64,000 bases of DNA from Anaerolineae bacterium (lineage in GTDB: Bacteria; Chloroflexota; Anaerolineae; Aggregatilineales; Phototrophicaceae), in assembly GCA_022843745.1 (NCBI GenBank), contig JALHNB010000011.1:1-64000 (forward strand). Reading direction: 5' to 3'. Made by a program: the position numbers and the translations under genes. The notes beneath the pieces are model-generated. The model was not told the origin of the DNA. It made no database searches and saw only the letters and a program-made list of their open reading frames with translations. This document shows, in pieces, positions 1-64,000 of the stretch. The first letter of the stretch is position 1; each line of letters begins with the position of its first letter.

Positions 1-391
1 GGGGATTGGTAAATAGATGTGCATGATGTTGCACGATATTTTGTGTATGATCCAGTATATCAAGAAAATTCGTGCAAAGTCAAGAAAATTCGTGCAAATT
101 GACGACAGGACATGATGATGCAGTTTAAGAATTAAATACGGATAACGCGACGAGGTTTTCGTAGGGACACGATGTATCGTGTACTTATGGGCGAGGTGTC
201 CTAATTGCCAGGAACACCCACGTTTTGGCGAACATTTCGGTTTGCGAAGATGGGCATGATGCATCATGCCCCTACGAACGCGGTACTCCAGTTTAATTTG
301 TTGAATCGCATTATCATGCCCCTACGAAAATGGCGATCTGAATTCCGTGATGAAACCGTCTATCCACTCATTTTGAAATATAGGGATGCTC
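1..391. other. Upstream region of deoR-like gene with tandem repeat and palindromes
   Basis: No convincing gene lies here. Two adjacent 19-20 base copies of TCAAGAAAATTCGTGCAAA occupy 60-78 and 80-98; a tandem repeat of this kind ahead of a DeoR-family gene is a plausible binding site, but that is inference. A palindrome (GGGCATGATGCATCATGCCC then CTACGA) at 252-277 belongs to the dispersed GTAGGGG/CCCCTAC family, and decayed relatives sit near 160-182 and 314-330. Confidence 0.5.
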
Positions 392-1147
392 ATGCTGACC
401 GATCAACGCAAGCAGCACATTTTGAATATTTTGAAGCGCGATGGGCAGGTCGTCGCGAAAATTCTGAGTCAGGAGCTTGGCCTGTCGGAAGATACGATCC
501 GGCGGGATTTGCGGGAATTGGCGCAGGAGGGCTTGCTGCAACGGGTTCATGGCGGAGCGCTGCCTGCATCGCCTGCCGTCGCGAATTTTGCCGCGCGGGA
601 GCAGATTCAGGTGGAATCAAAAGTGGCGATTGGGCGGGCGGCGGCGCAGTTGATTAAAAATGGGCAGGTTGTGATGCTGGACGGTGGAACGACGGCGGTG
701 CAAGTCGCGCGAAATCTGCCCGCGAATCTTCAGGCGACGATTGTCACGCACAGCGCACGGATCGCGATTGAACTGCTGGATTACGCGGGTGTTGAGGTTA
801 TTCTAATCGGCGGGCGTTTATTTAAGCACTCGGTGGTTTCGGTGGGGGCAGTAGCGATTGAGGCGATCCGGCATATTCACGCGGATGTGTATTTCATGGG
901 CGTGACAGGCGTTCATCTGGAAGCGGGTTTGACGACAGGCGACCTGGAAGAAGCCTATGTTAAACGCGCACTCTCTCAGCAGGCTGCCGAGACGTTGGTG
1001 CTGGCCTCGCAGGAAAAACTGGGCGCGGCCTCGCAATACGTGATTGCGCCGTTGAGCGATGTCAGCGGGTTGATTGTCGAGGGCACGATTCCCGACGAAA
1101 TTTTAGCGCCGTATGTGGAGATGGGGTTAAGCATTATTCGGGCGTGA
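392..1147 (+). CDS. DeoR/GlpR-family transcriptional regulator
   Basis: A repressor of the DeoR family, which typically controls sugar or nucleoside catabolism and senses a phosphorylated sugar. The first ~55 residues form the winged helix-turn-helix (QRKQHILNIL, then LGLSEDTIRRDLRELAQEGL and VHGGA, the family signature). The remainder is the DeoRC sugar-phosphate sensor, with the LDGGTTAVQVA and GVTGVH loops. Two in-frame ATG codons occur at 386 and 392; the second is preferred because AGGG at 382-385 is correctly spaced for it and touches the first. Length (251 aa) is normal. The next gene overlaps its stop if that gene starts at 1144, but a later start is more likely. A decayed copy of its last 95 bases occurs at 1915-2013. 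The target operon cannot be read from the context. Confidence 0.92.
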   Translation: MLTDQRKQHILNILKRDGQVVAKILSQELGLSEDTIRRDLRELAQEGLLQRVHGGALPASPAVANFAAREQIQVESKVAIGRAAAQLIKNGQVVMLDGGTTAVQVARNLPANLQATIVTHSARIAIELLDYAGVEVILIGGRLFKHSVVSVGAVAIEAIRHIHADVYFMGVTGVHLEAGLTTGDLEEAYVKRALSQQAAETLVLASQEKLGAASQYVIAPLSDVSGLIVEGTIPDEILAPYVEMGLSIIRA

Positions 1148-1188
1148 GACTGAGGGATTGCAGCATGAGGTGTGTATTATCGGAAAAT

Positions 1189-1860
1189 ATGCTTATAAAT
1201 AGGTGGAGAATGTTTTTCAGAAGCACTCCTCAAAATCGTTATACTCTAACGACAACGCTGATTATGTTTATACCTGTAATCCTACTATATCTTGGGCGAT
1301 TATGGGTTTATCAGTCGCTAGAATCCGAACGAGGCCCCTACGGCTTTGGGTGGTTGATTTTACTTCCTATCTTCTGTGGAGCGTTATTGATCGTAGCTGT
1401 ATTGCTCGCGGTAGTGGCGGTAATCATTTACCGGCGTACCCGTAAAGTAACATCTATTTTAGTTTTTGGAGTTGGGATAATTGCTGGGCTCCTTACTCCT
1501 TTACCTATATTGCCAAATGCCGTTTACCCAGAAGAAGCCTTTTTTTATGCCTACAGAGCGCAATTTGAAGAAGTGGTAAATTTGGTGCTTCAAGACGAGT
1601 TGAAATGTCCAGAACTAGGATGTGATTATATTGCCCGTATTCTGCCTCAAGAATTTAATAACTTGTCTCAAGAAGGACGTGTTTCTGTTCGTGAAAGTCA
1701 ATCTGGTAGCCTTGTTGTCGAATTTAGTCCATTTACCTATTATCCCGTAATCTATTTTGAGATACCTCACGATGTGAACTTGCCCCAGCACTCAGAATGT
1801 CAGGGGATTCGTTGGGTAAGGAAACTTGATGAACACTGGTATTTGTGTGTGGAAGATTAG
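1189..1860 (+). CDS. Hypothetical three-span membrane protein
   Basis: I do not recognise a family. The protein has about three hydrophobic segments in its first half (FIPVILLYLGRLWVY; LLPIFCGALLIVAVLLAVVAVII; ILVFGVGIIAGLLTPLPIL), followed by a soluble C-terminal domain of ~100 residues with two cysteine pairs (CPELGC; C near the end). Possible starts are ATG 1189 and ATG 1210, the latter just after AGGTGGAG; a GTG-type start further up at 1144 would overlap the DeoR gene. Base composition is visibly AT-richer than both neighbours, and the gene sits exactly between the complete DeoR gene and a decayed copy of its 3' end, which suggests it arrived by insertion. Function unknown. Confidence 0.6.
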   Translation: MLINRWRMFFRSTPQNRYTLTTTLIMFIPVILLYLGRLWVYQSLESERGPYGFGWLILLPIFCGALLIVAVLLAVVAVIIYRRTRKVTSILVFGVGIIAGLLTPLPILPNAVYPEEAFFYAYRAQFEEVVNLVLQDELKCPELGCDYIARILPQEFNNLSQEGRVSVRESQSGSLVVEFSPFTYYPVIYFEIPHDVNLPQHSECQGIRWVRKLDEHWYLCVED

Positions 1861-1914
1861 CGCAAGCGTAAGCGATGGCTAATTCGCTAGGTCGGAGAGC
1901 GCTTGTCGGATTGT

Positions 1915-2013
1915 TCGCAGGAAAAATTGGGCGCGGCCTCGCAGAACGTGATCGCGCCGTTGAGCGACGTCAGCGGATTGATTGTCGAGCGCACGATTCC
2001 CGATAAGATATAA
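1915..2013 (+). pseudogene. Decayed second copy of the DeoR gene 3' end
   Basis: Bases 1915-2009 align without gaps to 1007-1101 of the DeoR-family gene (constant offset of 908), at roughly 90% identity by eye. The remnant still reads in frame as QEKLGAASQNVIAPLSDVSG and then LIVERTIPDKI with a TAA stop at 2011-2013, compared with QEKLGAASQYVIAPLSDVSG in the intact gene. Upstream of 1915 the similarity ends. It is therefore either the stump of a former tandem paralogue or one boundary of an insertion/duplication that placed the membrane-protein gene (1189-1860) between the two copies. Confidence 0.85.
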
Positions 2014-2036
2014 ATACGATGGAAATAGGTTCGGGC

Positions 2037-2098
2037 GGGCGCACCGCCGTGCGCCCCTACGAAAACAGTTCGTGATGACCGATTTATTTGTGAGACAG
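2037..2098. repeat. Dispersed palindrome with extended 3' tail (copy 1)
   Basis: GGGCGCACCGCCGTGCGCCC followed by CTACGAAAAC and then about 35 more bases (GTTCGTGATGACCGATTTATTT). The same palindrome with the same tail, slightly changed, occurs at 27127-27182. Both copies lie immediately beyond the 3' end of a minus-strand gene. Confidence 0.75.
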
Positions 2099-2103
2099 AC
2101 CAA

Positions 2104-2793
2104 TTAGTCGATCAACTCCAACAACTCGTGCAGGTGGGCGATCTCGTAGGTGATCGGTAAATCGGTGGGGCGGGGTGTGCTCATTGGGTTGTACCAGCAC
2201 GTGTCGATGCCATAATCCACGCCGCCCCGCATATCCGCGCTGAGGCTGTCGCCGATAATCAGGACATCGCTTTTGGCGGGATTGCCGATCCGCTCAAAGG
2301 CCGCATCAAAATAGGCGGCTTTCGGCTTGGCTGCGCCGATTTCCTCGGAAATAATCAACTCCGCAATGTGATCGCGGATCAGTGAACGCGCTAAACGGTT
2401 ACGCTGGACTTTTTGCAAGCCGTTGGTCACGATGGCGAGACGGGAAGTTTTGTGTAGTGTGTCGATCACGTCGTAAGCGCCGTCGATCATTTCGGCGCAG
2501 TTTCCCAGGTGTTCGATGTAAGCGTCGCTCATGTGGTTCGCGGAACCCGCCATCTGAAGCGCTTCCAGCAGCAGTTCAAAGCGGCGCACTTTTAAAAGCT
2601 CAGACGTGATCTCGCGTTTTTCGAGTGCTTGCCAGAGCTGGTGATTGATGCCCTGATAAACGTCTAAATGTTGATCCTGGTAATCCAGACTCAGCGACAG
2701 GAAGGCGTTTTTGAGCGCGATTTTTTCGGCGTAGTTGAAGTCGAAAAGTGTGCCATCGGCATCGAAGCACAGCCAGGAGTAATGTTTTTTCAC
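2104..2793 (-). CDS. yjjG: YjjG-like HAD hydrolase (5'-nucleotidase/phosphatase)
   Basis: A haloacid dehalogenase-superfamily phosphatase, subfamily IA. Motif I is FDADGTLFDF near residue 10, with the two catalytic aspartates. Motif II is IVTNGLQ near residue 122, followed by the YjjG-type segment QKVQRNRLARSLIRDHI. Motif III is EEIGAAKP (Lys near 152), and motif IV is LIIGDSLSADMRGG. Order, spacing and length (229 aa) match YjjG, known in E. coli as a nucleotidase acting on non-canonical pyrimidine nucleoside monophosphates; the exact substrate here is inferred. The start is GTG (2791-2793) with only a weak ribosome-binding site. It stands alone on the minus strand, converging on the decayed DeoR copy. 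Confidence 0.9.
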   Translation of the reverse strand: MKKHYSWLCFDADGTLFDFNYAEKIALKNAFLSLSLDYQDQHLDVYQGINHQLWQALEKREITSELLKVRRFELLLEALQMAGSANHMSDAYIEHLGNCAEMIDGAYDVIDTLHKTSRLAIVTNGLQKVQRNRLARSLIRDHIAELIISEEIGAAKPKAAYFDAAFERIGNPAKSDVLIIGDSLSADMRGGVDYGIDTCWYNPMSTPRPTDLPITYEIAHLHELLELID

Positions 2794-3099
2794 AGTTGTC
2801 TCGCTTTAGGTGTTCGCAAATCCAGCCTATTTTAATCGCGGCGGGCTTCGATCAGATAGGTGCGAGATTCGAAGGCCAGTTCGCCGCGCAAGGCGACGAT
2901 GTGAGGATGGGGCAGAGCGGCTTTATAGGATTTCGACAGGACGACCCGCCGGGATCGTCCCTACGTGGATGTGCGGTTTACATTGGTGATTTGAAGGCAG
3001 GAAATGGGAGAGCGCACCGCTATGCGCCCCTACGAGGATCTTCACGATTGAGATGAGTTCAAACTGGCAATAGGTTGCAAATTGGATTGCCGGAAAATT
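2794..3099. repeat. Gene-free gap with two short palindromes
   Basis: About 300 bases without a gene. Two members of the dispersed palindrome family are visible: GGACGACCCGCCGGGATCGTCC plus CTACG at about 2939-2965, and AGCGCACCGCTATGCGCCCC plus TACGA at 3011-3035. No promoter or terminator is obvious. Confidence 0.6.
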
Positions 3100-3687
3100 C
3101 TAGGGCGGCAAAGCCTCACACGCAGTGCCATTGTTATCCGCGTCTAGCAAATCTTCATCGATACTGCACTGCTGTAAATGGGCGTTTGCAGCGGACTGAC
3201 TCGTAAAATCGCTGCAATTTAAATCATCAATGCCGTTACAGGTGTAGATCGAGGCGGGCGGCGGAACACTGGTTAACGGCTGCGGTGTGCCAAATATTGC
3301 CGTCGGGAAGGGTGCACCTGTCACGATGAGCGATGGCCCGACCAGATAAGGCCGTATGTCGATGGGCGCGGGGCTGGGCGCACCGGGCGTGAACAGCCGT
3401 CCGGGTTCGAGCGTGGTTAGCAGGGAACTGTGGATATAGCCAACCTGTCCCTCAAATGTCAGCTCAAACCACGAGGTCGAGCCGTTCCACTTTTGCCCCT
3501 CAAGGCTGCGCGACACCTGGACGGAGCGATTGCCTTGTATCGCGCCGAGCAGGTCACAAAATGTCGAGGCACAACTGCGCACACGGGCTGCGCGGAGCGT
3601 GTAGTAGGTGCTGTTTTGCGCCGTCGCGGGCAATATCAGCAGCAGCACGGCGGTGAATAAAAGAACCGGGATAATTCGTTTCATCAT
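3100..3687 (-). CDS. Secreted SH3b protein with C-terminal Excalibur calcium-binding domain
   Basis: A secreted or surface protein of 195 aa. Residues 1-24 are a signal peptide (positively charged start, hydrophobic core, cleavage after ATAQ). Residues ~28-92 form a bacterial SH3 domain (YYTLRAARVRSC, GQVGYIHSS), usually a cell-wall or ligand-binding module. The final ~45 residues carry an Excalibur-type domain: CNGIDDLNC and the hallmark D-x-D-x-D-G-x-x-C-E, here LDADNNGTACE, which binds calcium in related extracellular proteins. A proline-rich linker joins the two. No catalytic domain is present. The gene is isolated, and the ligand of the SH3 part is unknown. Confidence 0.8.
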   Translation of the reverse strand: MMKRIIPVLLFTAVLLLILPATAQNSTYYTLRAARVRSCASTFCDLLGAIQGNRSVQVSRSLEGQKWNGSTSWFELTFEGQVGYIHSSLLTTLEPGRLFTPGAPSPAPIDIRPYLVGPSLIVTGAPFPTAIFGTPQPLTSVPPPASIYTCNGIDDLNCSDFTSQSAANAHLQQCSIDEDLLDADNNGTACEALPP

Positions 3688-3851
3688 TTTCTTCCTCCAA
3701 CTACAGGCAGCATAACATGAAGTGCGAATCGTTGCTAAGAGGTCGATAGTCCCATCAGCGGATATTCACGGTTATATTTTTATGCGCAAGCGGTTAATGA
3801 TGGCATAATCAGGCGGAGATTATTTTTGGCGCGAAATTCTGGAGGCAAATA

Positions 3852-4880
3852 ATGGCACGCGAGATGGTGATGCCGTATCAGGTGGATGTTGAAACGCCGG
3901 GACGCCGGGATTACTGGGTGATGCTGGAACATGACAGCCTGTGGGGGATGCACCTGATCCCGATGACGGTGTGGGTAGGGCAGGATGCCAAGCCGGGGCA
4001 AGGCGTGGTCGCTTTTGGCTCGACACATGGAAACGAATATGAAGGGCCCGTCGCGCTCAAACATCTGCTCGGCATGATCGACTTAGCAGATGTGACGGGG
4101 CGTGTCATCCTTGTGCCGACATTAAACGTTGAGGCGTTCCGCACGGGGACACGCGACAGCATCGAGGCGGATCGGGTTAATCTCAACCGCGCATTTATCG
4201 ACGGGGCTGGCAAAACACCCGCGCTGGCAGGCATTACGCATCGAATCGCGGCTTTTGTGCGCGACTTTATCTGGGCGCATGTGCATGTGGTGCTTGATCT
4301 GCATTCCGGCGGCGATGTGATGCGTTTTCACCTGTGCGCCAGCTTCCACCCGCTGGATGACCCGGAGGAGACGCAAATTATCGAAGAAGCCGCGCGTTGG
4401 TTTGGCGTACCTCTGGTGATGATCTACCAGAATCGCACACCGGGGTTACTGCCCAGTGAGGCGGAACGGCTGGGCAAGATCACCGTCGGCACGGAACTCG
4501 GATGGGGCAGGGCAGTCAACCGGGAAGGGGTGCGTTACGCGCTGCAAGGGGTGAAGGCGGCCTGTATCCGGCATGGGCAGATGCGTGGGCAGATCGCGCC
4601 GATTGCGCATCATGCAGACGGGTCACAGGTGAAAGCGACAATTGTCGATGCGGAATGTTACACGCCCGCGCCGTTTCCGGGGCATTACGAAGAAGTGATC
4701 CCCTGCGGCACACGAGTTGAAAAAGGGTTGACGGTGGGTTGGTTGCACGATTTCCACCGGATTGACGACGCGCCTTATCCAGTTCGCGCCGGGGTCAGCG
4801 GGATTGTGGTGGCGCAGGCTTGGGGCGCCGTCGTCCAACGTGGGCAGCATATTCTGGCAGTGGGGCAGATTATCGGGTGA
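3852..4880 (+). CDS. Succinylglutamate desuccinylase/aspartoacylase-family protein (M14-like)
   Basis: A zinc-dependent deacylase of the AstE/AspA branch of the M14 carboxypeptidase fold. The zinc-binding H-x-x-E is in STHGNEYEGP near residue 60, and the third ligand is the histidine in VLDLHSGGD near residue 155. The NLNRAF segment is typical of the family. The C-terminal ~90 residues form the usual beta-barrel that ends with VQRGQHILAVG. The start is well supported: GGAGG at 3841-3845 lies six bases before ATG 3852. Length (342 aa) is normal. The gene is monocistronic, so the actual acylated substrate cannot be inferred. Confidence 0.88.
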   Translation: MAREMVMPYQVDVETPGRRDYWVMLEHDSLWGMHLIPMTVWVGQDAKPGQGVVAFGSTHGNEYEGPVALKHLLGMIDLADVTGRVILVPTLNVEAFRTGTRDSIEADRVNLNRAFIDGAGKTPALAGITHRIAAFVRDFIWAHVHVVLDLHSGGDVMRFHLCASFHPLDDPEETQIIEEAARWFGVPLVMIYQNRTPGLLPSEAERLGKITVGTELGWGRAVNREGVRYALQGVKAACIRHGQMRGQIAPIAHHADGSQVKATIVDAECYTPAPFPGHYEEVIPCGTRVEKGLTVGWLHDFHRIDDAPYPVRAGVSGIVVAQAWGAVVQRGQHILAVGQIIG

Positions 4881-5000
4881 GCGTGCAACCTCACCCCCCA
4901 ACCGCATCCGCGTCTCCAATGCTTTGGAGAGAGGGAGCAAAACTCAAATCAGTGGTGGACGGAAATCTGGAAAAATGCGGTAACAGGGTTGCATAAGCTT

Positions 5001-7364
5001 TTATTTCGGATGCGACCAGTTTTTGCCGAATTTCTTCTCGCTGCGGATGAATGCCAGGAAGAACCCGGCGCGGCTGCGGATATTGTGGCGTTCGAGGATG
5101 GTTTTGAGCGCAAGCCGGACGAGATCGGCATCGGTGGTGGCGACGATTTCGCGGATATTGGCGAGGCTGAGGTCGGAAATCGCCTGATGCACCGATTGGG
5201 CAAGCGATTCGGCCTGGGCATCCGGCAGCGCGTTGAAATAGCGCTGTTTGCCGCTGATGACGCGCTGTGGCCTGAGCGTGAGTGCGTTATTTTTGCGGGT
5301 AACACGGCGGTGCTGGCGATAAATTTTCTGCCACCAGCCTTTGAAATTTTCAACATCCCCCCAGATGCTTTCCGGCAGGATTTCCCATGTGGGATTCTGG
5401 CAGTGGCGGCATTTTTCCGGCTCGGACAGGCCAAAGTGAATATCCAGGCATTCCTTGCAGTACCAACCCCGCTTGTGCGGCGCTGGCAGCGGTGTTGGTG
5501 CTGGCAGCGGCACGGGCGATTCTACGGCCTTTGGCGCGTCAATCGCTCTGGCGTAGAGTCGCGGAGGTGTATAGGCGGGTTTCGCAGCAGGCGCGGGCGG
5601 TTCCGGCTGACCGCGCATGGAAGGATGAATCGGCGGCTTTTTGCCCGGATCGCGCCCCGGCAGGCTGTACCCTGGTGGCGTGTCGTCGAGCGCTTCGTAG
5701 CGATAGGTGTTCGGACGCTGGCGGAACAGCGACACGTGCGCCTGCGCCTGAAGCTGATTCATGGCGATTTGCTTGATCGGGGGGAACTTTTCGCCCAGCG
5801 AATTGACGAGAAAATTGCCATAAGGCTGCGTGTCATCCAGAACGCTCAAATTCGCCCAATGGAGGGGCGTTTCGTCAAAATTAGGCGATACAGGCACACC
5901 CAGATCGTGGTTGTAGCGGATGAGCGTCTGCACCGAAACGCCGATTCGCCGCGCCAGAAAGCGTAAAGTGTGTGCTTTGCCACTGTTTTGCTGCGGGAAT
6001 CGCTTTACAAATTCGCGGTGGCAGGCGATACGGGTGCGTTTAGCGCTGGCGAGATCATCGGCGCGGATGGGGTCGGCTACCCGCGAACTAACTCCTTCGA
6101 TCCCCAATTTCTGCAAAAGCTCAGTATTCCCCGGCATTCGATAGAGAATGGGTGGACGATGGTTAGGGCGTGGTTTGACTTTTTGTTGGTTTTGCGACCC
6201 TAAAATAAAGGCATTTTTACCATATTGACTACGCGAATTAGAAGCAACGGAGTTGTTCCCAACGGGGGGGGTAGGGGGGGACAACGGGATTTCCAGCGCT
6301 TCGAAAATTGGCTGCGACCCCGATACAAAAGCATGGAGCGCCTTGCGAACGGACCAATCGCCGATTTTGTCCGATTTGACCATCTGGGCAGCCTGGGCGT
6401 AATAAAAAGTGTCGCCGGGTTTGATTCCGTGTTCGCGCAGGGCGTGGATGACGCGGACAACGGCTGTCAGGCGCAGGCCGTTCAAACGCTGCTTGACGGC
6501 GGTTGATAGCTGTGTGTCTTCCGAAGAGGTCTGCGGTTTTGCTGGTCGCGCTGGCGGGCGGCTGTAGGCACTGGCGATGGTCGCGCTGGCCTCGCGTCGG
6601 CGCTGGCGCCCAGATTCGATATGGTGGCCTTTTGAAGCGGATGTATTGACATGAATTTCAGCCAGTGCGTTTAATGTCCACGATTCGGACTGACCATCGT
6701 CGCGTGCCTTGAGCGCTGCCTTAAACAGGGCATCATTGCGACCATGTGAGGTGAGCAGCGCCCGATAATAAGCTACCGCGTTGTTGGGAGTCATACTGCG
6801 TGGCAGTTCGACCAAAATTTCCGGCAGGGCAGGGGTCTTCAGCGAATCGGCGAAATCCAGCAGGGTATCTAGTTCAGCCTGTGCGAGTTGCAGCGGCTCG
6901 TATTCGCCCACACGCACATAATCATGTCCAGCGACACGGCTGGGGGGCGCGACGACATAGCAGCCATCGGCTTGAATATCGAGGCCGGGAACGCGGCGGC
7001 TGGCAGGCATGATGGCCGGGTCAACCTGATAATAAAGATGGAAGCCTCGGCGCGTGTGAACGATATAGGTGTTCACGAGATGCGGATGGCGCGTCAAAAA
7101 TTGGGTGAGCAGGGAAACTTCGTCAAAATCCACGACAATCAGCGAGGAAACGCGGCCAGTGACGACGGCGAGGCCATGACGGATCCAGCGATTGAACCAT
7201 TGGCGCAGGTCGGTGTCGGTTGCCCGCCGCGCCTGATAATCTTTCCACTCAATCGCAGGAGTCTTGAGGCCGGGAACCAGCGGAATCACCGACCAGCCAC
7301 GCGCCAGGTACGATTGCGCTTGTGTCGTTAATTCTTTTGCCCGTAAAAGACCTGCCTGCGACAA
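5001..7364 (-). CDS. Primase-polymerase (AEP)-like protein with C-terminal zinc-ribbon segment
   Basis: A large DNA-metabolism protein (787 aa). Residues ~15-180 resemble the bifunctional primase/polymerase N-terminal domain: GWSVIPLVPGLKTPAIEWKD, the catalytic acidic motif SSLIVVDFDE, the histidine motif RRGFHLYY, and GLDIQADGCYVVAPPS, which is typical of plasmid and phage prim-pols. The middle is low in complexity and contains a helix-turn-helix-like stretch (LARRIGVSVQTLIRYNHDLG). Near residue 650 a C-x2-C / C-x2-C pair (CKECLDIH..., KCRHC) looks like a zinc ribbon. No helicase Walker motif was seen, so it is not a full primase-helicase. The start appears to be TTG at 7364. Such proteins usually belong to mobile replicons, but no integrase or partner is adjacent. 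Confidence 0.78.
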   Translation of the reverse strand: MSQAGLLRAKELTTQAQSYLARGWSVIPLVPGLKTPAIEWKDYQARRATDTDLRQWFNRWIRHGLAVVTGRVSSLIVVDFDEVSLLTQFLTRHPHLVNTYIVHTRRGFHLYYQVDPAIMPASRRVPGLDIQADGCYVVAPPSRVAGHDYVRVGEYEPLQLAQAELDTLLDFADSLKTPALPEILVELPRSMTPNNAVAYYRALLTSHGRNDALFKAALKARDDGQSESWTLNALAEIHVNTSASKGHHIESGRQRRREASATIASAYSRPPARPAKPQTSSEDTQLSTAVKQRLNGLRLTAVVRVIHALREHGIKPGDTFYYAQAAQMVKSDKIGDWSVRKALHAFVSGSQPIFEALEIPLSPPTPPVGNNSVASNSRSQYGKNAFILGSQNQQKVKPRPNHRPPILYRMPGNTELLQKLGIEGVSSRVADPIRADDLASAKRTRIACHREFVKRFPQQNSGKAHTLRFLARRIGVSVQTLIRYNHDLGVPVSPNFDETPLHWANLSVLDDTQPYGNFLVNSLGEKFPPIKQIAMNQLQAQAHVSLFRQRPNTYRYEALDDTPPGYSLPGRDPGKKPPIHPSMRGQPEPPAPAAKPAYTPPRLYARAIDAPKAVESPVPLPAPTPLPAPHKRGWYCKECLDIHFGLSEPEKCRHCQNPTWEILPESIWGDVENFKGWWQKIYRQHRRVTRKNNALTLRPQRVISGKQRYFNALPDAQAESLAQSVHQAISDLSLANIREIVATTDADLVRLALKTILERHNIRSRAGFFLAFIRSEKKFGKNWSHPK

Positions 7365-8047
7365 AATTTAATCCAATTTTTATGGAAGTGACTTGCCATC
7401 ACTGCCAAACTAAGGTAGAATAATAGGTAATCAAATACTTTGGCGACGAAATAAATTTCGTCCCGACCTCAGGCTGTGTACGTTTGCAGTCTGTCGCTTA
7501 AGCCTTCTGGTGGTTTGCCGCCAATAACAGAAGGCTCGACTTTTTTATAGACCAGATTACAATGCCGTCTCCCCTCGAAACGGAATCAGTGTCACAAAAT
7601 ACTTAAATTTAGATATGCAACTACTTGTTTTTATTGCTGATTACTGGTATCCTTGATGTAGAGTAACAATCTAAATTCAAACGTGACCCGGTCAAACGTC
7701 ACAGAATTTCTATGGATGGGCTGTCGAATTATGCAGCCCATTTGTATTTCCAGGTACATTCAACAGTATAACCGCATATTCGTGATTCGCGCAAGAGGAT
7801 TCACGGAGATTCACACCCCGAATCCGAAAATTTTAACCTTGGAAATTTCAAACACGCTCAAACTGACGATTCTGTAAGCCGATTCGCGCGATGAATCTAT
7901 AATCGTTGTCGGTTGCTGCGCGGAATCAAAAGGGCGCACCGCCGTGCGCCCCTACGAGCAAAGGGCGTACAGTGACCGAAGGAAATCCCCGCGGGACGCT
8001 TCGCCCCTACAAGACATGAGGTTTCGACGAATCGAGCAGTTTAACCG
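7365..8047. other. 683-base gene-free region with hairpins
   Basis: No credible gene is present; a 64-codon frame at 7683-7877 lacks a ribosome-binding site and protein-like composition. A perfect hairpin GACGAAAT-AA-ATTTCGTC lies at 7444-7461, a terminator-like hairpin at 7501-7536, and dispersed palindromes at 7931-7957 (GGGCGCACCGCCGTGCGCCC plus CTACGA) and near 7986-8012. Confidence 0.6.
7501..7546 (+). terminator. Hairpin plus T-run, orphan terminator
   Basis: AGCCTTCTG (7501-7509) pairs perfectly with CAGAAGGCT (7528-7536) and is followed by CGAC and six T (7541-7546). No plus-strand gene ends upstream, since the neighbour at 5001-7364 starts on the opposite strand. It may therefore end a short non-coding transcript that begins near 7430, or it may simply be a decayed repeat. 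Confidence 0.5.
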
Positions 8048-8887
8048 CTAATTTGCCGCCAGATAGGGCGCGACGATCTGGCTCTCGACGGTTAAGCCGC
8101 GCCATTCGTCATCGCTGGGGCCATCGTAAATAAGCGTATATGGGCCGCTGAAGCCTGCTTCACGGCTGATGGTGAGACATTTTTCGTAATCGTCGGTATT
8201 GGGGCTTTGGGGTGCGCTAAAGGAGCACTTGGCGTGGCAGGATTCGCCGAAGTGCATGATGGCTTGCAGATCATCATATTTAGTAGCGCCGCTCCAATTG
8301 CCAAAATCCACACACAGGCCAACCTCGCCATCCAGCGACGTGAGCAGGGTATTTACCGAGTCTGGATTATCCAGCAGGCCATGCCAATTTTCCGTCATGA
8401 CCCGAATATTGTGGGCTTTCGCGCGGGGCAGGAGAGTCTTAAATCCGGCACTGCTGCGTTCGAGCGCGTCCGGCGTAACAGTCTTTCCGGCGATCACGCG
8501 CACCCGTTTTGCGCCGAGTTTTCCAGCCACGTCGATCCATTCGCCAATCCACGCCAGATCACGCGCACCGTTTTCGGGGTGCGTCTGGTCGCCATCGTCA
8601 ATCAGCAGCGAAAAAAGCTCGACTCCGGCAGCTTCGAGGGCGCTGCGTAAGTCTTCCAGATAGTCGCTGTCGTGGGCAGGCAGGTGAAAATGGCAGATTT
8701 CGAGCGTATGTATGCCCATTGATGCCAGGTGTGACGGAATCTCCAGCAGGGTCAGCGAGCCGCTGCCATAGGTGGTGACAGCCTTGCCATTTCCGCGCTG
8801 GGCGGGCGAATCCGGATAAGTGATGCCAATCGTGCGGTGCAGACTCCATGTGGAGGTTGATAAACGGGGCAGGGGGGTAGCGGACAT
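8048..8887 (-). CDS. Sugar phosphate isomerase/epimerase-like TIM-barrel protein
   Basis: A xylose-isomerase-like TIM barrel (AP endonuclease family 2 fold, 279 aa). The recognisable parts are the N-terminal strand STSTWSLHRTIGI, GIHTLEICHFHLP, GAKRVRVIAG, the metal-site strand NIRVMTENWHGLL (Glu ligand), GLCVDFGNWSG (Asp), and the late CHAKCSFSAP histidine. These fit metal-dependent sugar isomerases or epimerases; the substrate is not determinable. ATG 8887 has a modest purine-rich upstream stretch (AAGGAGCTATATC on the minus strand). The first ~27 codons are duplicated as a frameshifted remnant at 9110-9196. Confidence 0.82.
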   Translation of the reverse strand: MSATPLPRLSTSTWSLHRTIGITYPDSPAQRGNGKAVTTYGSGSLTLLEIPSHLASMGIHTLEICHFHLPAHDSDYLEDLRSALEAAGVELFSLLIDDGDQTHPENGARDLAWIGEWIDVAGKLGAKRVRVIAGKTVTPDALERSSAGFKTLLPRAKAHNIRVMTENWHGLLDNPDSVNTLLTSLDGEVGLCVDFGNWSGATKYDDLQAIMHFGESCHAKCSFSAPQSPNTDDYEKCLTISREAGFSGPYTLIYDGPSDDEWRGLTVESQIVAPYLAAN

Positions 8888-9033
8888 AAGATATAGCTCC
8901 TTAAAATGTTGTTTGCGTCAATATTATCATTGCGCAAGGGTCTTTCGCCACTTGTATCAGGTACTATAGTATGGTCGATACGTGAGGAATTACATGCGAT
9001 TGACGTGACGAATGTCATAAAACATTGCGCGCT

Positions 9034-9111
9034 CAGGCTGGTTGCGTCAAAATGCACATTGTATGAGGTATCTATCTTAATGGATGACTCATAGCAATAC
9101 GTGAAAATGAC
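9034..9111 (+). pseudogene. Truncated copy of the 5' end and leader of the small gene at 11456
   Basis: Bases 9034-9111 align to 11399-11476 (constant offset 2365, about 85% identity by eye). The stretch includes the leader GTTTGCGTCAAAAT and the first codons of the small gene. Here the start codon has become ATA (TCATAGCAATACGTGAAAAT, against TCATGGCAAAACGTGAAAAT), and similarity ends after about six codons, exactly where the isomerase remnant begins. Confidence 0.82.
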
Positions 9112-9196
9112 ACCGATGGTGCGGTGCAGACTCCAGGTGGAAGTTGATAAGTGGGGCAGGGGATAGCAGACAAAAGTAATCGCTCTTTAAAATGTT
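9110..9196 (-). pseudogene. Truncated, frameshifted copy of the isomerase 5' end
   Basis: Bases 9110-9196 align to 8823-8909 (offset 287 in the best-conserved part). Translated on the minus strand, one base is missing in a C-run, after which it reads LPHLSTSTWSLHRTIGV, compared with LPRLSTSTWSLHRTIGI in the intact gene. Only the first ~22 codons and the leader remain. It marks one edge of a rearrangement that also involves the nrfHA genes. Confidence 0.85.
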
Positions 9197-9483
9197 TGGT
9201 TGTCTACATAACCTCAGTTTTAGATAACCATTTTCACCTATTTTCATAACACGATCAAAAAAATATCAGTTGCCAACATTTCTTAAAAGCCCTCTCCCCA
9301 CAGAGGCGATTCAGGAGTAGAGGGAGTATTAAAATATACCGAAAATTAAAATTATATTTTGCCATCAGTTGGGGTAAGGTGCTATAAAAAATTGGAGCTT
9401 GAGAATCAGAATAGGCTCTTCGCCTAATTGGCCCAAATGCCAACGGCACTTTAAGTGTCGATGATCATTTCAAGGAAGGTGTT

Positions 9484-9951
9484 ATGTTTAGATTACAACG
9501 AGTCAGGCTTAGTTTCGTCTATGTCCTGGTGGGCATTTTGTGTTTCGTGACGGGACTGGCAATGTTCACATTTATTCGAGCAGAAGGCACTGCTTATTTT
9601 TCGGAAAACCCCAGTGCTTGTATGAACTGTCATGTGATGCGCGAACAATTCGATGCATGGCATCACTCATCTCATGCCAGGGTAGCAACCTGTAACGATT
9701 GCCATAGCCCGCATGATAACATGGTGAACAAATTGATCGCTAAAGGCATTAATGGCTTCAATCATAGTTTTGCATTCACCTTCAATACCTATCCGGAAGT
9801 TATCACAATTACTCAATTTAATGAAGACATCGTGAATGATAGCTGCCTGTATTGCCACGAGAATTTGGTAAGCGAGATCGCTCCCAATCACGACAACGCG
9901 CCGAGTTGTATCACTTGTCATGCAGGTATCGGCCATTCTGTGAGGAAGTAA
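9484..9951 (+). CDS. nrfH: Cytochrome c nitrite reductase small subunit NrfH
   Basis: A membrane-anchored tetraheme quinol dehydrogenase of the NapC/NirT/NrfH family, which passes electrons from menaquinol to NrfA. One N-terminal transmembrane helix (residues ~10-31, VYVLVGILCFVTGLAMFTF) is followed by four heme-binding motifs: CMNCH (46-50), CNDCH (70-74), CLYCH (121-125) and CITCH (142-146). CMNCHVM, with its nearby Met, and NPSACMNCH are typical of NrfH heme 1. At 155 aa the length is normal. AAGGAAGG sits just before ATG 9484. nrfA follows within 36 bases, so the two are co-transcribed. Confidence 0.93.
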   Translation: MFRLQRVRLSFVYVLVGILCFVTGLAMFTFIRAEGTAYFSENPSACMNCHVMREQFDAWHHSSHARVATCNDCHSPHDNMVNKLIAKGINGFNHSFAFTFNTYPEVITITQFNEDIVNDSCLYCHENLVSEIAPNHDNAPSCITCHAGIGHSVRK

Positions 9952-9986
9952 ATATATATATCCGCATTGAAGGAGGGATGAAGGGT

Positions 9987-11303
9987 ATGAGAAAGAAAAT
10001 TCTGTATAGTCTCATTTTTCTAGGTTTGTTGCTCGTCGGAGCAAGCACCGGCTTACTCCTGGCGAATATCACACGCCAGCAGGTCGAGTCACAGCAATAT
10101 CCGCTGAAAATTGTAGAGATTGCTGACAATGAAATAGACCCTGCGGTGTGGGGTTTAAACTTCCCTGCACATTATGACCGTTTTATGATGACGCAGACTA
10201 ACTATGGGATGACCCCCTATGGTGGCTCTGATCCCTATAGCAAACTTGAAAAATACCCTGCTATGGTGCGTTTATGGGCCGGTTATGCCTTCAGTATCGA
10301 TCATAACGAGGAGCGCGGTCACTTTTACTCACAAATTGACCAGGCAAACACACAGCGTGTACAAGCACCGCGTAATCAGCCAGCAGCTTGTATCAATTGC
10401 CATGCAGGGGAGGCGCCTCTGCTTATTGCAGATATGGGTTGGGAAGAGTTCAACCGCACACCGTACAATGATTTGGTCGATGATGCACATACGGGTTCAA
10501 CCTGTGCAGATTGTCATGATCCACAGACGATGGAACTGCGCTTAACACGCCCTGGGCTGATTAACGCGCTGGAGCAGCAAGACATTGACTGGACAGAAGC
10601 GAGTCGCCAGGAAATGCGCACATATGTCTGTGCTCAATGCCATGTCGAATATTACTTCGCAGGGGATAATAAGCTCCTGACTTTCCCTTGGGCAGACGGC
10701 ACCAATATTGATGATATTGATGGATACTATGAACGTATCGGGTTTACGGATTGGACTCATGCAGAAACAAACGCGCCTATGATTAAAATCCAGCACCCGG
10801 AATATGAGTTTTTTACAACGGGTTTGCACTTTAACTCGGGTGTATCCTGTGCAGATTGCCATATGCCGTATATCCGGGAAGGCGGAATGAAGATTAGCGA
10901 CCATTGGATTCGCAGCCCGTTGTCGAATGTGAATGCGGCGTGCCAGACATGCCACAATATCCCTGAAGAGCAATTACAGGCGCGTATCCTCAACATTCAG
11001 AACAACACAGCTCAGTTACTCCGATTATCGGAAGAAGCACTGCTAGTAGCGATTGATGCGATTGCAGAAGCACAAGACGCAGGTGCAAGCGATGAAGCAC
11101 TTGCAGAGGCGCGCAATTTCCACCGGCGTTCCCAGCTGCGTTGGGATTTTATCTCGTCCGAAAATAGCACAGGCTTCCACAGTCCTCAGGAAGCAGCCCG
11201 TGTTTTGGCAGTGTCTATTGACCAGGCACATCGGGCACGTATAAGCGCGATGATTACTCTAAATGAATTGAATGACGGACAGTCAGTGTCCATCTCACCG
11301 TAG
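9987..11303 (+). CDS. nrfA: Ammonia-forming cytochrome c nitrite reductase NrfA (CxxCH type)
   Basis: Pentaheme catalytic subunit that reduces nitrite to ammonia with six electrons outside the membrane. An N-terminal hydrophobic stretch (residues 6-27) is a signal or anchor. The heme motifs are CINCH (135-139), CADCH (173-177), CAQCH (215-219), CADCH (288-292) and CQTCH (320-323 region). The active-site heme uses CxxCH instead of the classical CxxCK. Calcium ligands are kept (E221, Y222 in VEYYF; K267 and Q269 in KIQHPE), as are the active-site Arg (EERGHFY), Tyr and His (TTGLHF). ATG 9987 is chosen because AGGAGG at 9971-9976 is properly spaced; ATG 9978 would be too close. Length (438 aa) is normal. 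Confidence 0.93.
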   Translation: MRKKILYSLIFLGLLLVGASTGLLLANITRQQVESQQYPLKIVEIADNEIDPAVWGLNFPAHYDRFMMTQTNYGMTPYGGSDPYSKLEKYPAMVRLWAGYAFSIDHNEERGHFYSQIDQANTQRVQAPRNQPAACINCHAGEAPLLIADMGWEEFNRTPYNDLVDDAHTGSTCADCHDPQTMELRLTRPGLINALEQQDIDWTEASRQEMRTYVCAQCHVEYYFAGDNKLLTFPWADGTNIDDIDGYYERIGFTDWTHAETNAPMIKIQHPEYEFFTTGLHFNSGVSCADCHMPYIREGGMKISDHWIRSPLSNVNAACQTCHNIPEEQLQARILNIQNNTAQLLRLSEEALLVAIDAIAEAQDAGASDEALAEARNFHRRSQLRWDFISSENSTGFHSPQEAARVLAVSIDQAHRARISAMITLNELNDGQSVSISP

Positions 11304-11337
11304 ACAAATTTGCTCAGGCCAAAAAAATCGTTTATGC

Positions 11338-11366
11338 AGGGCGTGGTAACAGCCATGCCCTTTGTG
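11338..11366 (+). terminator. Probable terminator of nrfHA
   Basis: AGGGCGTGG (11338-11346) pairs with CCATGCCCT (11353-11361), including one G-U pair, and TTTGTGTT follows. It lies 34 bases after the nrfA stop. Confidence 0.6.
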
Positions 11367-11455
11367 TTGGTAGCGCTTCTACAAAATGATTGCGAATTCA
11401 GGCCGTTTGCGTCAAAATATACAATGTATGTGGTTTCTATCTTTTTGGATGACTC

Positions 11456-11698
11456 ATGGCAAAACGTGAAAATCGACTCGTTCCTATCCTGCATGAACAG
11501 CGGGCGATTCGCAACCTCAAGGGAATCTCGCCCGCTTCAACGCCGCCGGAATCGATGCCTCTCTCCAATGCCCTGATTGATATCGCTGTTGCCGCGCTGG
11601 ACGAAGTGGCCGCGCTGGAAGACGGCCAGAGTGTTGACCTGCAACGGCTCTCACGGCTGGTTGATCTGGTCGCGAGTCTGCCGGAACACATGCCTTAA
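11456..11698 (+). CDS. Small conserved-looking hypothetical protein (80 aa)
   Basis: I do not recognise a family. The protein has a basic N-terminus (MAKRENRLVPILHEQRAIRN) and a C-terminal half that looks like two amphipathic helices (LIDIAVAALDEVAALEDG, LQRLSRLVDLVASLPEH). No signal peptide or metal motif is present. Evidence that it is real: protein-like composition, a clear helix pattern, and a second copy of its leader and first codons at 9034-9111 with a mutated start codon, which implies that the ATG at 11456 was the functional one. It probably once lay divergently from the isomerase gene before nrfHA came between them. Confidence 0.55.
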   Translation: MAKRENRLVPILHEQRAIRNLKGISPASTPPESMPLSNALIDIAVAALDEVAALEDGQSVDLQRLSRLVDLVASLPEHMP

Positions 11699-11801
11699 TT
11701 GAACTCAGCACATGAAAAAATATGGCTCAGTTTTTAACTTTGTAAATCCTTATTTGCATAGGTAATGTTTTTGGCGAAAATCAAGGAAAATCCGCTTTTG
11801 T

Positions 11802-12731
11802 GTGATTTTTAAACACGCCATGTTTCAATGGGCAAGTATTCTCCTTCGTTTGCAAATTGGCGTTGCGCTGGTGATCGCGCTGCCGTTGAGCATCGTGCCG
11901 CTGGCAGGCAGCGTGTTTGGCGCGGGGCGACAGATCGCGTTTGAGTCAGACCGGGATGGAAACTGGGAAATCTACTTGATGGACGTTGACCGTCAGATCG
12001 TTCATAACCTCACGCGCAATCCTCATGAAGATCGTTCCCCCTCGTGGTCGCCGGATGGCAGCGATGTGGCGTATTATGCCAGCGATGAGAACGGCCTGGG
12101 TGATATTTATGTGCTGGAAATAGCAAACGGCCAGACTCGCCAATTGACCAACAACGGCGAAAATAACTGGATGCCGTCGTGGTCCCCGGACGGACAGCAC
12201 ATCGCCTATCTGGTCAATTATGGCGGCATGATGATGATGGATGCCAATGGCGAGAATGCTCACCGCCTCGGCTATGGTTTCCGCCCGTCGTGGTCGCCGG
12301 ACAGCCGCCGCATCATTTTTTACGCGGATCGGGACAGCGACATGAACGCCGAAGTCTATGATATGGATCTTGAGACTGCTGTTATCCGCAACCGTTCCCA
12401 GCATAGTTCCAATGATATGTACCCAGCGTGGTCGCCAGATGGTCGCTGGATCGCGTTCGCCTCGGCGCGGACGACGAACGCCGATATTTATATCATGCCT
12501 GCCTGCGAGGATCGCGATTTAGTGACCTGTTCGCGAGATGCGCAGCCGATTACCCAGAATCGAGTCGCTGACATTGCCCCAGCGTGGTCGCCGGATAGCC
12601 AGCTCATCGCGTTCACATCCGAGAATGAAGGCTTTGAGGAAATTTTCATCATGGATGCCGATGGGAGCAATCTGGGTGTTTTAACGCGCGGCAGCTCGAA
12701 TAATCGTCTCCCCGCGTGGCGGCCTCGATAA
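11802..12731 (+). CDS. Secreted TolB-like WD40/PD40 beta-propeller protein
   Basis: A secreted six-bladed propeller of 309 aa. An N-terminal hydrophobic segment (IGVALVIALPLSIVPLAGSVFG) acts as signal or anchor. It is followed by six PD40 repeats, each with the S/A-WSPD pattern (SPSWSPDGSDVAYY, MPSWSPDGQHIAYL, RPSWSPDSRRIIFY, YPAWSPDGRWIAFA, APAWSPDSQLIAFT, and a final LPAWRPR). The blade strands often end with IYLMD, IYVLE or IFIMDADGS. Related proteins bind partners or carbohydrates; no enzyme domain is attached. ATG 11820 is an alternative start. This is a family commonly expanded in Chloroflexota. Confidence 0.85.
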   Translation: MIFKHAMFQWASILLRLQIGVALVIALPLSIVPLAGSVFGAGRQIAFESDRDGNWEIYLMDVDRQIVHNLTRNPHEDRSPSWSPDGSDVAYYASDENGLGDIYVLEIANGQTRQLTNNGENNWMPSWSPDGQHIAYLVNYGGMMMMDANGENAHRLGYGFRPSWSPDSRRIIFYADRDSDMNAEVYDMDLETAVIRNRSQHSSNDMYPAWSPDGRWIAFASARTTNADIYIMPACEDRDLVTCSRDAQPITQNRVADIAPAWSPDSQLIAFTSENEGFEEIFIMDADGSNLGVLTRGSSNNRLPAWRPR

Positions 12732-12817
12732 CCTGCTTAATCCTTCATGCAAGACGAGCGCAGTAGTCGCCTATAATTTTGAAACAGTTAGGACTACTCT
12801 TGTCGTTAAGGATAAAA

Positions 12818-13195
12818 ATGGCTACGTCACCCAAAGAACTCGCGATGCAGATGCTACAAGCAATGACCGCGAAGAACAAAGCAGGTATTCTTGCTGTTCT
12901 CTCCGATGATGCGATACTATTTGACCCCCACTACCCCAGCCCGTTGATGTCCGGCAAAGAAGCCATCGGCGCCGGGTTGGATTTCGCCTTCGGGATGCTC
13001 AAACAGCCTGGATGGACGATCCTGCGCTCGTGGGAAAGCGGCGACTCGGTTGTGTTTGAGGTCGATACGCATCATGAGATGATAAACGGCATGATGATTA
13101 CGCCGAAGCAGGTGTTTATTGTCGATGTGAAGGATGGAAAAATCACAAGCTGGCAGTCATTCGTCCCCTATCCGCCGCCGATGCCGCCTGCATAA
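12818..13195 (+). CDS. NTF2-like/SnoaL-type small protein
   Basis: An alpha-beta barrel of the NTF2-like superfamily (125 aa). The usual pattern is visible: a long first helix (SPKELAMQMLQAMTAKNKAGILAVL), DDAILFDPHYP, a glycine-bearing loop LMSGKEAIGAGL, and strands SVVFEVDTHHEM, QVFIVDVKDGKITSWQSFVPY. Members act as small isomerases, hydratases or ligand-binding proteins; the function here is unknown. AAGGA ends six bases before ATG 12818, so this start is preferred to an upstream ATG at 12779. Confidence 0.8.
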   Translation: MATSPKELAMQMLQAMTAKNKAGILAVLSDDAILFDPHYPSPLMSGKEAIGAGLDFAFGMLKQPGWTILRSWESGDSVVFEVDTHHEMINGMMITPKQVFIVDVKDGKITSWQSFVPYPPPMPPA

Positions 13196-13471
13196 ATACT
13201 ACGTTTAACGATGATGTATCAGGGCGAGGCGCACCTCGCCCTTACGAAATTCCCTACTCCGCTGATCGTCTTTTGCTCCGCTTGATAGCGATTCGGGCTA
13301 ATTGATGGTATATTTGCGCCCGCTGTAATATGCAGTGTAAGCAAAGCTCGGCTTATGGCTAAGGCTTACAGTATCAATTAGGCCATTTAGCCTATATTCC
13401 AGCTCGTTGATAGCCTGCTACGATGATGCCCGCAGGAACAGATGATCTATCTTAAGTGGAGTTCAATACAA
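13196..13471. other. Gap with palindrome and long-range inverted repeat
   Basis: A short palindrome of the dispersed family (GGGCGAGGCGCACCTCGCCC then TTACGA) lies at about 13219-13244. CTAATTGAT (13298-13306) and ATCAATTAG (13373-13381) form an inverted repeat with a 66-base loop, and GCTTATGGCTAAGGCTTACA lies inside it. No small gene is apparent. Confidence 0.45.
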
Positions 13472-14716
13472 ATGTCTCGATTTTATCGTATGTTTTTAAT
13501 GGCAATTTTCGCTGCCCTCTTTGTGACGATTCCCGTCTCGGCAGCGCAGCCCCGGCAAGTCTATGCCTTCTATTTCGGCTGGTGGCTGGGCGATTCCTGG
13601 GGCGATGCTGCACTGAGCGACAGACCCGCGAATCCGTATGACCAGCGTGATGGAAGTGTGATCGGCGCACAGATTGACCAGGCGAAGGGCGCAGGCATCG
13701 ACGCTTTTATCATGTCCTACTACGGCCCGGCGGGTGATAACCTGACCTCGCAAACGTTTAACTCCCTTCTCGATCAGGCCAGCGCACGGGGATTCTCGGC
13801 GGCGGCGGCTGTCGATCTGGGATCGCCCAACTACAACAATTCAGCCGAAGCGATCACGCAAACGCTGACCTACGTTATCAATGACCGCGCCAATCACCCG
13901 GCGTATCTGCGCTACAACGGCAAGCCTGTGATTTATTTCTGGAATCAGGGGCGATTCAGCCTCGCGGATTGGCAGTATTTCCGCAGTCTGGTTGACCCCG
14001 GCTACACCTCGATCTGGGTCGCGGAAGGCACGGATACCACCTATATCGGTGCGTTCGACGGCCTGTATCTGTTTAACGTGGCGTGGTCGTCGAATTTCGC
14101 TTCGACGGCAGCGGGCTGGCGGCAAAATGTCCTCGGCGCTGGCGGCACATTTTTCACGCCAACGGTGCATCCGGGCTGGGATGAGAATGCTATTGCGGCG
14201 CGTGAGAGCCGGAATAATCCAACCGATGTGCAGGCGCGTCTGGATGGTGAATTCCTTACCAACAGCTGGAATGGCGCGGCTTCCAGCGGTGCGGACGCAA
14301 TTCTGATCGTCAGTTGGAACGAATACTACGAAAATTCGCATATCGAGCCGAGCCAGAATTTCGGCACTCAGGCGCTCGATACGCTGCGCCCGTTAATCGC
14401 AGGCTGGAAAAGCGGCGCTGCGGTTGGTGCTACGGTGTCGAATACGAATGCTGCTTCTCCGGCTGTTGAGGCTGCCGCGCCCGGTACGCCCACAGGCCAG
14501 ACGTTTACGCTCAATTTCCTGGCAAATTTCCGCAGCGGCCCCTCGACTGGCGCGGGAATCATCAGCGAAATTCCGTATCTGGCGGCGGTTGAAGTCGTCG
14601 GCAAGAACGCGGATGGCAGTTGGATTCATGTGAATTACAACGGCGTCAGCGGTTGGGTCGCGGGACAGCTTGGCTATCTCAGCGGTGATGTCAACGCGCT
14701 GCCGGTGACGGGTTAA
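13472..14716 (+). CDS. Secreted GH99/GH71-like glycosidase-fold protein with C-terminal SH3b domain
   Basis: A secreted two-domain protein (414 aa). After a signal peptide (MFLMAIFAALFVTIPVSA) comes a TIM-barrel domain of ~320 residues resembling glycoside hydrolase family 99 and WbsX-like proteins: VYAFYFGWWLGD, QIDQAKGAGIDAFIMSYYG, GKPVIYFWNQGRF, and ILIVSWNEYYENSHIEPS, the GH99 signature containing the catalytic-site glutamates. Residues ~345-405 form an SH3b domain (FLANFRSGPSTGAGIISEIP, GVSGWVAGQLGYLSGD) and the protein ends in LPVTG. GH99 enzymes cleave alpha-mannosides; activity here is inferred only from the fold. ATG 13472 fits the signal peptide better than ATG 13442. A remnant of its 3' end recurs at 20795-20905. 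Confidence 0.8.
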   Translation: MSRFYRMFLMAIFAALFVTIPVSAAQPRQVYAFYFGWWLGDSWGDAALSDRPANPYDQRDGSVIGAQIDQAKGAGIDAFIMSYYGPAGDNLTSQTFNSLLDQASARGFSAAAAVDLGSPNYNNSAEAITQTLTYVINDRANHPAYLRYNGKPVIYFWNQGRFSLADWQYFRSLVDPGYTSIWVAEGTDTTYIGAFDGLYLFNVAWSSNFASTAAGWRQNVLGAGGTFFTPTVHPGWDENAIAARESRNNPTDVQARLDGEFLTNSWNGAASSGADAILIVSWNEYYENSHIEPSQNFGTQALDTLRPLIAGWKSGAAVGATVSNTNAASPAVEAAAPGTPTGQTFTLNFLANFRSGPSTGAGIISEIPYLAAVEVVGKNADGSWIHVNYNGVSGWVAGQLGYLSGDVNALPVTG

Positions 14717-14741
14717 ATTTTTAGCGAATATGTGATTTTGT

Positions 14742-14783
14742 AGGGGCGCACCAATAAGAGCGCAAGCCTTGCGCCCCTACAAG
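14742..14783. repeat. Dispersed GTAGGGGC palindrome
   Basis: TGTAGGGGCGC at the left pairs with GCGCCCCTACA at the right, with AAGAGCGCAAGCCTT in between. The same right half (GCGTAAGCCTTGCGCCCCTAC) recurs at 20875-20896, beyond the far end of the arabinoside cassette. Confidence 0.8.
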
Positions 14784-14791
14784 AACGTCCA

Positions 14792-15802
14792 CTAACATGA
14801 CTCACGCACAATGAGTTCACTATAGACGATACTTTTAACAGGGATCCCCTCGTTGCCTTCAATCAGCCGATGGAGTTTCTGTAGCGCCAGCACACCAATT
14901 TCGTATTTGGGGATATGAACAGTTGTCAGCGGTGGGCGTGTGTATCCGCTTTCAATGGTGTTGTCGATACTTCCAATAGCGATGTCGCCTGGGATGCTTA
15001 AGCCAGCTTCCCGAATCGCTTCCATCGCGCCAAAGGCCGTTTTATCGCTGATTGCGATCACAGCGGTGGGACGAGCGCGGAGTTCTAAAATTTCCTTCAT
15101 CTGAATATAGCCCTTCAGCGGATGTCCAGACACCGGCTCTGGCATCCATTCAGGCGGTGCGAGGATCTGTTCCTCGGCCATTGCCGCAAGGCAGCCCCGA
15201 AAACGATCAACCAGACTGCTGTATTTGGTTGGCCCCTTCAAGATAGCGATTTTCCGATGCCCCTGGTCAAGCATGTGGCGTGCTATTTGGTATCCTGCCA
15301 TAAAGTTATCGCCTAACACGCAAGGGAGTGTCTGATCCTTGATATAGCTCTCGATCAACACGACAGGCACGTTGGGAATTTTAAGATGAATGACGGTCTC
15401 AGGCAGGATGTCGCCATCATTCGCAACCACAAATCCGGCAACCTTCTGCGCAAAGACGGTTTTGAGCAGATCCAGATCCTGCGTGTTGCGATCAAACGTC
15501 GATAGCAGAACGTGGTAGCCCAGACGCTTCGCCTCTGCGTGGAAGCCGCGAATAATATCGCCATAGAAAACATCACTGATGGCCGGAATCGACGATTGCT
15601 CAATCAGTAAACCGAGCGATTCTGCCGGTGAGCCATTGTCATCCATCTTGATAACGTATGACAGTTTATTAATGGCAGCCCAGACCTTCTGGACGGTTTC
15701 GGTGGCGATGCCGGGCTTGTTGTGGACAACCATCCAAACCGTTGTCGGTGAGACTTCGGCTGCATGGGCGACATCACGCATAGTTGGTTTTGACTTGGTC
15801 AA
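14792..15802 (-). CDS. LacI-family repressor of the arabinoside cassette
   Basis: A LacI/GalR-type regulator (336 aa). Residues ~6-55 are the helix-turn-helix and hinge (TMRDVAHAAEVSPTTVWMVV, then KPGIATETVQKVWAAINKLSY). Residues ~60-336 form the periplasmic-binding-protein-like effector domain (LGLLIEQSS, GDIIRGFHAEAKRLGYHVLL, GDIAIGSIDNTIESGYTRPP). It is divergent from the GH51 and sugar-importer genes with 270 bases between them. It likely responds to an arabinose-containing sugar, which is inference from context. Two matching operator-like palindromes lie in the shared gap, one only 23-43 bases ahead of its own start, consistent with autoregulation. Confidence 0.92.
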   Translation of the reverse strand: MTKSKPTMRDVAHAAEVSPTTVWMVVHNKPGIATETVQKVWAAINKLSYVIKMDDNGSPAESLGLLIEQSSIPAISDVFYGDIIRGFHAEAKRLGYHVLLSTFDRNTQDLDLLKTVFAQKVAGFVVANDGDILPETVIHLKIPNVPVVLIESYIKDQTLPCVLGDNFMAGYQIARHMLDQGHRKIAILKGPTKYSSLVDRFRGCLAAMAEEQILAPPEWMPEPVSGHPLKGYIQMKEILELRARPTAVIAISDKTAFGAMEAIREAGLSIPGDIAIGSIDNTIESGYTRPPLTTVHIPKYEIGVLALQKLHRLIEGNEGIPVKSIVYSELIVRESC

Positions 15803-15824
15803 TCAATCACTCCTCAGTACCACA

Positions 15825-15845
15825 AAGCTATTTACTAAACACGAT
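15825..15845. promoter_or_regulatory. Operator O2 candidate near lacI start
   Basis: The core TTTACTAAACA centred at 15835 matches the core of the perfect palindrome at 15999-16019; the outer bases differ. Centre-to-centre distance is 174 bases. It lies just upstream of the regulator gene and upstream of the GH51 promoter. Confidence 0.5.
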
Positions 15846-15868
15846 TTCAATATTTAGTTTACAAGTAT

Positions 15869-15897
15869 TTGACACGTCTGATTAAGCATAGTATATT
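15869..15897 (+). promoter_or_regulatory. Sigma-70-type promoter of the GH51/ABC operon
   Basis: TTGACA (15869-15874), a 17-base spacer and TATATT (15892-15897). Transcription would begin near 15904, about 170 bases before the GH51 start codon, with the strong operator palindrome inside the leader. Confidence 0.7.
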
Positions 15898-15989
15898 TAG
15901 ATTCAATTGATATAAAATCTCTTTTTAAATTAGCTGATTATGCTCTTTTATACACTAAAGTTACTGAAATTTTTCGATATTCGATTACA

Positions 15990-16028
15990 CCAGCGCTCAA
16001 CATGTTTACTAAACATGTTCGGCGCTGG
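15990..16028. promoter_or_regulatory. Operator O1: perfect palindrome nested in a longer inverted repeat
   Basis: Two ten-base arms, the right one TAAACATGTT, flank a single central base at 16009 (15999-16019) and are perfectly inverted. This extends outward to CCAGCGC (15990) and GCGCTGG (16028), with two mismatches. This is the form expected of a LacI-family operator; the extended arms could also fold as an RNA hairpin in the leader. Confidence 0.75.
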
Positions 16029-16072
16029 TTGGTTTAATTACCCTACTATACCTCAAGTCGGATACGCTACCT

Positions 16073-17545
16073 ATGAACCATATAAAAATCGATCCTGACC
16101 GTCAGTTAGGCAATATCAACCCTCACATTTTTGGCGGGTTCGCTGAACATCTTGGCCGCTGTTTCTATGGCGGTATCTATGAGCCAGGTTCGCCATTAGC
16201 TGACGAACATGGATTTCGTAAGGACGTTCTGGAAGCACTATCCCGCCTGAAGATGCCAATTATACGCTATCCGGGCGGTAATTTCGTGTCTGGCTATCGC
16301 TGGATGGACGGTGTTGGGCCAGTGGAAGATCGCCCTGCCCGTCCCGAACTGGCCTGGGAAACGATAGAACCCAACCACTTTGGCACAAACGAATTTATCC
16401 AGTTCTGCCGCAAAATCAATACCGAACCCTACTTCGTGGTGAATTGCGGTGATGGTGACATGCGCGAAGCACGGGACTGGGTCGAATATTGCAACAGCAG
16501 CCAGGAAACGGCTCTGACAAAGCTGCGCAGTCAGCATGGTTTCGCTGCGCCCCACAACATCAAATACTGGGGAATCGGCAACGAGGTCGATGGTGAGTGG
16601 CAAATTGGCTACAAAACGCCCCAGGAGTATGCACGCGCCTACAAGGAATTCGCCAAAGTGATGCGGTGGGTTGATCCCTCAATCAAACTGCTGGCCTCCG
16701 TTGTTTCCAATTGGAACGCTGAATTTGTTGAGCGTACCCAACTTCTGCTCGATCACGCATCCGAATTCATCGATTATCTTGCCATACATTGGTATGTCGG
16801 CAACCCGGAAAATGACTTCGCCCGGTATATGACGGTCTCCGAGATTTTTGAAGAGCGCATCAGCGCCACCGAAGGCCTCATCAATGCCATGAAATTGCAG
16901 CGTAATATCCGCCGTCCGATTGCGATTGCAGTGGATGAATGGAATGTATGGTATCGGGCGCGGGGGAACACACTGGAAGAACGCAACAACCTGGAGGAAA
17001 TCTATAACCTCGAGGATGCACTGGTGGTTGCGATGCATTTTAACGCCTTCATCCGCCACGCCCAGTCCGTCAAGATGGCGAATATCGCTCAGATCGTCAA
17101 TGTCATTGCCCCCATTTTTACGAATCGGGAGGGCTTGTTCCTCCAGACGATCTATTATCCTTTTGAGCTGTATAGTCGCACATGTGGAAATATTGCCCTC
17201 GACCCGTTCTGGAAAGGCGATACATTTTCCGCGGGCGATCACTCTGCCCTGCGTACCCTGGACGTATCCGCTTCGCTTAATGAGGCTGAAAAATCACTCA
17301 CTATTTTTGTCGTCAACCGCAGCCAAACGGATGCCCTGGAAACAACGGTTTCCCTTGAGAGCGGGGTGTTTGCGGGAGATTTCCAGGCACATGTGGTCAA
17401 TGGACCTGATATTAAAGCCACAAACTCGTTTGATAAGCCGAACCAGGTTGGAATCCAAAAAGCGGTTCTCACCGCAGAGAGGAGCCAGTTAAATTATACG
17501 TTTGAACCACATTCGGTAACTGCACTTATATGCCCACTCAGCTAA
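16073..17545 (+). CDS. abfA: GH51 alpha-L-arabinofuranosidase
   Basis: Removes terminal arabinofuranosyl residues from arabinans, arabinoxylans or arabino-oligosaccharides. There is no signal peptide, so it acts in the cytoplasm on imported oligosaccharides. It has the GH51 architecture: a catalytic TIM barrel followed by a beta-sandwich, 490 aa. The conserved start INPHIFGGFAEHLGRCFYGG is present, with RYPGGNFVSGYRW, the acid/base Glu171 in WGIGNEVDG and the nucleophile Glu289 in IAVDEWNVWY. It is the first gene of an operon with a family 1 sugar importer; the next gene starts about 23 bases after its stop. Regulation is most likely by the divergent LacI protein. Confidence 0.95.
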   Translation: MNHIKIDPDRQLGNINPHIFGGFAEHLGRCFYGGIYEPGSPLADEHGFRKDVLEALSRLKMPIIRYPGGNFVSGYRWMDGVGPVEDRPARPELAWETIEPNHFGTNEFIQFCRKINTEPYFVVNCGDGDMREARDWVEYCNSSQETALTKLRSQHGFAAPHNIKYWGIGNEVDGEWQIGYKTPQEYARAYKEFAKVMRWVDPSIKLLASVVSNWNAEFVERTQLLLDHASEFIDYLAIHWYVGNPENDFARYMTVSEIFEERISATEGLINAMKLQRNIRRPIAIAVDEWNVWYRARGNTLEERNNLEEIYNLEDALVVAMHFNAFIRHAQSVKMANIAQIVNVIAPIFTNREGLFLQTIYYPFELYSRTCGNIALDPFWKGDTFSAGDHSALRTLDVSASLNEAEKSLTIFVVNRSQTDALETTVSLESGVFAGDFQAHVVNGPDIKATNSFDKPNQVGIQKAVLTAERSQLNYTFEPHSVTALICPLS

Positions 17546-17568
17546 GAGATTTAATTATGGAGGACAAA

Positions 17569-18885
17569 ATGAATAAGCGTCTATCGCTTTTGCTGCTCGT
17601 TATAACTTTGATCGGAACATTCGGGGTTGGGTTGGTCCATGCTCAGGATGCAACCGATTTGAGCCTCTGGGTATTTGTGGATCGGCATGGCCTTTTCATG
17701 CAAAATCAGGCCGAGCGCTGGAACGCAGAAAATCCAGACCGACCCATCAATCTCACCTATGAGCAAATTGACTATACCCAGATGCACGATAACCTGCTGG
17801 CATCGCTGCTGGTTGGCACGGGTGCGCCCGATCTCGCCGACGTAGAGATCAAGAAATTCGCGACCTTTACAAAGGGTGATATCCACTTTATCCCGCTAGA
17901 TGTTGCTATTGATCCCTATCGCGGCGACATCATTGAATCGCGTTTGGCCCCCTACACAGCCGATGGTCACAATTATGGTATTGATTACCATCTGGGGTCA
18001 TTTGTGATGTACTACAACACCGCCCTTCTGGAAGCAGCAGGCGTAGATGTTGACAGTATCCGTACCTGGGATGACTACATCGAAGCAGGCCAGAAAGTCA
18101 CCCAGGATACTGATGGTGACGGAACGCCGGATGTCTATATGGCAAGCATCGAAACAACCGATATCTTTTCGGCCTACGCTTTGATGCTGATGATGGGTGG
18201 TGGTACGTATAATGCGGACGGTGAGATCAGCCTGGACAGCCCGGAGAATATCGCCGCGCTCCAATTCTTACAGGACATGGTCCATGTCAGCGGGATCGCG
18301 CGAGCTGCATCCGGCGGCGGGCATCACTCACCCGATCACTTTGTTGACCTGTCCGAGGGCAAAATCGCTTCGCTCTGGATGCCGCAGTGGTACATGACGC
18401 GCTTCCCTGACAACATGAGCAGCGTATTGGCTGATGTCGCAGTTGTGCGCCCCATGCCTATCTTTGAAGAAGGCGGTTACACCACAACGATGGGTGGTGG
18501 TACTGGAACAGCGATCACCGACCAGATTGACCCCAGTAAAGTCGATCTCGCCAGTGAGTTCCTGGCATTTGCCAAATTGACCTATGAATCCAATGTGTCA
18601 CTCTGGACAGACCTGGGATTCGATCCCATGCGTGTCGATGTTTACGATGACCCCGCGCTCCTGATCGAAATGAGCGATTTCCGTGGTGAAATTCCCTTCA
18701 CTTATATCAAAGCAGGATTGGGCAACGTGGCTCCAGAATACACCGGCCCGTTCTATCCTGAGATCGCGACAATCTTCCAGACGACTGCGCTTTATGACCT
18801 GATCGAAAATCAGAAGTCACCGGAAGAAGTTATTGCAGCGGCAGTAGCAGAACTCAGTGCTATGGGTGCCGATGTAGGCGGTTGA
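17569..18885 (+). CDS. Family 1 sugar-binding protein of an ABC importer
   Basis: An extracellular solute-binding protein (438 aa) for the adjacent permeases. A signal peptide covers residues 1-24 (LSLLLLVITLIGTFGVGLVHAQ). The mature part has the two-lobe family 1 pattern (LASLLVGTGAPDLADVEIK, YYNTALLEAAGVDVDSIRTWDDY, TDGDGTPDVYM). By linkage to the GH51 gene it probably binds arabino-oligosaccharides, which is inference. GGAGG at 17559-17563 fixes the start at ATG 17569 rather than the ATG at 17530 that overlaps abfA. No cognate ATPase is encoded nearby, so a shared MsiK-like ATPase elsewhere is likely. Confidence 0.93.
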   Translation: MNKRLSLLLLVITLIGTFGVGLVHAQDATDLSLWVFVDRHGLFMQNQAERWNAENPDRPINLTYEQIDYTQMHDNLLASLLVGTGAPDLADVEIKKFATFTKGDIHFIPLDVAIDPYRGDIIESRLAPYTADGHNYGIDYHLGSFVMYYNTALLEAAGVDVDSIRTWDDYIEAGQKVTQDTDGDGTPDVYMASIETTDIFSAYALMLMMGGGTYNADGEISLDSPENIAALQFLQDMVHVSGIARAASGGGHHSPDHFVDLSEGKIASLWMPQWYMTRFPDNMSSVLADVAVVRPMPIFEEGGYTTTMGGGTGTAITDQIDPSKVDLASEFLAFAKLTYESNVSLWTDLGFDPMRVDVYDDPALLIEMSDFRGEIPFTYIKAGLGNVAPEYTGPFYPEIATIFQTTALYDLIENQKSPEEVIAAAVAELSAMGADVGG

Positions 18886-18904
18886 TCGTACATTATCTTT
18901 TTGA

Positions 18905-18931
18905 AGCGGGCATCATGACAAGGTGCCCGCT
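18905..18931 (+). terminator. Intercistronic hairpin between binding protein and permease
   Basis: AGCGGGCA (18905-18912) pairs perfectly with TGCCCGCT (18924-18931) with an 11-base loop; TTCCCC follows, so the T-run is weak. Such hairpins after binding-protein genes commonly reduce expression of the downstream permeases. Confidence 0.6.
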
Positions 18932-18952
18932 TTCCCCCTCTATCGACTGCAA

Positions 18953-19882
18953 ATGTCTCATTGCGTCAGAGGTAAAATCAAATTGTTGAGTTCAATTCTC
19001 AGAATAGTACACAATAAAAAAGTCGTTCCTTTCGTATTCTTAGCTCCATTTATGACTATATTCCTGATTTTCAAGGTCTACCCGGTCATTCTTGCCGTGA
19101 TTATGAGTTTCCAGAATTTTCAGGGCGTTCAGAGTCAGGAATGGGTGGGGCTGACCAATTATCAGAACGTGTTTAACCTGGTGCGGTTTGGTCAGGCATT
19201 GACCAACACAACCGTTTATACCATTGGCACGCTTCTCATTCTCATCCCGCTGCCGCTTATTCTGGCGGTGCTGTTGGATTCAGGGCGCGTTGCTCAAAGT
19301 ACGCTGTTCAGAACGCTGATTTTCTTACCCGCGCTGACCTCACTGGTTGTTGCCGGAACAGTTTTCCGCCTGATCCTGGCTGAGGAGGGGTTTCTCAATC
19401 TTTTCCTGTCATCAACACTCGGTATACGTCCACTGCGGTGGTTAGAAACGGCTGATCTCGCATTACCCTCGCTTATCCTGATCGCGACATGGCGTTGGAC
19501 AGGCATTAACATCCTGTACTTTAACTCAGGACTGGTGAACATCCCGCGTGAGCTTTATGAAGCAGCCGTGATTGATGGCGCAAGCCCTTTCCAGATGTTC
19601 TGGCGAATCACACTTCCTTTACTGAGGCCAACGACCCTCTTTGTCGTGGTTCTCAGTATTATTGGTGGCTACCAGGTCTTTGTGGAACCATTTATCCTCT
19701 ATACTGGCGGCGGAGGCCCAGGGGACGGCGGGCTTTCAATGGCCCTGCTGATTTATCGAACCGCCTTTACGTCGTTTAACTTTGGGACAGCCGCTGCAAT
19801 GGGCGTGATCCTTGCTGCAATTATTTTCGTCTTTTCGCTGATTCAGTTTCGCTTTTTCGGCGTATTTAGCAAGGAGGATTAA
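18953..19882 (+). CDS. ABC sugar permease (MalF/UgpA type)
   Basis: The first inner-membrane permease of the CUT1-type sugar importer, about 310 aa with six predicted helices (VVPFVFLAPFMTIFLIFKVYPV, NTTVYTIGTLLILIPLPLILAVLL and later segments). The EAA cytoplasmic loop that contacts the ATPase is visible (PRELYEAAVIDGASPFQMFWRITLP). It pairs with the permease that follows six bases later. The start is uncertain: ATG 18953 is taken, while GTG 18923 overlaps the hairpin and neither has a strong ribosome-binding site. Expected to import arabino-oligosaccharides. Confidence 0.9.
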   Translation: MSHCVRGKIKLLSSILRIVHNKKVVPFVFLAPFMTIFLIFKVYPVILAVIMSFQNFQGVQSQEWVGLTNYQNVFNLVRFGQALTNTTVYTIGTLLILIPLPLILAVLLDSGRVAQSTLFRTLIFLPALTSLVVAGTVFRLILAEEGFLNLFLSSTLGIRPLRWLETADLALPSLILIATWRWTGINILYFNSGLVNIPRELYEAAVIDGASPFQMFWRITLPLLRPTTLFVVVLSIIGGYQVFVEPFILYTGGGGPGDGGLSMALLIYRTAFTSFNFGTAAAMGVILAAIIFVFSLIQFRFFGVFSKED

Positions 19883-19887
19883 GTTCG

Positions 19888-20763
19888 ATGGCTCAACGGA
19901 CTTCTGATCTTATTCTACCTACGACTGTGCGCCCAAGACCCCGAGTTAACGCTTCCAGGGTACTGCTGACCCTGTTATTTGTCGTGTTGACATTCGTGTT
20001 TGTTTTTCCATTGTACTGGATGGTGATCAGTTCATTACGTCCCGATGGACGTATCTTTGTGGATGCCTTTGACCTGTTACCCTCGGCATTGTCACTGGAC
20101 AGCTATAATAGTCTTTTTGAGCAAGAGCCGTATGGACGCTGGATTGTTAACTCGATTTTGCAGACTGGTGGCTTTGCCTTCACAGCGCTTTTTCTCTGCA
20201 CAACTGGCGGCTACGCACTGGCAAAATTCAGGTTCCGGGGCCGGAATTTTTTATTTCTGTTGATTGTCGTCTCTCAAATGATCCCATTTCATCTATTGAT
20301 TGTGTCGTTGTTCCTGATGATCATTCAATTGGGATTGGTAGAGAGCTATTGGGGTGCAATTATCCCGATAGCGGCATCTCCAATTGGCATCTTCTTTGTC
20401 CGGCAGTATATGTTGTCTATTGATGACGAGATGCTGAATGCGGCACGGGTGGATGGCGCAAATGAGTATCAGATATTCTATTCCGTCGTTTTGCCGAATG
20501 CCCGTCCTGCGATTGCGACCCTATTCATTCTGTTCTCGCTGGAATATTGGAATAACCTGCTCTGGCCGCTGATTGTGTTTCGGCAAGCAGAGAATATGCC
20601 ACTTGCAGTCGGCATCACACGCCTGATTAACCAGTACCGGCAGTCCTATGATCTGGTCATGGCTGGCTCGACCCTGGCAACGATACCCATTATCATTCTG
20701 TTCCTGTTCCTGCGCCGGCAGGTCATGACAGGGATAGCTGCAACGGGTACCGGGATGAAATAA
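19888..20763 (+). CDS. ABC sugar permease (MalG/UgpE type)
   Basis: The second permease of the importer (291 aa, about six helices, starting with VLLTLLFVVLTFVFVFPLYWMV). The EAA motif DDEMLNAARVDGANEYQIFY and the MalG-type NPGGYA-like region (TTGGYALAKFRFRG) are present. AAGGAGG lies at the end of the preceding gene, so translation is coupled (five bases between genes). It is the last gene of the cassette; no ATP-binding subunit follows, and a terminator lies at 20900-20935. Confidence 0.92.
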   Translation: MAQRTSDLILPTTVRPRPRVNASRVLLTLLFVVLTFVFVFPLYWMVISSLRPDGRIFVDAFDLLPSALSLDSYNSLFEQEPYGRWIVNSILQTGGFAFTALFLCTTGGYALAKFRFRGRNFLFLLIVVSQMIPFHLLIVSLFLMIIQLGLVESYWGAIIPIAASPIGIFFVRQYMLSIDDEMLNAARVDGANEYQIFYSVVLPNARPAIATLFILFSLEYWNNLLWPLIVFRQAENMPLAVGITRLINQYRQSYDLVMAGSTLATIPIIILFLFLRRQVMTGIAATGTGMK

Positions 20764-20794
20764 ATGTCGTTTAAGCGCGGGAGGCTGGCGGCGG

Positions 20795-20905
20795 CGACGT
20801 GAATGCGCAGCGCTGAGGTGCTGTAAATCTGCCAGTCACGGGATAGATTTTAGATAGATTTTGGGTCGATAAAGGGCGTAAGCCTTGCGCCCCTACAGGA
20901 ACGCG
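20795..20905 (+). pseudogene. Remnant of the 3' end of the GH99-SH3 gene
   Basis: Codons for GDVNA are found near 20797, then an interrupted stretch, then LPVTG and a stop near 20835-20850. This corresponds to the GDVNALPVTG end of the GH99-SH3 protein (stop at 14714-14716). It is followed by GATTTT and then the same GCGTAAGCCTTGCGCCCCTAC palindrome half found after the intact gene (14762-14782). The arabinoside cassette (14792-20763) thus lies between an intact and a decayed copy of the same gene end. Confidence 0.7.
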
Positions 20906-20935
20906 CTCTTGTCGCAATGATGAGGGCGCGTTTTT
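20900..20935 (+). terminator. Terminator of the arabinoside operon
   Basis: AACGCGCTC (20900-20908) pairs with GAGGGCGCGTT (20922-20932, one bulged G) and runs into TTTTTA. It is placed 137 bases after the last permease. Confidence 0.65.
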
Positions 20936-20957
20936 ATTTCGCAAAATTGGCGCTACC

Positions 20958-22214
20958 CTACCGCAGCGTGAGCTTCTGCAAATTTAGCGATTGCGGGTCG
21001 ATTTTCTGGGCGATGTGAATGGCGGACAAAACCGCGCTCTCATGGCAGTCAATGTCGTGCATATACAGCCCTGCCAGCCACAATTGATTTCGCCCTTGAA
21101 GCGCGATAAGCTCCTTCTGCGCCTGATAATAAGCGAGGTTGATTTTGACATGGTCATAGTTGACCACTGTGTAAAGCGAGTCCGGCATGTCGGCATCAAA
21201 TGTCACCCAACTGCGAAAAATCGGACGAGCGCTTTTCCACTGCTTCCAGACGGTGTTCTGACTGTAGCGTCCGTCATAGCGCAAATTGACCACCGACCAG
21301 TATTTTTCTTCGGCGGGCATCAGGCGGCGATCCCCGTGAACGGCGATGACGGTCTTGAACGAGCCGATGCGGCTGAGTTCCTGCCGAGTCGGGTCGGCAT
21401 CTTCGACCTGGGCAAGCAGGCTGTGAGCGTCCCAGGGACTGGTCGCGATGATGAGGTGATCGAATTCGTGGAGGCTGCCATCGGCTTCGCGCACGGTGTA
21501 TATGCCATCGGCGTGAGTGATCGTGATAATATCTGCCGAAGTTTTGATTTTTGTGCGGGGTGATGCCTGCGCTAATGCCGCGATATAGACCTGATTGCCG
21601 CCGATAATTTCGATACCGACGGGCGCTTGTATGCCACCCGACATATTGAGCGTCGAATATTTAAGCGCGTTATAGGCCGCAAACTGCTTGAATTCTTCCG
21701 GCTCAACGCACCATTGCGCGAGTAAAAATGGAAACAAAAACTGCTCTTTAAAAGCGCGTGTGCCGGGGAGGGTTTCGAGATATTGCTCGACGGTGATGGT
21801 CGTATTGCGTTCGTCGATCAGCTTTCGGGCGCGGGATAACGCCCACCGCAGTTGAATCAGATTCCAGAGTTGGTAGGGTTTGAGCGCTGACCAGATGATG
21901 CCCTTTTCGTTGAATGGCGGCATGACGGTGAGGCGGCGATGATCGCTGGTGTAAAGCGTGGCGCTGATGTTGTACAGACGAGTCGGGACGTTGAGCAGGT
22001 TCAGCAGCTTGATGAAGGTCGGAAACATGCGCTCCATGAAAAACTCAAAGCCTGCTTCAATCGGAACGAGTTTGCCGTCCTGCTCGATCTCGACGGTGTG
22101 GGCATGACCGCCCAAACGCGCCTGTTTTTCGAACACCGTCACATCATGGTGATCGCTGAGAAGCCAACTCGCGGTTAAGCCCGCCGCCCCTGCCCCGATA
22201 ATGCCGATTCGCAT
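20958..22214 (-). CDS. FAD-dependent amine-oxidase-like oxidoreductase
   Basis: A flavoprotein of the NAD(P)-binding Rossmann/amine oxidase superfamily (418 aa). The FAD-binding GIIGAGAAGLTASWLL is at residues 4-19, the ribose-binding Glu is in VTVFEKQARLGGHAHTVE, and a second FAD contact appears in the C-terminal QLWLAGLYMHD. Its closest resemblance is to the short oxidoreductases found beside cyclopropane-fatty-acid-synthase-like or lipid/terpenoid genes. It lies 15 bases downstream of the P450 gene on the same strand, so the two likely form an operon and act on one lipophilic substrate. Substrate and reaction are not known. The start is supported by AGAGG ahead of ATG 22214. Confidence 0.87.
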   Translation of the reverse strand: MRIGIIGAGAAGLTASWLLSDHHDVTVFEKQARLGGHAHTVEIEQDGKLVPIEAGFEFFMERMFPTFIKLLNLLNVPTRLYNISATLYTSDHRRLTVMPPFNEKGIIWSALKPYQLWNLIQLRWALSRARKLIDERNTTITVEQYLETLPGTRAFKEQFLFPFLLAQWCVEPEEFKQFAAYNALKYSTLNMSGGIQAPVGIEIIGGNQVYIAALAQASPRTKIKTSADIITITHADGIYTVREADGSLHEFDHLIIATSPWDAHSLLAQVEDADPTRQELSRIGSFKTVIAVHGDRRLMPAEEKYWSVVNLRYDGRYSQNTVWKQWKSARPIFRSWVTFDADMPDSLYTVVNYDHVKINLAYYQAQKELIALQGRNQLWLAGLYMHDIDCHESAVLSAIHIAQKIDPQSLNLQKLTLR

Positions 22215-22229
22215 GTTTGACCTCTTTTT

Positions 22230-23600
22230 CTAGGCGGACGTTTTCGTTCGATGCCGGAGGATGCGTACCTGTAATTTATCTCCCGGCGTGGGGACAGGCC
22301 GAAAGTACATGTGAACGGTAAAATCCGGCGGGTCGAGTTGCAGCTCAAAATTATGCAGCAGGTGGGCGATTAAAACCATCACCTGCGTTTCGGCCAGCGC
22401 CGCACCCAGGCAGGTATGTGCGCCGAAGGAATAAGGCGCGAAGGCATTCGGCGGGCGTGATTTTCGGGCTTCGGGCGTGTGTCGGTGGATGTCGAACCGT
22501 TCGGGGTCGGGGAAATATTCGGGCAAAAAGTGCGTCAGACCGTTGACGAGAAAAAGCGGCGTTCCAGCTTTTACACAATGTCCGGCAAATTCAAAATCCT
22601 TCGCGGCGGTGCGCGGCAGCAAGGGCGCAACCGGATACAGGCGCAGCGTTTCGAGGACGGTCATGTGCAGAGTGGGCATGTCTTTTAATGAGTCCACGTT
22701 GAGCCTACCACTAACAAAAAGCGCATCAATTTCCGGTTGTAGACGCGCCAGCAAATCCGGCGATTTGAGAATGGCGTACAGCATAAATGAAACCGTGCCT
22801 GCTACCGTGTCCATGCCCGCGTTATACGAACCGATCATTTCGGCGATGATTTCGCGCTCGGTCAGTGGATTTCCCTCCTCGTCGCGTTCCGCCAGCAGCG
22901 CATCGACCAGATCGGGCAAGCGTTCGTTGCTATGAAGGTGTTCAGCGATGATGTCATGCCCATCCTGCAAGAGTAGTTTTTTCGCCTGGACATAGCTCGG
23001 ATGCTTCAAAGCCAGCGGCGGCAGCAGTTTGGTAATGCTGACCAGCATATTCATGTGGATGAGGGTGCGGACGCTTTCAAAATTGTCGCCGGGAGCGCGG
23101 TTCAGCAGAACGGTGCTGAGTTGGCGCACGACAATGCGTTGGAGCGTCCTGAAAACGGGTATTTTCTCGCCGACCTGCCATTTGCGGAACTCAGCCTCGC
23201 TTGTGGACATAAGTTGGGGTATTCGCGCCACATAGCTGTCGCGGGAATAGCTGGTACGCTGCAATTTCCGGCGTGTGCGATGCGCTGATCCGTCCATCGC
23301 GACCAGCAGCTTTTCAGTCCCTAGCTCATGCTTCAGGTCGGCGAAAACCTCAGTGCTGGAAAGAACCTCATCCGCCGTCGCCATGAGTTGATTGGCTTCC
23401 AGACCTGCCATGATGGTGTACTCGCGCCCTGGCACCCGGATGCGGAAAATTGGGCCGTAATTCTGAAACATCCGCAGGAAATAGCGCAGCGGATCACTCA
23501 GCATGGACAGCGAACTACCAAGCAGTGGCAAACCCTTCGCCAGCGGCGGCAAGGGTTTTTGCGTGGTGATAGGTTCAGAGTGTGCAGTATCGAGCTTCAT
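22230..23600 (-). CDS. Cytochrome P450
   Basis: A heme-thiolate monooxygenase of 456 aa without a membrane anchor. All hallmarks are present: the I-helix oxygen-binding motif AGMDT (residues 261-265), the ExxR pair E317-R320 (ETLR), PERF (367-370), and the heme loop YSFGAHTCLG with Cys397 as iron ligand. Length and the proline-rich N-terminus (PLPPLAKGLPLLGSS) resemble bacterial CYP families related to CYP51/CYP120. The FAD oxidoreductase gene follows 15 bases downstream. No ferredoxin or ferredoxin reductase lies nearby. The natural substrate is unknown, with sterol-, terpenoid- or fatty-acid-type molecules most likely. Confidence 0.95.
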   Translation of the reverse strand: MKLDTAHSEPITTQKPLPPLAKGLPLLGSSLSMLSDPLRYFLRMFQNYGPIFRIRVPGREYTIMAGLEANQLMATADEVLSSTEVFADLKHELGTEKLLVAMDGSAHRTRRKLQRTSYSRDSYVARIPQLMSTSEAEFRKWQVGEKIPVFRTLQRIVVRQLSTVLLNRAPGDNFESVRTLIHMNMLVSITKLLPPLALKHPSYVQAKKLLLQDGHDIIAEHLHSNERLPDLVDALLAERDEEGNPLTEREIIAEMIGSYNAGMDTVAGTVSFMLYAILKSPDLLARLQPEIDALFVSGRLNVDSLKDMPTLHMTVLETLRLYPVAPLLPRTAAKDFEFAGHCVKAGTPLFLVNGLTHFLPEYFPDPERFDIHRHTPEARKSRPPNAFAPYSFGAHTCLGAALAETQVMVLIAHLLHNFELQLDPPDFTVHMYFRPVPTPGDKLQVRILRHRTKTSA

Positions 23601-23713
23601 AATCTGCCACCTGGAACGAACTCGTAAATTAGAGCCGTTTTTTTTACCTTCAGTCGAATGATCGGCTGATCGATCGGGGCGTAAGACTTGCTACCGATAG
23701 CTTAAGATTGACG

Positions 23714-25057
23714 CTAAAATCCGTTGGCCTGTGCTACCTTCCCATACCACTCACCGCTTTGCTTTAAAGTGCGTTTGAGTGTCGTGTAATCAATATGTGT
23801 GATGCCGAAGCGTCGCGTATAGCCAAACGCCCACTCAAAATTATCCAGCAGCGACCAGACAAAATAACCCTTTAACGGCACGCCCTCCTGTATCGCGCGG
23901 TGACAGGCCGCCAGATGCCCTTCCAGATAGGCCTGACGTTTGTCGTCGTGAACCTGACCATCCGGCGTGAGTTCGTCCTCGTAGGCCGCGCCGTTTTCGG
24001 TGATGTACAGCGGCGGGATGGCGTAATCGCGCTTGAGCCGTGTCAGGACGTTATACAGGCCGAGCGGATACACTTCCCAATCCATCGCCGTATATTCGCC
24101 TTCGGGATGTTCAAATCCCGTTCCCCCAGGCTGCGCCGGATCATGTTTGGTGATGGTTCTTCGGTAGTAATTGACACCCATAAAATCCGTCGGTGTGGTA
24201 ATGGCTTTAAAATCGCCTTCCTGAACTTTCGGCGCGTTTTCGCCCAAAAAGTTCAGCACATCGGCGGGGTACTCGCCCTTATACAGCGGATCAAGGAACC
24301 ATCGGTGATTAAATCCATCCATCCCCTCGGCAGTTGCTTTGTCGGCGTCGCTGTCGCTGGCGGGTTCAATCCAGTTAATATCGAGCGTGATGCCGACACG
24401 TGCGCCGGAACTGTTGGCGCGGATGATCGGCACGGCCTGACCATGCGCCAGGAGCGTGTGGTGCGCGGCCTGGGTCGCGGCGGCCATGTCCTTGATCCCC
24501 GGCGCGTGTACGCCCAGCCAGTAACCCAGGAAGGCGACGACCCAGGGTTCGTTGATGGTAATCCAGTTTTTGACGCGATCCCCCAGTCGATAGGTGATTA
24601 TGTCGGTATATTTCAGGAACGCATCAACCGTCGCGCGATTCGGCCAGCCGCCCGCATCCTGCAAAGGCTGCGGTAAATCCCAGTGATAGAGCGTGGCGTA
24701 AGGCGTAATTTCTTTGGCTAAAAGGTTGTCTACGAGGCGATCATAAAAATCCAGCCCAGCGCTGTTGATCGCGCCCGTTCCCTCTGGAATGATGCGCGGC
24801 CAGGCGATGGAAAAACGATAGGCCTTGATACCTATTTGCCGCATCAGTTCGATGTCTTCGGGGTAGCGGTGATAATGATCGCAGGCCACGTCGCCCGTAT
24901 CGCCGTTAACGACAGCGCCGGGTGTGCGGCAAAACGTGTCCCAGATGGATGTGCCGCGTCCGTCTTCATTGGCAGCGCCTTCGATCTGGAACGAAGCTGT
25001 CGCCGCGCCCCAGAGGAAATCGGCGGGAAAGGTCAGTTTTTGTGATTTTGAAGCCAT
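23714..25057 (-). CDS. bglA: GH1 beta-glucosidase
   Basis: A retaining glycoside hydrolase family 1 enzyme (447 aa, cytoplasmic, single TIM barrel). N-terminal signature FPADFLWGAATASFQIEGA, acid/base Glu170 in TINEPW and nucleophile Glu354 in YITENGAAYED are all present, as are GVNYYRR and FVWSLLDNFEWAFGY of the substrate pocket. It hydrolyses cellobiose-like and other beta-glucosides or beta-galactosides; the exact specificity is inferred. A frame extends upstream to 25120, but MASKSQKL (25057), preceded by AAGAGG, is the sensible start. Monocistronic. Confidence 0.95.
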   Translation of the reverse strand: MASKSQKLTFPADFLWGAATASFQIEGAANEDGRGTSIWDTFCRTPGAVVNGDTGDVACDHYHRYPEDIELMRQIGIKAYRFSIAWPRIIPEGTGAINSAGLDFYDRLVDNLLAKEITPYATLYHWDLPQPLQDAGGWPNRATVDAFLKYTDIITYRLGDRVKNWITINEPWVVAFLGYWLGVHAPGIKDMAAATQAAHHTLLAHGQAVPIIRANSSGARVGITLDINWIEPASDSDADKATAEGMDGFNHRWFLDPLYKGEYPADVLNFLGENAPKVQEGDFKAITTPTDFMGVNYYRRTITKHDPAQPGGTGFEHPEGEYTAMDWEVYPLGLYNVLTRLKRDYAIPPLYITENGAAYEDELTPDGQVHDDKRQAYLEGHLAACHRAIQEGVPLKGYFVWSLLDNFEWAFGYTRRFGITHIDYTTLKRTLKQSGEWYGKVAQANGF

Positions 25058-25179
25058 AAAATTGATGCCTCTTGTGAAAATATGCAGGTTAATATTACCC
25101 CATATTTTGATAAGAAGCATGTGCTAAAGGTCATGCCAATATTGATAATCCGCCACAAATGCTGGTTTGCTGTCAGCGC

Positions 25180-25443
25180 TTATTTTCTCGCTCTAAACAC
25201 GTTCCAAAGGCCGTACAGCAGTATAAAAATAAATGGGATAGCCGCCCCACCGCTGTGAGTTGCAATTGTTTGCTGACAGTTGGCGATTGAATCAGGTGAC
25301 TCGAACGCATCGCAGCCCGTGAAATTGCTGCGAAAAAACAGCGCGACGACGATAAGTCCGATGATGCCAAAGGCGATCATCAGAATTTCGTTGCCATGAG
25401 TCTTGAGGATTTGGGAACGGTTTTTTGTGGGTGCTTGATCCAT
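25180..25443 (-). CDS. Small two-helix membrane protein (hypothetical)
   Basis: No family is recognised. The 87-residue protein has two hydrophobic helices (EILMIAFGIIGLIVVALFF and IPFIFILLYGLWNVF) separated by a short loop with two cysteines (GCDAF, ANCQQT) that could form a disulfide outside the membrane. The start is ATG 25443. It is followed on the same strand, 120 bases downstream, by no other gene; the response-regulator gene lies upstream with 46 bases between. The two-helix hairpin and clean ends make it a plausible real gene. Confidence 0.6.
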   Translation of the reverse strand: MDQAPTKNRSQILKTHGNEILMIAFGIIGLIVVALFFRSNFTGCDAFESPDSIANCQQTIATHSGGAAIPFIFILLYGLWNVFRARK

Positions 25444-25489
25444 AATTCCTGTTTTCGAGTGAGGTTATGGCAACAATTTCATCCGTGGT

Positions 25490-25879
25490 TTAAGCGACAG
25501 CCCAGACATGCTCACCGCGCAGGATTCGCGCGAGTTGGTCGGGGAAACGGTCAGCGTCCAGCGGTTTGCCGAGAAAGCTGTGAAAGCCTTTGTTGCGGGC
25601 GACGTGGACTTCGCTCACATGCACCGTGTAGGCTGCGATAGGGACATCCTGAAAGCGCACATCCGATTTGAGCGTTTCAAGAAGCTGATAGCCAGTCGCA
25701 TCGGGGAGTTCAAGGTCAAGAAAAATCACGTCGAGTTCAGCAACATCCTGCAAGGCCGCGCTCAGGTGTTTGATGTGCTGCACCTGCGTAGAGTTGACCC
25801 CTTCCATCGTCAATAATTCAGCCAGGATGCCGAGGTTGTTGGGGTTATCGTCGATAATTAACGCATGGCGGTTGCTCAC
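25490..25879 (-). CDS. Stand-alone response-regulator receiver protein
   Basis: A CheY-like single receiver domain (129 aa) with no output domain. The acidic pocket is IIDDN (residues 8-12), the phospho-acceptor Asp is in VIFLDLELPD near residue 55, the Thr switch is AAYT and the Lys is in FLGKPL. Last of three receiver genes that follow a histidine kinase on the same strand. It starts with GTG 25879, only 19 bases after the previous receiver gene, so the pair is co-transcribed. Likely passes signals by protein-protein contact. Confidence 0.9.
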   Translation of the reverse strand: MSNRHALIIDDNPNNLGILAELLTMEGVNSTQVQHIKHLSAALQDVAELDVIFLDLELPDATGYQLLETLKSDVRFQDVPIAAYTVHVSEVHVARNKGFHSFLGKPLDADRFPDQLARILRGEHVWAVA

Positions 25880-25898
25880 AAATACACCCTTTTCTCGC

Positions 25899-26306
25899 TT
25901 ACTTTGAATGCCAGACCGATTCGTGGTTCATAATTTTGACAAGCTGCCGAGGGAACAGGTCATAATCGACAGGCTTGGCGATAAACCCAGCGAAGCCTTT
26001 TTCGCGGAGGCGCGGGATCTCCGTCGTGGGGTCGCTGGCGGAGACGGCTACGATTGGCACGTGTGCGAACTCCGCTTCCTTGCGAATGCGGTCAAACACA
26101 TCATAACCCGTAACGTGATTTGGAAACATTAAATCCAGCACGATCAGATCAATGGGTGCAAACTCGTGCAGCCGCCGGATGCTGTCCGCCCCACCCCAGC
26201 GCTCAAAAGAGGTCTGTGCGCCACTTTGTTCCAACAGCACCTGGATAATGATGCGATTGTCGATGTTGTCTTCGATGATGAAGATTCGTTTCTCTGTAAG
26301 CAGCAT
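25899..26306 (-). CDS. Stand-alone response-regulator receiver protein
   Basis: A single receiver domain (135 aa): FIIEDN at residues 9-14, the phospho-acceptor in LIVLDLMFPNHVTGYD near residue 57, the Ser/Thr switch in VAVSAS and the Lys in GFIAKPVD. No DNA-binding or enzymatic domain is present. It shares the C-terminal tail type (FPRQLVKIMNHESVW) with the neighbours, which suggests the three are paralogues. It is separated from the first receiver gene by a ~150-base repeat element. Confidence 0.9.
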   Translation of the reverse strand: MLLTEKRIFIIEDNIDNRIIIQVLLEQSGAQTSFERWGGADSIRRLHEFAPIDLIVLDLMFPNHVTGYDVFDRIRKEAEFAHVPIVAVSASDPTTEIPRLREKGFAGFIAKPVDYDLFPRQLVKIMNHESVWHSK

Positions 26307-26352
26307 GATGCTACCCTTATCCTACCTCTACCTTATGTCTATCCCTGTCATC

Positions 26353-26500
26353 AGAGGGTGTTGAAAACCCCTCCCTAAATCCCTCCCCACTTCGCTTCGC
26401 TCGTAGAGAGGGACTTAAAACGCTAGACTCCCCTCTCTATGAGCTTGCGAAATGGGGAGGGGCTGGGGGGAGGGGTTCTCAATAATACCCTTTTCAACAT
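26353..26500. repeat. MITE-like long palindrome, copy A
   Basis: One of three copies of a long imperfect palindrome with left arm AACCCCTCCCTAAATCCCTC and a complementary right arm GGGGAGGGGTT, plus terminal TGTTGAAAA/TTTTCAACA. Related copies are at 28933-29117 and 43016-43165. Non-coding; sits between two receiver genes. Confidence 0.85.
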
Positions 26501-26504
26501 GCTC

Positions 26505-26912
26505 CTAGAGAACTCGCCAGATATTTTCACCTTTGAGGATGCGTTCGAGCGTGTCGGGTAAGGTGTCCAGATTGATCGGCTTTGCAATCACACCGTTAAA
26601 GCCAGCCTGTCGCAGTTTTTGCACTTCTTCGTTCATCACACTCGCGGTCAACGCCACGACGGGTATCTGCTTTAAAGCCGGATGTCCCCGCAGGACGCTC
26701 AACATTTCAAAGCCGTTGAGGGGATGAACGTGAATATCGAGCAGAATGAGATCAATCTTTCCGATCAATGGCTCAAGCTGCGCCTGAAAATTGGCGCTGT
26801 CCTCAAAGAAAAACGCACGCGACAGGTGCATCACTTCGATCAGCAGCAGCCGCATGATTTCGCGGCTTTGAGGGTCATCTTCGACGTATAGGATAGCTGG
26901 ATCGTTTTCCAT
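26505..26912 (-). CDS. Stand-alone response-regulator receiver protein
   Basis: A single receiver domain (136 aa): ILYVEDD at residues 6-12, the phospho-acceptor in LILLDIHVHPLNGFE near residue 58, the Thr switch in VALTAS and the Lys in GVIAKPIN. It resembles the next two receiver proteins, including the ending LKGENIWRVL. ATG 26912 begins the domain; an extension to 27005 has no domain match and is less likely. It is the closest of the three to the histidine kinase at 27196-28728. Confidence 0.88.
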   Translation of the reverse strand: MENDPAILYVEDDPQSREIMRLLLIEVMHLSRAFFFEDSANFQAQLEPLIGKIDLILLDIHVHPLNGFEMLSVLRGHPALKQIPVVALTASVMNEEVQKLRQAGFNGVIAKPINLDTLPDTLERILKGENIWRVL

Positions 26913-27126
26913 GCCCGCAATCTTTCGTTTTTGGACTGATAATGCGCTTGCATGTTTCTGGTATATGAGATTGTGGACAGGCCTCAGAACTCCCCCTACA
27001 GGCACGGCAAGCCTGTGCCAGGGGGTTTAACCAGCCACCTCAATACCTCATCATACTCTCGCGCATAACCCTGCGCAAATACACTACTAATTGCTTTATC
27101 GCACAATTATGATGGTAATGGGTTCA

Positions 27127-27182
27127 CATGGGCGCACCGCCGTGCGCCCCTACGAAAACGGTTCATGATTACCGATTTATTT
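27127..27182. repeat. Dispersed palindrome with extended 3' tail (copy 2)
   Basis: GGGCGCACCGCCGTGCGCCC then CTACGAAAACGGTTCATGATTACCGATTTATTT; the palindrome plus ~35-base tail matches 2037-2098. It lies just past the 3' end of the histidine-kinase gene. Confidence 0.8.
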
Positions 27183-27195
27183 ACAGAACAGAGCG

Positions 27196-28728
27196 TTAAT
27201 TCGCCAGCGTGAGTTCCAGGCTTTCGGATTTCAACGGCAGGACGACGAAAAAAGTTGAGCCTTTGCCGACTTCGCTGTTCAGCCACATACGTCCGCCATG
27301 CGCTTCGGCCAGACTTCTGGAAATAGGCATTCCGAGTCCGGTGCCACTCCCCTGCCGCAATCCGGTGTTCGTCTGTTTAAAGGTCTGGAATACCGTCGCG
27401 TAATCCTCGATAGCGATGCCCGGCCCGCTATCCTCAACCGCCAGGTGCATCTCATTTCCGCGTTGGTGTGCGCTGATTCGGATAAACCCCTCGTCGGTGA
27501 ATTTACAGGCATTGGAGACGATATTAAGCATGATTTGCAGAATGCGCTGTTTATCGCCCCACATCAACGGCAGTTCGGCATCAACATCACATTGAACCGT
27601 AACTGGCTTGCCTGCCAACAGGCTTTCGGCAGTGGCGACAGCGCTGGCAATAATCTGCTTGATATCGACATCATCCTCGATAAACAGATTCAATGAGCCG
27701 GACTCGATTTTTGAAATATCAAGCACATCGTTAATGAGATTCAGGAGATGTTTGCCGCTGTCCGCCACTTTGTTGAGTGTTTCGACCTGTCGGTCATTCA
27801 CTGGCCCCATAATACCCTTCACCACGAATTTGGTGAAGTTAATGATGGCGTTCAGCGGTGTACGCAGTTCGTGAGACATGGCTGCCAGGAACGCTGATTT
27901 CACCTGATCGGAGCGCTCGGCACGTTCGCGGGCGGCCATTTCCATCATAGCGCGTTCTTCCAGCGTTGTGATGAGCATCCCGACCTGAAAAGCCATTTCG
28001 TTCAGGGTTTCGCCGATCTGGTTGATCTCCGTGAGACTGCTGGTGCTGGCGCGGGCTTCAAAATTGCCGTTGATGAAGGCGGTGGTGACTTTTGTCAGAT
28101 CATTGAAGGCGCGAACCAGTTGGATGATATAGAGAATGGCGGCGATGATGACCGCTAACGCCGTCAGTGCCATAATCCGAAGCCCATTCTGAAAATTTTG
28201 CTGCTGCGCCTCGCTCGTGTTACTAAAAGCGTTGGTAAGCTGGTCAGCCAGCCGATAGACCGCTGTACTTTGCGCATCAATATCGACGAGCGTTTGAACC
28301 TGTGCCTGAAAGTTTGCGCGGTTGCCCCCCAGCAGCGCCTGAAGTGCTGCCCGGTAGATGCCCCATTCCACGTCCATTCTGTCCAGAATGCGGATGAGTT
28401 CAGGTTCACGCAGCGGCGGCAGATTGTTTTCTGGGTCGCCAAAGCGCAGTGCGGCCTGAGTTGCATCAAACTTTTCAATCGAGTCCATAATCGCGTTCCC
28501 CAGGTTGTTTAAGATGATCTCTTGCCGGGAATAGGCAAAATGCCGGGCCTGACTGACCAGTAGATAGGCGGCGACACGCTGATCGGATGCGGATTTCATC
28601 TGGTCGCGGCGCTGGTCAATCTCGGAGGATGTCCGTATACCTACAAATGTAAATGTGAGCAGCAGCAGCGATAATCCTGCCAGGATTGCATACAGTCGAA
28701 ATTGAAAGGAGTTGAGCAAACGGGTCAT
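27196..28728 (-). CDS. Membrane sensor histidine kinase
   Basis: A membrane-bound histidine kinase (510 aa). TM1 at residues ~11-30 and TM2 at ~186-208 enclose a mostly helical sensing region of ~155 residues; a HAMP-like linker follows. The phospho-accepting His (AAMSHELRTPLNAI) is near residue 287 and the ATPase domain shows N-box VSNACKF, G1 VEDSGPGIAIED, and G2 GSGTGLGMPISR. There is no receiver or phosphotransfer domain. Three separate receiver genes follow on the same strand, the likely output partners. The stimulus is unknown. Confidence 0.93.
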   Translation of the reverse strand: MTRLLNSFQFRLYAILAGLSLLLLTFTFVGIRTSSEIDQRRDQMKSASDQRVAAYLLVSQARHFAYSRQEIILNNLGNAIMDSIEKFDATQAALRFGDPENNLPPLREPELIRILDRMDVEWGIYRAALQALLGGNRANFQAQVQTLVDIDAQSTAVYRLADQLTNAFSNTSEAQQQNFQNGLRIMALTALAVIIAAILYIIQLVRAFNDLTKVTTAFINGNFEARASTSSLTEINQIGETLNEMAFQVGMLITTLEERAMMEMAARERAERSDQVKSAFLAAMSHELRTPLNAIINFTKFVVKGIMGPVNDRQVETLNKVADSGKHLLNLINDVLDISKIESGSLNLFIEDDVDIKQIIASAVATAESLLAGKPVTVQCDVDAELPLMWGDKQRILQIMLNIVSNACKFTDEGFIRISAHQRGNEMHLAVEDSGPGIAIEDYATVFQTFKQTNTGLRQGSGTGLGMPISRSLAEAHGGRMWLNSEVGKGSTFFVVLPLKSESLELTLAN

Positions 28729-29148
28729 TTCACGAGCCTTGCACTGAACCAGTATGTGTTCGGGCGTAATAAACCTTCACATATAGATGACTATAAAATA
28801 ACATTTCGAAATAAACACGTGAGGGCTTCCCAAATTTTTTCCAAAGAAACGCCATATTTTTAACATCAAGAGGCAATTTTACGAGGGCAGTATTAGAGAT
28901 GGGTTTGAATTGGGGATGAAGGCGAGGCATCCTGTAGGGGGCGTGTCTGAGAGAGTGTTTAAAAACCCCTCCCTAAATCCCTCCCCACTTCGCTTCGCTC
29001 GTAGAGAAGGACTTAAAACGCTAGACTCCCCTCTCCATGAGCTTGCGAAATGGGGAGGGGCTGGGGGGAGGGGTTCTCACAGTGGCTTTTCAACACGCTC
29101 TCAAACCTGCCCCTACAAATAGATTCTGATTATGAATTTCGCGTTGTA
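28729..29148. other. Gap carrying the best-preserved MITE-like element
   Basis: No gene. Bases 28729-28930 are AT-rich and probably contain the promoter of the histidine kinase; the remainder is the repeat described at 28933-29117. Confidence 0.5.
28933..29117. repeat. MITE-like 185-base imperfect palindrome, copy B (most complete)
   Basis: Ends in TGTAGGGG (28933-28940) and its inverse CCCCTACA (29110-29117). Both arms then run GTGTTxAAAA, AACCCCTCCC, CCTCCCCA, TTCGC, GCTC and GAGA in matching order, with a short central loop near 29020-29030. Neither transposase nor coding frame is present. The ends equal the core of the short palindromes scattered through the window. Confidence 0.85.
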
Positions 29149-30132
29149 TTAACCGCCGTACAGATAGCACTTCGTCCAGCGCGTCTCGGAAAGCTTGGTT
29201 GGGCGCGGCATGGTCTGGCGACATTTTTCCATGACATGCGGGCAGCGGGCGGCGAATGGACAGCCCTGCCCTAACTCGGTCAAATTCGGAATCTCACCTT
29301 TGACCTGGAAATCCTGTGTAAGCAAGCCACGCGCTGGGTCAGGCACAGCGGAGAGCAAAAGCTGCGTGTAGGGATGTTTTGGCTCTTTGACCAATTCCTC
29401 GCTGCCTGCGCCCTCAACAATATGTCCGGCGTACATAACCAGCGTTTCATCGGCGAAATAACGCGCACTAGCGATGTCGTGCGTGACATACAGGAAGGCG
29501 ATGTCCTGTTCGTCGCGCAGCACCGCCATGAGGTTTAAAACACCCATGCGGATCGATACGTCGAGCATCGACACCGGCTCGTCAGCCAGCATGACTTCCG
29601 GCTCGACAGCCAGCGCACGGGCAATAGCGACACGCTGGCGTTGACCACCGCTGAGCTGATGCGGAAATTTGGGCGCAAATTCTTCGGTGGGCGTGAGCGA
29701 AACGCGCCGCAGCAGCGCATCGACCTGCTCATTGGCGATGGCCTTTGTTTTGGCTTTGCCGTGAATATACAGCGGACGTTCCAGATGGTAACGAACGCGG
29801 TGAACAGGATTCAGGGAGCTAAACGGGTCCTGAAAAATCATCTGGACGCGGCTGCGGTAATCCAGCATGGCTTTGCGGCCATTATCCTGAAGGACATTTT
29901 TCCCCTTAAACAGGATTTCGCCGCTGGTGGGATCATACAGGCGAGCAAGCATTCGGATAATCGTGCTTTTGCCGCTGCCGCTCTCCCCTACCAGCGCTGT
30001 CACGCGCCCGCGATAGAGCTTGATATTCGCGTCCTGTACGGCGCGGACGACTTTGCCGGAGAGAAAGCCGCCGACATTAAAGTGTTTGGTCAGGTTACGG
30101 GCTTCGAGAATGGGTTCGTTATGGTCGGACAT
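29149..30132 (-). CDS. Oligopeptide/dipeptide ABC transporter ATPase (OppF/DppF-like)
   Basis: The second ATPase of a peptide/nickel/opine-type importer (327 aa). Walker A is GESGSGKST (~residue 50), the signature LSGGQRQRVAIARAL, Walker B LADEP, and the H-loop THD. The C-terminal oligopeptide extension with paired cysteines (CPFAARCPHVMEKC) is present. Last gene of the minus-strand operon and five bases from the preceding ATPase, so translationally close. The substrate cannot be read from sequence; sugars, peptides or other oligomers are all possible for the family. Confidence 0.93.
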   Translation of the reverse strand: MSDHNEPILEARNLTKHFNVGGFLSGKVVRAVQDANIKLYRGRVTALVGESGSGKSTIIRMLARLYDPTSGEILFKGKNVLQDNGRKAMLDYRSRVQMIFQDPFSSLNPVHRVRYHLERPLYIHGKAKTKAIANEQVDALLRRVSLTPTEEFAPKFPHQLSGGQRQRVAIARALAVEPEVMLADEPVSMLDVSIRMGVLNLMAVLRDEQDIAFLYVTHDIASARYFADETLVMYAGHIVEGAGSEELVKEPKHPYTQLLLSAVPDPARGLLTQDFQVKGEIPNLTELGQGCPFAARCPHVMEKCRQTMPRPTKLSETRWTKCYLYGG

Positions 30133-30137
30133 GCTGA

Positions 30138-31163
30138 CTAGCTATTTCCCTTTCGCTCGTCGATTAAGTGGCACGCGGCGAAATGGCGCGGCGATGTCTG
30201 CTGTAGTTCGGGATGTTCTTCCTGGCAGCGTCCCGCGATGGCAACGTCACAGCGCGGGTGAAAACGGCAGCCGGATGGCGGCGTAACCAGATCGGGCGGC
30301 GAACCGGGGATACCCTTCAGTTCGATGCGTGGCCCGCTGATGGTCGGGAACGAATTCATCAGCCGGACGGTGTAGGGATGCTGCGGATTATCAAAAATCT
30401 CGCGCGAGGGGCCGATTTCAGCCAGCTCCCCGGCGTACATGATGCCGATGCGGTCTGAAAATTCGACCAGCAGCGACAAGTCATGCGTGATAAACAGAAT
30501 CGAGAAGCCGAATTTGTCTTTAAGCTGGCGAATTTCCTGGATGATCTGCTTCTGGACGACCACATCGAGCGCGGTGGTCGGCTCGTCCATGATAATCATC
30601 TCCGGGTTGAGCGCCAACGCGATGGCGATCACGGCACGCTGGCGCATCCCGCCGCTGAGTTGGTGCGGGTAGCTGTCCACGCGGTTGCTATGAATGCCGA
30701 CGACATCCAGTAGCTCCAGTGCACGGGCGCGGGCTTCGTCTTTGCTGACGGGCATGTGCGCCTGGATCGCGTCGATAATTTGCGCACCCACGCTTAGAAC
30801 CGGATTCAGCGCGTTCATGGCGCTCTGGAACACAATCGAGAGATGCTCCCACCGGAAAGCGCGTAGTTCGTCGTCGCTCATGCCCAGAATATCGGTGCTT
30901 TTGAACATGATCTGGCCGCCCGTGATGTACGCCGGGGGCTTCAAAATGCGTGTGACGGCGTGGGCGATGGTCGATTTGCCGCAGCCGGATTCGCCTGCCA
31001 GCCCCAATACTTCGTTGGTGCTGATGTCAAATGAAACATGATCGACGGCTTTGACGCGCCCACGTTTGGTACGGTATTCAACTTCCAGATTGCGGACGCT
31101 CAATAAAGGCTGTCCGCTGGTGGATTCGGGCGTTTTCGCCGCAGAAGGAGAGATTGCCGACAT
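30138..31163 (-). CDS. Oligopeptide/dipeptide ABC transporter ATPase (OppD/DppD-like)
   Basis: The first ATPase of the importer (341 aa): Walker A GESGCGKST, signature LSGGMRQRAVIAIAL, Walker B IIMDEP, H-loop THD, and the C-terminal extension CRFHPRCDVAIAGRC. It shares one base with the upstream permease stop (TAATG arrangement at 31161-31165), showing tight coupling. Works as a heterodimer with the next gene product to power uptake through the two permeases. Confidence 0.94.
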   Translation of the reverse strand: MSAISPSAAKTPESTSGQPLLSVRNLEVEYRTKRGRVKAVDHVSFDISTNEVLGLAGESGCGKSTIAHAVTRILKPPAYITGGQIMFKSTDILGMSDDELRAFRWEHLSIVFQSAMNALNPVLSVGAQIIDAIQAHMPVSKDEARARALELLDVVGIHSNRVDSYPHQLSGGMRQRAVIAIALALNPEMIIMDEPTTALDVVVQKQIIQEIRQLKDKFGFSILFITHDLSLLVEFSDRIGIMYAGELAEIGPSREIFDNPQHPYTVRLMNSFPTISGPRIELKGIPGSPPDLVTPPSGCRFHPRCDVAIAGRCQEEHPELQQTSPRHFAACHLIDERKGNS

Positions 31164-32095
31164 TATTCTTTCTCGCTTTTTTCGACGGTCAGACGAGGAT
31201 TGGTGATTTCGTCAATGCCGTAGTTAATCATGGTGAGGGCGAAGCCGATGAGCGCGATACACACCCCCGGCGGGACAAATGTCCACCACGCGCCGGTGAG
31301 AAGTGCCTGATTATTCTGCGCCCAATAGAGCGTTGTCCCCCAGGTCACGGCGTTGGGATTGCCCAGGCCGACGAAGGAGAGTGTCGCTTCGGTGAGGATG
31401 ACGAAAATCACCGCGCCGATCCAGCTAGAGGCGACCAGAGAAGTCATATTTGGGAGAATTTCGAACAGGACGATGCGCCATGTCGGTTCGCCGGAAGTGC
31501 GGGCAGCGGCGACAAAATCGCTGTTGCGCAGGACGAGTGTTTGCGAACGCAGCACACGTGCGCCAAATGCCCAACTGGTGAGGCTCAAAACGAGCATCAC
31601 GGTTGCTGGCCCCGGCTGTTCGACCCACCCGGCGACGACGATAATCAAAGGTAAGCCCGGTAATATCAGGAAGACGTTGGTAATCAACGAGAGGACTTCA
31701 TCGACAACGCCGCCGACGAAGCCGGATGTCACACCGATGATGATGCACAGGAAAATGATGATCGTGCCTGTGCCAAAGCCGACGATCAGCGAAGAGCGCG
31801 TCCCCTGCACGATCTGGGTAAAAATATCCTGACCCTGTCGCGACGTGCCGAAGATATGCTCGGCACTGGGTCTTTCATGCGGCCTGCCGACCATTTTGTT
31901 CGGCTCACCGGGAGCGATTACCGGGGCGAAAATCGCAACCAGCAGGAACATCAGCAAAATCAAAAGGCCGATGGTCGCCTTGCGGTTGCCGAGAATAGTT
32001 CGCATCCAGCCGGGAAGCGCGAGTCGTGGCTCTGAGCGAGTGGTTTTGGCAGGCTCTAAAGCCGTTGTCATTCTAATTTGTTTTTCTTGTCCCAT
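31163..32095 (-). CDS. Oligopeptide ABC permease (OppC/DppC-like)
   Basis: An inner-membrane permease of 310 aa. Six helices are predicted, the first at ~35-58 (ATIGLLILLMFLLVAIFAPVI), following a cytoplasmic N-terminus. OppC-like features are PHERPSAEHIFGTSRQGQDIF, the EAA-type loop DFVAAARTSGEPTWRIVLFEILPN and a final helix before NPRLTVEK. It pairs with the OppB-like permease, from which it is separated by 136 bases containing a repeat. Confidence 0.93.
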   Translation of the reverse strand: MGQEKQIRMTTALEPAKTTRSEPRLALPGWMRTILGNRKATIGLLILLMFLLVAIFAPVIAPGEPNKMVGRPHERPSAEHIFGTSRQGQDIFTQIVQGTRSSLIVGFGTGTIIIFLCIIIGVTSGFVGGVVDEVLSLITNVFLILPGLPLIIVVAGWVEQPGPATVMLVLSLTSWAFGARVLRSQTLVLRNSDFVAAARTSGEPTWRIVLFEILPNMTSLVASSWIGAVIFVILTEATLSFVGLGNPNAVTWGTTLYWAQNNQALLTGAWWTFVPPGVCIALIGFALTMINYGIDEITNPRLTVEKSEKE

Positions 32096-32139
32096 TATTT
32101 TAATCTCTCATTCCGTTAATTTATTCTTAGTCGGACATT

Positions 32140-32222
32140 CAACCTCAGCCCCTCTTGAATGCGTTGGGAGCAATCCCATCGTTAAGCCCCTCGCTATTTA
32201 TGGAGAGGGGTTTGGGGTGAGG
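32140..32222. repeat. Repeat fragment in permease gap
   Basis: CCTCAGCCCCTC...GGAGAGGGGTTTGGGGTGAGG-type sequence, an inverted arrangement related to the long palindromes; separates the OppB-like and OppC-like genes. Confidence 0.5.
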
Positions 32223-32231
32223 TAATAATTT

Positions 32232-33206
32232 TTACCGAGCGCGTGGGTCGAGCAGCACGTACATGATGTCGGCGGCGAAATTGGCTGCCAGCACCGCCAG
32301 TGTAATGACCAGGAAAACCGCCTGCATCAGCGGGTAATCGCGCCCCTGCACCGCTCGGAGCAGCGTATAGCCCATGCCGGGATAGGCAAACACCAACTCG
32401 ACGACCAGCGCACCACCGACCACGAAGCCGAGCGACATGGCGAACCCGGTCAGGCTGGGCAGAATGGCGTTGCGGGCGGCATAAACCAGCATGACGCGGC
32501 GATCTGACAGCCCTTTAGCCTGTGCCATCGTCACGTAATCCTGCGAGAGAACGCCGATCATGTTATTGCGCATTCCCAGCATCCAGCCGCCAATCGCAGT
32601 GATGATGATGGTACACAGCGGCATAAGCGAGTGCTGAACGACACTGCTCAGGAAGGTCGGGTTGCCCCAATCGACTTGCATGGAGACATCGTAAGCGTGA
32701 CCGATGGGGAACCATTTCCAGACGAGGCCAAATAAATAGAGGACGACCATCGCGATCCAGAAGAACGGGAACGCCCCTACCACGCTTGCGATGGGCAAAA
32801 AGATATTGTCGATCCCTCCCCCACGCCGCCACGCCGCGAACACACCCAGAATCGTGCCAATAATAAAGGCCAGAATGGTGGAGAAGCCGATCAGCCGGAC
32901 TGTCCACGCCAGACTTGGCCCGATGAGTTCGATTACGGGAACGGGGAACGACGAAACTGAGAGGCCAAAATTGCCCTGAAACAGATTCGTCAGGTACGTG
33001 ATGTACTGTTGTAACAGCGGCCCCTGGACAAACCCAAAAGTTTCTTTCAGCGATTCCATCGCGCGGGGGTCGAGCCGTCCTTGAAACTGCGCGAACATCA
33101 ACTGCACAGGATCACCGACCATCATACGGGGGATAAAAAAATTGAGCGTAATAGCGGCAAATGCAGCCACGATATAAAACGTTAAACGGCGAAAAAGAAA
33201 TCTCAT
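32232..33206 (-). CDS. Oligopeptide ABC permease (OppB/DppB-like)
   Basis: The second permease of the importer (324 aa). N-terminal helix FYIVAAFAAITLNFFIPRMM, then the OppB signature GDPVQLMF; the long external loop before TM2 is typical. The EAA loop is YVTMAQAKGLSDRRVMLVYAARNAILP, and the protein ends with YVLLDPRAR. Strong resemblance in layout to the plus-strand permease at 39066-40073, but it belongs to a separate paralogous operon. Confidence 0.94.
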   Translation of the reverse strand: MRFLFRRLTFYIVAAFAAITLNFFIPRMMVGDPVQLMFAQFQGRLDPRAMESLKETFGFVQGPLLQQYITYLTNLFQGNFGLSVSSFPVPVIELIGPSLAWTVRLIGFSTILAFIIGTILGVFAAWRRGGGIDNIFLPIASVVGAFPFFWIAMVVLYLFGLVWKWFPIGHAYDVSMQVDWGNPTFLSSVVQHSLMPLCTIIITAIGGWMLGMRNNMIGVLSQDYVTMAQAKGLSDRRVMLVYAARNAILPSLTGFAMSLGFVVGGALVVELVFAYPGMGYTLLRAVQGRDYPLMQAVFLVITLAVLAANFAADIMYVLLDPRAR

Positions 33207-33249
33207 TTACGGCATCCTAACACTATTTGGGGCGGATTACCCTGTTGGG

Positions 33250-33431
33250 TTTTGGGCGACACATGTGTCGCTCCTACGGGTTATTTAAATGATTTTCTGA
33301 CTAAAGTAACGGCTTATTCTATAGTTAGCAATAATTTGTATTTTGGAGTAGTCGGCTTAAGCCCAATGTTTGGGTCTATTAATATGATGTGCGATTTTTT
33401 GTAGGGGCGACGCATGTGTCGCCCCTACAAC
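33250..33431. repeat. Two GTAGGGGC-type palindromes in binding-protein/permease gap
   Basis: One at about 33252-33279 (GGGCGACACATGTGTCGCTC then CTACG) and one at 33402-33430 (TGTAGGGGCGACGCATGTGT then CGCCCCTACA). They lie in the 307-base space between the OppB-like gene and the binding-protein gene; no gene is seen there. Confidence 0.75.
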
Positions 33432-33467
33432 GATCATCAACAGATTTAGCATGTCATTTTGAAAAAC

Positions 33468-33495
33468 TGGGCTGGCGAATTGCTCCACCAGCCCA
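33468..33495 (-). terminator. Terminator after binding-protein gene
   Basis: Read on the minus strand, TGGGCTGG pairs with CCAGCCCA and is followed by GTTTTTC. It lies 19 bases past the stop of the binding-protein gene and could reduce transcription of the downstream permeases. Confidence 0.75.
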
Positions 33496-33513
33496 AAACG
33501 AAGTCGTTAAATC

Positions 33514-35223
33514 TTATTGACCGCAGGCCGTCGCATCAATGCAATGCAGGCGGGTCAGCGTGAGGGTACGGCCCTGAACATTCCAGGGGCTGCCCTGCGT
33601 GTAGTAATCTTCAACGGTGGGGAAACCGGTGAAGCGGTGGGTCGTCCACTCATACCATGTCGGGCCAGGGAACAGCGGAATGGCCGGGACATTATCGACA
33701 TAAATCTGCTGAAGTTGGTCAGAGATCGAGCGTTGTTCGTCGGCATCAGCCGTCGCCACGAACGATTCGATCAGTGAGTCAACTTCCGGGCTTGTCCAAC
33801 GACCCCAGAGCTGGGCATTCGCCAAGCCGTCGGAACCGATCAACGGACCGTAAACCACGTTGCGATAGAAATCGTAGGGGGTGTTACCCGCTGAACTCCA
33901 GCCAATCGAGGTGTCATAGTTTCCGGCTTGCAGGTTATTGAACCACACGCCGTAATCCAGTACGTCAATGGTGTTGTTCAGGCCGATGTCCTGGAAATTC
34001 TGGCTCATGATCTGGACGCTTGTAACCCAGTCCGACCAGCCGTTGACGACCTGGACTTTGAAGTTGATGGGCGTACCATCGGGGTTATCGCGGAAGTTGT
34101 CGCCGTCGGCATCCACATAGCCTGCTTCGTCCAGCGCTGCTGCTGCTGCTGCCGAGTCAAATTTGCTAAGACCCTGTGCAGTCGCATCGTCGATTGCGGC
34201 CTGGTTCAGCCAGCTTTCGTTGCGCGGCCCAAGACCTGTCGAGTTGGCGGGGACGGTGTAGCCGTACATACCGATATTGGCGACACTATCATAATCAATG
34301 GCTTTGCTCAGAGCGCGGCGGAAAGCCACATCGCTGAACGGTGCTTTGGTGGTGTTCACATACAGTTGAACGACTGCGCCACCGGGCCAGAAATAATAGA
34401 AGTGCTTGTCGGGATTGGCGGCGATGAAGGTGGTTTCAATATCGGGAATGAAGTTACCGATCCAGTCGAGGTCGCCATTGGCGGCGGCAAAGTTGGCCGG
34501 GTCGTTGCCGGGGTAAACAGGCATACGCAGGCAGTCAACATAAGGCAGCGGTTGGCCGTCTGCGCCCATTTGCCAGTAATTTTCGTTGCGGCAGATTTCC
34601 AGAACCTGTTCGTTGACCGTGACCACGTTGGTCAGCATACCGGTAGCGACGGGTGCTTCGTTGTTGGTGAAGGTAACGGGGTCTTCAATGGCTGACCAGA
34701 CGTGTTCGGGAACGATATAAATATTGTTGCCGATCAGTTCATGGATCAGGGTATAGACCTGGTTCAGATTGAAGGCGACGGTGAAATCATCGATCTTCTC
34801 CACGCTGTCAAGGTACTGCCAGACGGCGGAACGATCCATCGCCGAGAATTCCTTGAGCATGTTGACGGTGAACACCACGTCGTCGGCGTTGAAATCTTCG
34901 CCGTCTGTCCACTTCACGCCCTGTTGGAGGGTGTAGGTGATGGTCAGCAGGTCTTCGCTATATTCATAACCACTCGCCAGCCAGGGAGTGGGCTTGCCGC
35001 CTTCTACCGGGTTGAAGATGGTGAGGAGTTCATACATTGTGCCTTGCGTCCAACGGGTTGGCTCGGGGGCATAGGGGTTAAAATTCTGTGGGAAGGCCGC
35101 TTGCTGCCCTTCACTGACGACAAATGTGCCGCCGCGGGGGATGGCATCTTGTGCACCGACGATGCTGAGGCTCAACGCCATCAACACAGCCATAAACACG
35201 ACTATAGATAAATTTCTACGCAT
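33514..35223 (-). CDS. Family 5 extracellular solute-binding protein (peptide/opine type)
   Basis: Substrate-binding component of the minus-strand importer (569 aa). The N-terminal signal peptide (LSIVVFMAVLMALSLSIVGA, cut before QDAIPRGG) precedes the three-domain family 5 fold: GVKWTDGEDFNADDVVFT, NIYIVPEHVW, FRRALSKAIDYDSVANIG, and the C-terminal IPLFPGPTWYEW. No lipobox cysteine is visible, so anchoring may be by uncleaved helix or the protein is free. ATG 35223 has AAGGAG upstream. A strong promoter and LacI-like operator lie ~300 bases upstream at 35505-35557. The ligand is unknown. Confidence 0.95.
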   Translation of the reverse strand: MRRNLSIVVFMAVLMALSLSIVGAQDAIPRGGTFVVSEGQQAAFPQNFNPYAPEPTRWTQGTMYELLTIFNPVEGGKPTPWLASGYEYSEDLLTITYTLQQGVKWTDGEDFNADDVVFTVNMLKEFSAMDRSAVWQYLDSVEKIDDFTVAFNLNQVYTLIHELIGNNIYIVPEHVWSAIEDPVTFTNNEAPVATGMLTNVVTVNEQVLEICRNENYWQMGADGQPLPYVDCLRMPVYPGNDPANFAAANGDLDWIGNFIPDIETTFIAANPDKHFYYFWPGGAVVQLYVNTTKAPFSDVAFRRALSKAIDYDSVANIGMYGYTVPANSTGLGPRNESWLNQAAIDDATAQGLSKFDSAAAAAALDEAGYVDADGDNFRDNPDGTPINFKVQVVNGWSDWVTSVQIMSQNFQDIGLNNTIDVLDYGVWFNNLQAGNYDTSIGWSSAGNTPYDFYRNVVYGPLIGSDGLANAQLWGRWTSPEVDSLIESFVATADADEQRSISDQLQQIYVDNVPAIPLFPGPTWYEWTTHRFTGFPTVEDYYTQGSPWNVQGRTLTLTRLHCIDATACGQ

Positions 35224-35364
35224 TTCTTTTTGATCTCCTTTAAAAATCAGTAAAATTACTCTACATCACTACAGATATTGTAGCGTATGTACAAATGAAT
35301 CAACAAACTGTTTGTCAAGATTCATAAATGACAAATATCGTCCTTTCTGCCTCTTGCCCAGGCA

Positions 35365-35393
35365 TATAAAAATGCGCGTCCATGTTTGACGCG
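35365..35393 (-). terminator. Leader hairpin with T-run (possible attenuator)
   Basis: On the minus strand GCGCGTC pairs with GACGCGC (35387-35393 with 35373-35379, 7-base loop), followed by ATTTTTAT. It lies ~130 bases after a predicted start of transcription and 140 bases before the binding-protein gene, so it may terminate or attenuate that transcript. Confidence 0.6.
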
Positions 35394-35504
35394 CGGTTTC
35401 ACGAGAGAATCAACTGGTTTAATAGTTCCAGGGAGTTTGCAGAGAGGGGGTAAAAATTCATTTTTACGGTAAAGGATCATTAACATTGACCAATATTAGT
35501 GTTC

Positions 35505-35520
35505 TTGGGAGCGCTCTCAA
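35505..35520. promoter_or_regulatory. LacI/GalR-type operator
   Basis: TTGGGAGCGCTCTCAA, an almost perfect 16-base palindrome of the TGGGAGCGCTCCCA type used by many sugar-responsive LacI-family repressors. It begins where transcription from the promoter at 35529-35557 would start. Confidence 0.7.
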
Positions 35521-35528
35521 TTTTGTCA

Positions 35529-35557
35529 AATATAAACGGGTAGTCTGCTTTTGTCAA
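35529..35557 (-). promoter_or_regulatory. Sigma-70-type promoter for the minus-strand importer operon
   Basis: On the minus strand TTGACA (plus-strand 35552-35557), 17-base spacer, TATATT (35529-35534). Expected start near 35522, giving a leader of ~300 bases. A second weaker candidate (TTGTTG, 18 bases, TACAAT) lies nearer the gene around 35275-35310. Confidence 0.7.
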
Positions 35558-36066
35558 GAGATTGCATAAAGGCTTTGAAGTCTGGTGGAGAAAAATATTC
35601 AGAGGTGTTTTACCCCACATCTTGGGCATATGGGTTGAAACCCGCTTCGAGGTGAAAACCAAGTCCACTGAATGGACTCTTGTGAATCGTTGTGAACCTA
35701 TTTAAGGCTTGTCCGGTACTAAAAGCCGATCCCCACCCCAAACCCCTCCCCATAGCAATAGGGAGGGGCTTCAAATCGGTCTGACTCCCCCTCTCCAACG
35801 CATTAGAGACGCGCAGCGGTTGGAAGGTGAGGTTGGGTTCACAGCGGACGTTATGACCTTTTGTGACCTCAATGTAAGCTGGCTAGTCGTATCGGACAAC
35901 GCTATTTAGTGGGTTTGGATTTCGCGTAACTACTCAAATATCGCCAAAGGGTCGAGTTTTCAGCCAAGTTGGTTGCGCGAAACCTCCTCGCTCGCGAAGC
36001 GTCCTCACTATCCTGCGCTCGTGGAGAGGGACTTAAAGGCCGCATCACTCCGGTTATTTAAATGAA
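35558..36066. other. Gene-free region with decayed repeats
   Basis: Part of an 890-base space without a credible gene. It holds AAGTCCACTGAATGGACT near 35660, a long-palindrome relative at about 35730-35840 (CCCCAAACCCCTCCCC ... GGTGAGGTTGGG) and CTCGCTCGCGAAGCG near 35990. Short frames here lack ribosome-binding sites. Confidence 0.5.
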
Positions 36067-36092
36067 AAGGACGCTCGATGATGAGCGTCCTT
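36065..36092 (-). terminator. Terminator of the phytanoyl-CoA dioxygenase-like gene
   Basis: On the minus strand AAGGACGCTC pairs perfectly with GAGCGTCCTT (ten pairs, six-base loop), followed by TTCATTT. It begins 25 bases after the gene's stop codon. Confidence 0.8.
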
Positions 36093-36116
36093 GAAGATCC
36101 AATGCAGAAATACTTG

Positions 36117-36968
36117 CTATTTATACGGGCCGTCGCGCCGGGGGCGGACAACCGTTTCGCCGTCATCTTCGATCAGCGGACGATGATAAATGTACGGTGG
36201 TTCGAGGACGGCGCGCTGGGCTTCGGTGAGTTCGTCCACCCACTCCGGGAACACAGTCTTGTAGAATCCGCCTGCGAAATGGAGATATTTCGGTGAGTAG
36301 CGCACCAAAAGCGCACGGCGTTCGTGGTCGGCTGTCCAGGGCAGTGTACCGTGCATGGTGGCCTCGTTAAAAATCACCAGATCGCCTGCCTTGCAAGGGA
36401 CGTTGTAAACGATGTTGCGATCCTGTTCCCAGCGTCGAATATCAACCGTTGAGGGGAAATTGGCCTTGTGGCTGCCAGGGATGACGCACAGGCCGCCATC
36501 GCCTTCGTTCACATCCGCCAGTTGATACTGGAACACGACCATGCCGCAGCGAATCTCGCCGTTGCGGTAGGTGTAATACTGCGAACCGTCAAAATGATGA
36601 TCGGTTGAGCCGTGCAGCACCAACCCTTCACTCCCCTTGTCGGAAGTCAGGATAAAGGGTTCGTGATCGAGCCGCCAGCCGCGCCCATGAATCGTGTTGA
36701 GATAGGGAATCGCTTTGTGATGCGCGATAATGTCGCGGTATGGCTGGCACCAGGGCTTCGGCCAGTTCAGCATACCAGCAAAAAATCCGCGCTTATGCGT
36801 TCCGCCGAGTGTTTTTGACTCGCCTGTATTGGAGTTTCCATCTTCGCCTTTTTTATCCATGTTGGCATCGATAGAAGCGTTCAGTGCGGCAACTTCTTCA
36901 GGCGAGAGGAAGTTGCGGATCAATAAGTACCCTTGAAGGTCAAACAGAAATTTCTCGCGATCATCCAT
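36117..36968 (-). CDS. Phytanoyl-CoA dioxygenase (PhyH)-like Fe(II)/2-oxoglutarate oxygenase
   Basis: A cupin-fold, iron- and 2-oxoglutarate-dependent dioxygenase of 283 aa. The iron site is visible as HxD in DHHFDGS (His125, Asp127) and the distal His206 in NEATMHGTLPWT, with an Arg (ERRALLVRYS) positioned for 2-oxoglutarate. GDLVIFNEATMH is typical of PhyH family members in bacteria, which hydroxylate small molecules and often not phytanoyl-CoA. The start at 36968 is preceded by GGGAGAAG; an extension to 37049 is not credible. It sits between two peptide-type importers, hinting that the imported compound is its substrate. Confidence 0.9.
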   Translation of the reverse strand: MDDREKFLFDLQGYLLIRNFLSPEEVAALNASIDANMDKKGEDGNSNTGESKTLGGTHKRGFFAGMLNWPKPWCQPYRDIIAHHKAIPYLNTIHGRGWRLDHEPFILTSDKGSEGLVLHGSTDHHFDGSQYYTYRNGEIRCGMVVFQYQLADVNEGDGGLCVIPGSHKANFPSTVDIRRWEQDRNIVYNVPCKAGDLVIFNEATMHGTLPWTADHERRALLVRYSPKYLHFAGGFYKTVFPEWVDELTEAQRAVLEPPYIYHRPLIEDDGETVVRPRRDGPYK

Positions 36969-37062
36969 AACGAACTTCTCCCAAGTTAAGTTTAGATTAA
37001 GGGAATAGGTGTTTTTGAGGCCGATTAAACTTGCTTTTCTTCGTTTCATCTCCTACACTAGT

Positions 37063-37088
37063 TTCAGTTGATGTAAGTGTCAACTGAA
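37063..37088. promoter_or_regulatory. Perfect 9-base inverted repeat in the divergent promoter region
   Basis: TTCAGTTGA (37063-37071) and TCAACTGAA (37080-37088), eight bases apart, between the divergent dioxygenase gene and the second importer. Looks like an operator for a dimeric regulator; no regulator gene is adjacent. Confidence 0.55.
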
Positions 37089-37236
37089 CTGGTTATAGCC
37101 GACAAATTAAGGGGGAAATGAATTTGAAATAAATTCAACAATCGGCGCACGCCCGTTAAAAAGCTTACTGAAATAATACGCATTGTCGCCGGGCCAATAT
37201 AGGCCAGGTCTTAGATAGAACTTATGAGGCACGCAA

Positions 37237-38973
37237 ATGAATAAGAATATGGTTCTGATACGGCGGATCGGCTTGGTCGTCGTACTTTTGATGGCATTTA
37301 CCTCAATCCTCCTGGTACAAGCCCAGGATGTCCCCCGCGAAAAAACACTCATTATCGGTTTTGAAGGCGGCCCCGCACAAGCGCCGGAAAATGCAGGCCT
37401 GAACGCGACGGCAGCCAATTCTCAGGGTCATCATCAGGTGATGATCGAATCACTGTGGGTTCTCAATTATCAGACTGGCGAATCCGTCCCCTGGCTGGCC
37501 TCTGGCCCAGAAGTGTGGAACGAAGATTACACCAGCTTTGATATTCCCATTCGCGAAGGTGTCGAGTGGAACGATGGCACACCCTTCACAGCCGAAGACG
37601 TGGTTTTCTCCATCAACCTGTTCAAGGAAAACCCCACCCTCATTTTCGCTGGTGCGATTGCCAGTGAAGTCGCTGAGGCCACTGTCGTTGATCCGCTGAC
37701 CGCGCGTGTCACCCTCAATGCGCCCAACCCACGTTTTGTCTATGACAATTTCTCGGTGCGCATCTGGGGCGGTGTCCGTATTGTTCCCAAGCATATCTGG
37801 GAAGGCCAGGACCCCAACACATTCACCAATTTCGACCTGGCACAAGGCTGGCCGGTCTGGACTGGCCCGTACAAGCTGGTAAAAGCCAGCCCGACAGAAT
37901 TCGTGTTTGACCGCAATAATGACTGGTGGGGCGCAAAAACTGGCTTCATGCCGCTGCCCGCACCAGAGCGCGTGATTTTCGTTGATGCTGGCCCCGCAGA
38001 TCGTATCGCGGCTGCCCTCTCCAACAACGAAGTCGATGGTCAGCCGAATCTGCGCATTGACCTGTTCGCCGAAGTTGTGGCGCGTAACCCGCAGGTGATT
38101 GGCTGGACGGCAGAACCGCCGAACGCCTGGATTGACCCCTGCCCCGGTATGCTCGGCTTCAACACTCAGGTCGCACCCTGGGACAGTGCCGCAATGCGTT
38201 GGGCGATTTCCTACGCCATTCCCAAGCAGGTGATTGCCGACGCGACCAGTGGTGGTTTCGGTCAGGTTTCACCCTATAACTTCCCAGATTATCCGGCGCT
38301 GCAATCGTGGCTGACGGAAAACCAGGACTTGCTCGACCAGTACGACTCCACCGTCTTTGACCCGGATCGCGCCAAGGCGATGTTCGAGGAACAAGGTTAC
38401 ACGTTGGGTGGCGACGGCATTTATGAAAAAGACGGCGTGAAACTCAGCGTGGATGTGCTCGTGAAGGCTGAAGAAGTCATCGTGCCGCCGATTATCATCG
38501 CTGCGCTGCAAGATGTTGGTATCGACGCAGTACCCCGTTCACTGACAACCGCTTCCTACTATCAGGCGCGTGATGTGGCCGATTTCCAGATCGAAACCAC
38601 CCACGTTAACTGCGGCAGCGTGACCGAACCATTTGCCGAACTGAACACGCTCCACAGCAAGTGGATCCGTCCAGCAGGCGAACGCCGTTCCAACAACGTC
38701 TGGGGTTGGTCGAATGCAGAGTACGATGGGATTGTGGACGAAATTGCCGCCCTGCCCGCCAACGACCCGAAGGAACATGAACTGTTCCGCCGTGCGCTGG
38801 AAATCCGGCTGCAAGAACTGCCCATTCTGTCACTCAGCCAGCAAAAACGTATCGTGCCTTACAGCACTCGCTACTGGACGAACTGGCCGACGGCTGAAAA
38901 TGGCTATGTACATCCGCCGAACTGGTGGCAGACATTCATTATTCCCCTCGTGAATATCGTCCCAGCAGAATAA
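37237..38973 (+). CDS. Family 5 extracellular solute-binding protein (second importer)
   Basis: Binding component of the plus-strand importer (578 aa). Signal peptide at residues 1-32 (IGLVVVLLMAFTSILLVQAQ, mature start near DVPREKT). The family 5 pattern is present: GVEWNDGTPFTAEDVVFSIN, GVRIVPKHIWEG, GLNATAANSQG and the C-terminal LQELPILSLSQQKRIVPYS. GAGG precedes ATG 37237. It differs from the minus-strand binding protein in sequence, so the two importers probably handle different ligands. A hairpin separates it from the permease genes. Confidence 0.94.
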   Translation: MNKNMVLIRRIGLVVVLLMAFTSILLVQAQDVPREKTLIIGFEGGPAQAPENAGLNATAANSQGHHQVMIESLWVLNYQTGESVPWLASGPEVWNEDYTSFDIPIREGVEWNDGTPFTAEDVVFSINLFKENPTLIFAGAIASEVAEATVVDPLTARVTLNAPNPRFVYDNFSVRIWGGVRIVPKHIWEGQDPNTFTNFDLAQGWPVWTGPYKLVKASPTEFVFDRNNDWWGAKTGFMPLPAPERVIFVDAGPADRIAAALSNNEVDGQPNLRIDLFAEVVARNPQVIGWTAEPPNAWIDPCPGMLGFNTQVAPWDSAAMRWAISYAIPKQVIADATSGGFGQVSPYNFPDYPALQSWLTENQDLLDQYDSTVFDPDRAKAMFEEQGYTLGGDGIYEKDGVKLSVDVLVKAEEVIVPPIIIAALQDVGIDAVPRSLTTASYYQARDVADFQIETTHVNCGSVTEPFAELNTLHSKWIRPAGERRSNNVWGWSNAEYDGIVDEIAALPANDPKEHELFRRALEIRLQELPILSLSQQKRIVPYSTRYWTNWPTAENGYVHPPNWWQTFIIPLVNIVPAE

Positions 38974-39000
38974 GTTAACGGATCATCCGAAAACTGATTG

Positions 39001-39028
39001 TAAGGGCATGGGTCAAACCATGCCCTTA
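39001..39028 (+). terminator. Hairpin between binding-protein and permease genes
   Basis: TAAGGGCATGG pairs perfectly with CCATGCCCTTA (11 pairs, loop GTCAAA) between the binding-protein stop and the OppB-like start. No T-run follows, so it more likely protects or modulates the upstream message than ends it fully. Confidence 0.6.
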
Positions 39029-39065
39029 TGGCTATTCTAAGGTTATGTCACAAGGATAATCCGTC

Positions 39066-40073
39066 ATGAATCTTCAATACCTGCTCAAACGAGTTGGTCT
39101 TTTTTTGCTCACCATCTGGGTGGCTTCAACGCTGAATTTCCTGATTCCCCGCTTGTCCCCCGGTGATCCTGTAGGGGCGATTCTGGGGGCGATGCAGGCA
39201 CAGGGCGCTACGATTGCCAACAGCGCCGAAATTATCGAGGCCTTCCGCGCACGTTTTGGCCTGGATGAGCCGGTTTATGTGCAGTACGTCAAATATCTCT
39301 GGTCGTTAGCGCATCTGGACTTGGGCTATTCGATTGCGCATTTCCCGTCCACTGTGACTGACATTATCAGCAACTCCATACCATATACGCTAGGTTTGTT
39401 GAGTGTCACAACCGTGCTGACCTTTGTGATCGGGATTTTCGCCGGGGCGCTGCTGGTCTGGCAGGCCACACCCCGCGCCGCCAAAACACTTATTACCATA
39501 TTTTTGATGCTGGCTCCTGTGCCTTATTACCTTTTGGCAATGATTCTGGTGTTCTTCTTCAGCTTTACACTGGGCATTTTCCCCAACAGCGGCATCACCT
39601 CGCCGGGACGAATTCCGGGCGAAGGTTTTGACATCAATTACTTCCTGGACATCGTTTATCATTCGATCCTCCCTGCCCTCTCGATTATGATCGCGGGTAT
39701 TGGCGGTTGGGTGCTGGGGATGCGCGGGATGATGGTGACGGTGCTGGGCGAGGATTATCTGACGCTGGCAGAGGCGAAAGGCCTGAAGAACCGCCGTATT
39801 TTCCTGCGCTATGCCCTGCGTAACGCGATGCTGCCGCAGTTTACGGCGCTGGCGATCACGCTCGGTTATGTCGTGTCTGGCTCGGTCATTGTTGAACTGC
39901 TGTTCTCATTCCCCGGCATGGGCTACCAGTTATTTCGAGCGATTTCGTCGAATGATTTTCCGGTTATCCAGGGCATCACCTTCTTTCTGGTTTTGTCTAT
40001 TGCAACTGCCATCCTGGGGATTGATCTCATTTATCCCCTGCTCGACCCGCGCATCACTTATAACAGGAAATAA
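39066..40073 (+). CDS. Oligopeptide ABC permease (OppB-like, second importer)
   Basis: An inner-membrane permease of 335 aa. N-terminal helix LFLLTIWVASTLNFLIPRL then GDPVGAIL, later helices at GLLSVTTVLTFVIGIFAGALL, YLLAMILVFFFSFTLGIF and others; EAA loop LAEAKGLKNRRIFLRYALRNAMLP. It ends LDPRITYNRK. AAGGA precedes ATG 39066. Three bases separate its stop from the OppC-like gene. Forms the channel with that partner. Confidence 0.94.
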   Translation: MNLQYLLKRVGLFLLTIWVASTLNFLIPRLSPGDPVGAILGAMQAQGATIANSAEIIEAFRARFGLDEPVYVQYVKYLWSLAHLDLGYSIAHFPSTVTDIISNSIPYTLGLLSVTTVLTFVIGIFAGALLVWQATPRAAKTLITIFLMLAPVPYYLLAMILVFFFSFTLGIFPNSGITSPGRIPGEGFDINYFLDIVYHSILPALSIMIAGIGGWVLGMRGMMVTVLGEDYLTLAEAKGLKNRRIFLRYALRNAMLPQFTALAITLGYVVSGSVIVELLFSFPGMGYQLFRAISSNDFPVIQGITFFLVLSIATAILGIDLIYPLLDPRITYNRK

Positions 40074-40076
40074 ATC

Positions 40077-40988
40077 ATGGCTGCTACCACAGCAACATCA
40101 ACGGAAACTGTCGAGGTCGAACCTAAACCACAAGGGCGAATATCGGGAATTATTCGCTACTGGCTAGGCAATTGGAAATTATCGCTCGGTACGGGGATGA
40201 TTGTCGTCCTGCTTGGTTTCAGTGTTATCGGCTCACTTCAGACGGATTTTAAAAAGACGCGCGTCGGCTCAAGTCCGTTCAGCGTCCCTCCTTCGGCGGA
40301 ATATCCTCTGGGGACGGACAACGTGGGTCGCGATATGTACGCGCTGATGGTGCATGGCATTCACCCGTCACTGAAAATCGGCCTGATCGCCGGGATTTTA
40401 GGCACGGTTATCGGGACGGTTCTGGGACTGGTCGCTGGTTATTCCGGTGGTCTTGTCGATACGGTTATCAGCACGTTTGCCGATATTGTGCTGACGATAC
40501 CCTCGCTGATGATTCTGGTTGTGCTGGCCTCTTATCTGCGAAGCACCACCATTGAACTGACCGCCATTATTATCGCGGTTTTTGCCTGGGCAGGCCCGAC
40601 TCGCCTGATCCGGTCACAGGCATTGAGTCTGCGTGAGCGCCCTTTTGTGCCACTTGCCAAACTTTCCGGTCAGGGTGATTTTGAGATCGCGATTCGGCAG
40701 ATTCTCCCCAATCTGCTGCCCTATATCATGGCGGGTTTCGTCGGCTCGGTATCCGGCGCGATTCTGGCATCGGTAGGTATCCAGCTTCTGGGGCTGGGGC
40801 CGCTGCTGACACCCAATCTGGGCATGGTTTTGAACAGCGCTTTCACGGGCGCGGCTCTGTTCCGGGGCATGTGGTGGTGGTGGGGGCCTCCCGCTGTCGC
40901 CCTGATCGTGTTATTCGTTGGGCTGTTCCTCATCAGCATCGCGCTGGATGAATTTGCCAATCCACGCCTCCGAGGGGAAGCAAAATGA
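40077..40988 (+). CDS. Oligopeptide ABC permease (OppC-like, second importer)
   Basis: A permease of 303 aa with a short cytoplasmic N-terminus, first helix LSLGTGMIVVLLGFSVIGSL, family segment PPSAEYPLGTDNVGRDMYALMVHGI, and an EAA loop RPFVPLAKLSGQGDFEIAIRQI. It ends with a final helix before NPRLRGEAK. Its stop overlaps the start of the first ATPase gene (four bases, ATGA at 40985-40988), so expression is coupled. Confidence 0.94.
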   Translation: MAATTATSTETVEVEPKPQGRISGIIRYWLGNWKLSLGTGMIVVLLGFSVIGSLQTDFKKTRVGSSPFSVPPSAEYPLGTDNVGRDMYALMVHGIHPSLKIGLIAGILGTVIGTVLGLVAGYSGGLVDTVISTFADIVLTIPSLMILVVLASYLRSTTIELTAIIIAVFAWAGPTRLIRSQALSLRERPFVPLAKLSGQGDFEIAIRQILPNLLPYIMAGFVGSVSGAILASVGIQLLGLGPLLTPNLGMVLNSAFTGAALFRGMWWWWGPPAVALIVLFVGLFLISIALDEFANPRLRGEAK

Positions 40989-41971
40989 TCGATAAGAGCC
41001 AGCCTGTCCTCAAGGTTGAAGATTTGCAAGTGTTTTATTGGTCGAAACGCGGGCCAATCCGCGCTGTTGATGGTGTGAGCTTTACGATTAAGCGTAACGA
41101 ACGTTTTGGTTTCATCGGCGAATCCGGCTGTGGCAAAACCACGACCATGATGGCTGTCCTCCGGCTCATCAAACCGCCGGGGAAGATCGAAAATGGCCGC
41201 GTCATTCTCGACGGTCAGGACGTTCTGAAGATGGAAAAAGAGGAACTTCGCCTCACGCGCTGGAGCAAAATTGCGCTTGTTCCCCAGGGGGCGATGAACT
41301 CGCTTAACCCGATCATGCGCATTACCGATCAGATCGAAGATACGATCATGACGCATGATGTCGGTGCAACCAGAGAGCAGGCCAGAGCGCGTATCCTCTC
41401 GCTGCTGGATATGGTCGAACTGCCGGAGCGTGTGGCGCGTATGTATCCGCATGAACTCAGCGGCGGCATGAAACAACGTGCCTGTATCGCGATGGCGACA
41501 GCGCTTGAGCCGCAGTTGATTATCGCCGACGAGCCGACCAGCGCATTGGACGTGGTCGTCCAGAAAGCGGTCATGCAAACCCTGATCGGTGTGCAGGAAC
41601 GCCTGGGATCATCGCTGATTCTGATCGGCCACGATATGGGGCTGACAGCGCAGGTTTTAGACCGGATCGGCGTGATGTACGCTGGAAAACTGGTCGAAGT
41701 CGGCGAGGTTCAGGATATTTACAAAAGACCGCTGCATCCCTATACACAGGCGCTCATCGGTTCGCTGCCATCGCTGAAAGAAAAGAAAAAAGGTGGCGGT
41801 ATCCCCGGCCTACCGCCCTTCCTGCTCAACCCGCCCGCTGGCTGTGTTTTCCACCCACGCTGCCAGCACGCGATGGATGTCTGCCGTCAGAAAGTCCCTG
41901 TGCTGCGGGAGCATCGACCCAACCAACTCGCGGCCTGCCATCTTTATGAGGAATCTAATGTCCCTATTTGA
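40985..41971 (+). CDS. Oligopeptide ABC transporter ATPase (OppD-like, second importer)
   Basis: An ATPase of 328 aa: Walker A GESGCGKTT, Q-loop VPQGAMNSLNP, signature LSGGMKQRACIAMA, Walker B IIADEP, H-loop GHD. The C-terminal cysteine-rich extension (CVFHPRCQHAMDVC) matches the family. The H-loop has GHD instead of the commoner THD. Coupled to both neighbours by overlaps. Confidence 0.94.
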   Translation: MIDKSQPVLKVEDLQVFYWSKRGPIRAVDGVSFTIKRNERFGFIGESGCGKTTTMMAVLRLIKPPGKIENGRVILDGQDVLKMEKEELRLTRWSKIALVPQGAMNSLNPIMRITDQIEDTIMTHDVGATREQARARILSLLDMVELPERVARMYPHELSGGMKQRACIAMATALEPQLIIADEPTSALDVVVQKAVMQTLIGVQERLGSSLILIGHDMGLTAQVLDRIGVMYAGKLVEVGEVQDIYKRPLHPYTQALIGSLPSLKEKKKGGGIPGLPPFLLNPPAGCVFHPRCQHAMDVCRQKVPVLREHRPNQLAACHLYEESNVPI

Positions 41972-42953
41972 AGTTAAAAATTTAACAAAAATTTATGGCA
42001 GTGGATTCATTACCAAAACGCACGCCGCCGCGCTGGACAATTTCTCGATGCTCATCGAAGGCCAAACGCCGCAGATCACAACCATCGCGGGTGAAAGTGG
42101 CAGCGGCAAAACCACACTGGCGAATCTGGTGCTGGGCTTTCTGAGTCCTACTACGGGCGAGATTCTCTATCGCGGCAAAAACATCTGGAAAATGTCACGT
42201 TCGGAGCGCTTCACGTTTCGGCGCGAGGTGCAAGCCATTTTTCAAGACCCCTATGGGACGTATAACCCGTTTTACCGCGTCGATACTGTGTTTAACACCG
42301 TCATCGGCAAATTTAAACTGGCGCACAGCCGTGCAGAGGCGCGAAAAATCACCGAAAACGCGCTGGAAGTCGTTGGCTTGCGCCCGAATGAAATCCTCGG
42401 AAAGTTCCCGCATCAACTCAGCGGTGGTCAGCGTCAGCGTATCATGATCGCCCGCGCGTTCCTGCTCAAGCCGCGTCTGATCGTGGCGGACGAGCCGGTT
42501 TCGATGATTGATGCTTCGCTGCAAGGGCGTATTCTGGATATTTTCCAGCAGATCAAGGCCGATTTTAATATCTCGTTCCTGTATATCACGCACGATCTGT
42601 CAACAGCGTATCAGATCAGCGACGATATTTTCGTGCTGTATCGCGGTTCGGTGATGGAGCGCGGCGATATTGATGGGATTATTCAGAATCCGCAGCATCC
42701 CTACACGCAACTGCTCATCAACTCGATCCCTGTGCCAGACCCGGATATTCGCTGGGAAGGCCGTCTGAAATCATCTACCGCTGGAAAACCGCAAACAATA
42801 TCCGATACGGGCTGCAAATTCGCCAGCCGATGCCCGCATGTGATGCCAAGATGCGTTGAAAAACTGCCGCCGGAATATCAGGTGGCTCAGAATCAATTCG
42901 CCGCCTGCTACCTGTATGATTCAGTGGGCGATGGCATGAAGGCGAAAACGTAG
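41958..42953 (+). CDS. Oligopeptide ABC transporter ATPase (OppF-like, second importer)
   Basis: The second ATPase (331 aa): Walker A GESGSGKTT, signature LSGGQRQRIMIARAF, Walker B IVADEP, H-loop THD, and the C-terminal extension CKFASRCPHVMPRC. The true start is ATG 41958, preceded by GAGGA and overlapping the previous gene by 14 bases; an upstream start in the same frame would be an artefact. Last gene of the operon. Two paralogous ATPases form the nucleotide-binding pair. Confidence 0.93.
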   Translation: MSLFEVKNLTKIYGSGFITKTHAAALDNFSMLIEGQTPQITTIAGESGSGKTTLANLVLGFLSPTTGEILYRGKNIWKMSRSERFTFRREVQAIFQDPYGTYNPFYRVDTVFNTVIGKFKLAHSRAEARKITENALEVVGLRPNEILGKFPHQLSGGQRQRIMIARAFLLKPRLIVADEPVSMIDASLQGRILDIFQQIKADFNISFLYITHDLSTAYQISDDIFVLYRGSVMERGDIDGIIQNPQHPYTQLLINSIPVPDPDIRWEGRLKSSTAGKPQTISDTGCKFASRCPHVMPRCVEKLPPEYQVAQNQFAACYLYDSVGDGMKAKT

Positions 42954-43015
42954 GGGTTTGCGGCTGTACGGGCGCACCTGCCGTGATAGAGATACGAGGG
43001 TAGCGTTGGTAGTAA

Positions 43016-43165
43016 GGCTTACCCCTCCCTAAATCCCTCCCCACTTCGCTTCGCTCGTAGAGAGGGACTTAAATGACAGGACTCCCCTCTCCATGAGCTT
43101 GCGAAATGGGGAGGGGCTAGGGGGAGGGGTTCTTAATAATACCCTTATTTCAACATGCTCTCAGA
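43016..43165. repeat. MITE-like long palindrome, copy C
   Basis: Third copy: ACCCCTCCCTAAATCCCTC at the left, GGGGAGGGGCTAGGGGGAGG at the right, then TTTCAACATGCTCTCAGACC. The centre differs slightly from copies A and B (AAATGACAGGACT in place of AAAACGCTAGACT). Confidence 0.85.
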
Positions 43166-43209
43166 CCTGCCGAGTCGCCCTACAAAGACACCGCAAATGA
43201 TTTCTGGGG

Positions 43210-44199
43210 TTATCCCGCCACCGCCCACAGCTTGAGAGTCGAGCTGTAGTCGCTGACCGTCGCCAGAAGTGTCCCATCGGGGCTGAAGGCGACGTTGTTG
43301 GTATCCTCTATTTTGAACAGTTCCTCACCTGTCGCCACGTTGTAAATGGTGGTGCTGTAAGGGCCTGTCGCAAACAGCGTATTGTCGGGACTAAAAGCGC
43401 CTCGGCCACAACTCGCGTTCGACATGGTGAGGACGACTTCACCCGTTTCCGCATCCCAGATGTCCACGCCATCATTGCTGTTACAACCCGCAATCAGTGT
43501 GCTATCTGCGCTAAAGATCGGGTCTTCATAGGCGAGAGATGGGCTTTCGAGCGTCAGTCGTATCTCTGTGGTAGCAATATCCCAGAGTTCAATTTTGGTA
43601 TTCGCATCGCCGATGGCAATCGTTTCGTTATCCGCGCTAATCGCGAGGCGACCACCGTCAACGGGTATGGTGGTGACTGTTGCCCCTGTAGCCGTTTCGA
43701 TGATCCGAATGCCCTTGTCCCCATCCAGACTTATAGCAATAAGGCTGCCGTCAGGGCTAAGAATTGCGCCATAGGCGTTGTTGGTTGATTCTTCAGGGAT
43801 GACTGCTGGTAACTCTTCCCCTGTCGTCACATCCCACGAGCTTATATCGTCGAGGTAGCTGGTGGTAACTGCCGCCAGCGCTTTGCCATCGTCCATAAAA
43901 ACCAGCCAAACGGGAAAGCTTATGCCGGGTATGGTCAGCACAACTTCATTGCTGGTCACATCGAGGAGTTGGATTGCGCTATCCTGATTGAATGCCAGCA
44001 GTTGGTTATCCGGGCTAAACGTAAGCCCTTCAGAACGCATGTATTTATCCGCTTCAGCGATCTCTACAATCGGCTCAAGATTTGCAGCGTTGTCAACCGT
44101 AATCACCGGATGATCTGTCACATCTTGCGCAAAAACAGCGCCACCCATTCCTAAAAACAAAACCGAGCAATAGAGAACAGACAGGTATTTGCCAAACAT
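43210..44199 (-). CDS. Secreted WD40-type beta-propeller protein
   Basis: A secreted propeller of 329 aa. Signal peptide MFGKYLSVLYCSVLFLGMGG up to AVFAQ, then seven repeats of WD40-like blades (LTFSPDNQLLAFNQDSAIQL, ILSPDGSLIAISLDG, LAISADNETIAIGDA, FSPDNTLFATGPYST, VAFSPDGTLLATVSDYSS). GAGGAG on the minus strand, seven bases before ATG 44199, fixes the start; the ATG at 44217 overlaps that site. No enzyme domain. The family mediates protein-protein contacts; the partner is unknown. Confidence 0.85.
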   Translation of the reverse strand: MFGKYLSVLYCSVLFLGMGGAVFAQDVTDHPVITVDNAANLEPIVEIAEADKYMRSEGLTFSPDNQLLAFNQDSAIQLLDVTSNEVVLTIPGISFPVWLVFMDDGKALAAVTTSYLDDISSWDVTTGEELPAVIPEESTNNAYGAILSPDGSLIAISLDGDKGIRIIETATGATVTTIPVDGGRLAISADNETIAIGDANTKIELWDIATTEIRLTLESPSLAYEDPIFSADSTLIAGCNSNDGVDIWDAETGEVVLTMSNASCGRGAFSPDNTLFATGPYSTTIYNVATGEELFKIEDTNNVAFSPDGTLLATVSDYSSTLKLWAVAG

Positions 44200-44294
44200 A
44201 CGCTTTCTCCTCAACATGTGTAAAACCGAAGGGGTTGATGTGGAAGTATCTGTTTATAAATTATAACAGTTTAGCGTAGGCGGCACAAAACGGT

Positions 44295-44597
44295 TTAGCG
44301 CTCAAGCTGGTAAATGGGGTGGTTGTTCTCGATCAATGCTTCAAAGTGCGCGATTTCGTCCCGCTCCAGCAGGCGTGTATTGACAATATGCGCCACTGTT
44401 GTTTCTGTCGAAGGGTGACGCACAACTCTGAATGTGCTGACATGCCATTTGCCACTGTATCCAGCGGGAGAGTAGACAACCGAGTATTCTGCTTTGGCGG
44501 GCAGAGTCTTGATATTCTTACCCTTCGCGAAGTAAAACAGGTACGCTCCGACACCGCGCCGCTCGATTTTGTCCGGCAGACTATTTCGTAAAGTCAC
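44295..44597 (-). CDS. Hypothetical protein (100 aa)
   Basis: Not recognised. A small soluble, mixed alpha-beta-looking protein with a positive N-terminus (DKIERRGVGAYLFYFAKGKN), a central VVYSPAGYSGKWHVSTF, and a helical C-terminal part (LLERDEIAHFEALIENN). No membrane segment or metal motif. The start is GTG 44597. It lies between the propeller and the FHA genes on the same strand (50 bases from the FHA gene), so it may belong to their transcription unit. Confidence 0.5.
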   Translation of the reverse strand: MTLRNSLPDKIERRGVGAYLFYFAKGKNIKTLPAKAEYSVVYSPAGYSGKWHVSTFRVVRHPSTETTVAHIVNTRLLERDEIAHFEALIENNHPIYQLER

Positions 44598-44647
44598 GAT
44601 GATTTTCTCTTTCTCTCTGGCGAGTAAACTCCGTCGGGACGCAATGG

Positions 44648-45004
44648 CTATGTGAGTGATTCGGTCTGTGGAGAGTGAGTCATCTGGATCGTTAAGGTCA
44701 GAAATCCAACGCGGATCATATCACCGTCTTTCAACCGACGCGGTTGAGACGGAAAAACCTGCAACTCATTGACGTATGTACCGTTGTGGCTTCCCAGATC
44801 AGTGATCTGGACCATATTGTGACGATACGAAAGCGCGGCATGGTTACGCGATACGCCATGTTCCAGCGCTTTATGTGGCCCCAGGTCAATCGCAGGTGCT
44901 ACACCTGTGTCAGGATCGAATCGCCCGATCACCAACTTATCCGGTGCGTGAATGTCAGAAATGAAGGCTTTCCTATCCCCATTCAGGGCGATCTCTATTT
45001 TCAT
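44648..45004 (-). CDS. FHA-domain protein
   Basis: A single FHA domain of 118 aa that recognises phosphothreonine peptides. The hallmarks VIGRFD (residue ~27), GVSRNHAALSY (SxxH pair near 53) and DLGSHNGTYVNE (NG pair near 75) are all present, followed by LKDGDMIRVGFLTLTIQ. No other domain. No Ser/Thr kinase gene lies in the window, so the phosphorylated partner is unknown. ATG 45004. Confidence 0.9.
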   Translation of the reverse strand: MKIEIALNGDRKAFISDIHAPDKLVIGRFDPDTGVAPAIDLGPHKALEHGVSRNHAALSYRHNMVQITDLGSHNGTYVNELQVFPSQPRRLKDGDMIRVGFLTLTIQMTHSPQTESLT

Positions 45005-45407
45005 GAGGTAATCAATTCTCCGTTGATTCTTATTGCTTGTCTTGTCAGATTGCTTGTTTTGTCAGAGCAAGTAGTTCTTTATGCTTGTCTTGTTTCAGAA
45101 TACTCTGGCAATAGGCATAAACTCGTTGAGTATTTGTGAATTTTTCAGTATAAACAGCGTCCGACTTGCGCAGTGGATTAAAAGCAGCCAAAATTCATGC
45201 GCTGGTTTTTGTGAGGTTGGGTCTAAATTGAAGTATATGACGAGGCGAGTTGTCGATGCAAGCTATGCCTTATTGAAGGGTATGCCGATGCGAGTCGCCC
45301 TCGCAAACCTGCCTTTCTAATCAGGCTGTTCTATGCTAACCTTGTGTGAATATAGGGATCATCTCCCTACCTGACCTTTCGAGTCCTACAAAGTCTGGAA
45401 ACCCACC
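45005..45407. other. 403-base gap without a recognisable gene
   Basis: Short frames exist (for example 45081-45320) but have no ribosome-binding site and an unconvincing sequence. CTTGTCTTGTCAGATTGCTTGTTTTGTCAGAGC near 45033-45070 is a loose internal repeat. No terminator-like hairpin is evident. Confidence 0.5.
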
Positions 45408-46157
45408 TTGACTGACGAGATCGTTTTATCCACTGCGGACGAAATCGCTAACCAGCTCCAGGAAACATCCCCTGGCCCGCGCGAGAAAATTAACCTGATG
45501 GTTGAATATGCGGGCGTGGATTTTGTGAATCGGATGATGGAAGAAACCCTCGAAATCTGTAATCTTGGCGGGATGCTGGTTGATAATGGTACACGTCGCC
45601 GTACATTGGGAGGGATATTTTTCTTCCTGGCGAAACAGCAGATGACCGATGAAGTGCGACGGAAGGTTTTTCCGCCGCTGTATCCACCCAAGGAACGTCG
45701 GCCTGGATCGGATAAACCGCAAACACCCCCTCCCCCGTCACTGCCAGAATTGATCTGGGAGGAACGCGAGGAGTTGTTAAAAGTGCTGTTGTCGGAGTCG
45801 GGCGCTGCTCAGTCGAATAAAGTCACGCTGACAGGCCGACCCCAGCGTGTTGATAATCGCAAAGATCATGTGACGTTCCGCATCACAGAAGATGGCAAAC
45901 AGCCAGCAATGCCGCGTGGTGTGCCGCGTGTGCTGGCCGGATTGGGATCGACTCCCTATACGATATACGCCGCGCCCAAACAGTGGAAAAAGGTAGAAGC
46001 TGCCTTGAGCGTTCCAGATGATGTTTTGATTATCGAAGGGACATGCGCTTATGACCCTCGTATACCCGGCATCGCGGTCTATGCCAGCACGCTGACGACA
46101 CGTGCCTTGCAGCGCGAACGCTTCGCAGAACAAAAACAGATCAATATCTCCGAATGA
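45408..46157 (+). CDS. Protein with PHAX-type RNA-binding domain
   Basis: A soluble protein of 249 aa. Residues ~10-90 match the PHAX RNA-binding domain (Pfam PF10258, known from the eukaryotic U snRNA export adaptor): INLMVEYAGVDFVNRMMEET, then GGMLVDNGTRRRTLGGIFFF with the Gly-Gly and Arg cluster that contact RNA, and DEVRRKVFP. A proline-rich linker (residues ~91-112) leads to a second ~135-residue domain with no family I recognise (KVTLTGRPQRVDNRKDHVTF, RVLAGLGSTPYTIYAAPKQW). No ATG fits; TTG 45408 is the only start upstream of the domain. The role is likely RNA binding of some structured bacterial RNA. Confidence 0.8.
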   Translation: MTDEIVLSTADEIANQLQETSPGPREKINLMVEYAGVDFVNRMMEETLEICNLGGMLVDNGTRRRTLGGIFFFLAKQQMTDEVRRKVFPPLYPPKERRPGSDKPQTPPPPSLPELIWEEREELLKVLLSESGAAQSNKVTLTGRPQRVDNRKDHVTFRITEDGKQPAMPRGVPRVLAGLGSTPYTIYAAPKQWKKVEAALSVPDDVLIIEGTCAYDPRIPGIAVYASTLTTRALQRERFAEQKQINISE

Positions 46158-46328
46158 GTGATCAGCTTGTCAGCCAGTTAGCGTCTCAGCTAAAATGTTG
46201 GTTAAGGTAATCGGCAAGCTTTTTTCCAGCTATTTCGTCGATAAACTATAAAAGCTGACCTGCTAAAAGTTGAAATGCTAAAAAGCTGAAATGCTGAGAT
46301 GCTGACCAGCTATCAAGAAAGCGAAAAT
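46158..46328. repeat. Gap with GCTGA-type simple repeats
   Basis: AAGCTGACCTGCTAAAAG, AAATGCTGAGATGCTGACCAGC and similar motifs at 46250-46315. Similar GTCTCAGC units follow the next gene at 47647-47676, so the sugar dehydrogenase gene is bracketed by them. Confidence 0.6.
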
Positions 46329-47642
46329 ATGAGCATTATACAAACACTTCTGGATCGTCTGAGCAGCCGCGAGGCAAAAATTGGCATCGTGGGGCTGGGT
46401 TACGTTGGCCTGCCGCTGGCTGTCGAATTTGCCGAGGCTGGATTCTCGGTCATCGGGTTGGATGTCACCGCCGATAAAGTGAATCAACTCAACGCCGGGA
46501 AAAGCTATATCCCGGATGTTCCGACAGAGCAGATCAAGCGGCTGGTGGACAACGGGAAGCTGTGCGCGACGACGAGCTATGACGATCTGCGCGACTCGGA
46601 CGCGATCAGCATATGTGTGCCGACACCGCTGCGCAAAACCAAAGACCCGGATATGTCTTATGTCATTCAGGCAGTCGATGGTGTGGCACGTATCTCGCAC
46701 GCCGGTCTGCTGGTCGTTCTGGAAAGCACTACCTATCCCGGCACGACTGAAGAAATTATCGTCCCGCGTCTGGTCAATAACGGCTTTAGTATTGGCGAGG
46801 ATGTGTTTGTCGCGTTTTCGCCGGAGCGCATCGACCCCGGCAACGCGCATTATGGCGTTCGCAATACGCCCAAAGTGGTCGGCGGCGTGACCCCTGCCTG
46901 TACGGAAGCGGTCAAGGCGCTGTATGGTACAGCCGTCGATACCATCGTTCCTGTCTCCTCCCCTACCGTCGCCGAGATGACGAAACTGCTGGAAAATACT
47001 TTCCGCGCGGTGAATATCGGTCTCGTCAACGAACTGGCGCTGATGTGTGATCGCCTCAAAATTGACGTGTGGGAAGTGATCGACGCCGCGAAAACCAAGC
47101 CGTTCGGATTTATGCCCTTTTATCCGGGGCCAGGTTTAGGCGGACACTGCATCCCGGTTGACCCGCATTATCTGAGCTGGAAGCTGAAAACGCTGAATTA
47201 CACGGCGCGTTTTATCGAACTTGCCAGCGAAATTAACACGTCGATGCCGCTGTATGTGCTGGACAAAATTATGAACGGCCTCAACGACGAGGGCAAAGCG
47301 GTACGCGGCTCAAAAATCGTCGTGCTGGGGGTGGCATTCAAGCGCAATGTCGATGACGTGCGCGAAAGTCCGGCGCTGGATGTGCTGACGCTGCTCCACG
47401 AAAAAGGCGCGGATGTCACCTATCACGACTCGTATGTGCCGACGTTGCGGCTCGAAGGCGAAATGACGATGACTTCGACACCCTACTCCGATGCTTTATT
47501 GGAAAGTGCCGACTGCGTGGTCATCATCACCGACCACAGCACTTTTGATTGGCAGCATGTCGTCGATCACAGCCGCTTGATTATTGATACGCGCCACGCG
47601 ACAGCTAAGAAAAGCGGGAAGGCGCGGGTGATTTCGATTTAA
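46329..47642 (+). CDS. UDP-N-acetylglucosamine/glucose-type nucleotide-sugar dehydrogenase (WbpA-like)
   Basis: An NAD-dependent four-electron UDP-sugar 6-dehydrogenase (437 aa). N-terminal Rossmann motif GIVGLGYVGLPLAVEFAEAG, central FSPERIDPGN, the catalytic-cysteine region GPGLGGHCIPVDPHYLSW and the C-terminal domain VLGVAFKRNVDDVRESPALD are in the correct order. It resembles WbpA/WecC-type enzymes, which make UDP-GlcNAcA or UDP-ManNAcA for surface polysaccharides. ATG 46329 begins where similarity begins; 46299 is in frame but less likely. The epimerase at 49310 could act in the same pathway. Confidence 0.93.
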   Translation: MSIIQTLLDRLSSREAKIGIVGLGYVGLPLAVEFAEAGFSVIGLDVTADKVNQLNAGKSYIPDVPTEQIKRLVDNGKLCATTSYDDLRDSDAISICVPTPLRKTKDPDMSYVIQAVDGVARISHAGLLVVLESTTYPGTTEEIIVPRLVNNGFSIGEDVFVAFSPERIDPGNAHYGVRNTPKVVGGVTPACTEAVKALYGTAVDTIVPVSSPTVAEMTKLLENTFRAVNIGLVNELALMCDRLKIDVWEVIDAAKTKPFGFMPFYPGPGLGGHCIPVDPHYLSWKLKTLNYTARFIELASEINTSMPLYVLDKIMNGLNDEGKAVRGSKIVVLGVAFKRNVDDVRESPALDVLTLLHEKGADVTYHDSYVPTLRLEGEMTMTSTPYSDALLESADCVVIITDHSTFDWQHVVDHSRLIIDTRHATAKKSGKARVISI

Positions 47643-47750
47643 GCGGGTCAGCGTCTCAGCGTCTCAGCTAGTCAGCTAAAGGGCGAAAATCATGTGTTTT
47701 GACGCAGGGTTGGTTCAGCTTTATACTGATGGATAGATAGTTGAGGAGAT

Positions 47751-47963
47751 ATGATCTTGAACGAGCCAGATGAACGGATCGAATTGACTGACGATCAGCT
47801 TGACGAACTCGCTGAGAAAGAATACCTGGAATACCTGAAGAAAATTGGTGCAATTCGTGAGGATGGCACGATTGATCGCTCTAAAATTAAATACCATCCT
47901 GCGCAAACTCTGGAAGAATTGGAGGCGCTGCTGTGGGCGAACGACGATCACACAGATGGTTAA
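47751..47963 (+). CDS. Antitoxin-like partner of a RelE-family toxin
   Basis: A small acidic protein of 70 aa with a high content of Glu/Asp and a helical pattern (LTDDQLDELAEKEYLEYLKKIG, then PAQTLEELEALLWANDD). It overlaps the next gene by 31 bases, the usual gene order of a type II antitoxin placed before its toxin. I do not recognise the DNA-binding family. Start ATG 47751, preceded by TTGAGGAGATATG (GAGGAG). Confidence 0.7.
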   Translation: MILNEPDERIELTDDQLDELAEKEYLEYLKKIGAIREDGTIDRSKIKYHPAQTLEELEALLWANDDHTDG

Positions 47964-48247
47964 TCGAGTGGTCTGAACAATCCCTTGAAGCGTTGGTAAA
48001 ACTGTCGTCTAAAGACCGGATGGCAGTTTTTGATTCTGTCGAACATCTGGCGAAAGCTGAAAACCCTTACAATGTGCCAGGCGTAAAGAAGCTTAAAGAT
48101 GTGCGGCTCGAAAATATGCGCCGGATTCGTGCTGGTGACTTTCGTATTATCTTCTGGCTCGACACAGGTGAAATCGTCCACCTGGAATTTACGTATAAAG
48201 GCAAGTTAAAGATTGATGGCATCTTTATTCATCATACGGGATATTGA
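47933..48247 (+). CDS. RelE/ParE-family toxin
   Basis: A type II toxin-antitoxin toxin, 104 aa, RelE/ParE fold. Recognisable: IEWSEQSLEALVKLSSKDR, LKDVRLENMRRIRAGDFRII, and EFTYKGKLKIDGIFIHH. The typical active residues of mRNA-cleaving RelE members are a basic set plus Arg near the end (here RRIRAGDFRI). It begins at GTG 47933 inside the antitoxin gene. Expected to block translation by mRNA cleavage or to target gyrase, depending on the subfamily; this is not determinable here. Confidence 0.85.
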   Translation: MGERRSHRWLIEWSEQSLEALVKLSSKDRMAVFDSVEHLAKAENPYNVPGVKKLKDVRLENMRRIRAGDFRIIFWLDTGEIVHLEFTYKGKLKIDGIFIHHTGY

Positions 48248-48345
48248 TATCACCGATATCGACCACTCTTTGGGGTCTGTTTACAGGGTCAGAGATTCGC
48301 GATACAGTGGTCATAAGCATGAGTTGAGCGAAAAGGATTGACCGT

Positions 48346-48882
48346 ATGGCGCACTCCAACAGTGTTCGAGCCGAATCTGCATCTCTGAATCGCCGCGAAT
48401 TTCTCTATTACGCTTTGGGCGGCTCGATGGTATTGGCGGCGGGCGGCGCGGGAGTTGGCTTGGTGCGGTACATCGCACCTTGGTATCCCGATCAGTATGT
48501 GACGCTTAAATCCGACGAATTACCAAGTCCAAATTCGGCGCAATTATATGACTACACCCGTTTTTACATTGCTCGTGGCGCAGATGGTTTAGGTATGTTT
48601 CGCATTGCGTGTACTTACAAAGGCTGTATTGTCAAATGGGTAAAAGTGGTTTCTCAATTCCAATGCCCATGTTGTGGTTCAAAATTTGAGATTGATGGGA
48701 CTTTTGTTGAAGGTCCTGCACGTCGTAGCCTGGATCGCTATTTCACAGATGTCACATTTGTCGATGGCACGACAGCCACAAGCAACGAAAATGGCGATCC
48801 GATTCCCCTCCTGGGTCGCGAAATCGCCAGTGTGACCGTCGATACGCGAAGGCTCATCCCCGGCCCGGCGCGAGAAACGTAG
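48346..48882 (+). CDS. Rieske-fold iron-sulfur protein with substituted ligands
   Basis: A secreted, Tat-type protein (178 aa). NRREFLYYALGG (residues 15-26) is a twin-arginine signal, followed by a transmembrane anchor. The Rieske fold is clear (GPARRSLDRY, the hinge before it, and the spacing), but the cluster motifs are C89-T-Y91-K-G-C94 and C107-P-C-C110, whereas classical Rieske proteins have CTHxGC and CPCHGS. Both histidine ligands are thus replaced, by Tyr and by Cys, while the 15-residue spacing between motifs is unchanged. No cytochrome b gene lies next to it. Confidence 0.85.
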   Translation: MAHSNSVRAESASLNRREFLYYALGGSMVLAAGGAGVGLVRYIAPWYPDQYVTLKSDELPSPNSAQLYDYTRFYIARGADGLGMFRIACTYKGCIVKWVKVVSQFQCPCCGSKFEIDGTFVEGPARRSLDRYFTDVTFVDGTTATSNENGDPIPLLGREIASVTVDTRRLIPGPARET

Positions 48883-48916
48883 CTTTAGACGATTCGGATA
48901 CGGAGGAAATTGTTCA

Positions 48917-49213
48917 ATGGATAACTTAGCTGAAATCGTCAAAAAAGTTGTATTTGCATATGCTTCTAAAGGGCCAAATATCCGCACGTTTGCGCTGGCA
49001 AACGAGGATGAAAAGGTCTACGCGGTGAATATTGTGGATACAAAGGTGCATCTGCGTCCGGCTGGTGTCATGGTCATCGCGCGGGTGGAAGGCGATACGG
49101 TCATTATCGAAGACGATTTGACGGATCGCCCACTGGTGGATGCCCTGGTTGCGGCAGGCATTCCCCGTGAAAAAATTGTCTTCGCCGACGAAATGGAAAC
49201 GCAGCCGGAATAA
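48917..49213 (+). CDS. XisI-family protein
   Basis: A small soluble protein of 98 aa of the XisI family (named after the fdxN-element excision control factor of heterocystous cyanobacteria). Pattern: VKKVVFAYASKGPN, VYAVNIVDTKVHLRPAGVMV, TDRPLVDALVAAGIPREKIVF, the last being the family hallmark. The usual partner XisH is absent nearby. GGAGG lies ~10 bases ahead of ATG 48917. Role here unknown; members are widespread in Chloroflexota and cyanobacteria without an excisable element. Confidence 0.85.
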   Translation: MDNLAEIVKKVVFAYASKGPNIRTFALANEDEKVYAVNIVDTKVHLRPAGVMVIARVEGDTVIIEDDLTDRPLVDALVAAGIPREKIVFADEMETQPE

Positions 49214-49309
49214 CGCGCGTCAGCTACGCATTGGGCAGTCGTCATTTGCAGCGCGGCGTATTTCAGGTAGGATTAGCGTCGCATATCTCGCAAAGAGGAT
49301 TTTTTACTG

Positions 49310-50287
49310 ATGTCCAATTCCCCCCTCACCTACCTCGTCACTGGCGGCGCGGGTTTTATCGGCTCCCATCTGGCTGAAGCGCTGCTCAAGGCCGGACATC
49401 GCGTCCTGGCGATTGATAACCTCTCCACCGGACGGCAAAAAAATATCGACCATTTGTACGACGAGCCTAATTTTCAATTCGTCCGTGCCAGCATCACCGA
49501 TTCGATTGTCATGGATCGCCTCGCGTCACAGTCGGATGTGATCGTACACTTGGCGGCGGCGGTGGGTGTGCGTCTGGTGGTCGAACATCCGGTACAGACG
49601 ATTGAAACGAATGTCATGGGGACGGAGAAAGTGTTGCAATCGGCGCTGCGCTACGGGCTGCGCGTCCTCCTCGCCAGCACGTCCGAAGTTTACGGCAAGG
49701 GCAGCAAAATCCCATTCAGCGAGGATGACGACGTTCTCCTGGGGCCAACCAGCAAAAGCCGCTGGGGATATGCCGCCAGCAAAATGGTCGATGAATTTCT
49801 GGGGCTGGCATATCACCTTGAATATGGGCTGCCTGTGACACCGTTTCGGCTGTTTAATACCGTTGGCGCACGCCAGACCGGACAGTATGGCATGGTGATT
49901 CCGCGCTTTGTGCGGCAGGCCTTGAACAACGAGACGATCACGGTTTACAGCGACGGTAAGATGCAGCGGACTTTTTGCGATGTGCGCGATTCAGTACGCG
50001 CAATTATTGGTTTATCACAACTTCCCACCGCTGCCGGACAGGTCTACAACATCGGCGGTACAGACGAGATTACTATGCGGGGGCTAGCCGAGCGCGTGAA
50101 AATGATGTCGGACAGCAATTCCGAAATTATCCACATCCCCTATGAAGAGGCCTACGCACCGGGCTTTGAGGATATGCAGCGTCGCGTACCAAGTATCGAG
50201 CGCATTGGCACACAGCTTGGGTGGGAACCAAGTTTCTCGCTGGACGAAATTTTGCAGAGCGTGATTGATTATGAGCGCGGGAATTAG
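49310..50287 (+). CDS. UDP-glucose 4-epimerase/NAD-dependent sugar epimerase
   Basis: An extended short-chain dehydrogenase of the sugar-epimerase type (325 aa). NAD-binding [19 protein letters not shown] at residues 11-29, the catalytic Tyr-Lys pair in [11 protein letters not shown] near residue 158, and STSEVYGKG upstream. [16 protein letters not shown] and GQVYNIGG are family features. Typical reactions include conversion of UDP-Glc to UDP-Gal or of UDP-GlcA; the exact substrate cannot be told. Could work with the UDP-sugar dehydrogenase at 46329-47642. Confidence 0.92.
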
Positions 50288-50309
50288 CGGGGCAGCTTTT
50301 AGGACTGAG

Positions 50310-50445
50310 AAACATACAGTGCCGAGTCTAAAGTGCTGAGTGCTGAGTTTTAGAATTTGTTTGGACTCAGCACTCGGTACTCAGGACTTTGCATTTAAAC
50401 TCAGTCCCGAATTTTACTCAGCACTCGGTACTCAGCACTTTCGAC
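50310..50445. repeat. GTGCTGAG/CTCAGCAC repeat cluster
   Basis: Several copies of AGTGCTGAGTGCTGAG and its complement ACTCAGCACTCGGTACTCAG, interspersed and partly inverted (50318-50350, 50363-50385, 50420-50440). They can fold into hairpins and lie between two convergent genes. Confidence 0.75.
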
Positions 50446-50474
50446 TTCGTTTTGGCTGACCAGCGCACTCGCCG

Positions 50475-50993
50475 CTATACGTCAAAGGTGCTGTTGTTTT
50501 TGACCTTACTCCACTGCGACATGACTTCTTTTCCAAGCATACCATCTTTGTTGATCGGCCTGGATTTAATTTGAAACGCGCCATATTGCAGCGTGATTTC
50601 TTCGATCAATGTGTCGTCGCCCTGGGAGATGGCCTGTTGGATTTTATTGATCATCACCAGCCTACAGGCGATGCTGTAAATTGGGCCAGGTGATTTGGCC
50701 CCACCTGCCGTGAAAAATTCAAATGTCACGGTGTCGTAGCGCGATCCTGAAACCAGCGCATATGCCAGCGCAGGCGTTTGCGCGTCAATGGCTTTCGAAA
50801 TCACAATGGGTTCGAATGTCGCTTTTCCAGACCCTGCCCCACCGGACGTTCCGCCGATGGTGGTTTGGTTTTCCAGCCCCATCAAAAATGACTCAAGCCG
50901 GATGCCCTTGGATCGTGGGTCGAGTGGGCTGTCGGGGATCGCGATCTGGGCATGACTTGGCCCGCTGAACGTCGCAAAAATGTCGATAGCCAT
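50475..50993 (-). CDS. hcp: Hcp-like (type VI secretion tube) protein, orphan
   Basis: A protein of 172 aa resembling Hcp, the ring-forming tube protein of type VI secretion. It begins MAIDIFATFSG, followed by an extended beta-barrel pattern, GSGKATFEPIVISKAIDAQTP, VTFEFFTAGGAKSPGPIYSI and EEITLQYGAFQIKSRPINKD, which correspond in order to Hcp strands. No VgrG, VipA/B, ClpV or baseplate genes occur in the window, so this is an orphan. ATG 50993 has AAGGA eight bases upstream; TTG at 50999 is less likely. In Chloroflexota such orphans are common; the role may be extracellular, not T6SS. Confidence 0.82.
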   Translation of the reverse strand: MAIDIFATFSGPSHAQIAIPDSPLDPRSKGIRLESFLMGLENQTTIGGTSGGAGSGKATFEPIVISKAIDAQTPALAYALVSGSRYDTVTFEFFTAGGAKSPGPIYSIACRLVMINKIQQAISQGDDTLIEEITLQYGAFQIKSRPINKDGMLGKEVMSQWSKVKNNSTFDV

Positions 50994-51097
50994 GTTCAAA
51001 TTCCTTTTCGATAAGATTATTCTTTGAACAGCTTATCAGGATTTCGGCTTCCCGGCGAATAGCGATGGTTTAGAGACGCCTTAGCGATGCTTTTATA

Positions 51098-52183
51098 TCA
51101 TGGCAGCGGATGCCACAGCATTGACAGAGCGATAGCCGCCGCGACCAGCAGTGCGCCCAGCGCGACAAACCCCACGCTGATTTCCGTCGCTTCGTTGCGG
51201 ACAATCAAGGATGTCGGTAGTTCGCGGAAAACTTCCTGGAGTTCGCTGCCACTTTCCGCCAGATAATATTCCCCTCCGGTGCTGTCCGCGATCTGAATCA
51301 GCGTTTCTTCGTCAATATCCCGACGAAATCCGCCGCCACCCCCTGGCCCGCCGCCAGGGCCACCGCCACCAAATGATTGTCCACCGCCCCCACCGAAAGG
51401 TTCGCGTCCCCAGAATTCCGGGCCGCAGTTCACAAATTCGCCGCCAAATTCCGTGCCAAAGCCGATGGTATAGACGCGGATTCCGCGATCAACGGCCTGC
51501 TGCGAGGCATCCAAAGGCAGCGGCCCGGCGTTGGTCGCGCCGTCGGTGAGTAAAACGATAATGTTCGGCACGTATGCGCCGGGGACAACCGGAATGGGCG
51601 GAGGCTCGGTTGAATATTCGGAAACGCTGGGGGCGACGGTTTCATCGACTTCGGCGATCACGTCGATGGATTTCAAAATCGCGCTGCCAACCGCCGTCCT
51701 GCGTCCCGTAATCAGGCTATTGATGGCGGTTTGCAGGGCATCCTCGTCGGTGGTTGGCATCTGAACCACTTCGGCGAAACCGGAGAAGGCGACGATACCG
51801 ATATGCGCGTTAGCCTCCTGATTTTGGATGAACGAGACGGCGGCGGCCTGCGCTGCGATCAGGCGATTCGGCTCAATATCATTCGAGCACATACTTCGAG
51901 AGACATCCATCGCCAGCACAATGACCGTTTGATTTGTCGGCACAGCCACAACCGCTACGGGTCGTCCGAAGGCGATCACCAGGCTGGCAAGTGCAGCGAC
52001 GAACAAGGCGAATGGCAGATGACGGCGCAGGCGTGAATAGCGGGGCAGCGCTGCCCGTATCAGCGACAGACTGGAATAGCGAACCGTAAAGCGCCGCTTG
52101 CGCCGCAGTATCCAGATATAGGCCGCGATCAGCAGCGGAATCAGGATCAACAGAAGCAAAAATCCCGGCCAAAGCATGTTCAT
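51098..52183 (-). CDS. VWA-domain membrane protein (BatA/BatB-like)
   Basis: A membrane-anchored von Willebrand factor A protein (361 aa). N-terminal TM segments at ~5-23 and ~57-77 and a C-terminal TM at ~335-357. The VWA domain starts with the metal-binding MIDAS motif VIVLAMDVSRSMCSN (DxSxS) and TDGATN. A Gly-rich segment (FGGGGGQSFGGGGPGGG) lies near residue 280. GGAGG precedes ATG 52183. Fourth gene of an operon with a MoxR ATPase and a DUF58 protein; by analogy with Bat proteins it may assemble or check periplasmic enzymes. Confidence 0.9.
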   Translation of the reverse strand: MNMLWPGFLLLLILIPLLIAAYIWILRRKRRFTVRYSSLSLIRAALPRYSRLRRHLPFALFVAALASLVIAFGRPVAVVAVPTNQTVIVLAMDVSRSMCSNDIEPNRLIAAQAAAVSFIQNQEANAHIGIVAFSGFAEVVQMPTTDEDALQTAINSLITGRRTAVGSAILKSIDVIAEVDETVAPSVSEYSTEPPPIPVVPGAYVPNIIVLLTDGATNAGPLPLDASQQAVDRGIRVYTIGFGTEFGGEFVNCGPEFWGREPFGGGGGQSFGGGGPGGGPGGGGGFRRDIDEETLIQIADSTGGEYYLAESGSELQEVFRELPTSLIVRNEATEISVGFVALGALLVAAAIALSMLWHPLP

Positions 52184-52193
52184 ACGCCACCTC

Positions 52194-53189
52194 CTACGGC
52201 AAGCGACCAAACCATAATAACGAACACGCCCCGCCGATCAGCAGTATGAAGATGCTCATGCCCGCGAAAAGCGGCGTGATTTCCATTTCTTCCGGTTTAA
52301 TCACCAACTGGGGATCGAGATTGTCGTAAATATTGATTAAATCTTCCTGGCTTTCCGCGTTGTAATACGTGCCGCCCGTCATCAACGAAAGCTGCTGCAA
52401 CATGGGTTCATCAAGTCGTGAGTGGATATTAAAACCCTCGATGTTCAGGACTGCGCCCGCCGCGCTGCCGATGCCGACGGTGTAAATGCGGATGCCGAGG
52501 TCTGTCGCTGCCTGCGCGATGGTCAGCGGGTCGGGTTCTTCGTTATTTTCGCCGTCCGTGAGCAGGACGATCACCGCCGACGTAAACGTCCCTTGCGGCA
52601 TGGGTGTCGGCACGGCTGTGGGCATGGGTGTCAGGTTACTATAGTAATTCGTCTCTTCGCCGCTGGTGACGATTGTGTTGATCGCCGCCAGCAAACCATT
52701 GCCAAGCGATGTGCCGCGCTGAGGTGACAGGCGGTTGATCGCGCCCAACACATCTTCCTGCGCGTTCGTCGGCTGTTGGACGGCGATGCCGCTATCGCTG
52801 AAGGCCACCACGCCGAGCAGCACCGTTGGCGGCTGGCGCAGCACGAAATCCTGCGCGGCGACTTTGGCGGCTTCCATCCGATTCGGCTGCATATCGTCGG
52901 CTGCCATACTGCCGGATACGTCAAACGCGAGGATCACCGTGCCTTCAATCCGGGGTAAACTGACGACAGCCTGTGGTCGCGCCATCGCGAAAATGAGGAT
53001 TCCCAGCCCCGCCAGAAAAAGTATCGGCGGGATATGCCGCCGTGTACCGGGTGTTGAACCTGCCGCGAATCCCAGGCTCTCGTAATTCGCGACCATGCGC
53101 CGTCGCCGCTGCTGAATCCGCAGATACAGCAGAATGAACGCCGGAATCAACAAGAGCAGTAAAAGCATCCCAGGCCAGACAAATGACAT
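52194..53189 (-). CDS. VWA-domain membrane protein (BatA-like paralogue)
   Basis: A second VWA protein (331 aa) with two N-terminal membrane helices (MLLLLLLIPAFILLYL; IPPILFLAGLGILIFAMAR) and a C-terminal one (LFAGMSIFILLIGGACSLLWF). The MIDAS motif is VILAFDVSGSMAADD; TDGENNEEPD follows. Same architecture and ending as the neighbour, so the two are paralogues. ATG 53189 with AGGA upstream is chosen over a TTG at 53195. Ten bases separate it from the next VWA gene on this strand. Confidence 0.9.
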   Translation of the reverse strand: MSFVWPGMLLLLLLIPAFILLYLRIQQRRRRMVANYESLGFAAGSTPGTRRHIPPILFLAGLGILIFAMARPQAVVSLPRIEGTVILAFDVSGSMAADDMQPNRMEAAKVAAQDFVLRQPPTVLLGVVAFSDSGIAVQQPTNAQEDVLGAINRLSPQRGTSLGNGLLAAINTIVTSGEETNYYSNLTPMPTAVPTPMPQGTFTSAVIVLLTDGENNEEPDPLTIAQAATDLGIRIYTVGIGSAAGAVLNIEGFNIHSRLDEPMLQQLSLMTGGTYYNAESQEDLINIYDNLDPQLVIKPEEMEITPLFAGMSIFILLIGGACSLLWFGRLP

Positions 53190-53195
53190 CGGCAA

Positions 53196-53443
53196 TTCCT
53201 GTTTAGTCGTTAGTCGGTAGTCGGTAGTCGTTAGCGCCTATCGTAAATTCTTTCTGTAGGGGCGCAATAAGACTCCATCTGAAAATTCGAACTTCTGCGC
53301 CAAAATGGTATCTGTAGGGGCAGGTCTCAGACCTGCCCGTCGTGTATCATGTCATCATAGGCGGGTCTCAGACCCGCCCCTACACCGTACCCCATATTTA
53401 TTTCTTAAATTGGATGTACCCCAGGCACTAGAAATTGTGTGGC
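53196..53443. repeat. Simple TAGTCGG repeat and two palindromes
   Basis: GTCGTTAGTCGGTAGTCGGT is a short tandem array at 53204-53232. GGGGCAGGTCTCAGACCTGCCC (53314-53336) and GCGGGTCTCAGACCCGCCCC plus TACAC (53357-53382) are inverted GTAGGGGC-type palindromes. No gene. Confidence 0.75.
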
Positions 53444-54331
53444 TCAATTTTTCCGTTGCTTTCGGATGGTGGCGAAGCGCATAATCGCGCGAACCAAATC
53501 CTCTTCCGTCGAAAGCGATAACAGATCGACCCCGGCGCGTTTAAATGTCTGCGCCAATTCGGTTTCACGCTGGCGGGTGGCTTCCGCGAAACGCAGGCGA
53601 AATTGCTTGTCGTGGGTATCCACGTACAACTGCTCGCCTGTCTCCGCATCTTCCATGACGACGATGCCCACGTCCGGGATGTCGATTTCGCGTTGATCCC
53701 ACAGGCGCACTGCCAAAACTTCGTGCCGCTGGTTGAGCAGACTCAATGAGCGTTCCCAACCTGGCTCGCTGATAAAATCCGACACCACAAAGACCAACGA
53801 GCGCTGCTTGATCGCCCTGCTGCCGCCTTCGAGCAGCGGTGTCAGATTCGTAAATGGCGCATGAGTGAGCGGCTGGTGCTTGAGCAGGTCATTAATCAGG
53901 CGCAGAACGTGGAGTCGCCCGCCACGTGCCGGAATAGTTTTTTCGATCTGACCGCCGTAGAAAATCGCGCCGACGCGGTTGCCGTGACGGGTGAGCAAAC
54001 GCGCTATCGTCGTCACGAAATCAATCAGCACCTTACGCTTCACGTTTTGCACCGGGCCGAAATCAACCGAAGGGCTGAGGTCGAGCAGAAACCAGGCGGT
54101 AATTTCGCGATCTTCGACATATTTGCGCACATAAGGCGCATCCATACGCGCGGTGACATTCCAGTCAATATAGCGAATGTCGTCTTCCGGCTGGTATTCG
54201 CGCAGGTCGGCAAAATCCACGCCATAGCCGTAGAAAATGCTGCGGTAGTCGCCTTGTAGCAGGCCATCAAGCCGCCGGATCACCTGCCAATCGAGGCGTT
54301 GCAGGATGCGCTCAGGCGTTGCTTCGTTCAC
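53444..54331 (-). CDS. DUF58-domain protein
   Basis: A DUF58 protein (295 aa), usually found beside MoxR ATPases and VWA proteins. Characteristic: GVDFADLREYQPEDDIRYIDWNVTARM, then EITAWFLLDLSPSVDFG (the VWA-like DxSxS site) and RQREFAETFKRAGVDLL-like end. Predicted soluble or membrane-associated; role unknown, proposed to link the MoxR chaperone to its substrate. It begins at GTG 54331, overlapping the MoxR gene by 20 bases. Confidence 0.9.
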   Translation of the reverse strand: MNEATPERILQRLDWQVIRRLDGLLQGDYRSIFYGYGVDFADLREYQPEDDIRYIDWNVTARMDAPYVRKYVEDREITAWFLLDLSPSVDFGPVQNVKRKVLIDFVTTIARLLTRHGNRVGAIFYGGQIEKTIPARGGRLHVLRLINDLLKHQPLTHAPFTNLTPLLEGGSRAIKQRSLVFVVSDFISEPGWERSLSLLNQRHEVLAVRLWDQREIDIPDVGIVVMEDAETGEQLYVDTHDKQFRLRFAEATRQRETELAQTFKRAGVDLLSLSTEEDLVRAIMRFATIRKQRKN

Positions 54332-55304
54332 GGAGTGGCACCTCTGGCACGGGTATGCGATTGATAATCTTCTTGAGGAGATCGTCAGCGCTCACATTGT
54401 CCGACAGCGCTTCATAGGACAGCACAAGGCGATGCCGGATCACGTCCAGCGCCATATCCAGAATATCCTGCGGCAGCACATAATCGCGCCCACGCACATA
54501 GGCCAGCACTCGTCCGGTGAGGATCAGGTTGATCGACGCGCGGGGACTCGCGCCAAACGTGACATAATGCGACAGGTCTTTCAGGCCAATTTCCTGCGGC
54601 TTGCGGGTCGCGCTGACCATGCGAACGGTGTATTCGATGAGCGCCGGATCGACGTAAACTTTGTCGGCGGCTTTTTGCAATTCTAACAACTGGTCGGTAG
54701 TCAAAACATGCTGGACAGCCTGTAAAGCGCCCGTCATGCGCTCGACAATCACAAACTCTTCGGTTGATGTGGGATAGCCGACCAGCACCTTGAGCATGAA
54801 ACGGTCTACCTGGGCTTCCGGCAGCGCGTAAGTGCCTTCGGTCTCGATGGGATTTTGCGTCGCCAGCACCAGGAAGGGATTCGGCACTTTATGGGTTTCG
54901 CGTCCAATCGTGACCTGGCGTTCCTGCATGACTTCCAGCAGCGCGCTCTGGACTTTCGCCGGGGCGCGGTTGATTTCATCCGCCAGCAGCAGATTGGTGA
55001 AAACCGGGCCGAGCGAGGTGTTAAATTCACCTGTTTTCTGGTTGTAAATGCGCGTCCCGATCAGATCGGCAGGCACGAGATCGGGCGTGAACTGGATGCG
55101 CTTGAATTCGCCGCCAATCGATTCGGCCAGCGTCTTGATCGCCATCGTTTTCGCCAGCCCCGGAACGCCCTCGACGAGGACATGACCCCGCGCCAGCAGC
55201 GCGACGATCAGCCGTTCCAGCAGATGATCCTGCCCGACGATCACCTTTTTGACTTCGTATAACACGCGCTCCATCGGCTTATCGTTATCGAAATTTGCTT
55301 TCAT
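54312..55304 (-). CDS. MoxR-family AAA+ ATPase
   Basis: An AAA+ chaperone-type ATPase (330 aa). Walker A VEGVPGLAKTMAIK (~residue 40), Walker B LLADEINRA, sensor-1 LVLATQNPIETEGTYALPEAQ, and the family lid at the C-terminus (ARGRDYVLPQDI). MoxR proteins act with VWA partners in maturation of protein complexes or enzymes. First gene of the operon that continues with DUF58 and two VWA proteins, so it probably drives their function. ATG 55304. Confidence 0.95.
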   Translation of the reverse strand: MKANFDNDKPMERVLYEVKKVIVGQDHLLERLIVALLARGHVLVEGVPGLAKTMAIKTLAESIGGEFKRIQFTPDLVPADLIGTRIYNQKTGEFNTSLGPVFTNLLLADEINRAPAKVQSALLEVMQERQVTIGRETHKVPNPFLVLATQNPIETEGTYALPEAQVDRFMLKVLVGYPTSTEEFVIVERMTGALQAVQHVLTTDQLLELQKAADKVYVDPALIEYTVRMVSATRKPQEIGLKDLSHYVTFGASPRASINLILTGRVLAYVRGRDYVLPQDILDMALDVIRHRLVLSYEALSDNVSADDLLKKIINRIPVPEVPLRERSNA

Positions 55305-55352
55305 CCATTTTCCCTGTCATTTAATAGAGCGATAAATCAGCCGCATCGCAGT

Positions 55353-56225
55353 TTAATAAGGCGGTAAACCAGCCCCGCCGCCCGCCGTCGTGATGGGTAC
55401 AGCAAAGCCGATGCCAACAAAAAAATCCTCGCCAATGGGGTTGTAGAGTCCGGTTACGATGCCGACTACCTGACCGTAACGATTCAGCAGCGGGCCGCCG
55501 GAGTTGCCGGGATTCATGGCGGTGTCTACCTGAATCAAGCCTTCCATCAGGCCAAGATTCGGGATTTCGAAGGTGCGGTCAAAGCCAGAGATCACGCCCG
55601 CGCTCATCGAGCCATATAAGCTGAAGGGATGACCGACGACGAAAGCTTCATCGCCGATCCGCATGGCGTTCGGATTACCGAGTGTGGCGGGTACGAGCAC
55701 TTCCGGCGCACGATCCGCGTAGAGAACGGCGATGTCATTTTCCGGCTGTGTACTGATAATCTGCGCGGTAGACTGTGTGCCATCGGCGAAAATGACGTAA
55801 ATATCCGGCGCATTGGCAACAACGTGCAGGCTGGTCATGATGTCGCCCTGGTCGTTGATAATCACCCCCGTGGCGACTTCATCATCGGCTAGTGTGCGGA
55901 AATCGGTTTGAATGTTGCCTGCGATTCCGTCGTCTGTGGCTGGCGGTTCGGTTTGGATCAGGACGAGCGAGGGTTGGATAATCTGGTAGACCAGTGAAGA
56001 AAATGTTGGCGGTGGGGTTGCCGAGGCCATCGCGTTGGCAACGGTCTGGCTGACATCGCGCTGAGTCAGCGGCGTTGGCGGGGGCGTGAGCGAGTCGTAG
56101 ATCAGGAGTGCCAGCAGTGCGGCGAACACACCCGAAGCAAACGGCACTGCGCTTCGTATGATCGCGCGTAACCGCCGTAGACGCTGCCGCCAGATTTCCG
56201 AACGTGACGTAAACGTTTCGTTCAA
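55353..56225 (-). CDS. Membrane-anchored S1C trypsin-like serine protease (HtrA-like)
   Basis: A HtrA/DegP-type protease of 290 aa. Residues ~25-43 are a single membrane anchor (VPFASGVFAALLALLIY), followed by a proline-rich spacer. The catalytic triad is His134 (TSLHVVA), Asp164 (ENDIAVL) and Ser242 (NPGNSGGPL). The chain ends after ITTAGGGAGLPPY with no PDZ domain, unlike DegP or DegS. It is likely active in protein quality control outside the cytoplasm. The start seems to be TTG 56225; no ATG fits upstream. It is separated by 48 bases from the MoxR gene and may lead that operon. Confidence 0.9.
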   Translation of the reverse strand: MNETFTSRSEIWRQRLRRLRAIIRSAVPFASGVFAALLALLIYDSLTPPPTPLTQRDVSQTVANAMASATPPPTFSSLVYQIIQPSLVLIQTEPPATDDGIAGNIQTDFRTLADDEVATGVIINDQGDIMTSLHVVANAPDIYVIFADGTQSTAQIISTQPENDIAVLYADRAPEVLVPATLGNPNAMRIGDEAFVVGHPFSLYGSMSAGVISGFDRTFEIPNLGLMEGLIQVDTAMNPGNSGGPLLNRYGQVVGIVTGLYNPIGEDFFVGIGFAVPITTAGGGAGLPPY

Positions 56226-56391
56226 ATAGAAGTGACTTCCACTCAGAAACTTTTACAATGGGGCGATTGTAGACGGTGATTCTGAGTAGAAGATGAGAGC
56301 GAACCTTAAATTTACCCTAAATTTTCCCTTCGCTAGCGTGTCGTAATAATGATGCCATAATAAGACCGATATAAGTAGCAGTGGAAAAACG

Positions 56392-57351
56392 ATGACCGCT
56401 GTTCAGCATTTCCCCATCGCACGTTCGATTTTGTCAGCCGAGGCGCTGGCAGAGCTGGTTGAATCCGCTTACGGTCTGCCCGTTGTGGAGTGTCGACTTA
56501 TCAAAGCGATGATTCTGGACACCTATCGCGTGACCACATCAAAGGGCCTTTACATCCTGCGCGTCTATCCTCACAAACGCCGAAGCCTGCCGGAAATCAC
56601 GTCTGAACTGGATTTCCTCGTCTATCTCCATACGCAGGGTTCGCCTGTATCGATTCCGATTGAGCAAAAAAGTGGCGAATACCTGCTGACAATTTCCGCG
56701 CCAGAGGGGGTGCGTTACGGGGCTTTATTCACCTATGCCGATGGGCAGCCTCTTGGTGAAAACCCGGCATCCGTCCGCGCTTATGGTCGTGCTATTGCCC
56801 AGATTCATGCCATCGCGGATACCATGCCGCAAAAATTGACACGCGCACCGCTGGATTTGGAGATGCTGTTGGAGCGTCCCCTGCGTGATCTGGAGCGTGT
56901 TTTCGAGGATCGCCATGACGATTGGGCATTTCTGCGGCACGTTGGAGACAAGATCAGGCCGAAAATCGCCGCCCTTTCAACCGAAGCACCTGCCTACGGC
57001 CTGTGTCATGGCGATGTCGGCGCGGCAAATGTCCATGTTTCCGAGAATGATCAACTGACAATTTTTGATTTCGATTTTTGCGGCCCCGGCTGGCGTGCCT
57101 ATGACGTCGCCAATTTTTTGACCGACGAATCAGAAGAAGTGGTCGGCGAATTTCTGGCGGGGTATGAGGAAATCCGCGTGATTCCGCAGCATGAGCGCGA
57201 TACCTTTCCGCTGTTTCAGGCTCTTCAGAGCATCTGGGTTTTGGGTATCCGTGCGGACTATGTGAATGACTGGGGGATGATGTATTTCCCAGACCGATTC
57301 GTCAATAATGTCCTCAAATTTATTCGCGAGACAGCCGGAAAAATCGAGTAA
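56392..57351 (+). CDS. APH-family phosphotransferase (homoserine kinase II-like)
   Basis: A kinase-fold small-molecule phosphotransferase of 319 aa. The APH/ChoK motifs are present: CHGDVGAANVH (catalytic Asp near residue 213) and FDFDFCGPGWRAYDVANFL (metal-binding Asp). The N-terminal lobe shows the nucleotide-binding region TYRVTTSKGLYILRVYPHKR. Likely substrates are sugars, amino alcohols or homoserine; no biosynthetic neighbours are present to decide. ATG 56392 preceded by AAAACG; ribosome-binding site weak. Confidence 0.87.
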   Translation: MTAVQHFPIARSILSAEALAELVESAYGLPVVECRLIKAMILDTYRVTTSKGLYILRVYPHKRRSLPEITSELDFLVYLHTQGSPVSIPIEQKSGEYLLTISAPEGVRYGALFTYADGQPLGENPASVRAYGRAIAQIHAIADTMPQKLTRAPLDLEMLLERPLRDLERVFEDRHDDWAFLRHVGDKIRPKIAALSTEAPAYGLCHGDVGAANVHVSENDQLTIFDFDFCGPGWRAYDVANFLTDESEEVVGEFLAGYEEIRVIPQHERDTFPLFQALQSIWVLGIRADYVNDWGMMYFPDRFVNNVLKFIRETAGKIE

Positions 57352-57591
57352 TCTTTTGACTCAACCTCATCCGTGTGTCTACAGCCTCAAATATTTACCA
57401 CTTTCTCTTACAGTCCGTATGCTATATGATAGAGTCCAATATGGTGAAAATAACTCCCACTCGCGAATTTTAACCAACACAACTTGACCATCCTCAAAAG
57501 CAGCCCGACAGACGCTTATTGTGAACCCCTCACAATTCAGGGCGCTTTGGCAAAGACAATATTTCTATAAAACCGATAACAGGAATCCAAA
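57352..57591. other. Short gap without a recognised feature
   Basis: Two hundred and forty AT-rich bases; no gene or clear palindrome was found. Confidence 0.4.
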
Positions 57592-57804
57592 ATGATAAAA
57601 GAACGAATTAAAGGTCAGCGCGTTTATATGAAGCGTTACAACGTCAAAGCGGGTGAAATAAAACCCCGGTACGGGACTGTCGAAAACGATGAAGACGACG
57701 GTTCGGATTGTACGCATGTCCGTTTTGACGACACGCCAAATTTTGTGCAGGCCGTCATCACCTACTACCTGTTTGCCGATGGCGATCCGGTTAATAAAGA
57801 TTAG
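57592..57804 (+). CDS. Hypothetical small protein (70 aa)
   Basis: Not recognised. Highly charged and soluble: IKERIKGQRVYMKRYNVKAG then YGTVENDEDDGSDCTHVRFD and FVQAVITYYLFADGDP. No membrane segment, one cysteine. ATG 57592 with AGGAA ten bases upstream and a full stop codon make it a plausible gene. It could be a small regulatory or phage-type protein, without a basis for choosing. Confidence 0.5.
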   Translation: MIKERIKGQRVYMKRYNVKAGEIKPRYGTVENDEDDGSDCTHVRFDDTPNFVQAVITYYLFADGDPVNKD

Positions 57805-58170
57805 TGAAGTCAACAAGAACGTGGCTACGCGCTCCCTCGCCCATGCGGTTGCGGGGAGCGTGTCAGCATGTCAGCCATAGATTAGGCCTGAAATAGCAAT
57901 CGCGCCGGTTCAACCAGCGCGATTGTGATTTTTGAGTTCGTTTTTCAAGCGTCCGTTCAGACGTTTACACCTGTTTATGCAACAGGACTCTCCAAAGCCT
58001 TATTCAGTTGTTCGATCAAATCCATCAAGTCGATTTGCCTTTCTACAACCTAAGCCTTTCTATTTAAATCTTGGCGCTTATCGGGTCAATTGTCAATCAA
58101 GGAAGCGTGAATTTCGTGTAAATTGACAAATTAACCTGCTTCGCTAGGCAATAGTCCCACAAAAATACCC
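57805..58170. other. 366-base gap; inverted segments, no gene
   Basis: A hairpin-like CCTCGCCCATGCGGTTGCGGGG stretch near 57830-57855 is followed by GTGTCAGCATGTCAGCC. GGTTCAACCAGC at 57907 may be a small structure. The motif TCAAGGAAGCGTGAATTTCG then TGTAAATTGAC at 58095-58126 resembles the tandem repeat ahead of the DeoR gene (TCAAGAAAATTCGTGCAAAT). Confidence 0.45.
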
Positions 58171-58683
58171 CTACTTCCCCATCCGCACACGCCGCAACGC
58201 TTCCTCGTAGAGCAGGTCGTGATTCGCCATCGTCGGCAGGGTTCGCACTTCGTCCGGCGTGAAAAATTTGCGCTCGTAGCTTTCCATGTTGATTTCGAAC
58301 GGTGCGAGTTCGATGACGCGGCACAGATAATAGACCTGCACGGAAATCGGATATGGGAAGCGATAACCCGGCGGCCTGGGGCAAAAAACCTCAAGCTCCT
58401 GGATGCCGATTTGCTCGATCACCTCGACTTTGACGGTGGTTTCTTCCCAGATTTCGCGGATGGCTGCGGATTCGGGTGCTTCCCAGCGCTCGATCATACC
58501 GCCGGGGATGTCCCAACCGCGTGGAAGAATATGCGCCATCAGCACATTTTCGCCCTCAAAGACAAAGCCAAATGCCGTGCCGCATTGTTCGCGCGGGGGC
58601 GTTTCGTCACTGATATAGAGGCGGCCTTCGCCGGGCTTCAGCAGCCAGGGAATATCCGAATTTTTTCGAATTAAAGTTTTCAT
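58171..58683 (-). CDS. Nudix hydrolase
   Basis: A Nudix-fold pyrophosphohydrolase of 170 aa. The box is G-G-MIERW-E-APESAAI-REIWEET (G x5 E x7 REUxEE), with all essential glutamates; the final Gly of the consensus is Thr. It probably hydrolyses nucleoside diphosphate derivatives or oxidised nucleotides; the substrate is uncertain. ATG 58683 overlaps the stop of the DUF2807 gene by four bases (ATGA), so the two are translationally coupled. Confidence 0.92.
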   Translation of the reverse strand: MKTLIRKNSDIPWLLKPGEGRLYISDETPPREQCGTAFGFVFEGENVLMAHILPRGWDIPGGMIERWEAPESAAIREIWEETTVKVEVIEQIGIQELEVFCPRPPGYRFPYPISVQVYYLCRVIELAPFEINMESYERKFFTPDEVRTLPTMANHDLLYEEALRRVRMGK

Positions 58684-59504
58684 TTGGGTTTGATCTCCCC
58701 TGCCCCGGTGTCCTGTTGAGTCAGCGCCGGGCTGCCGACATAAATGACCGATCCCGTGCCTGTCACCGTCGCGTTCAGCGATTCGTTGACGTTGACGGTG
58801 ATGCTGCCGGATGAATTCGTCGTAACAATCGCGCTGGAACTGATAAGATTTTCGGCGTTATAGCTGCCACCGCCGCTGATGGTCACGGTTTGGCTGCTGG
58901 CCTGCCCGGAAAGCGTCACGCTGCCCGCGCCGCGCAAATCCGCCTGAATCATCGTTGTGACCAGTGCGCCGATTTCCACATTTCCCACGCCGGAAACATC
59001 CAGGTTGGTATCGGCACTTTCCAGGCTGCGCAAAATCGTGCTGCCCGACCCGCTGTTGACCATATCCGCGCCGCTGGTAATCATCAGGTTGCCCAGCGCG
59101 ATACTGCCCGATCCGCTGTTTTCCAGGCTGATGACATCCGCGCTCAGGTTTTCGGTGTTGATGACTCCCGCGCCCGTGAGCGAAATGGCGTTAATTTCCA
59201 ACACCGTCAGCGTGTAGGTGAGCGTCGTCGGGCTGCTGAAACTGCGGCTGGCATCAATCGTCAGCGTGCCATCTTTGACAGTCGTCACGATCAGCGGCAG
59301 GATATTATCGTCCGTCTCGACAAACAGCGATTCCACACTGCCCTGCTGAATTACCAATGTGCCGACTGCTGCCAGATTGACCGCTACCACATCCTTGACG
59401 GTGCGTTCTTCGCTGCGGACATTCCCCGATCCGGTAATCGGCGTGACGCTGCTGCACGCTCCCAGAATCAGCGCGGCGATTAAAATCCATACGTGATTTC
59501 GCAT
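58680..59504 (-). CDS. DUF2807 lipoprotein (GIN-domain)
   Basis: A secreted lipoprotein of 274 aa. Signal with a lipobox (ILIAALILGAC, cysteine near residue 16). The body is a GIN/DUF2807-type right-handed beta-helix: NVRSEERTVKDVVAVNLAAVGTLVI followed by many GSGSI, GVGNVEIGAL, GAGSVTLSG and GSVIYVG turns. These proteins are putative adhesin-like or signalling surface proteins, and the exact role is unknown. It is upstream of, and coupled to, the Nudix gene. Confidence 0.9.
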   Translation of the reverse strand: MRNHVWILIAALILGACSSVTPITGSGNVRSEERTVKDVVAVNLAAVGTLVIQQGSVESLFVETDDNILPLIVTTVKDGTLTIDASRSFSSPTTLTYTLTVLEINAISLTGAGVINTENLSADVISLENSGSGSIALGNLMITSGADMVNSGSGSTILRSLESADTNLDVSGVGNVEIGALVTTMIQADLRGAGSVTLSGQASSQTVTISGGGSYNAENLISSSAIVTTNSSGSITVNVNESLNATVTGTGSVIYVGSPALTQQDTGAGEIKPK

Positions 59505-59573
59505 ATTTTTACCCGAAATAATGGCGCGATAAAATGATACTCTGTGGGAGATTATAGCATGGGCGGATCGTGA

Positions 59574-59940
59574 TTATATCCGTGTCAATTTATCCGGGTT
59601 GCCGATCACGTGGATTTTGTGGATTCGCTCCTCGTCAGCCTCGATGAACAGCACGACCACTGTTTTGTCACCGTCGTATATGATCGCGGCCAGTTCGCCG
59701 TTCACCTCGGTCAATTCGGATCGAAATTGTTCGAGAGCCAGACGAGTCGATGCCAGCACGAATCGCGCGACAGCCTCGCGCCCATGCAGCGGGTGGATCG
59801 CCGCGCCACGAGCCTTGCCGCCGCCGTCCGCACTAGCGCAGATAAGCCTCCTGCACGATGTCCTCGGCCTCCATCGCGCTGCCGAGCATCCGGTAGGCAA
59901 TCGAGAACATCAGCGGGCGGTGAGTTTCAAAATTTTCCAT
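59574..59940 (-). pseudogene. Degenerate ECF41-type sigma factor (sigma domains mostly deleted)
   Basis: From ATG 59940 the minus strand encodes MENFETHRPLMFSIAYRML then GSAMEAEDIVQEAYLR and an in-frame TAG, the start of an ECF sigma factor region 2. Then, directly, SADGGGKARGAAIHPLHG followed by VARFVLAS and the rest of the C-terminal SnoaL-like domain (IHKIHVIGNPDKLTRI) that marks the ECF41 group. Most of regions 2 and 4 (roughly 400-500 bases of a normal gene) are missing, so no functional sigma factor can be made. It is either a true deletion remnant or a local assembly error. Confidence 0.8.
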
Positions 59941-59984
59941 CGCTTCCCTAGCACCTATCACGACTGTCTCGATAACCACACCTT

Positions 59985-61058
59985 CTACGCAGGAATCAGG
60001 CTTTCGACGGTTGCTGCATCCAGCTTGCGAATCAGCGCCACGAGCAGCTTGACCGCGTTGTCGTAATCGCTCCGGTCAATGATCGCGCCATGACTGTGGA
60101 TGTGACGGGCAGGTACGCCCAACACAACGGCTGGAACGCCGCGCTTGTGAAATTGGATCGCACCGCCGTCCGTGCCGCCACCAACGATGGATGAGCTTTG
60201 CAGTGGGATGCCCAATTCCTGCGCCGTGTCGATCACCAGATAGCGCAAGGCCACATTCGGGATTAAGCTGCCGTCGAACACCAGCACGCTCGGCCCTTTG
60301 CCCAGCTTGACGGACGAAATCTCCGGCTTGATCCCCGGCACATCGCCCGCAATGTCGCTTTCGAGGACGATTGCCACGTCCGGTTGGATGACTTCGGAAC
60401 TGGTACGTGCGCCGCGTAAACCAACTTCTTCCTGGGTTGTCACAGCCCCGTAGACAGTATTCGGATGTTTTTTATCCTGTAGCTGCTTGAGTGCGTCAAT
60501 GACCAGCGCCACACCAACCCGATCATCGAACGCCTTGCTCAGGTAGCGCCCCTCAATGTTGAGCATCTCAAAACCAGCATGTGGGACAATCGCGTCGCCC
60601 ACCCGCACCCCGGTTTTCTCGACTTCCGCCCGGCTGGTCGCGCCAATGTCAATAAACATCTCGTCTTTTTTGACCATCTTGTCGCGCTCTTCCGGCTGGA
60701 GCAAATGAGGAGGCTTCGCGCCAATAACGCCGATCACATCGCCGCTGCGCGTTTTGATGCGCACACGCTGACCCAACAGCACCTGATCCCACCAGCCGCC
60801 CAATTGTATGAAGTAGATGTAGCCACTCTCGTGAATGTGGCGCACCATGAAGCCAATTTCATCCATATGGCCTGCCAGCATGACGCGCGGTGAAGCAGAT
60901 TGACCCGGCACGGTGCAGATCACGCTGCCCAGGTGATCGCGTGAGAGTTCGCCCAGCGGGGCAAGCACTTCCTTGACGATGGCGCGGATTTCGGATTCAT
61001 GACCCGGCACACCGTCTGCCTCGGTGAGTCGTTTCAGCAAATTGATGGTTTCGTCCAC
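59985..61058 (-). CDS. M42-family metallo-aminopeptidase/deacylase
   Basis: A binuclear zinc aminopeptidase of the M42 family (357 aa; FrvX/glutamyl aminopeptidase type). Zinc ligands are in MLAGHMDEIGFMV (His, Asp), the bridging Asp in SKAFDDRVGVA, the catalytic Glu pair in TTQEEVGLRG, AIVLESD and the final HIHSHGAI. It forms a large self-assembling tetrahedral peptidase in related organisms and trims peptides. Start ATG 61058. Its location near peptide importers is not close enough to link them. Confidence 0.93.
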   Translation of the reverse strand: MDETINLLKRLTEADGVPGHESEIRAIVKEVLAPLGELSRDHLGSVICTVPGQSASPRVMLAGHMDEIGFMVRHIHESGYIYFIQLGGWWDQVLLGQRVRIKTRSGDVIGVIGAKPPHLLQPEERDKMVKKDEMFIDIGATSRAEVEKTGVRVGDAIVPHAGFEMLNIEGRYLSKAFDDRVGVALVIDALKQLQDKKHPNTVYGAVTTQEEVGLRGARTSSEVIQPDVAIVLESDIAGDVPGIKPEISSVKLGKGPSVLVFDGSLIPNVALRYLVIDTAQELGIPLQSSSIVGGGTDGGAIQFHKRGVPAVVLGVPARHIHSHGAIIDRSDYDNAVKLLVALIRKLDAATVESLIPA

Positions 61059-61146
61059 GATGAATGCTCCTGCAATTTAGCTTTTAATCGGAGAGCCTAA
61101 ATGTACTCCGCCCTGGTCATACCCGCAACGGCTGATGGTGTGTTCA

Positions 61147-61770
61147 TCAATAGGCGATTTCGACGTGTCCACAATAGGTCATCGGGTCGTCCATGTGCCT
61201 GACGATATAATCGGCGAGATCGGCGCGGCTGATTTTCCACCCGCTGGACAGATGCTTATTGAGCGCGATCTGATATTTTCCGGTTCGTGTTTCATCAGTC
61301 AGCCGGGGTGGGCGCACAATCGTCCAATCGAGATGGCTTTCGCGGACTTTTGCCTCCATCAGCCTCATATCAGCATAGCCGTATTTGAAGGCAAAATTTA
61401 AGAGTGGTTTGGCAATCACGCACTGCCAGAGTGGGCCGGGGTCAAGACCGCTGGCAGATACGCAGATGATACGGCGCACATTTGCAGCCCACATCGCGTC
61501 CATAATATTGGCGACTCCCTGCGAATAGACGGTGGTCGGTTCGCGATTGGCGACACCTAGCGATGAAATCACGACATCTTGCCCGGCGAGTGTGTGTTTA
61601 AATTCGGACGGTTTTAAGACATCGCCCTGGACGATTTTTAAGCGTTCATGTCGTATCGTGATCGCGTCTGGACGGCGCACGATGACGGTCACTTCATGCC
61701 CCGCCTCAAGCGCCTGTTCCATGACCTGTTTCCCTGTGCCTCCAGTTGCGCCAAAAACGATGAGTTTCAT
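61147..61770 (-). CDS. NAD(P)H-binding atypical SDR (NmrA/YwnB-like)
   Basis: A Rossmann-fold protein of 207 aa. GATGGTGKQVMEQALEAGHEVTVIVRRPD at the N-terminus is the nucleotide-binding loop; VQGDVLKPSEF, VVISSLG and ICVSASGLDPG are typical of SDR5-type atypical short-chain dehydrogenases used as flavin reductases or regulatory sensors. No standard Tyr-Lys catalytic pair is obvious. Function uncertain. Single gene. Confidence 0.87.
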   Translation of the reverse strand: MKLIVFGATGGTGKQVMEQALEAGHEVTVIVRRPDAITIRHERLKIVQGDVLKPSEFKHTLAGQDVVISSLGVANREPTTVYSQGVANIMDAMWAANVRRIICVSASGLDPGPLWQCVIAKPLLNFAFKYGYADMRLMEAKVRESHLDWTIVRPPRLTDETRTGKYQIALNKHLSSGWKISRADLADYIVRHMDDPMTYCGHVEIAY

Positions 61771-61977
61771 GACATTCTCTTTCTACTTGTTTGCTCGTGC
61801 GACGGACGGTTCGATCTGAACCATCCACATTTATACAGATAAGACCGGGAAGTGCGGCGTTTTGTGACAGGATAGGCGTAATAGCGGGATATTTTGTTAG
61901 AGATAGGAATAACAGCGGGTTTTTTGAAACCGTCGATAGGACTATAATGGCGAAAATGAGTTTGAAAGTTTTCGGTC

Positions 61978-62673
61978 ATGAGCGATTTGCAGAAATTAGC
62001 TTTTGGCGAGTTGCTGAAAGACAAGCGCGAAGCAATCATCAAGTTGATGGAAGAACATGGCGCGAGTAATGTGCGTGTTTTTGGATCGTCAGTACGGGGC
62101 GATGCCGACCAAAGCAGTGATATTGATTTTTTAGTCGATTTTGGACCAGAATACACGATCTGGAATCATATTGGTCTGGCTCAGGCATTGGAAAATTTGT
62201 TGGGTCAGAAGGTTGATGTTGCAGTTGAGGCGACTCTCGATGAACGTCTGCGATCCAGCATTATACGTGATGCTGTGCCATTGAAGCTATATGGTCAAAC
62301 CGAAACCGCAAGAGGAAGATTTGTGAAAGATCAAAAAGTCTACTTACAGGATATTCTTGAGCGAATCGGCTATATCGAAGAAGATACAGCCGCAGGCAAA
62401 GATGCTTTCCTGCAATCCCGGCTGATTCGGGATGCTGTTATCCGCAATTTTGAGGTCATCGGTGAAGCGGTTAAACGTCTTTCTGATGAATTGACCAGTG
62501 CTTATCCGCATATCGAATGGCATCAAATCGCCGGATTTCGAGATTTTTTGATCCATCATTACAATCGCGTTGACCCACAAGAAGTCTGGAAAATTGTCGA
62601 AAATGATTTGCAGCCTCTTAAGCAAGCTATTGAATCCATGCTGCAAAGTGATACACGGGCTGATGAATCGTAG
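61978..62673 (+). CDS. Fused MNT nucleotidyltransferase-HEPN protein
   Basis: A single polypeptide (231 aa) that joins the two parts of a HepT-MntA toxin-antitoxin pair. Residues ~1-110 are the MNT domain: VFGSSVRGDADQSSDIDFLV (GS...DxD, D48/D50) and VDVAVE (third acidic residue). Residues ~115-225 are a HEPN RNase domain: RFVKDQKVYLQDILERIGYIE, RDAVIRNFEVIGEAVKRLS and the active-site RDFLIHHY (R188, H193; RX4HXY). In characterised systems MntA AMPylates HepT at the Tyr; here both would be on one chain. ATG 61978. Confidence 0.88.
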   Translation: MSDLQKLAFGELLKDKREAIIKLMEEHGASNVRVFGSSVRGDADQSSDIDFLVDFGPEYTIWNHIGLAQALENLLGQKVDVAVEATLDERLRSSIIRDAVPLKLYGQTETARGRFVKDQKVYLQDILERIGYIEEDTAAGKDAFLQSRLIRDAVIRNFEVIGEAVKRLSDELTSAYPHIEWHQIAGFRDFLIHHYNRVDPQEVWKIVENDLQPLKQAIESMLQSDTRADES

Positions 62674-64000
62674 TCCTCAAGTTGTTCTCATCCTCGTGCT
62701 GGCGCTGATTTTGGCGGCCTGCGGCGGAGTCGTGCCGCGCGTGACACCGACAGTCGCGCCGACTCGCACACCGAGCCTGACACCTGCCGCCACCAATCCG
62801 CCGACGCGCACGCCCTACCCCACCGCCGAAATTTTGCAGGTCGTGACTTCGCTGCCGAGTAAGACACCTGCTGCCTCGGCGACGATCACCGAAACGACCA
62901 CACCGACCTGGACAGCGACTCTCGCGCCGACGATTGATGCGACGCCGACCTATCTCACCGCCACGCCGCTGGTGATCGTGCCGACCTACATCACCGCACC
63001 GCCGCCGACGGCTTTCATTCCCACTAGCATCCCGGTTGCTGTGCCAACCACGACCTTTATCACGCGCAGCAATATTTCGCCCGCGCCGTTTAATGGCCCG
63101 CGTAACGGCGTTTACAGCATCAGTTCGGTAGGCGGGAATCTGGTCACGCTCGGCCAGTTTAATCTGGGCAGTTTTCAGCCCGTTTTGTTCGCGCAGAATC
63201 CGGCGAATCCGAATGAATATGCGGTGGTCAACGATGTGGGACAGATTTATCTTGTCCCCAGTCTTGCCAACCAGACGGTTGAGCCACTAACGATGACCAA
63301 TTTTACGGTCTTTCATTATCAGATTTCGTCGCGGGCCGACAACGACAAGCCAATCAAAAAAATGCAGTGGTCGGGCGATGGCACGCTGGCGATGCTGATC
63401 GACGGCGACAAAAATCTTGATGATGGCGTGTGGGTGTGGTCGCCGGATATTCCCGACAGCAACCGCCAACTGGTGCGCGAGTGCTGGCATCCGGCGATTT
63501 GCGAGAATATCGTCGGCAAGCGCGGCCTGACCGAGTGGGAGGCCAGCGATTTCGAGTGGTCGCCGGACAGCGGCGCGGTGCTGGTGATGATCCATATTCC
63601 CTATGAAGGCCGCGAGTCGTTTGTCATCGCTGAGCGCTACGGCACTAATCCAGGTTGGCTGCCACCGCTGTATCGTTTTGATTACGCGACCTGGGCGCCG
63701 GACAGCCAGAATGTCGTGGTTAGCGGACGTGCGCCGGATGGCTCACCTGTTTTTGGTAGAGTCAACCGCTTCAATGAGACAGTTGTGACCGCGAATATGG
63801 CGAATCTCGGCTTCTACTGGACGCAAAATGCCGTCGAATATCAGGGGCGTATCTATGGCTTGGCGGCGCGTGGGGGATACGGATCGCCGCTGCAATTGAT
63901 TGATGAATTTGGGCGCGAATTGACACCCCCGATTGCCGCCAACCCGGAGCGCGTCGAGTGGTCGCCGGACAACAGCGCCGTGCTGATCGTCGCCACAGAA
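62663..64000 (+). CDS. PD40/WD40 propeller lipoprotein, C-terminally truncated by window end
   Basis: An open frame of 446 codons that begins at ATG 62663, overlaps the MNT-HEPN gene by 11 bases, and runs off the end of the window. MNRSPQVVLILVLALILAAC is a lipoprotein signal with the lipobox LAAC. A Pro/Thr-rich spacer of ~110 residues (TPTVAPTRTPSLTPAATNPP) leads to propeller repeats with WSPD motifs (EWSPDSGAVLVMI, TWAPDSQNVVVS, EWSPDNSAVLIVA). Such proteins are common secreted scaffold or binding proteins in Chloroflexota. Confidence 0.88.
   Translation, partial: MNRSPQVVLILVLALILAACGGVVPRVTPTVAPTRTPSLTPAATNPPTRTPYPTAEILQVVTSLPSKTPAASATITETTTPTWTATLAPTIDATPTYLTATPLVIVPTYITAPPPTAFIPTSIPVAVPTTTFITRSNISPAPFNGPRNGVYSISSVGGNLVTLGQFNLGSFQPVLFAQNPANPNEYAVVNDVGQIYLVPSLANQTVEPLTMTNFTVFHYQISSRADNDKPIKKMQWSGDGTLAMLIDGDKNLDDGVWVWSPDIPDSNRQLVRECWHPAICENIVGKRGLTEWEASDFEWSPDSGAVLVMIHIPYEGRESFVIAERYGTNPGWLPPLYRFDYATWAPDSQNVVVSGRAPDGSPVFGRVNRFNETVVTANMANLGFYWTQNAVEYQGRIYGLAARGGYGSPLQLIDEFGRELTPPIAANPERVEWSPDNSAVLIVATE

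Follow-up and report, generated by a model that had tools for sequence, protein, structure and literature searches.

What defines a Rieske protein is a pair of His ligands, responsible for the high potential of its cluster and for the coupling of electron and proton transfer in the Q cycle. Together with two Cys ligands these His form the motifs CxH and CxxH. Among Rieske proteins are the PetC/QcrA proteins of bc and b6f complexes, whose genes lie next to that of cytochrome b. The window, the whole stretch of DNA analysed here (64,000 nucleotides of contig JALHNB010000011.1 of an Anaerolineae bacterium, Chloroflexota), encodes a relative of these proteins in which both His positions have changed, the first to Tyr and the second to Cys (Tyr/Cys). 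With PetC/QcrA (the canonical copy of the same genome, G000:C3, L039/L080) it shares a Tat-type N-terminal anchor, full length including the C-terminal tail, the disulfide Cys, the cluster Cys and the GPA loop. In contrast to these proteins, it has no His ligands, carries Lys for Leu92 and Arg for Pro126, has lost the FGG hinge and is encoded at a locus with no adjoining cytochrome b.

Exchange of the ligands has been studied by mutagenesis in the ARF protein of Sulfolobus solfataricus. According to a review by the group working on ARF, replacement of the second His by Cys (H64C) yielded a new low-potential [2Fe-2S] cluster with three Cys and one His as ligands, while replacement of the first His by Cys failed and a double Cys mutant was largely impaired (PMC2946596). 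The same review describes a rubredoxin-like Fe(Cys)4 site obtained by a three-residue change in which Cys took the place of the second His and was also introduced one residue further in the first loop (PMC2946596). Cys at the second His position is what these variants share with the window protein. They differ in being laboratory mutants, in having His, Cys or Ile and, as far as described there, never Tyr at the first position, and in the absence of the disulfide Cys from ARF (PMC2946596). The CPCCG of the window protein also fits the CPxCG knuckle of rubredoxins and zinc-binding proteins. Of the two CxxC knuckles of rubredoxins and zinc ribbons it has the second (CPCC), whereas its first loop reads CxxxxC and its homology is to Rieske proteins. 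No natural Rieske protein with Tyr/Cys ligands was found in the open literature (subscription journals fell mostly outside the search), and the literature searched held no precedent for Tyr ligating a Rieske [2Fe-2S] cluster.

A PetC/QcrA-type paralogue at an orphan locus

The features of the locus are as follows.

47933..48247, + strand: ParE/RelE-like ORF upstream (PF05016, 17.7 bits, sub-threshold at a cut-off of 23); no respiratory operon
48333..48337, + strand: AAGGA, located 8 bases upstream of the ATG and, by eye, a possible ribosome-binding site
48346..48882, + strand: Rieske paralogue of PetC/QcrA type, 178 aa and diverged (open reading frame; Pfam matches marginal or below threshold; 40% identity to the canonical copy, G000:C3)
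48391..48396, + strand: twin arginine R16R17 (NRREFLYY) of a Tat-type signal, kept; invariant in 65 aligned relatives
48610..48627, + strand: CTYKGC, with C89 and C94 kept, His91 changed to Tyr and Leu92 to Lys
48664..48681, + strand: CPCCGS, with C107 and C109 kept and His110 changed to Cys; reads as a CPxCG knuckle
48712..48723, + strand: GPAR, with Arg at position 126, against Pro (GPAP) in 64/65 relatives
48917..49213, + strand: XisI-like protein, starting 34 bases past the Rieske stop codon (PF08869, 32.9 bits, cut-off 25)

The Rieske-type ORF begins with ATG, is free of internal stops and contains the motif pair CTYKGC-12-CPCCGS. The codons, described as unambiguous in the initial annotation, were re-read from the DNA and are indeed TAC for Y91 (48616-48618) and TGT for C89 (48610-48612), C94 (48625-48627), C109 (48670-48672) and C110 (48673-48675); C107 is TGC (48664-48666). 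Its further observations also hold: Y91 and C107 are spaced by 15 residues, as His and Cys usually are in Rieske proteins, and both His ligands are gone while five Cys (89, 94, 107, 109 and 110) are left, so that the ligand positions are occupied by C89, Y91, C107 and C110. The twin-arginine signal and membrane anchor that it had reported can be recognized in R16R17, E18 and F19, positions that are 98-100% conserved in the family, and in the hydrophobic stretch that is kept. The Pfam anchor models TM_PetC (PetC anchor) and UCR_Fe-S_N (Tat-type) match below threshold.

The Pfam Rieske model PF00355 is matched marginally, at E=9.1e-4 with 19.5 bits, below the cut-off of 20.3, and the NCBIfam petC models give 57.7 of 250 bits, far under their cut-off. 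Comparison with relatives makes the Rieske homology clear, identity to canonical PetC-type proteins reaching 46% across about 155-170 residues. The best PDB sequence matches are Rieske proteins, mostly of bc/b6f type, and four PDB alignments place His opposite the Tyr and the second Cys of the window protein. The AlphaFold model (pLDDT 48) is too poor to use for the fold. Taken together, the sequence comparisons show the gene to be a full-length paralogue, of exported type, of the bc-complex Rieske protein. The host genome (7.96 Mb) has one close paralogue of it, a canonical gene (G000:C3:3558-4049) that adjoins genes for cytochrome b (PF13631, PF00033) and cytochrome c (PF00034). The window gene has no cytochrome b gene beside it, and its wider neighbours are sugar-nucleotide and VWA/DUF58 genes. 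Co-transcription with the XisI-like gene is possible. Rfam gave no match at 47500-49400, and scans for promoters and terminators revealed no excess over shuffled sequences. Elsewhere in the window, the bacterial protein encoded at 45408-46157 carries the RNA-binding domain PHAX (PF10258, 60.2 bits, cut-off 25), which takes its name from a eukaryotic RNA export adapter, and 50475-50999 (- strand) encodes an Hcp-like protein (PF05638, 59.3 bits, cut-off 23.5).

Divergence, decay and distribution

Conservation was scored at the 42 positions that are at least 95% conserved in 65 aligned relatives. In the window protein 16 of these have changed, three of them by deletion, and 26 are kept. The changes comprise H91Y, L92K, H110C and P126R, six hinge positions (PRF..G.FGG), W24 and A26, plus four more. 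Kept are RREF, C89, T90, G93, C94, W98, F105, C107, P108, C109, G111 and S112, as well as G118, GPA (Gly123-Pro124-Ala125) and R127. Among the lost positions are presumably those which in bc complexes, to judge by the bovine Rieske protein, bind the outer iron, contact cytochrome b and cover the cluster. The C-terminal tail (133-155) shows no unusual divergence, its median identity to the family being 0.39, against 0.40 for the canonical copy. The window protein sits on a long branch (2.01). Codons 61-140 (48526-48765) have a GC3 of 0.25-0.35, against 0.50-0.75 elsewhere in the gene; the canonical copy lacks such a dip, which could stem from local drift or from conversion out of an AT-rich source.

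An error of sequencing or assembly at the two codons was considered and rejected, since the divergence extends over the whole gene and the residue pair recurs elsewhere. Moreover, His to Cys takes two base changes, so the Cys is no one-step accident; with the gene-wide divergence this rules out a simple base error. The survival of the frame was examined by mutating the canonical gene neutrally until an equal number of invariant positions was lost. Of 2000 runs, 4.3% ended without a stop in the frame; with indels admitted at an assumed rate of 1 per 15 substitutions the fraction was about 5e-5. A gene that died long ago is thereby made improbable, whereas recent inactivation is not, and no particular function gains support.

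The survey of homologues counted matches at E 1e-3 or better, distinctness being judged on the last 90 residues. Canonical motifs were found in 162 of the 167 distinct homologues, the exceptions being the window protein, L237, L235 and two Patescibacteria proteins. The initial annotation had proposed to see whether CxYxxC...CxCC is conserved in homologues, which it is not. It had also taken canonical homologues as a sign of error, a rule that fails here because 16 of the 42 invariant positions have changed in an intact ORF and the swap recurs elsewhere; its two options for the protein, another metal centre or loss of the cluster, both remain live. The canonical copy in the genome, the orphan locus, the convergence and the changes at further invariant positions were not part of it. 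In the window's own family 96 of 98 genomes match at 1e-20. Among their 101 matched rows, every one of which was examined, the Tyr/Cys form occurs in the window only, hence in one of the 98 genomes. Within the class 128 of 298 genomes match at 1e-15, and among the loci examined (30 from the matches listed, plus rows from other searches) Tyr/Cys was again confined to the window; a Tyr/Cys clade around the window protein, sought in these 98 and 298 genomes, was thus rejected. Phages gave no match. In plasmids 51 records matched, each below 60% identity and none reaching 80% coverage. Viral contigs gave four matches to the DNA pattern, none in a Rieske frame, and none in a profile search.

Two of the non-canonical relatives belong to the window's family. 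L237 (116-676; G1067:C192) is an intact, full-length second PetC paralogue of its genome from which both His and both disulfide Cys have been lost (CVRDRT...CPHSG), and it is flanked by genes for an acyl-CoA dehydrogenase and a luciferase-like monooxygenase. Like the window protein it is an orphan without ligands, full-length and marked by GPARR, with Arg at position 126; unlike it, L237 has also lost the disulfide Cys. A sister relationship was rejected: L237 is 34% identical to the window protein and up to 48% to canonical PetC, to which it is thus nearer, so the losses were independent. From its sequence L237 is an independent candidate for a cluster-free Rieske protein. L235 (G1064:C268) is a stop-ridden PetC copy with a damaged second motif, the sole match at 1e-20 in its genome, and is likely a pseudogene.

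Tyr/Cys domains in Patescibacteria

The exact DNA pattern CxYxxC-12-CPCCG was scanned over genome_contigs (84,980 species, one genome each). The scan covers Tyr/Cys alone, with one spacing and CPCCG, and the recurrence it reveals comes without a background rate. It returned 16 stretches, six of them in frame in ORFs of at least 40 aa. Two of these six are Rieske proteins, matching the window protein at E 1.2e-12 and 3.5e-12, and the other four resemble Cys-rich low-complexity frames. The Rieske pair, P0001 (L100, Ca. Daviesbacteria) and P0002 (L088, bacterium isolate DBS2-4.bin71), comes from bacteria with tiny genomes and belongs to one order. The two proteins are 57-58% identical to each other and share the site CTYxGC-12-CPCCGS with the window protein. 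They differ from it in their size of 85-86 aa, the absence of an anchor and their Rieske lineage, and their genes each overlap by 4 bases the end of a gene for a DAO-family FAD oxidoreductase. PF00355 is matched above its cut-off, with 43.7 and 46.6 bits. The predicted structure of P0001 (pLDDT 87, from a three-row alignment) has Rieske folds as its top matches; against 8hn2_A, Foldseek gave a TMq of 0.77 and VIA-align a Z of 13.8 and an rmsd of 2.4 over 84 residues. For the pair, pN is 0.24 against a saturated pS of 0.80 (0.26 and 0.75 for their DAO genes), values that fit purifying selection.

Relatives of the pair occur in 21 of 379 genomes of the phylum sample, 29 of 373 of the class sample and 3 of 45 of the order sample. 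Among the Patescibacteria rows examined (21/21 for the phylum, 3/3 for the order and 30/32 for the class, L177 in part, the two class rows left out being weak matches of G822) Tyr/Cys was limited to P0001 and P0002. The canonical relatives, with CTHxGC/CPCHGS, include DAO-Rieske fusions (7/7 long ORFs tested), and others, such as L119-L121, sit in short frames. In the class of the organism that harbours P0001, L161 (1468-1779) encodes a Rieske ferredoxin in which Tyr replaces only the first His (CTYDGC...CTLHN); judged by eye, its gene apparently lies between SufD-like and SufS-like genes.

A tree of 49 rows and 79 columns, with the motif columns excluded, was used for the relationship between the window protein and this pair. 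It held 25 random PetC-type proteins, the host's canonical copy, the window protein and 22 Patescibacteria rows; omitted were L061 and L062, for their long branches, and L123, L125, L152 and L158, shortened by domain parsing. A clade of the window protein with the pair was rejected (p-AU 0.009, the window branch being long). Outside the motifs the window protein is identical to the pair at 11/68 and 10/65 positions, against 41% to its best PetC relative. Shared ancestry of these Tyr/Cys domains was therefore rejected, short-tract conversion of the motif aside, and the swap arose at least twice. The residue that follows the first ligand position has become charged in the two lineages alike: Leu in 65/65 relatives is Lys in the window protein, and Met, Leu or Ala in 20/20 Patescibacteria relatives is Glu in the pair. 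The residue before C107 has also changed in both, weak evidence as this position varies in canonical relatives (Glu in 51/65). The window protein is thus real and free of error, and its motif, unconserved in close kin, is convergent with that of a distant pair. Being recurrent, the swap may point to a functional metal site of another kind rather than to decay.

The putative metal site and its alternatives

In the natural Tyr/Cys proteins Cys stands at the second position, not the first, and the extra Cys in the first loop is absent. They thereby follow the rule that the ARF review gives for the exchange of the second His, and on this ground a three-Cys [2Fe-2S] cluster completed by Tyr or solvent is favoured. 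It is tentatively proposed, at somewhat less than an even chance, that the window protein holds such a low-potential site and is no longer a quinol oxidase. The protein would have left the bc complex while keeping a metal centre. Fe1 would have its usual Rieske ligands, here C89 and C107, and Fe2 would be bound by C110 and either Tyr91 or solvent, the identity of this fourth ligand being a guess. The C94-C109 disulfide is predicted to be kept. Without the imidazoles the high potential would be gone, as would the reaction with quinol that is coupled to protons, leaving a low-potential one-electron carrier or redox sensor at the outer face of the membrane. The pattern of retention favours a metal site, as all five Cys and the surrounding motif residues survive, in contrast to both His, Leu92, Pro126 and the FGG hinge. 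The Tyr/Cys pair of the two Patescibacteria proteins, their low pN and the Rieske fold modelled for P0001, the charged neighbour in each lineage and the two base changes that Cys requires weigh on the same side. Counted against it are the His retained in ARF H64C, the failure to find a precedent for Tyr as ligand in the literature searched, the poor model of the window protein, the absence of a background rate for the recurrence, the persistence of a ligand-less copy with an intact ORF in L237, the single family genome with Tyr/Cys and the dip in GC3.

A wider claim would be that in nature a Rieske site of two Cys and two His has at least twice become a [2Fe-2S] site of three Cys and Tyr, in an exported paralogue of bc type and, separately, in the partner of a flavin oxidoreductase. 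This is considered unlikely at present. If true, it would add a cluster type in which a phenolate serves as ligand and the potential is strongly lowered, with no remaining part in the Q cycle, and the natural, recurrent escape would show evolutionary retuning of a Rieske scaffold. The site can be tested on a small soluble domain, the Patescibacteria version being 85 aa. Annotation that relies on CxH...CxxH overlooks proteins of this kind, among which the window protein is best regarded as a variant Rieske protein of unproven function.

The same protein could be a paralogue without cluster, its fold held by the C94-C109 disulfide and serving as a structural or binding module free of metal. The loss of both His, the Rieske score just under the Pfam cut-off and the independent case of L237, likewise full-length, orphan and with Arg at position 126, all agree with this. 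L237, however, lost its disulfide Cys, whereas in the window protein no Cys is missing and a new one stands at a ligand position, a gain shared with the Patescibacteria pair, where pN lies far below pS. A cluster-free paralogue is held to be somewhat unlikely. There is only a small chance that the gene is a recent pseudogene, a redundant PetC duplicate gathering changes and open by luck. The long branch, the number of invariant positions changed, the AT-rich third positions in the core, the lack of respiratory neighbours, the restriction to one family genome and the presence of a stop-ridden copy (L235) in the family are what such a duplicate would display. The rarity of stop-free frames in the neutral runs speaks against it, as do the sites involved, the lost ones including ligand, tip and hinge positions and the retained ones all Cys.

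Rather unlikely, finally, is a mononuclear site of rubredoxin or zinc-ribbon type, in which the C107-P-C-C110-G knuckle would bind one Fe or Zn with C89 and either C94 or Tyr91. The Fe(Cys)4 site engineered in ARF (PMC2946596) offers a parallel; P0001 has a sub-threshold zinc-finger match (PF14569, 22.6 bits, cut-off 27.1) and shares 34% identity with a viral locus, L110, whose CPYC...CPCCG looks zinc-ribbon-like by eye. In all three Tyr/Cys proteins, however, the first loop is CxxxxC and not CxxC, and C109, which is kept in all three, would be deprived of its disulfide partner if C94 were used. The three-Cys [2Fe-2S] site with Tyr or solvent remains the favoured reading.

L110 was the only viral locus found with P0001; it had no Pfam match at 1e-5 and is not Rieske-like by eye. 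It lies at about 2779-3192 of its viral contig and reads CPYC...CPCCGSRF, its likeness to P0001 being confined to the surroundings of the CPCCG knuckle.
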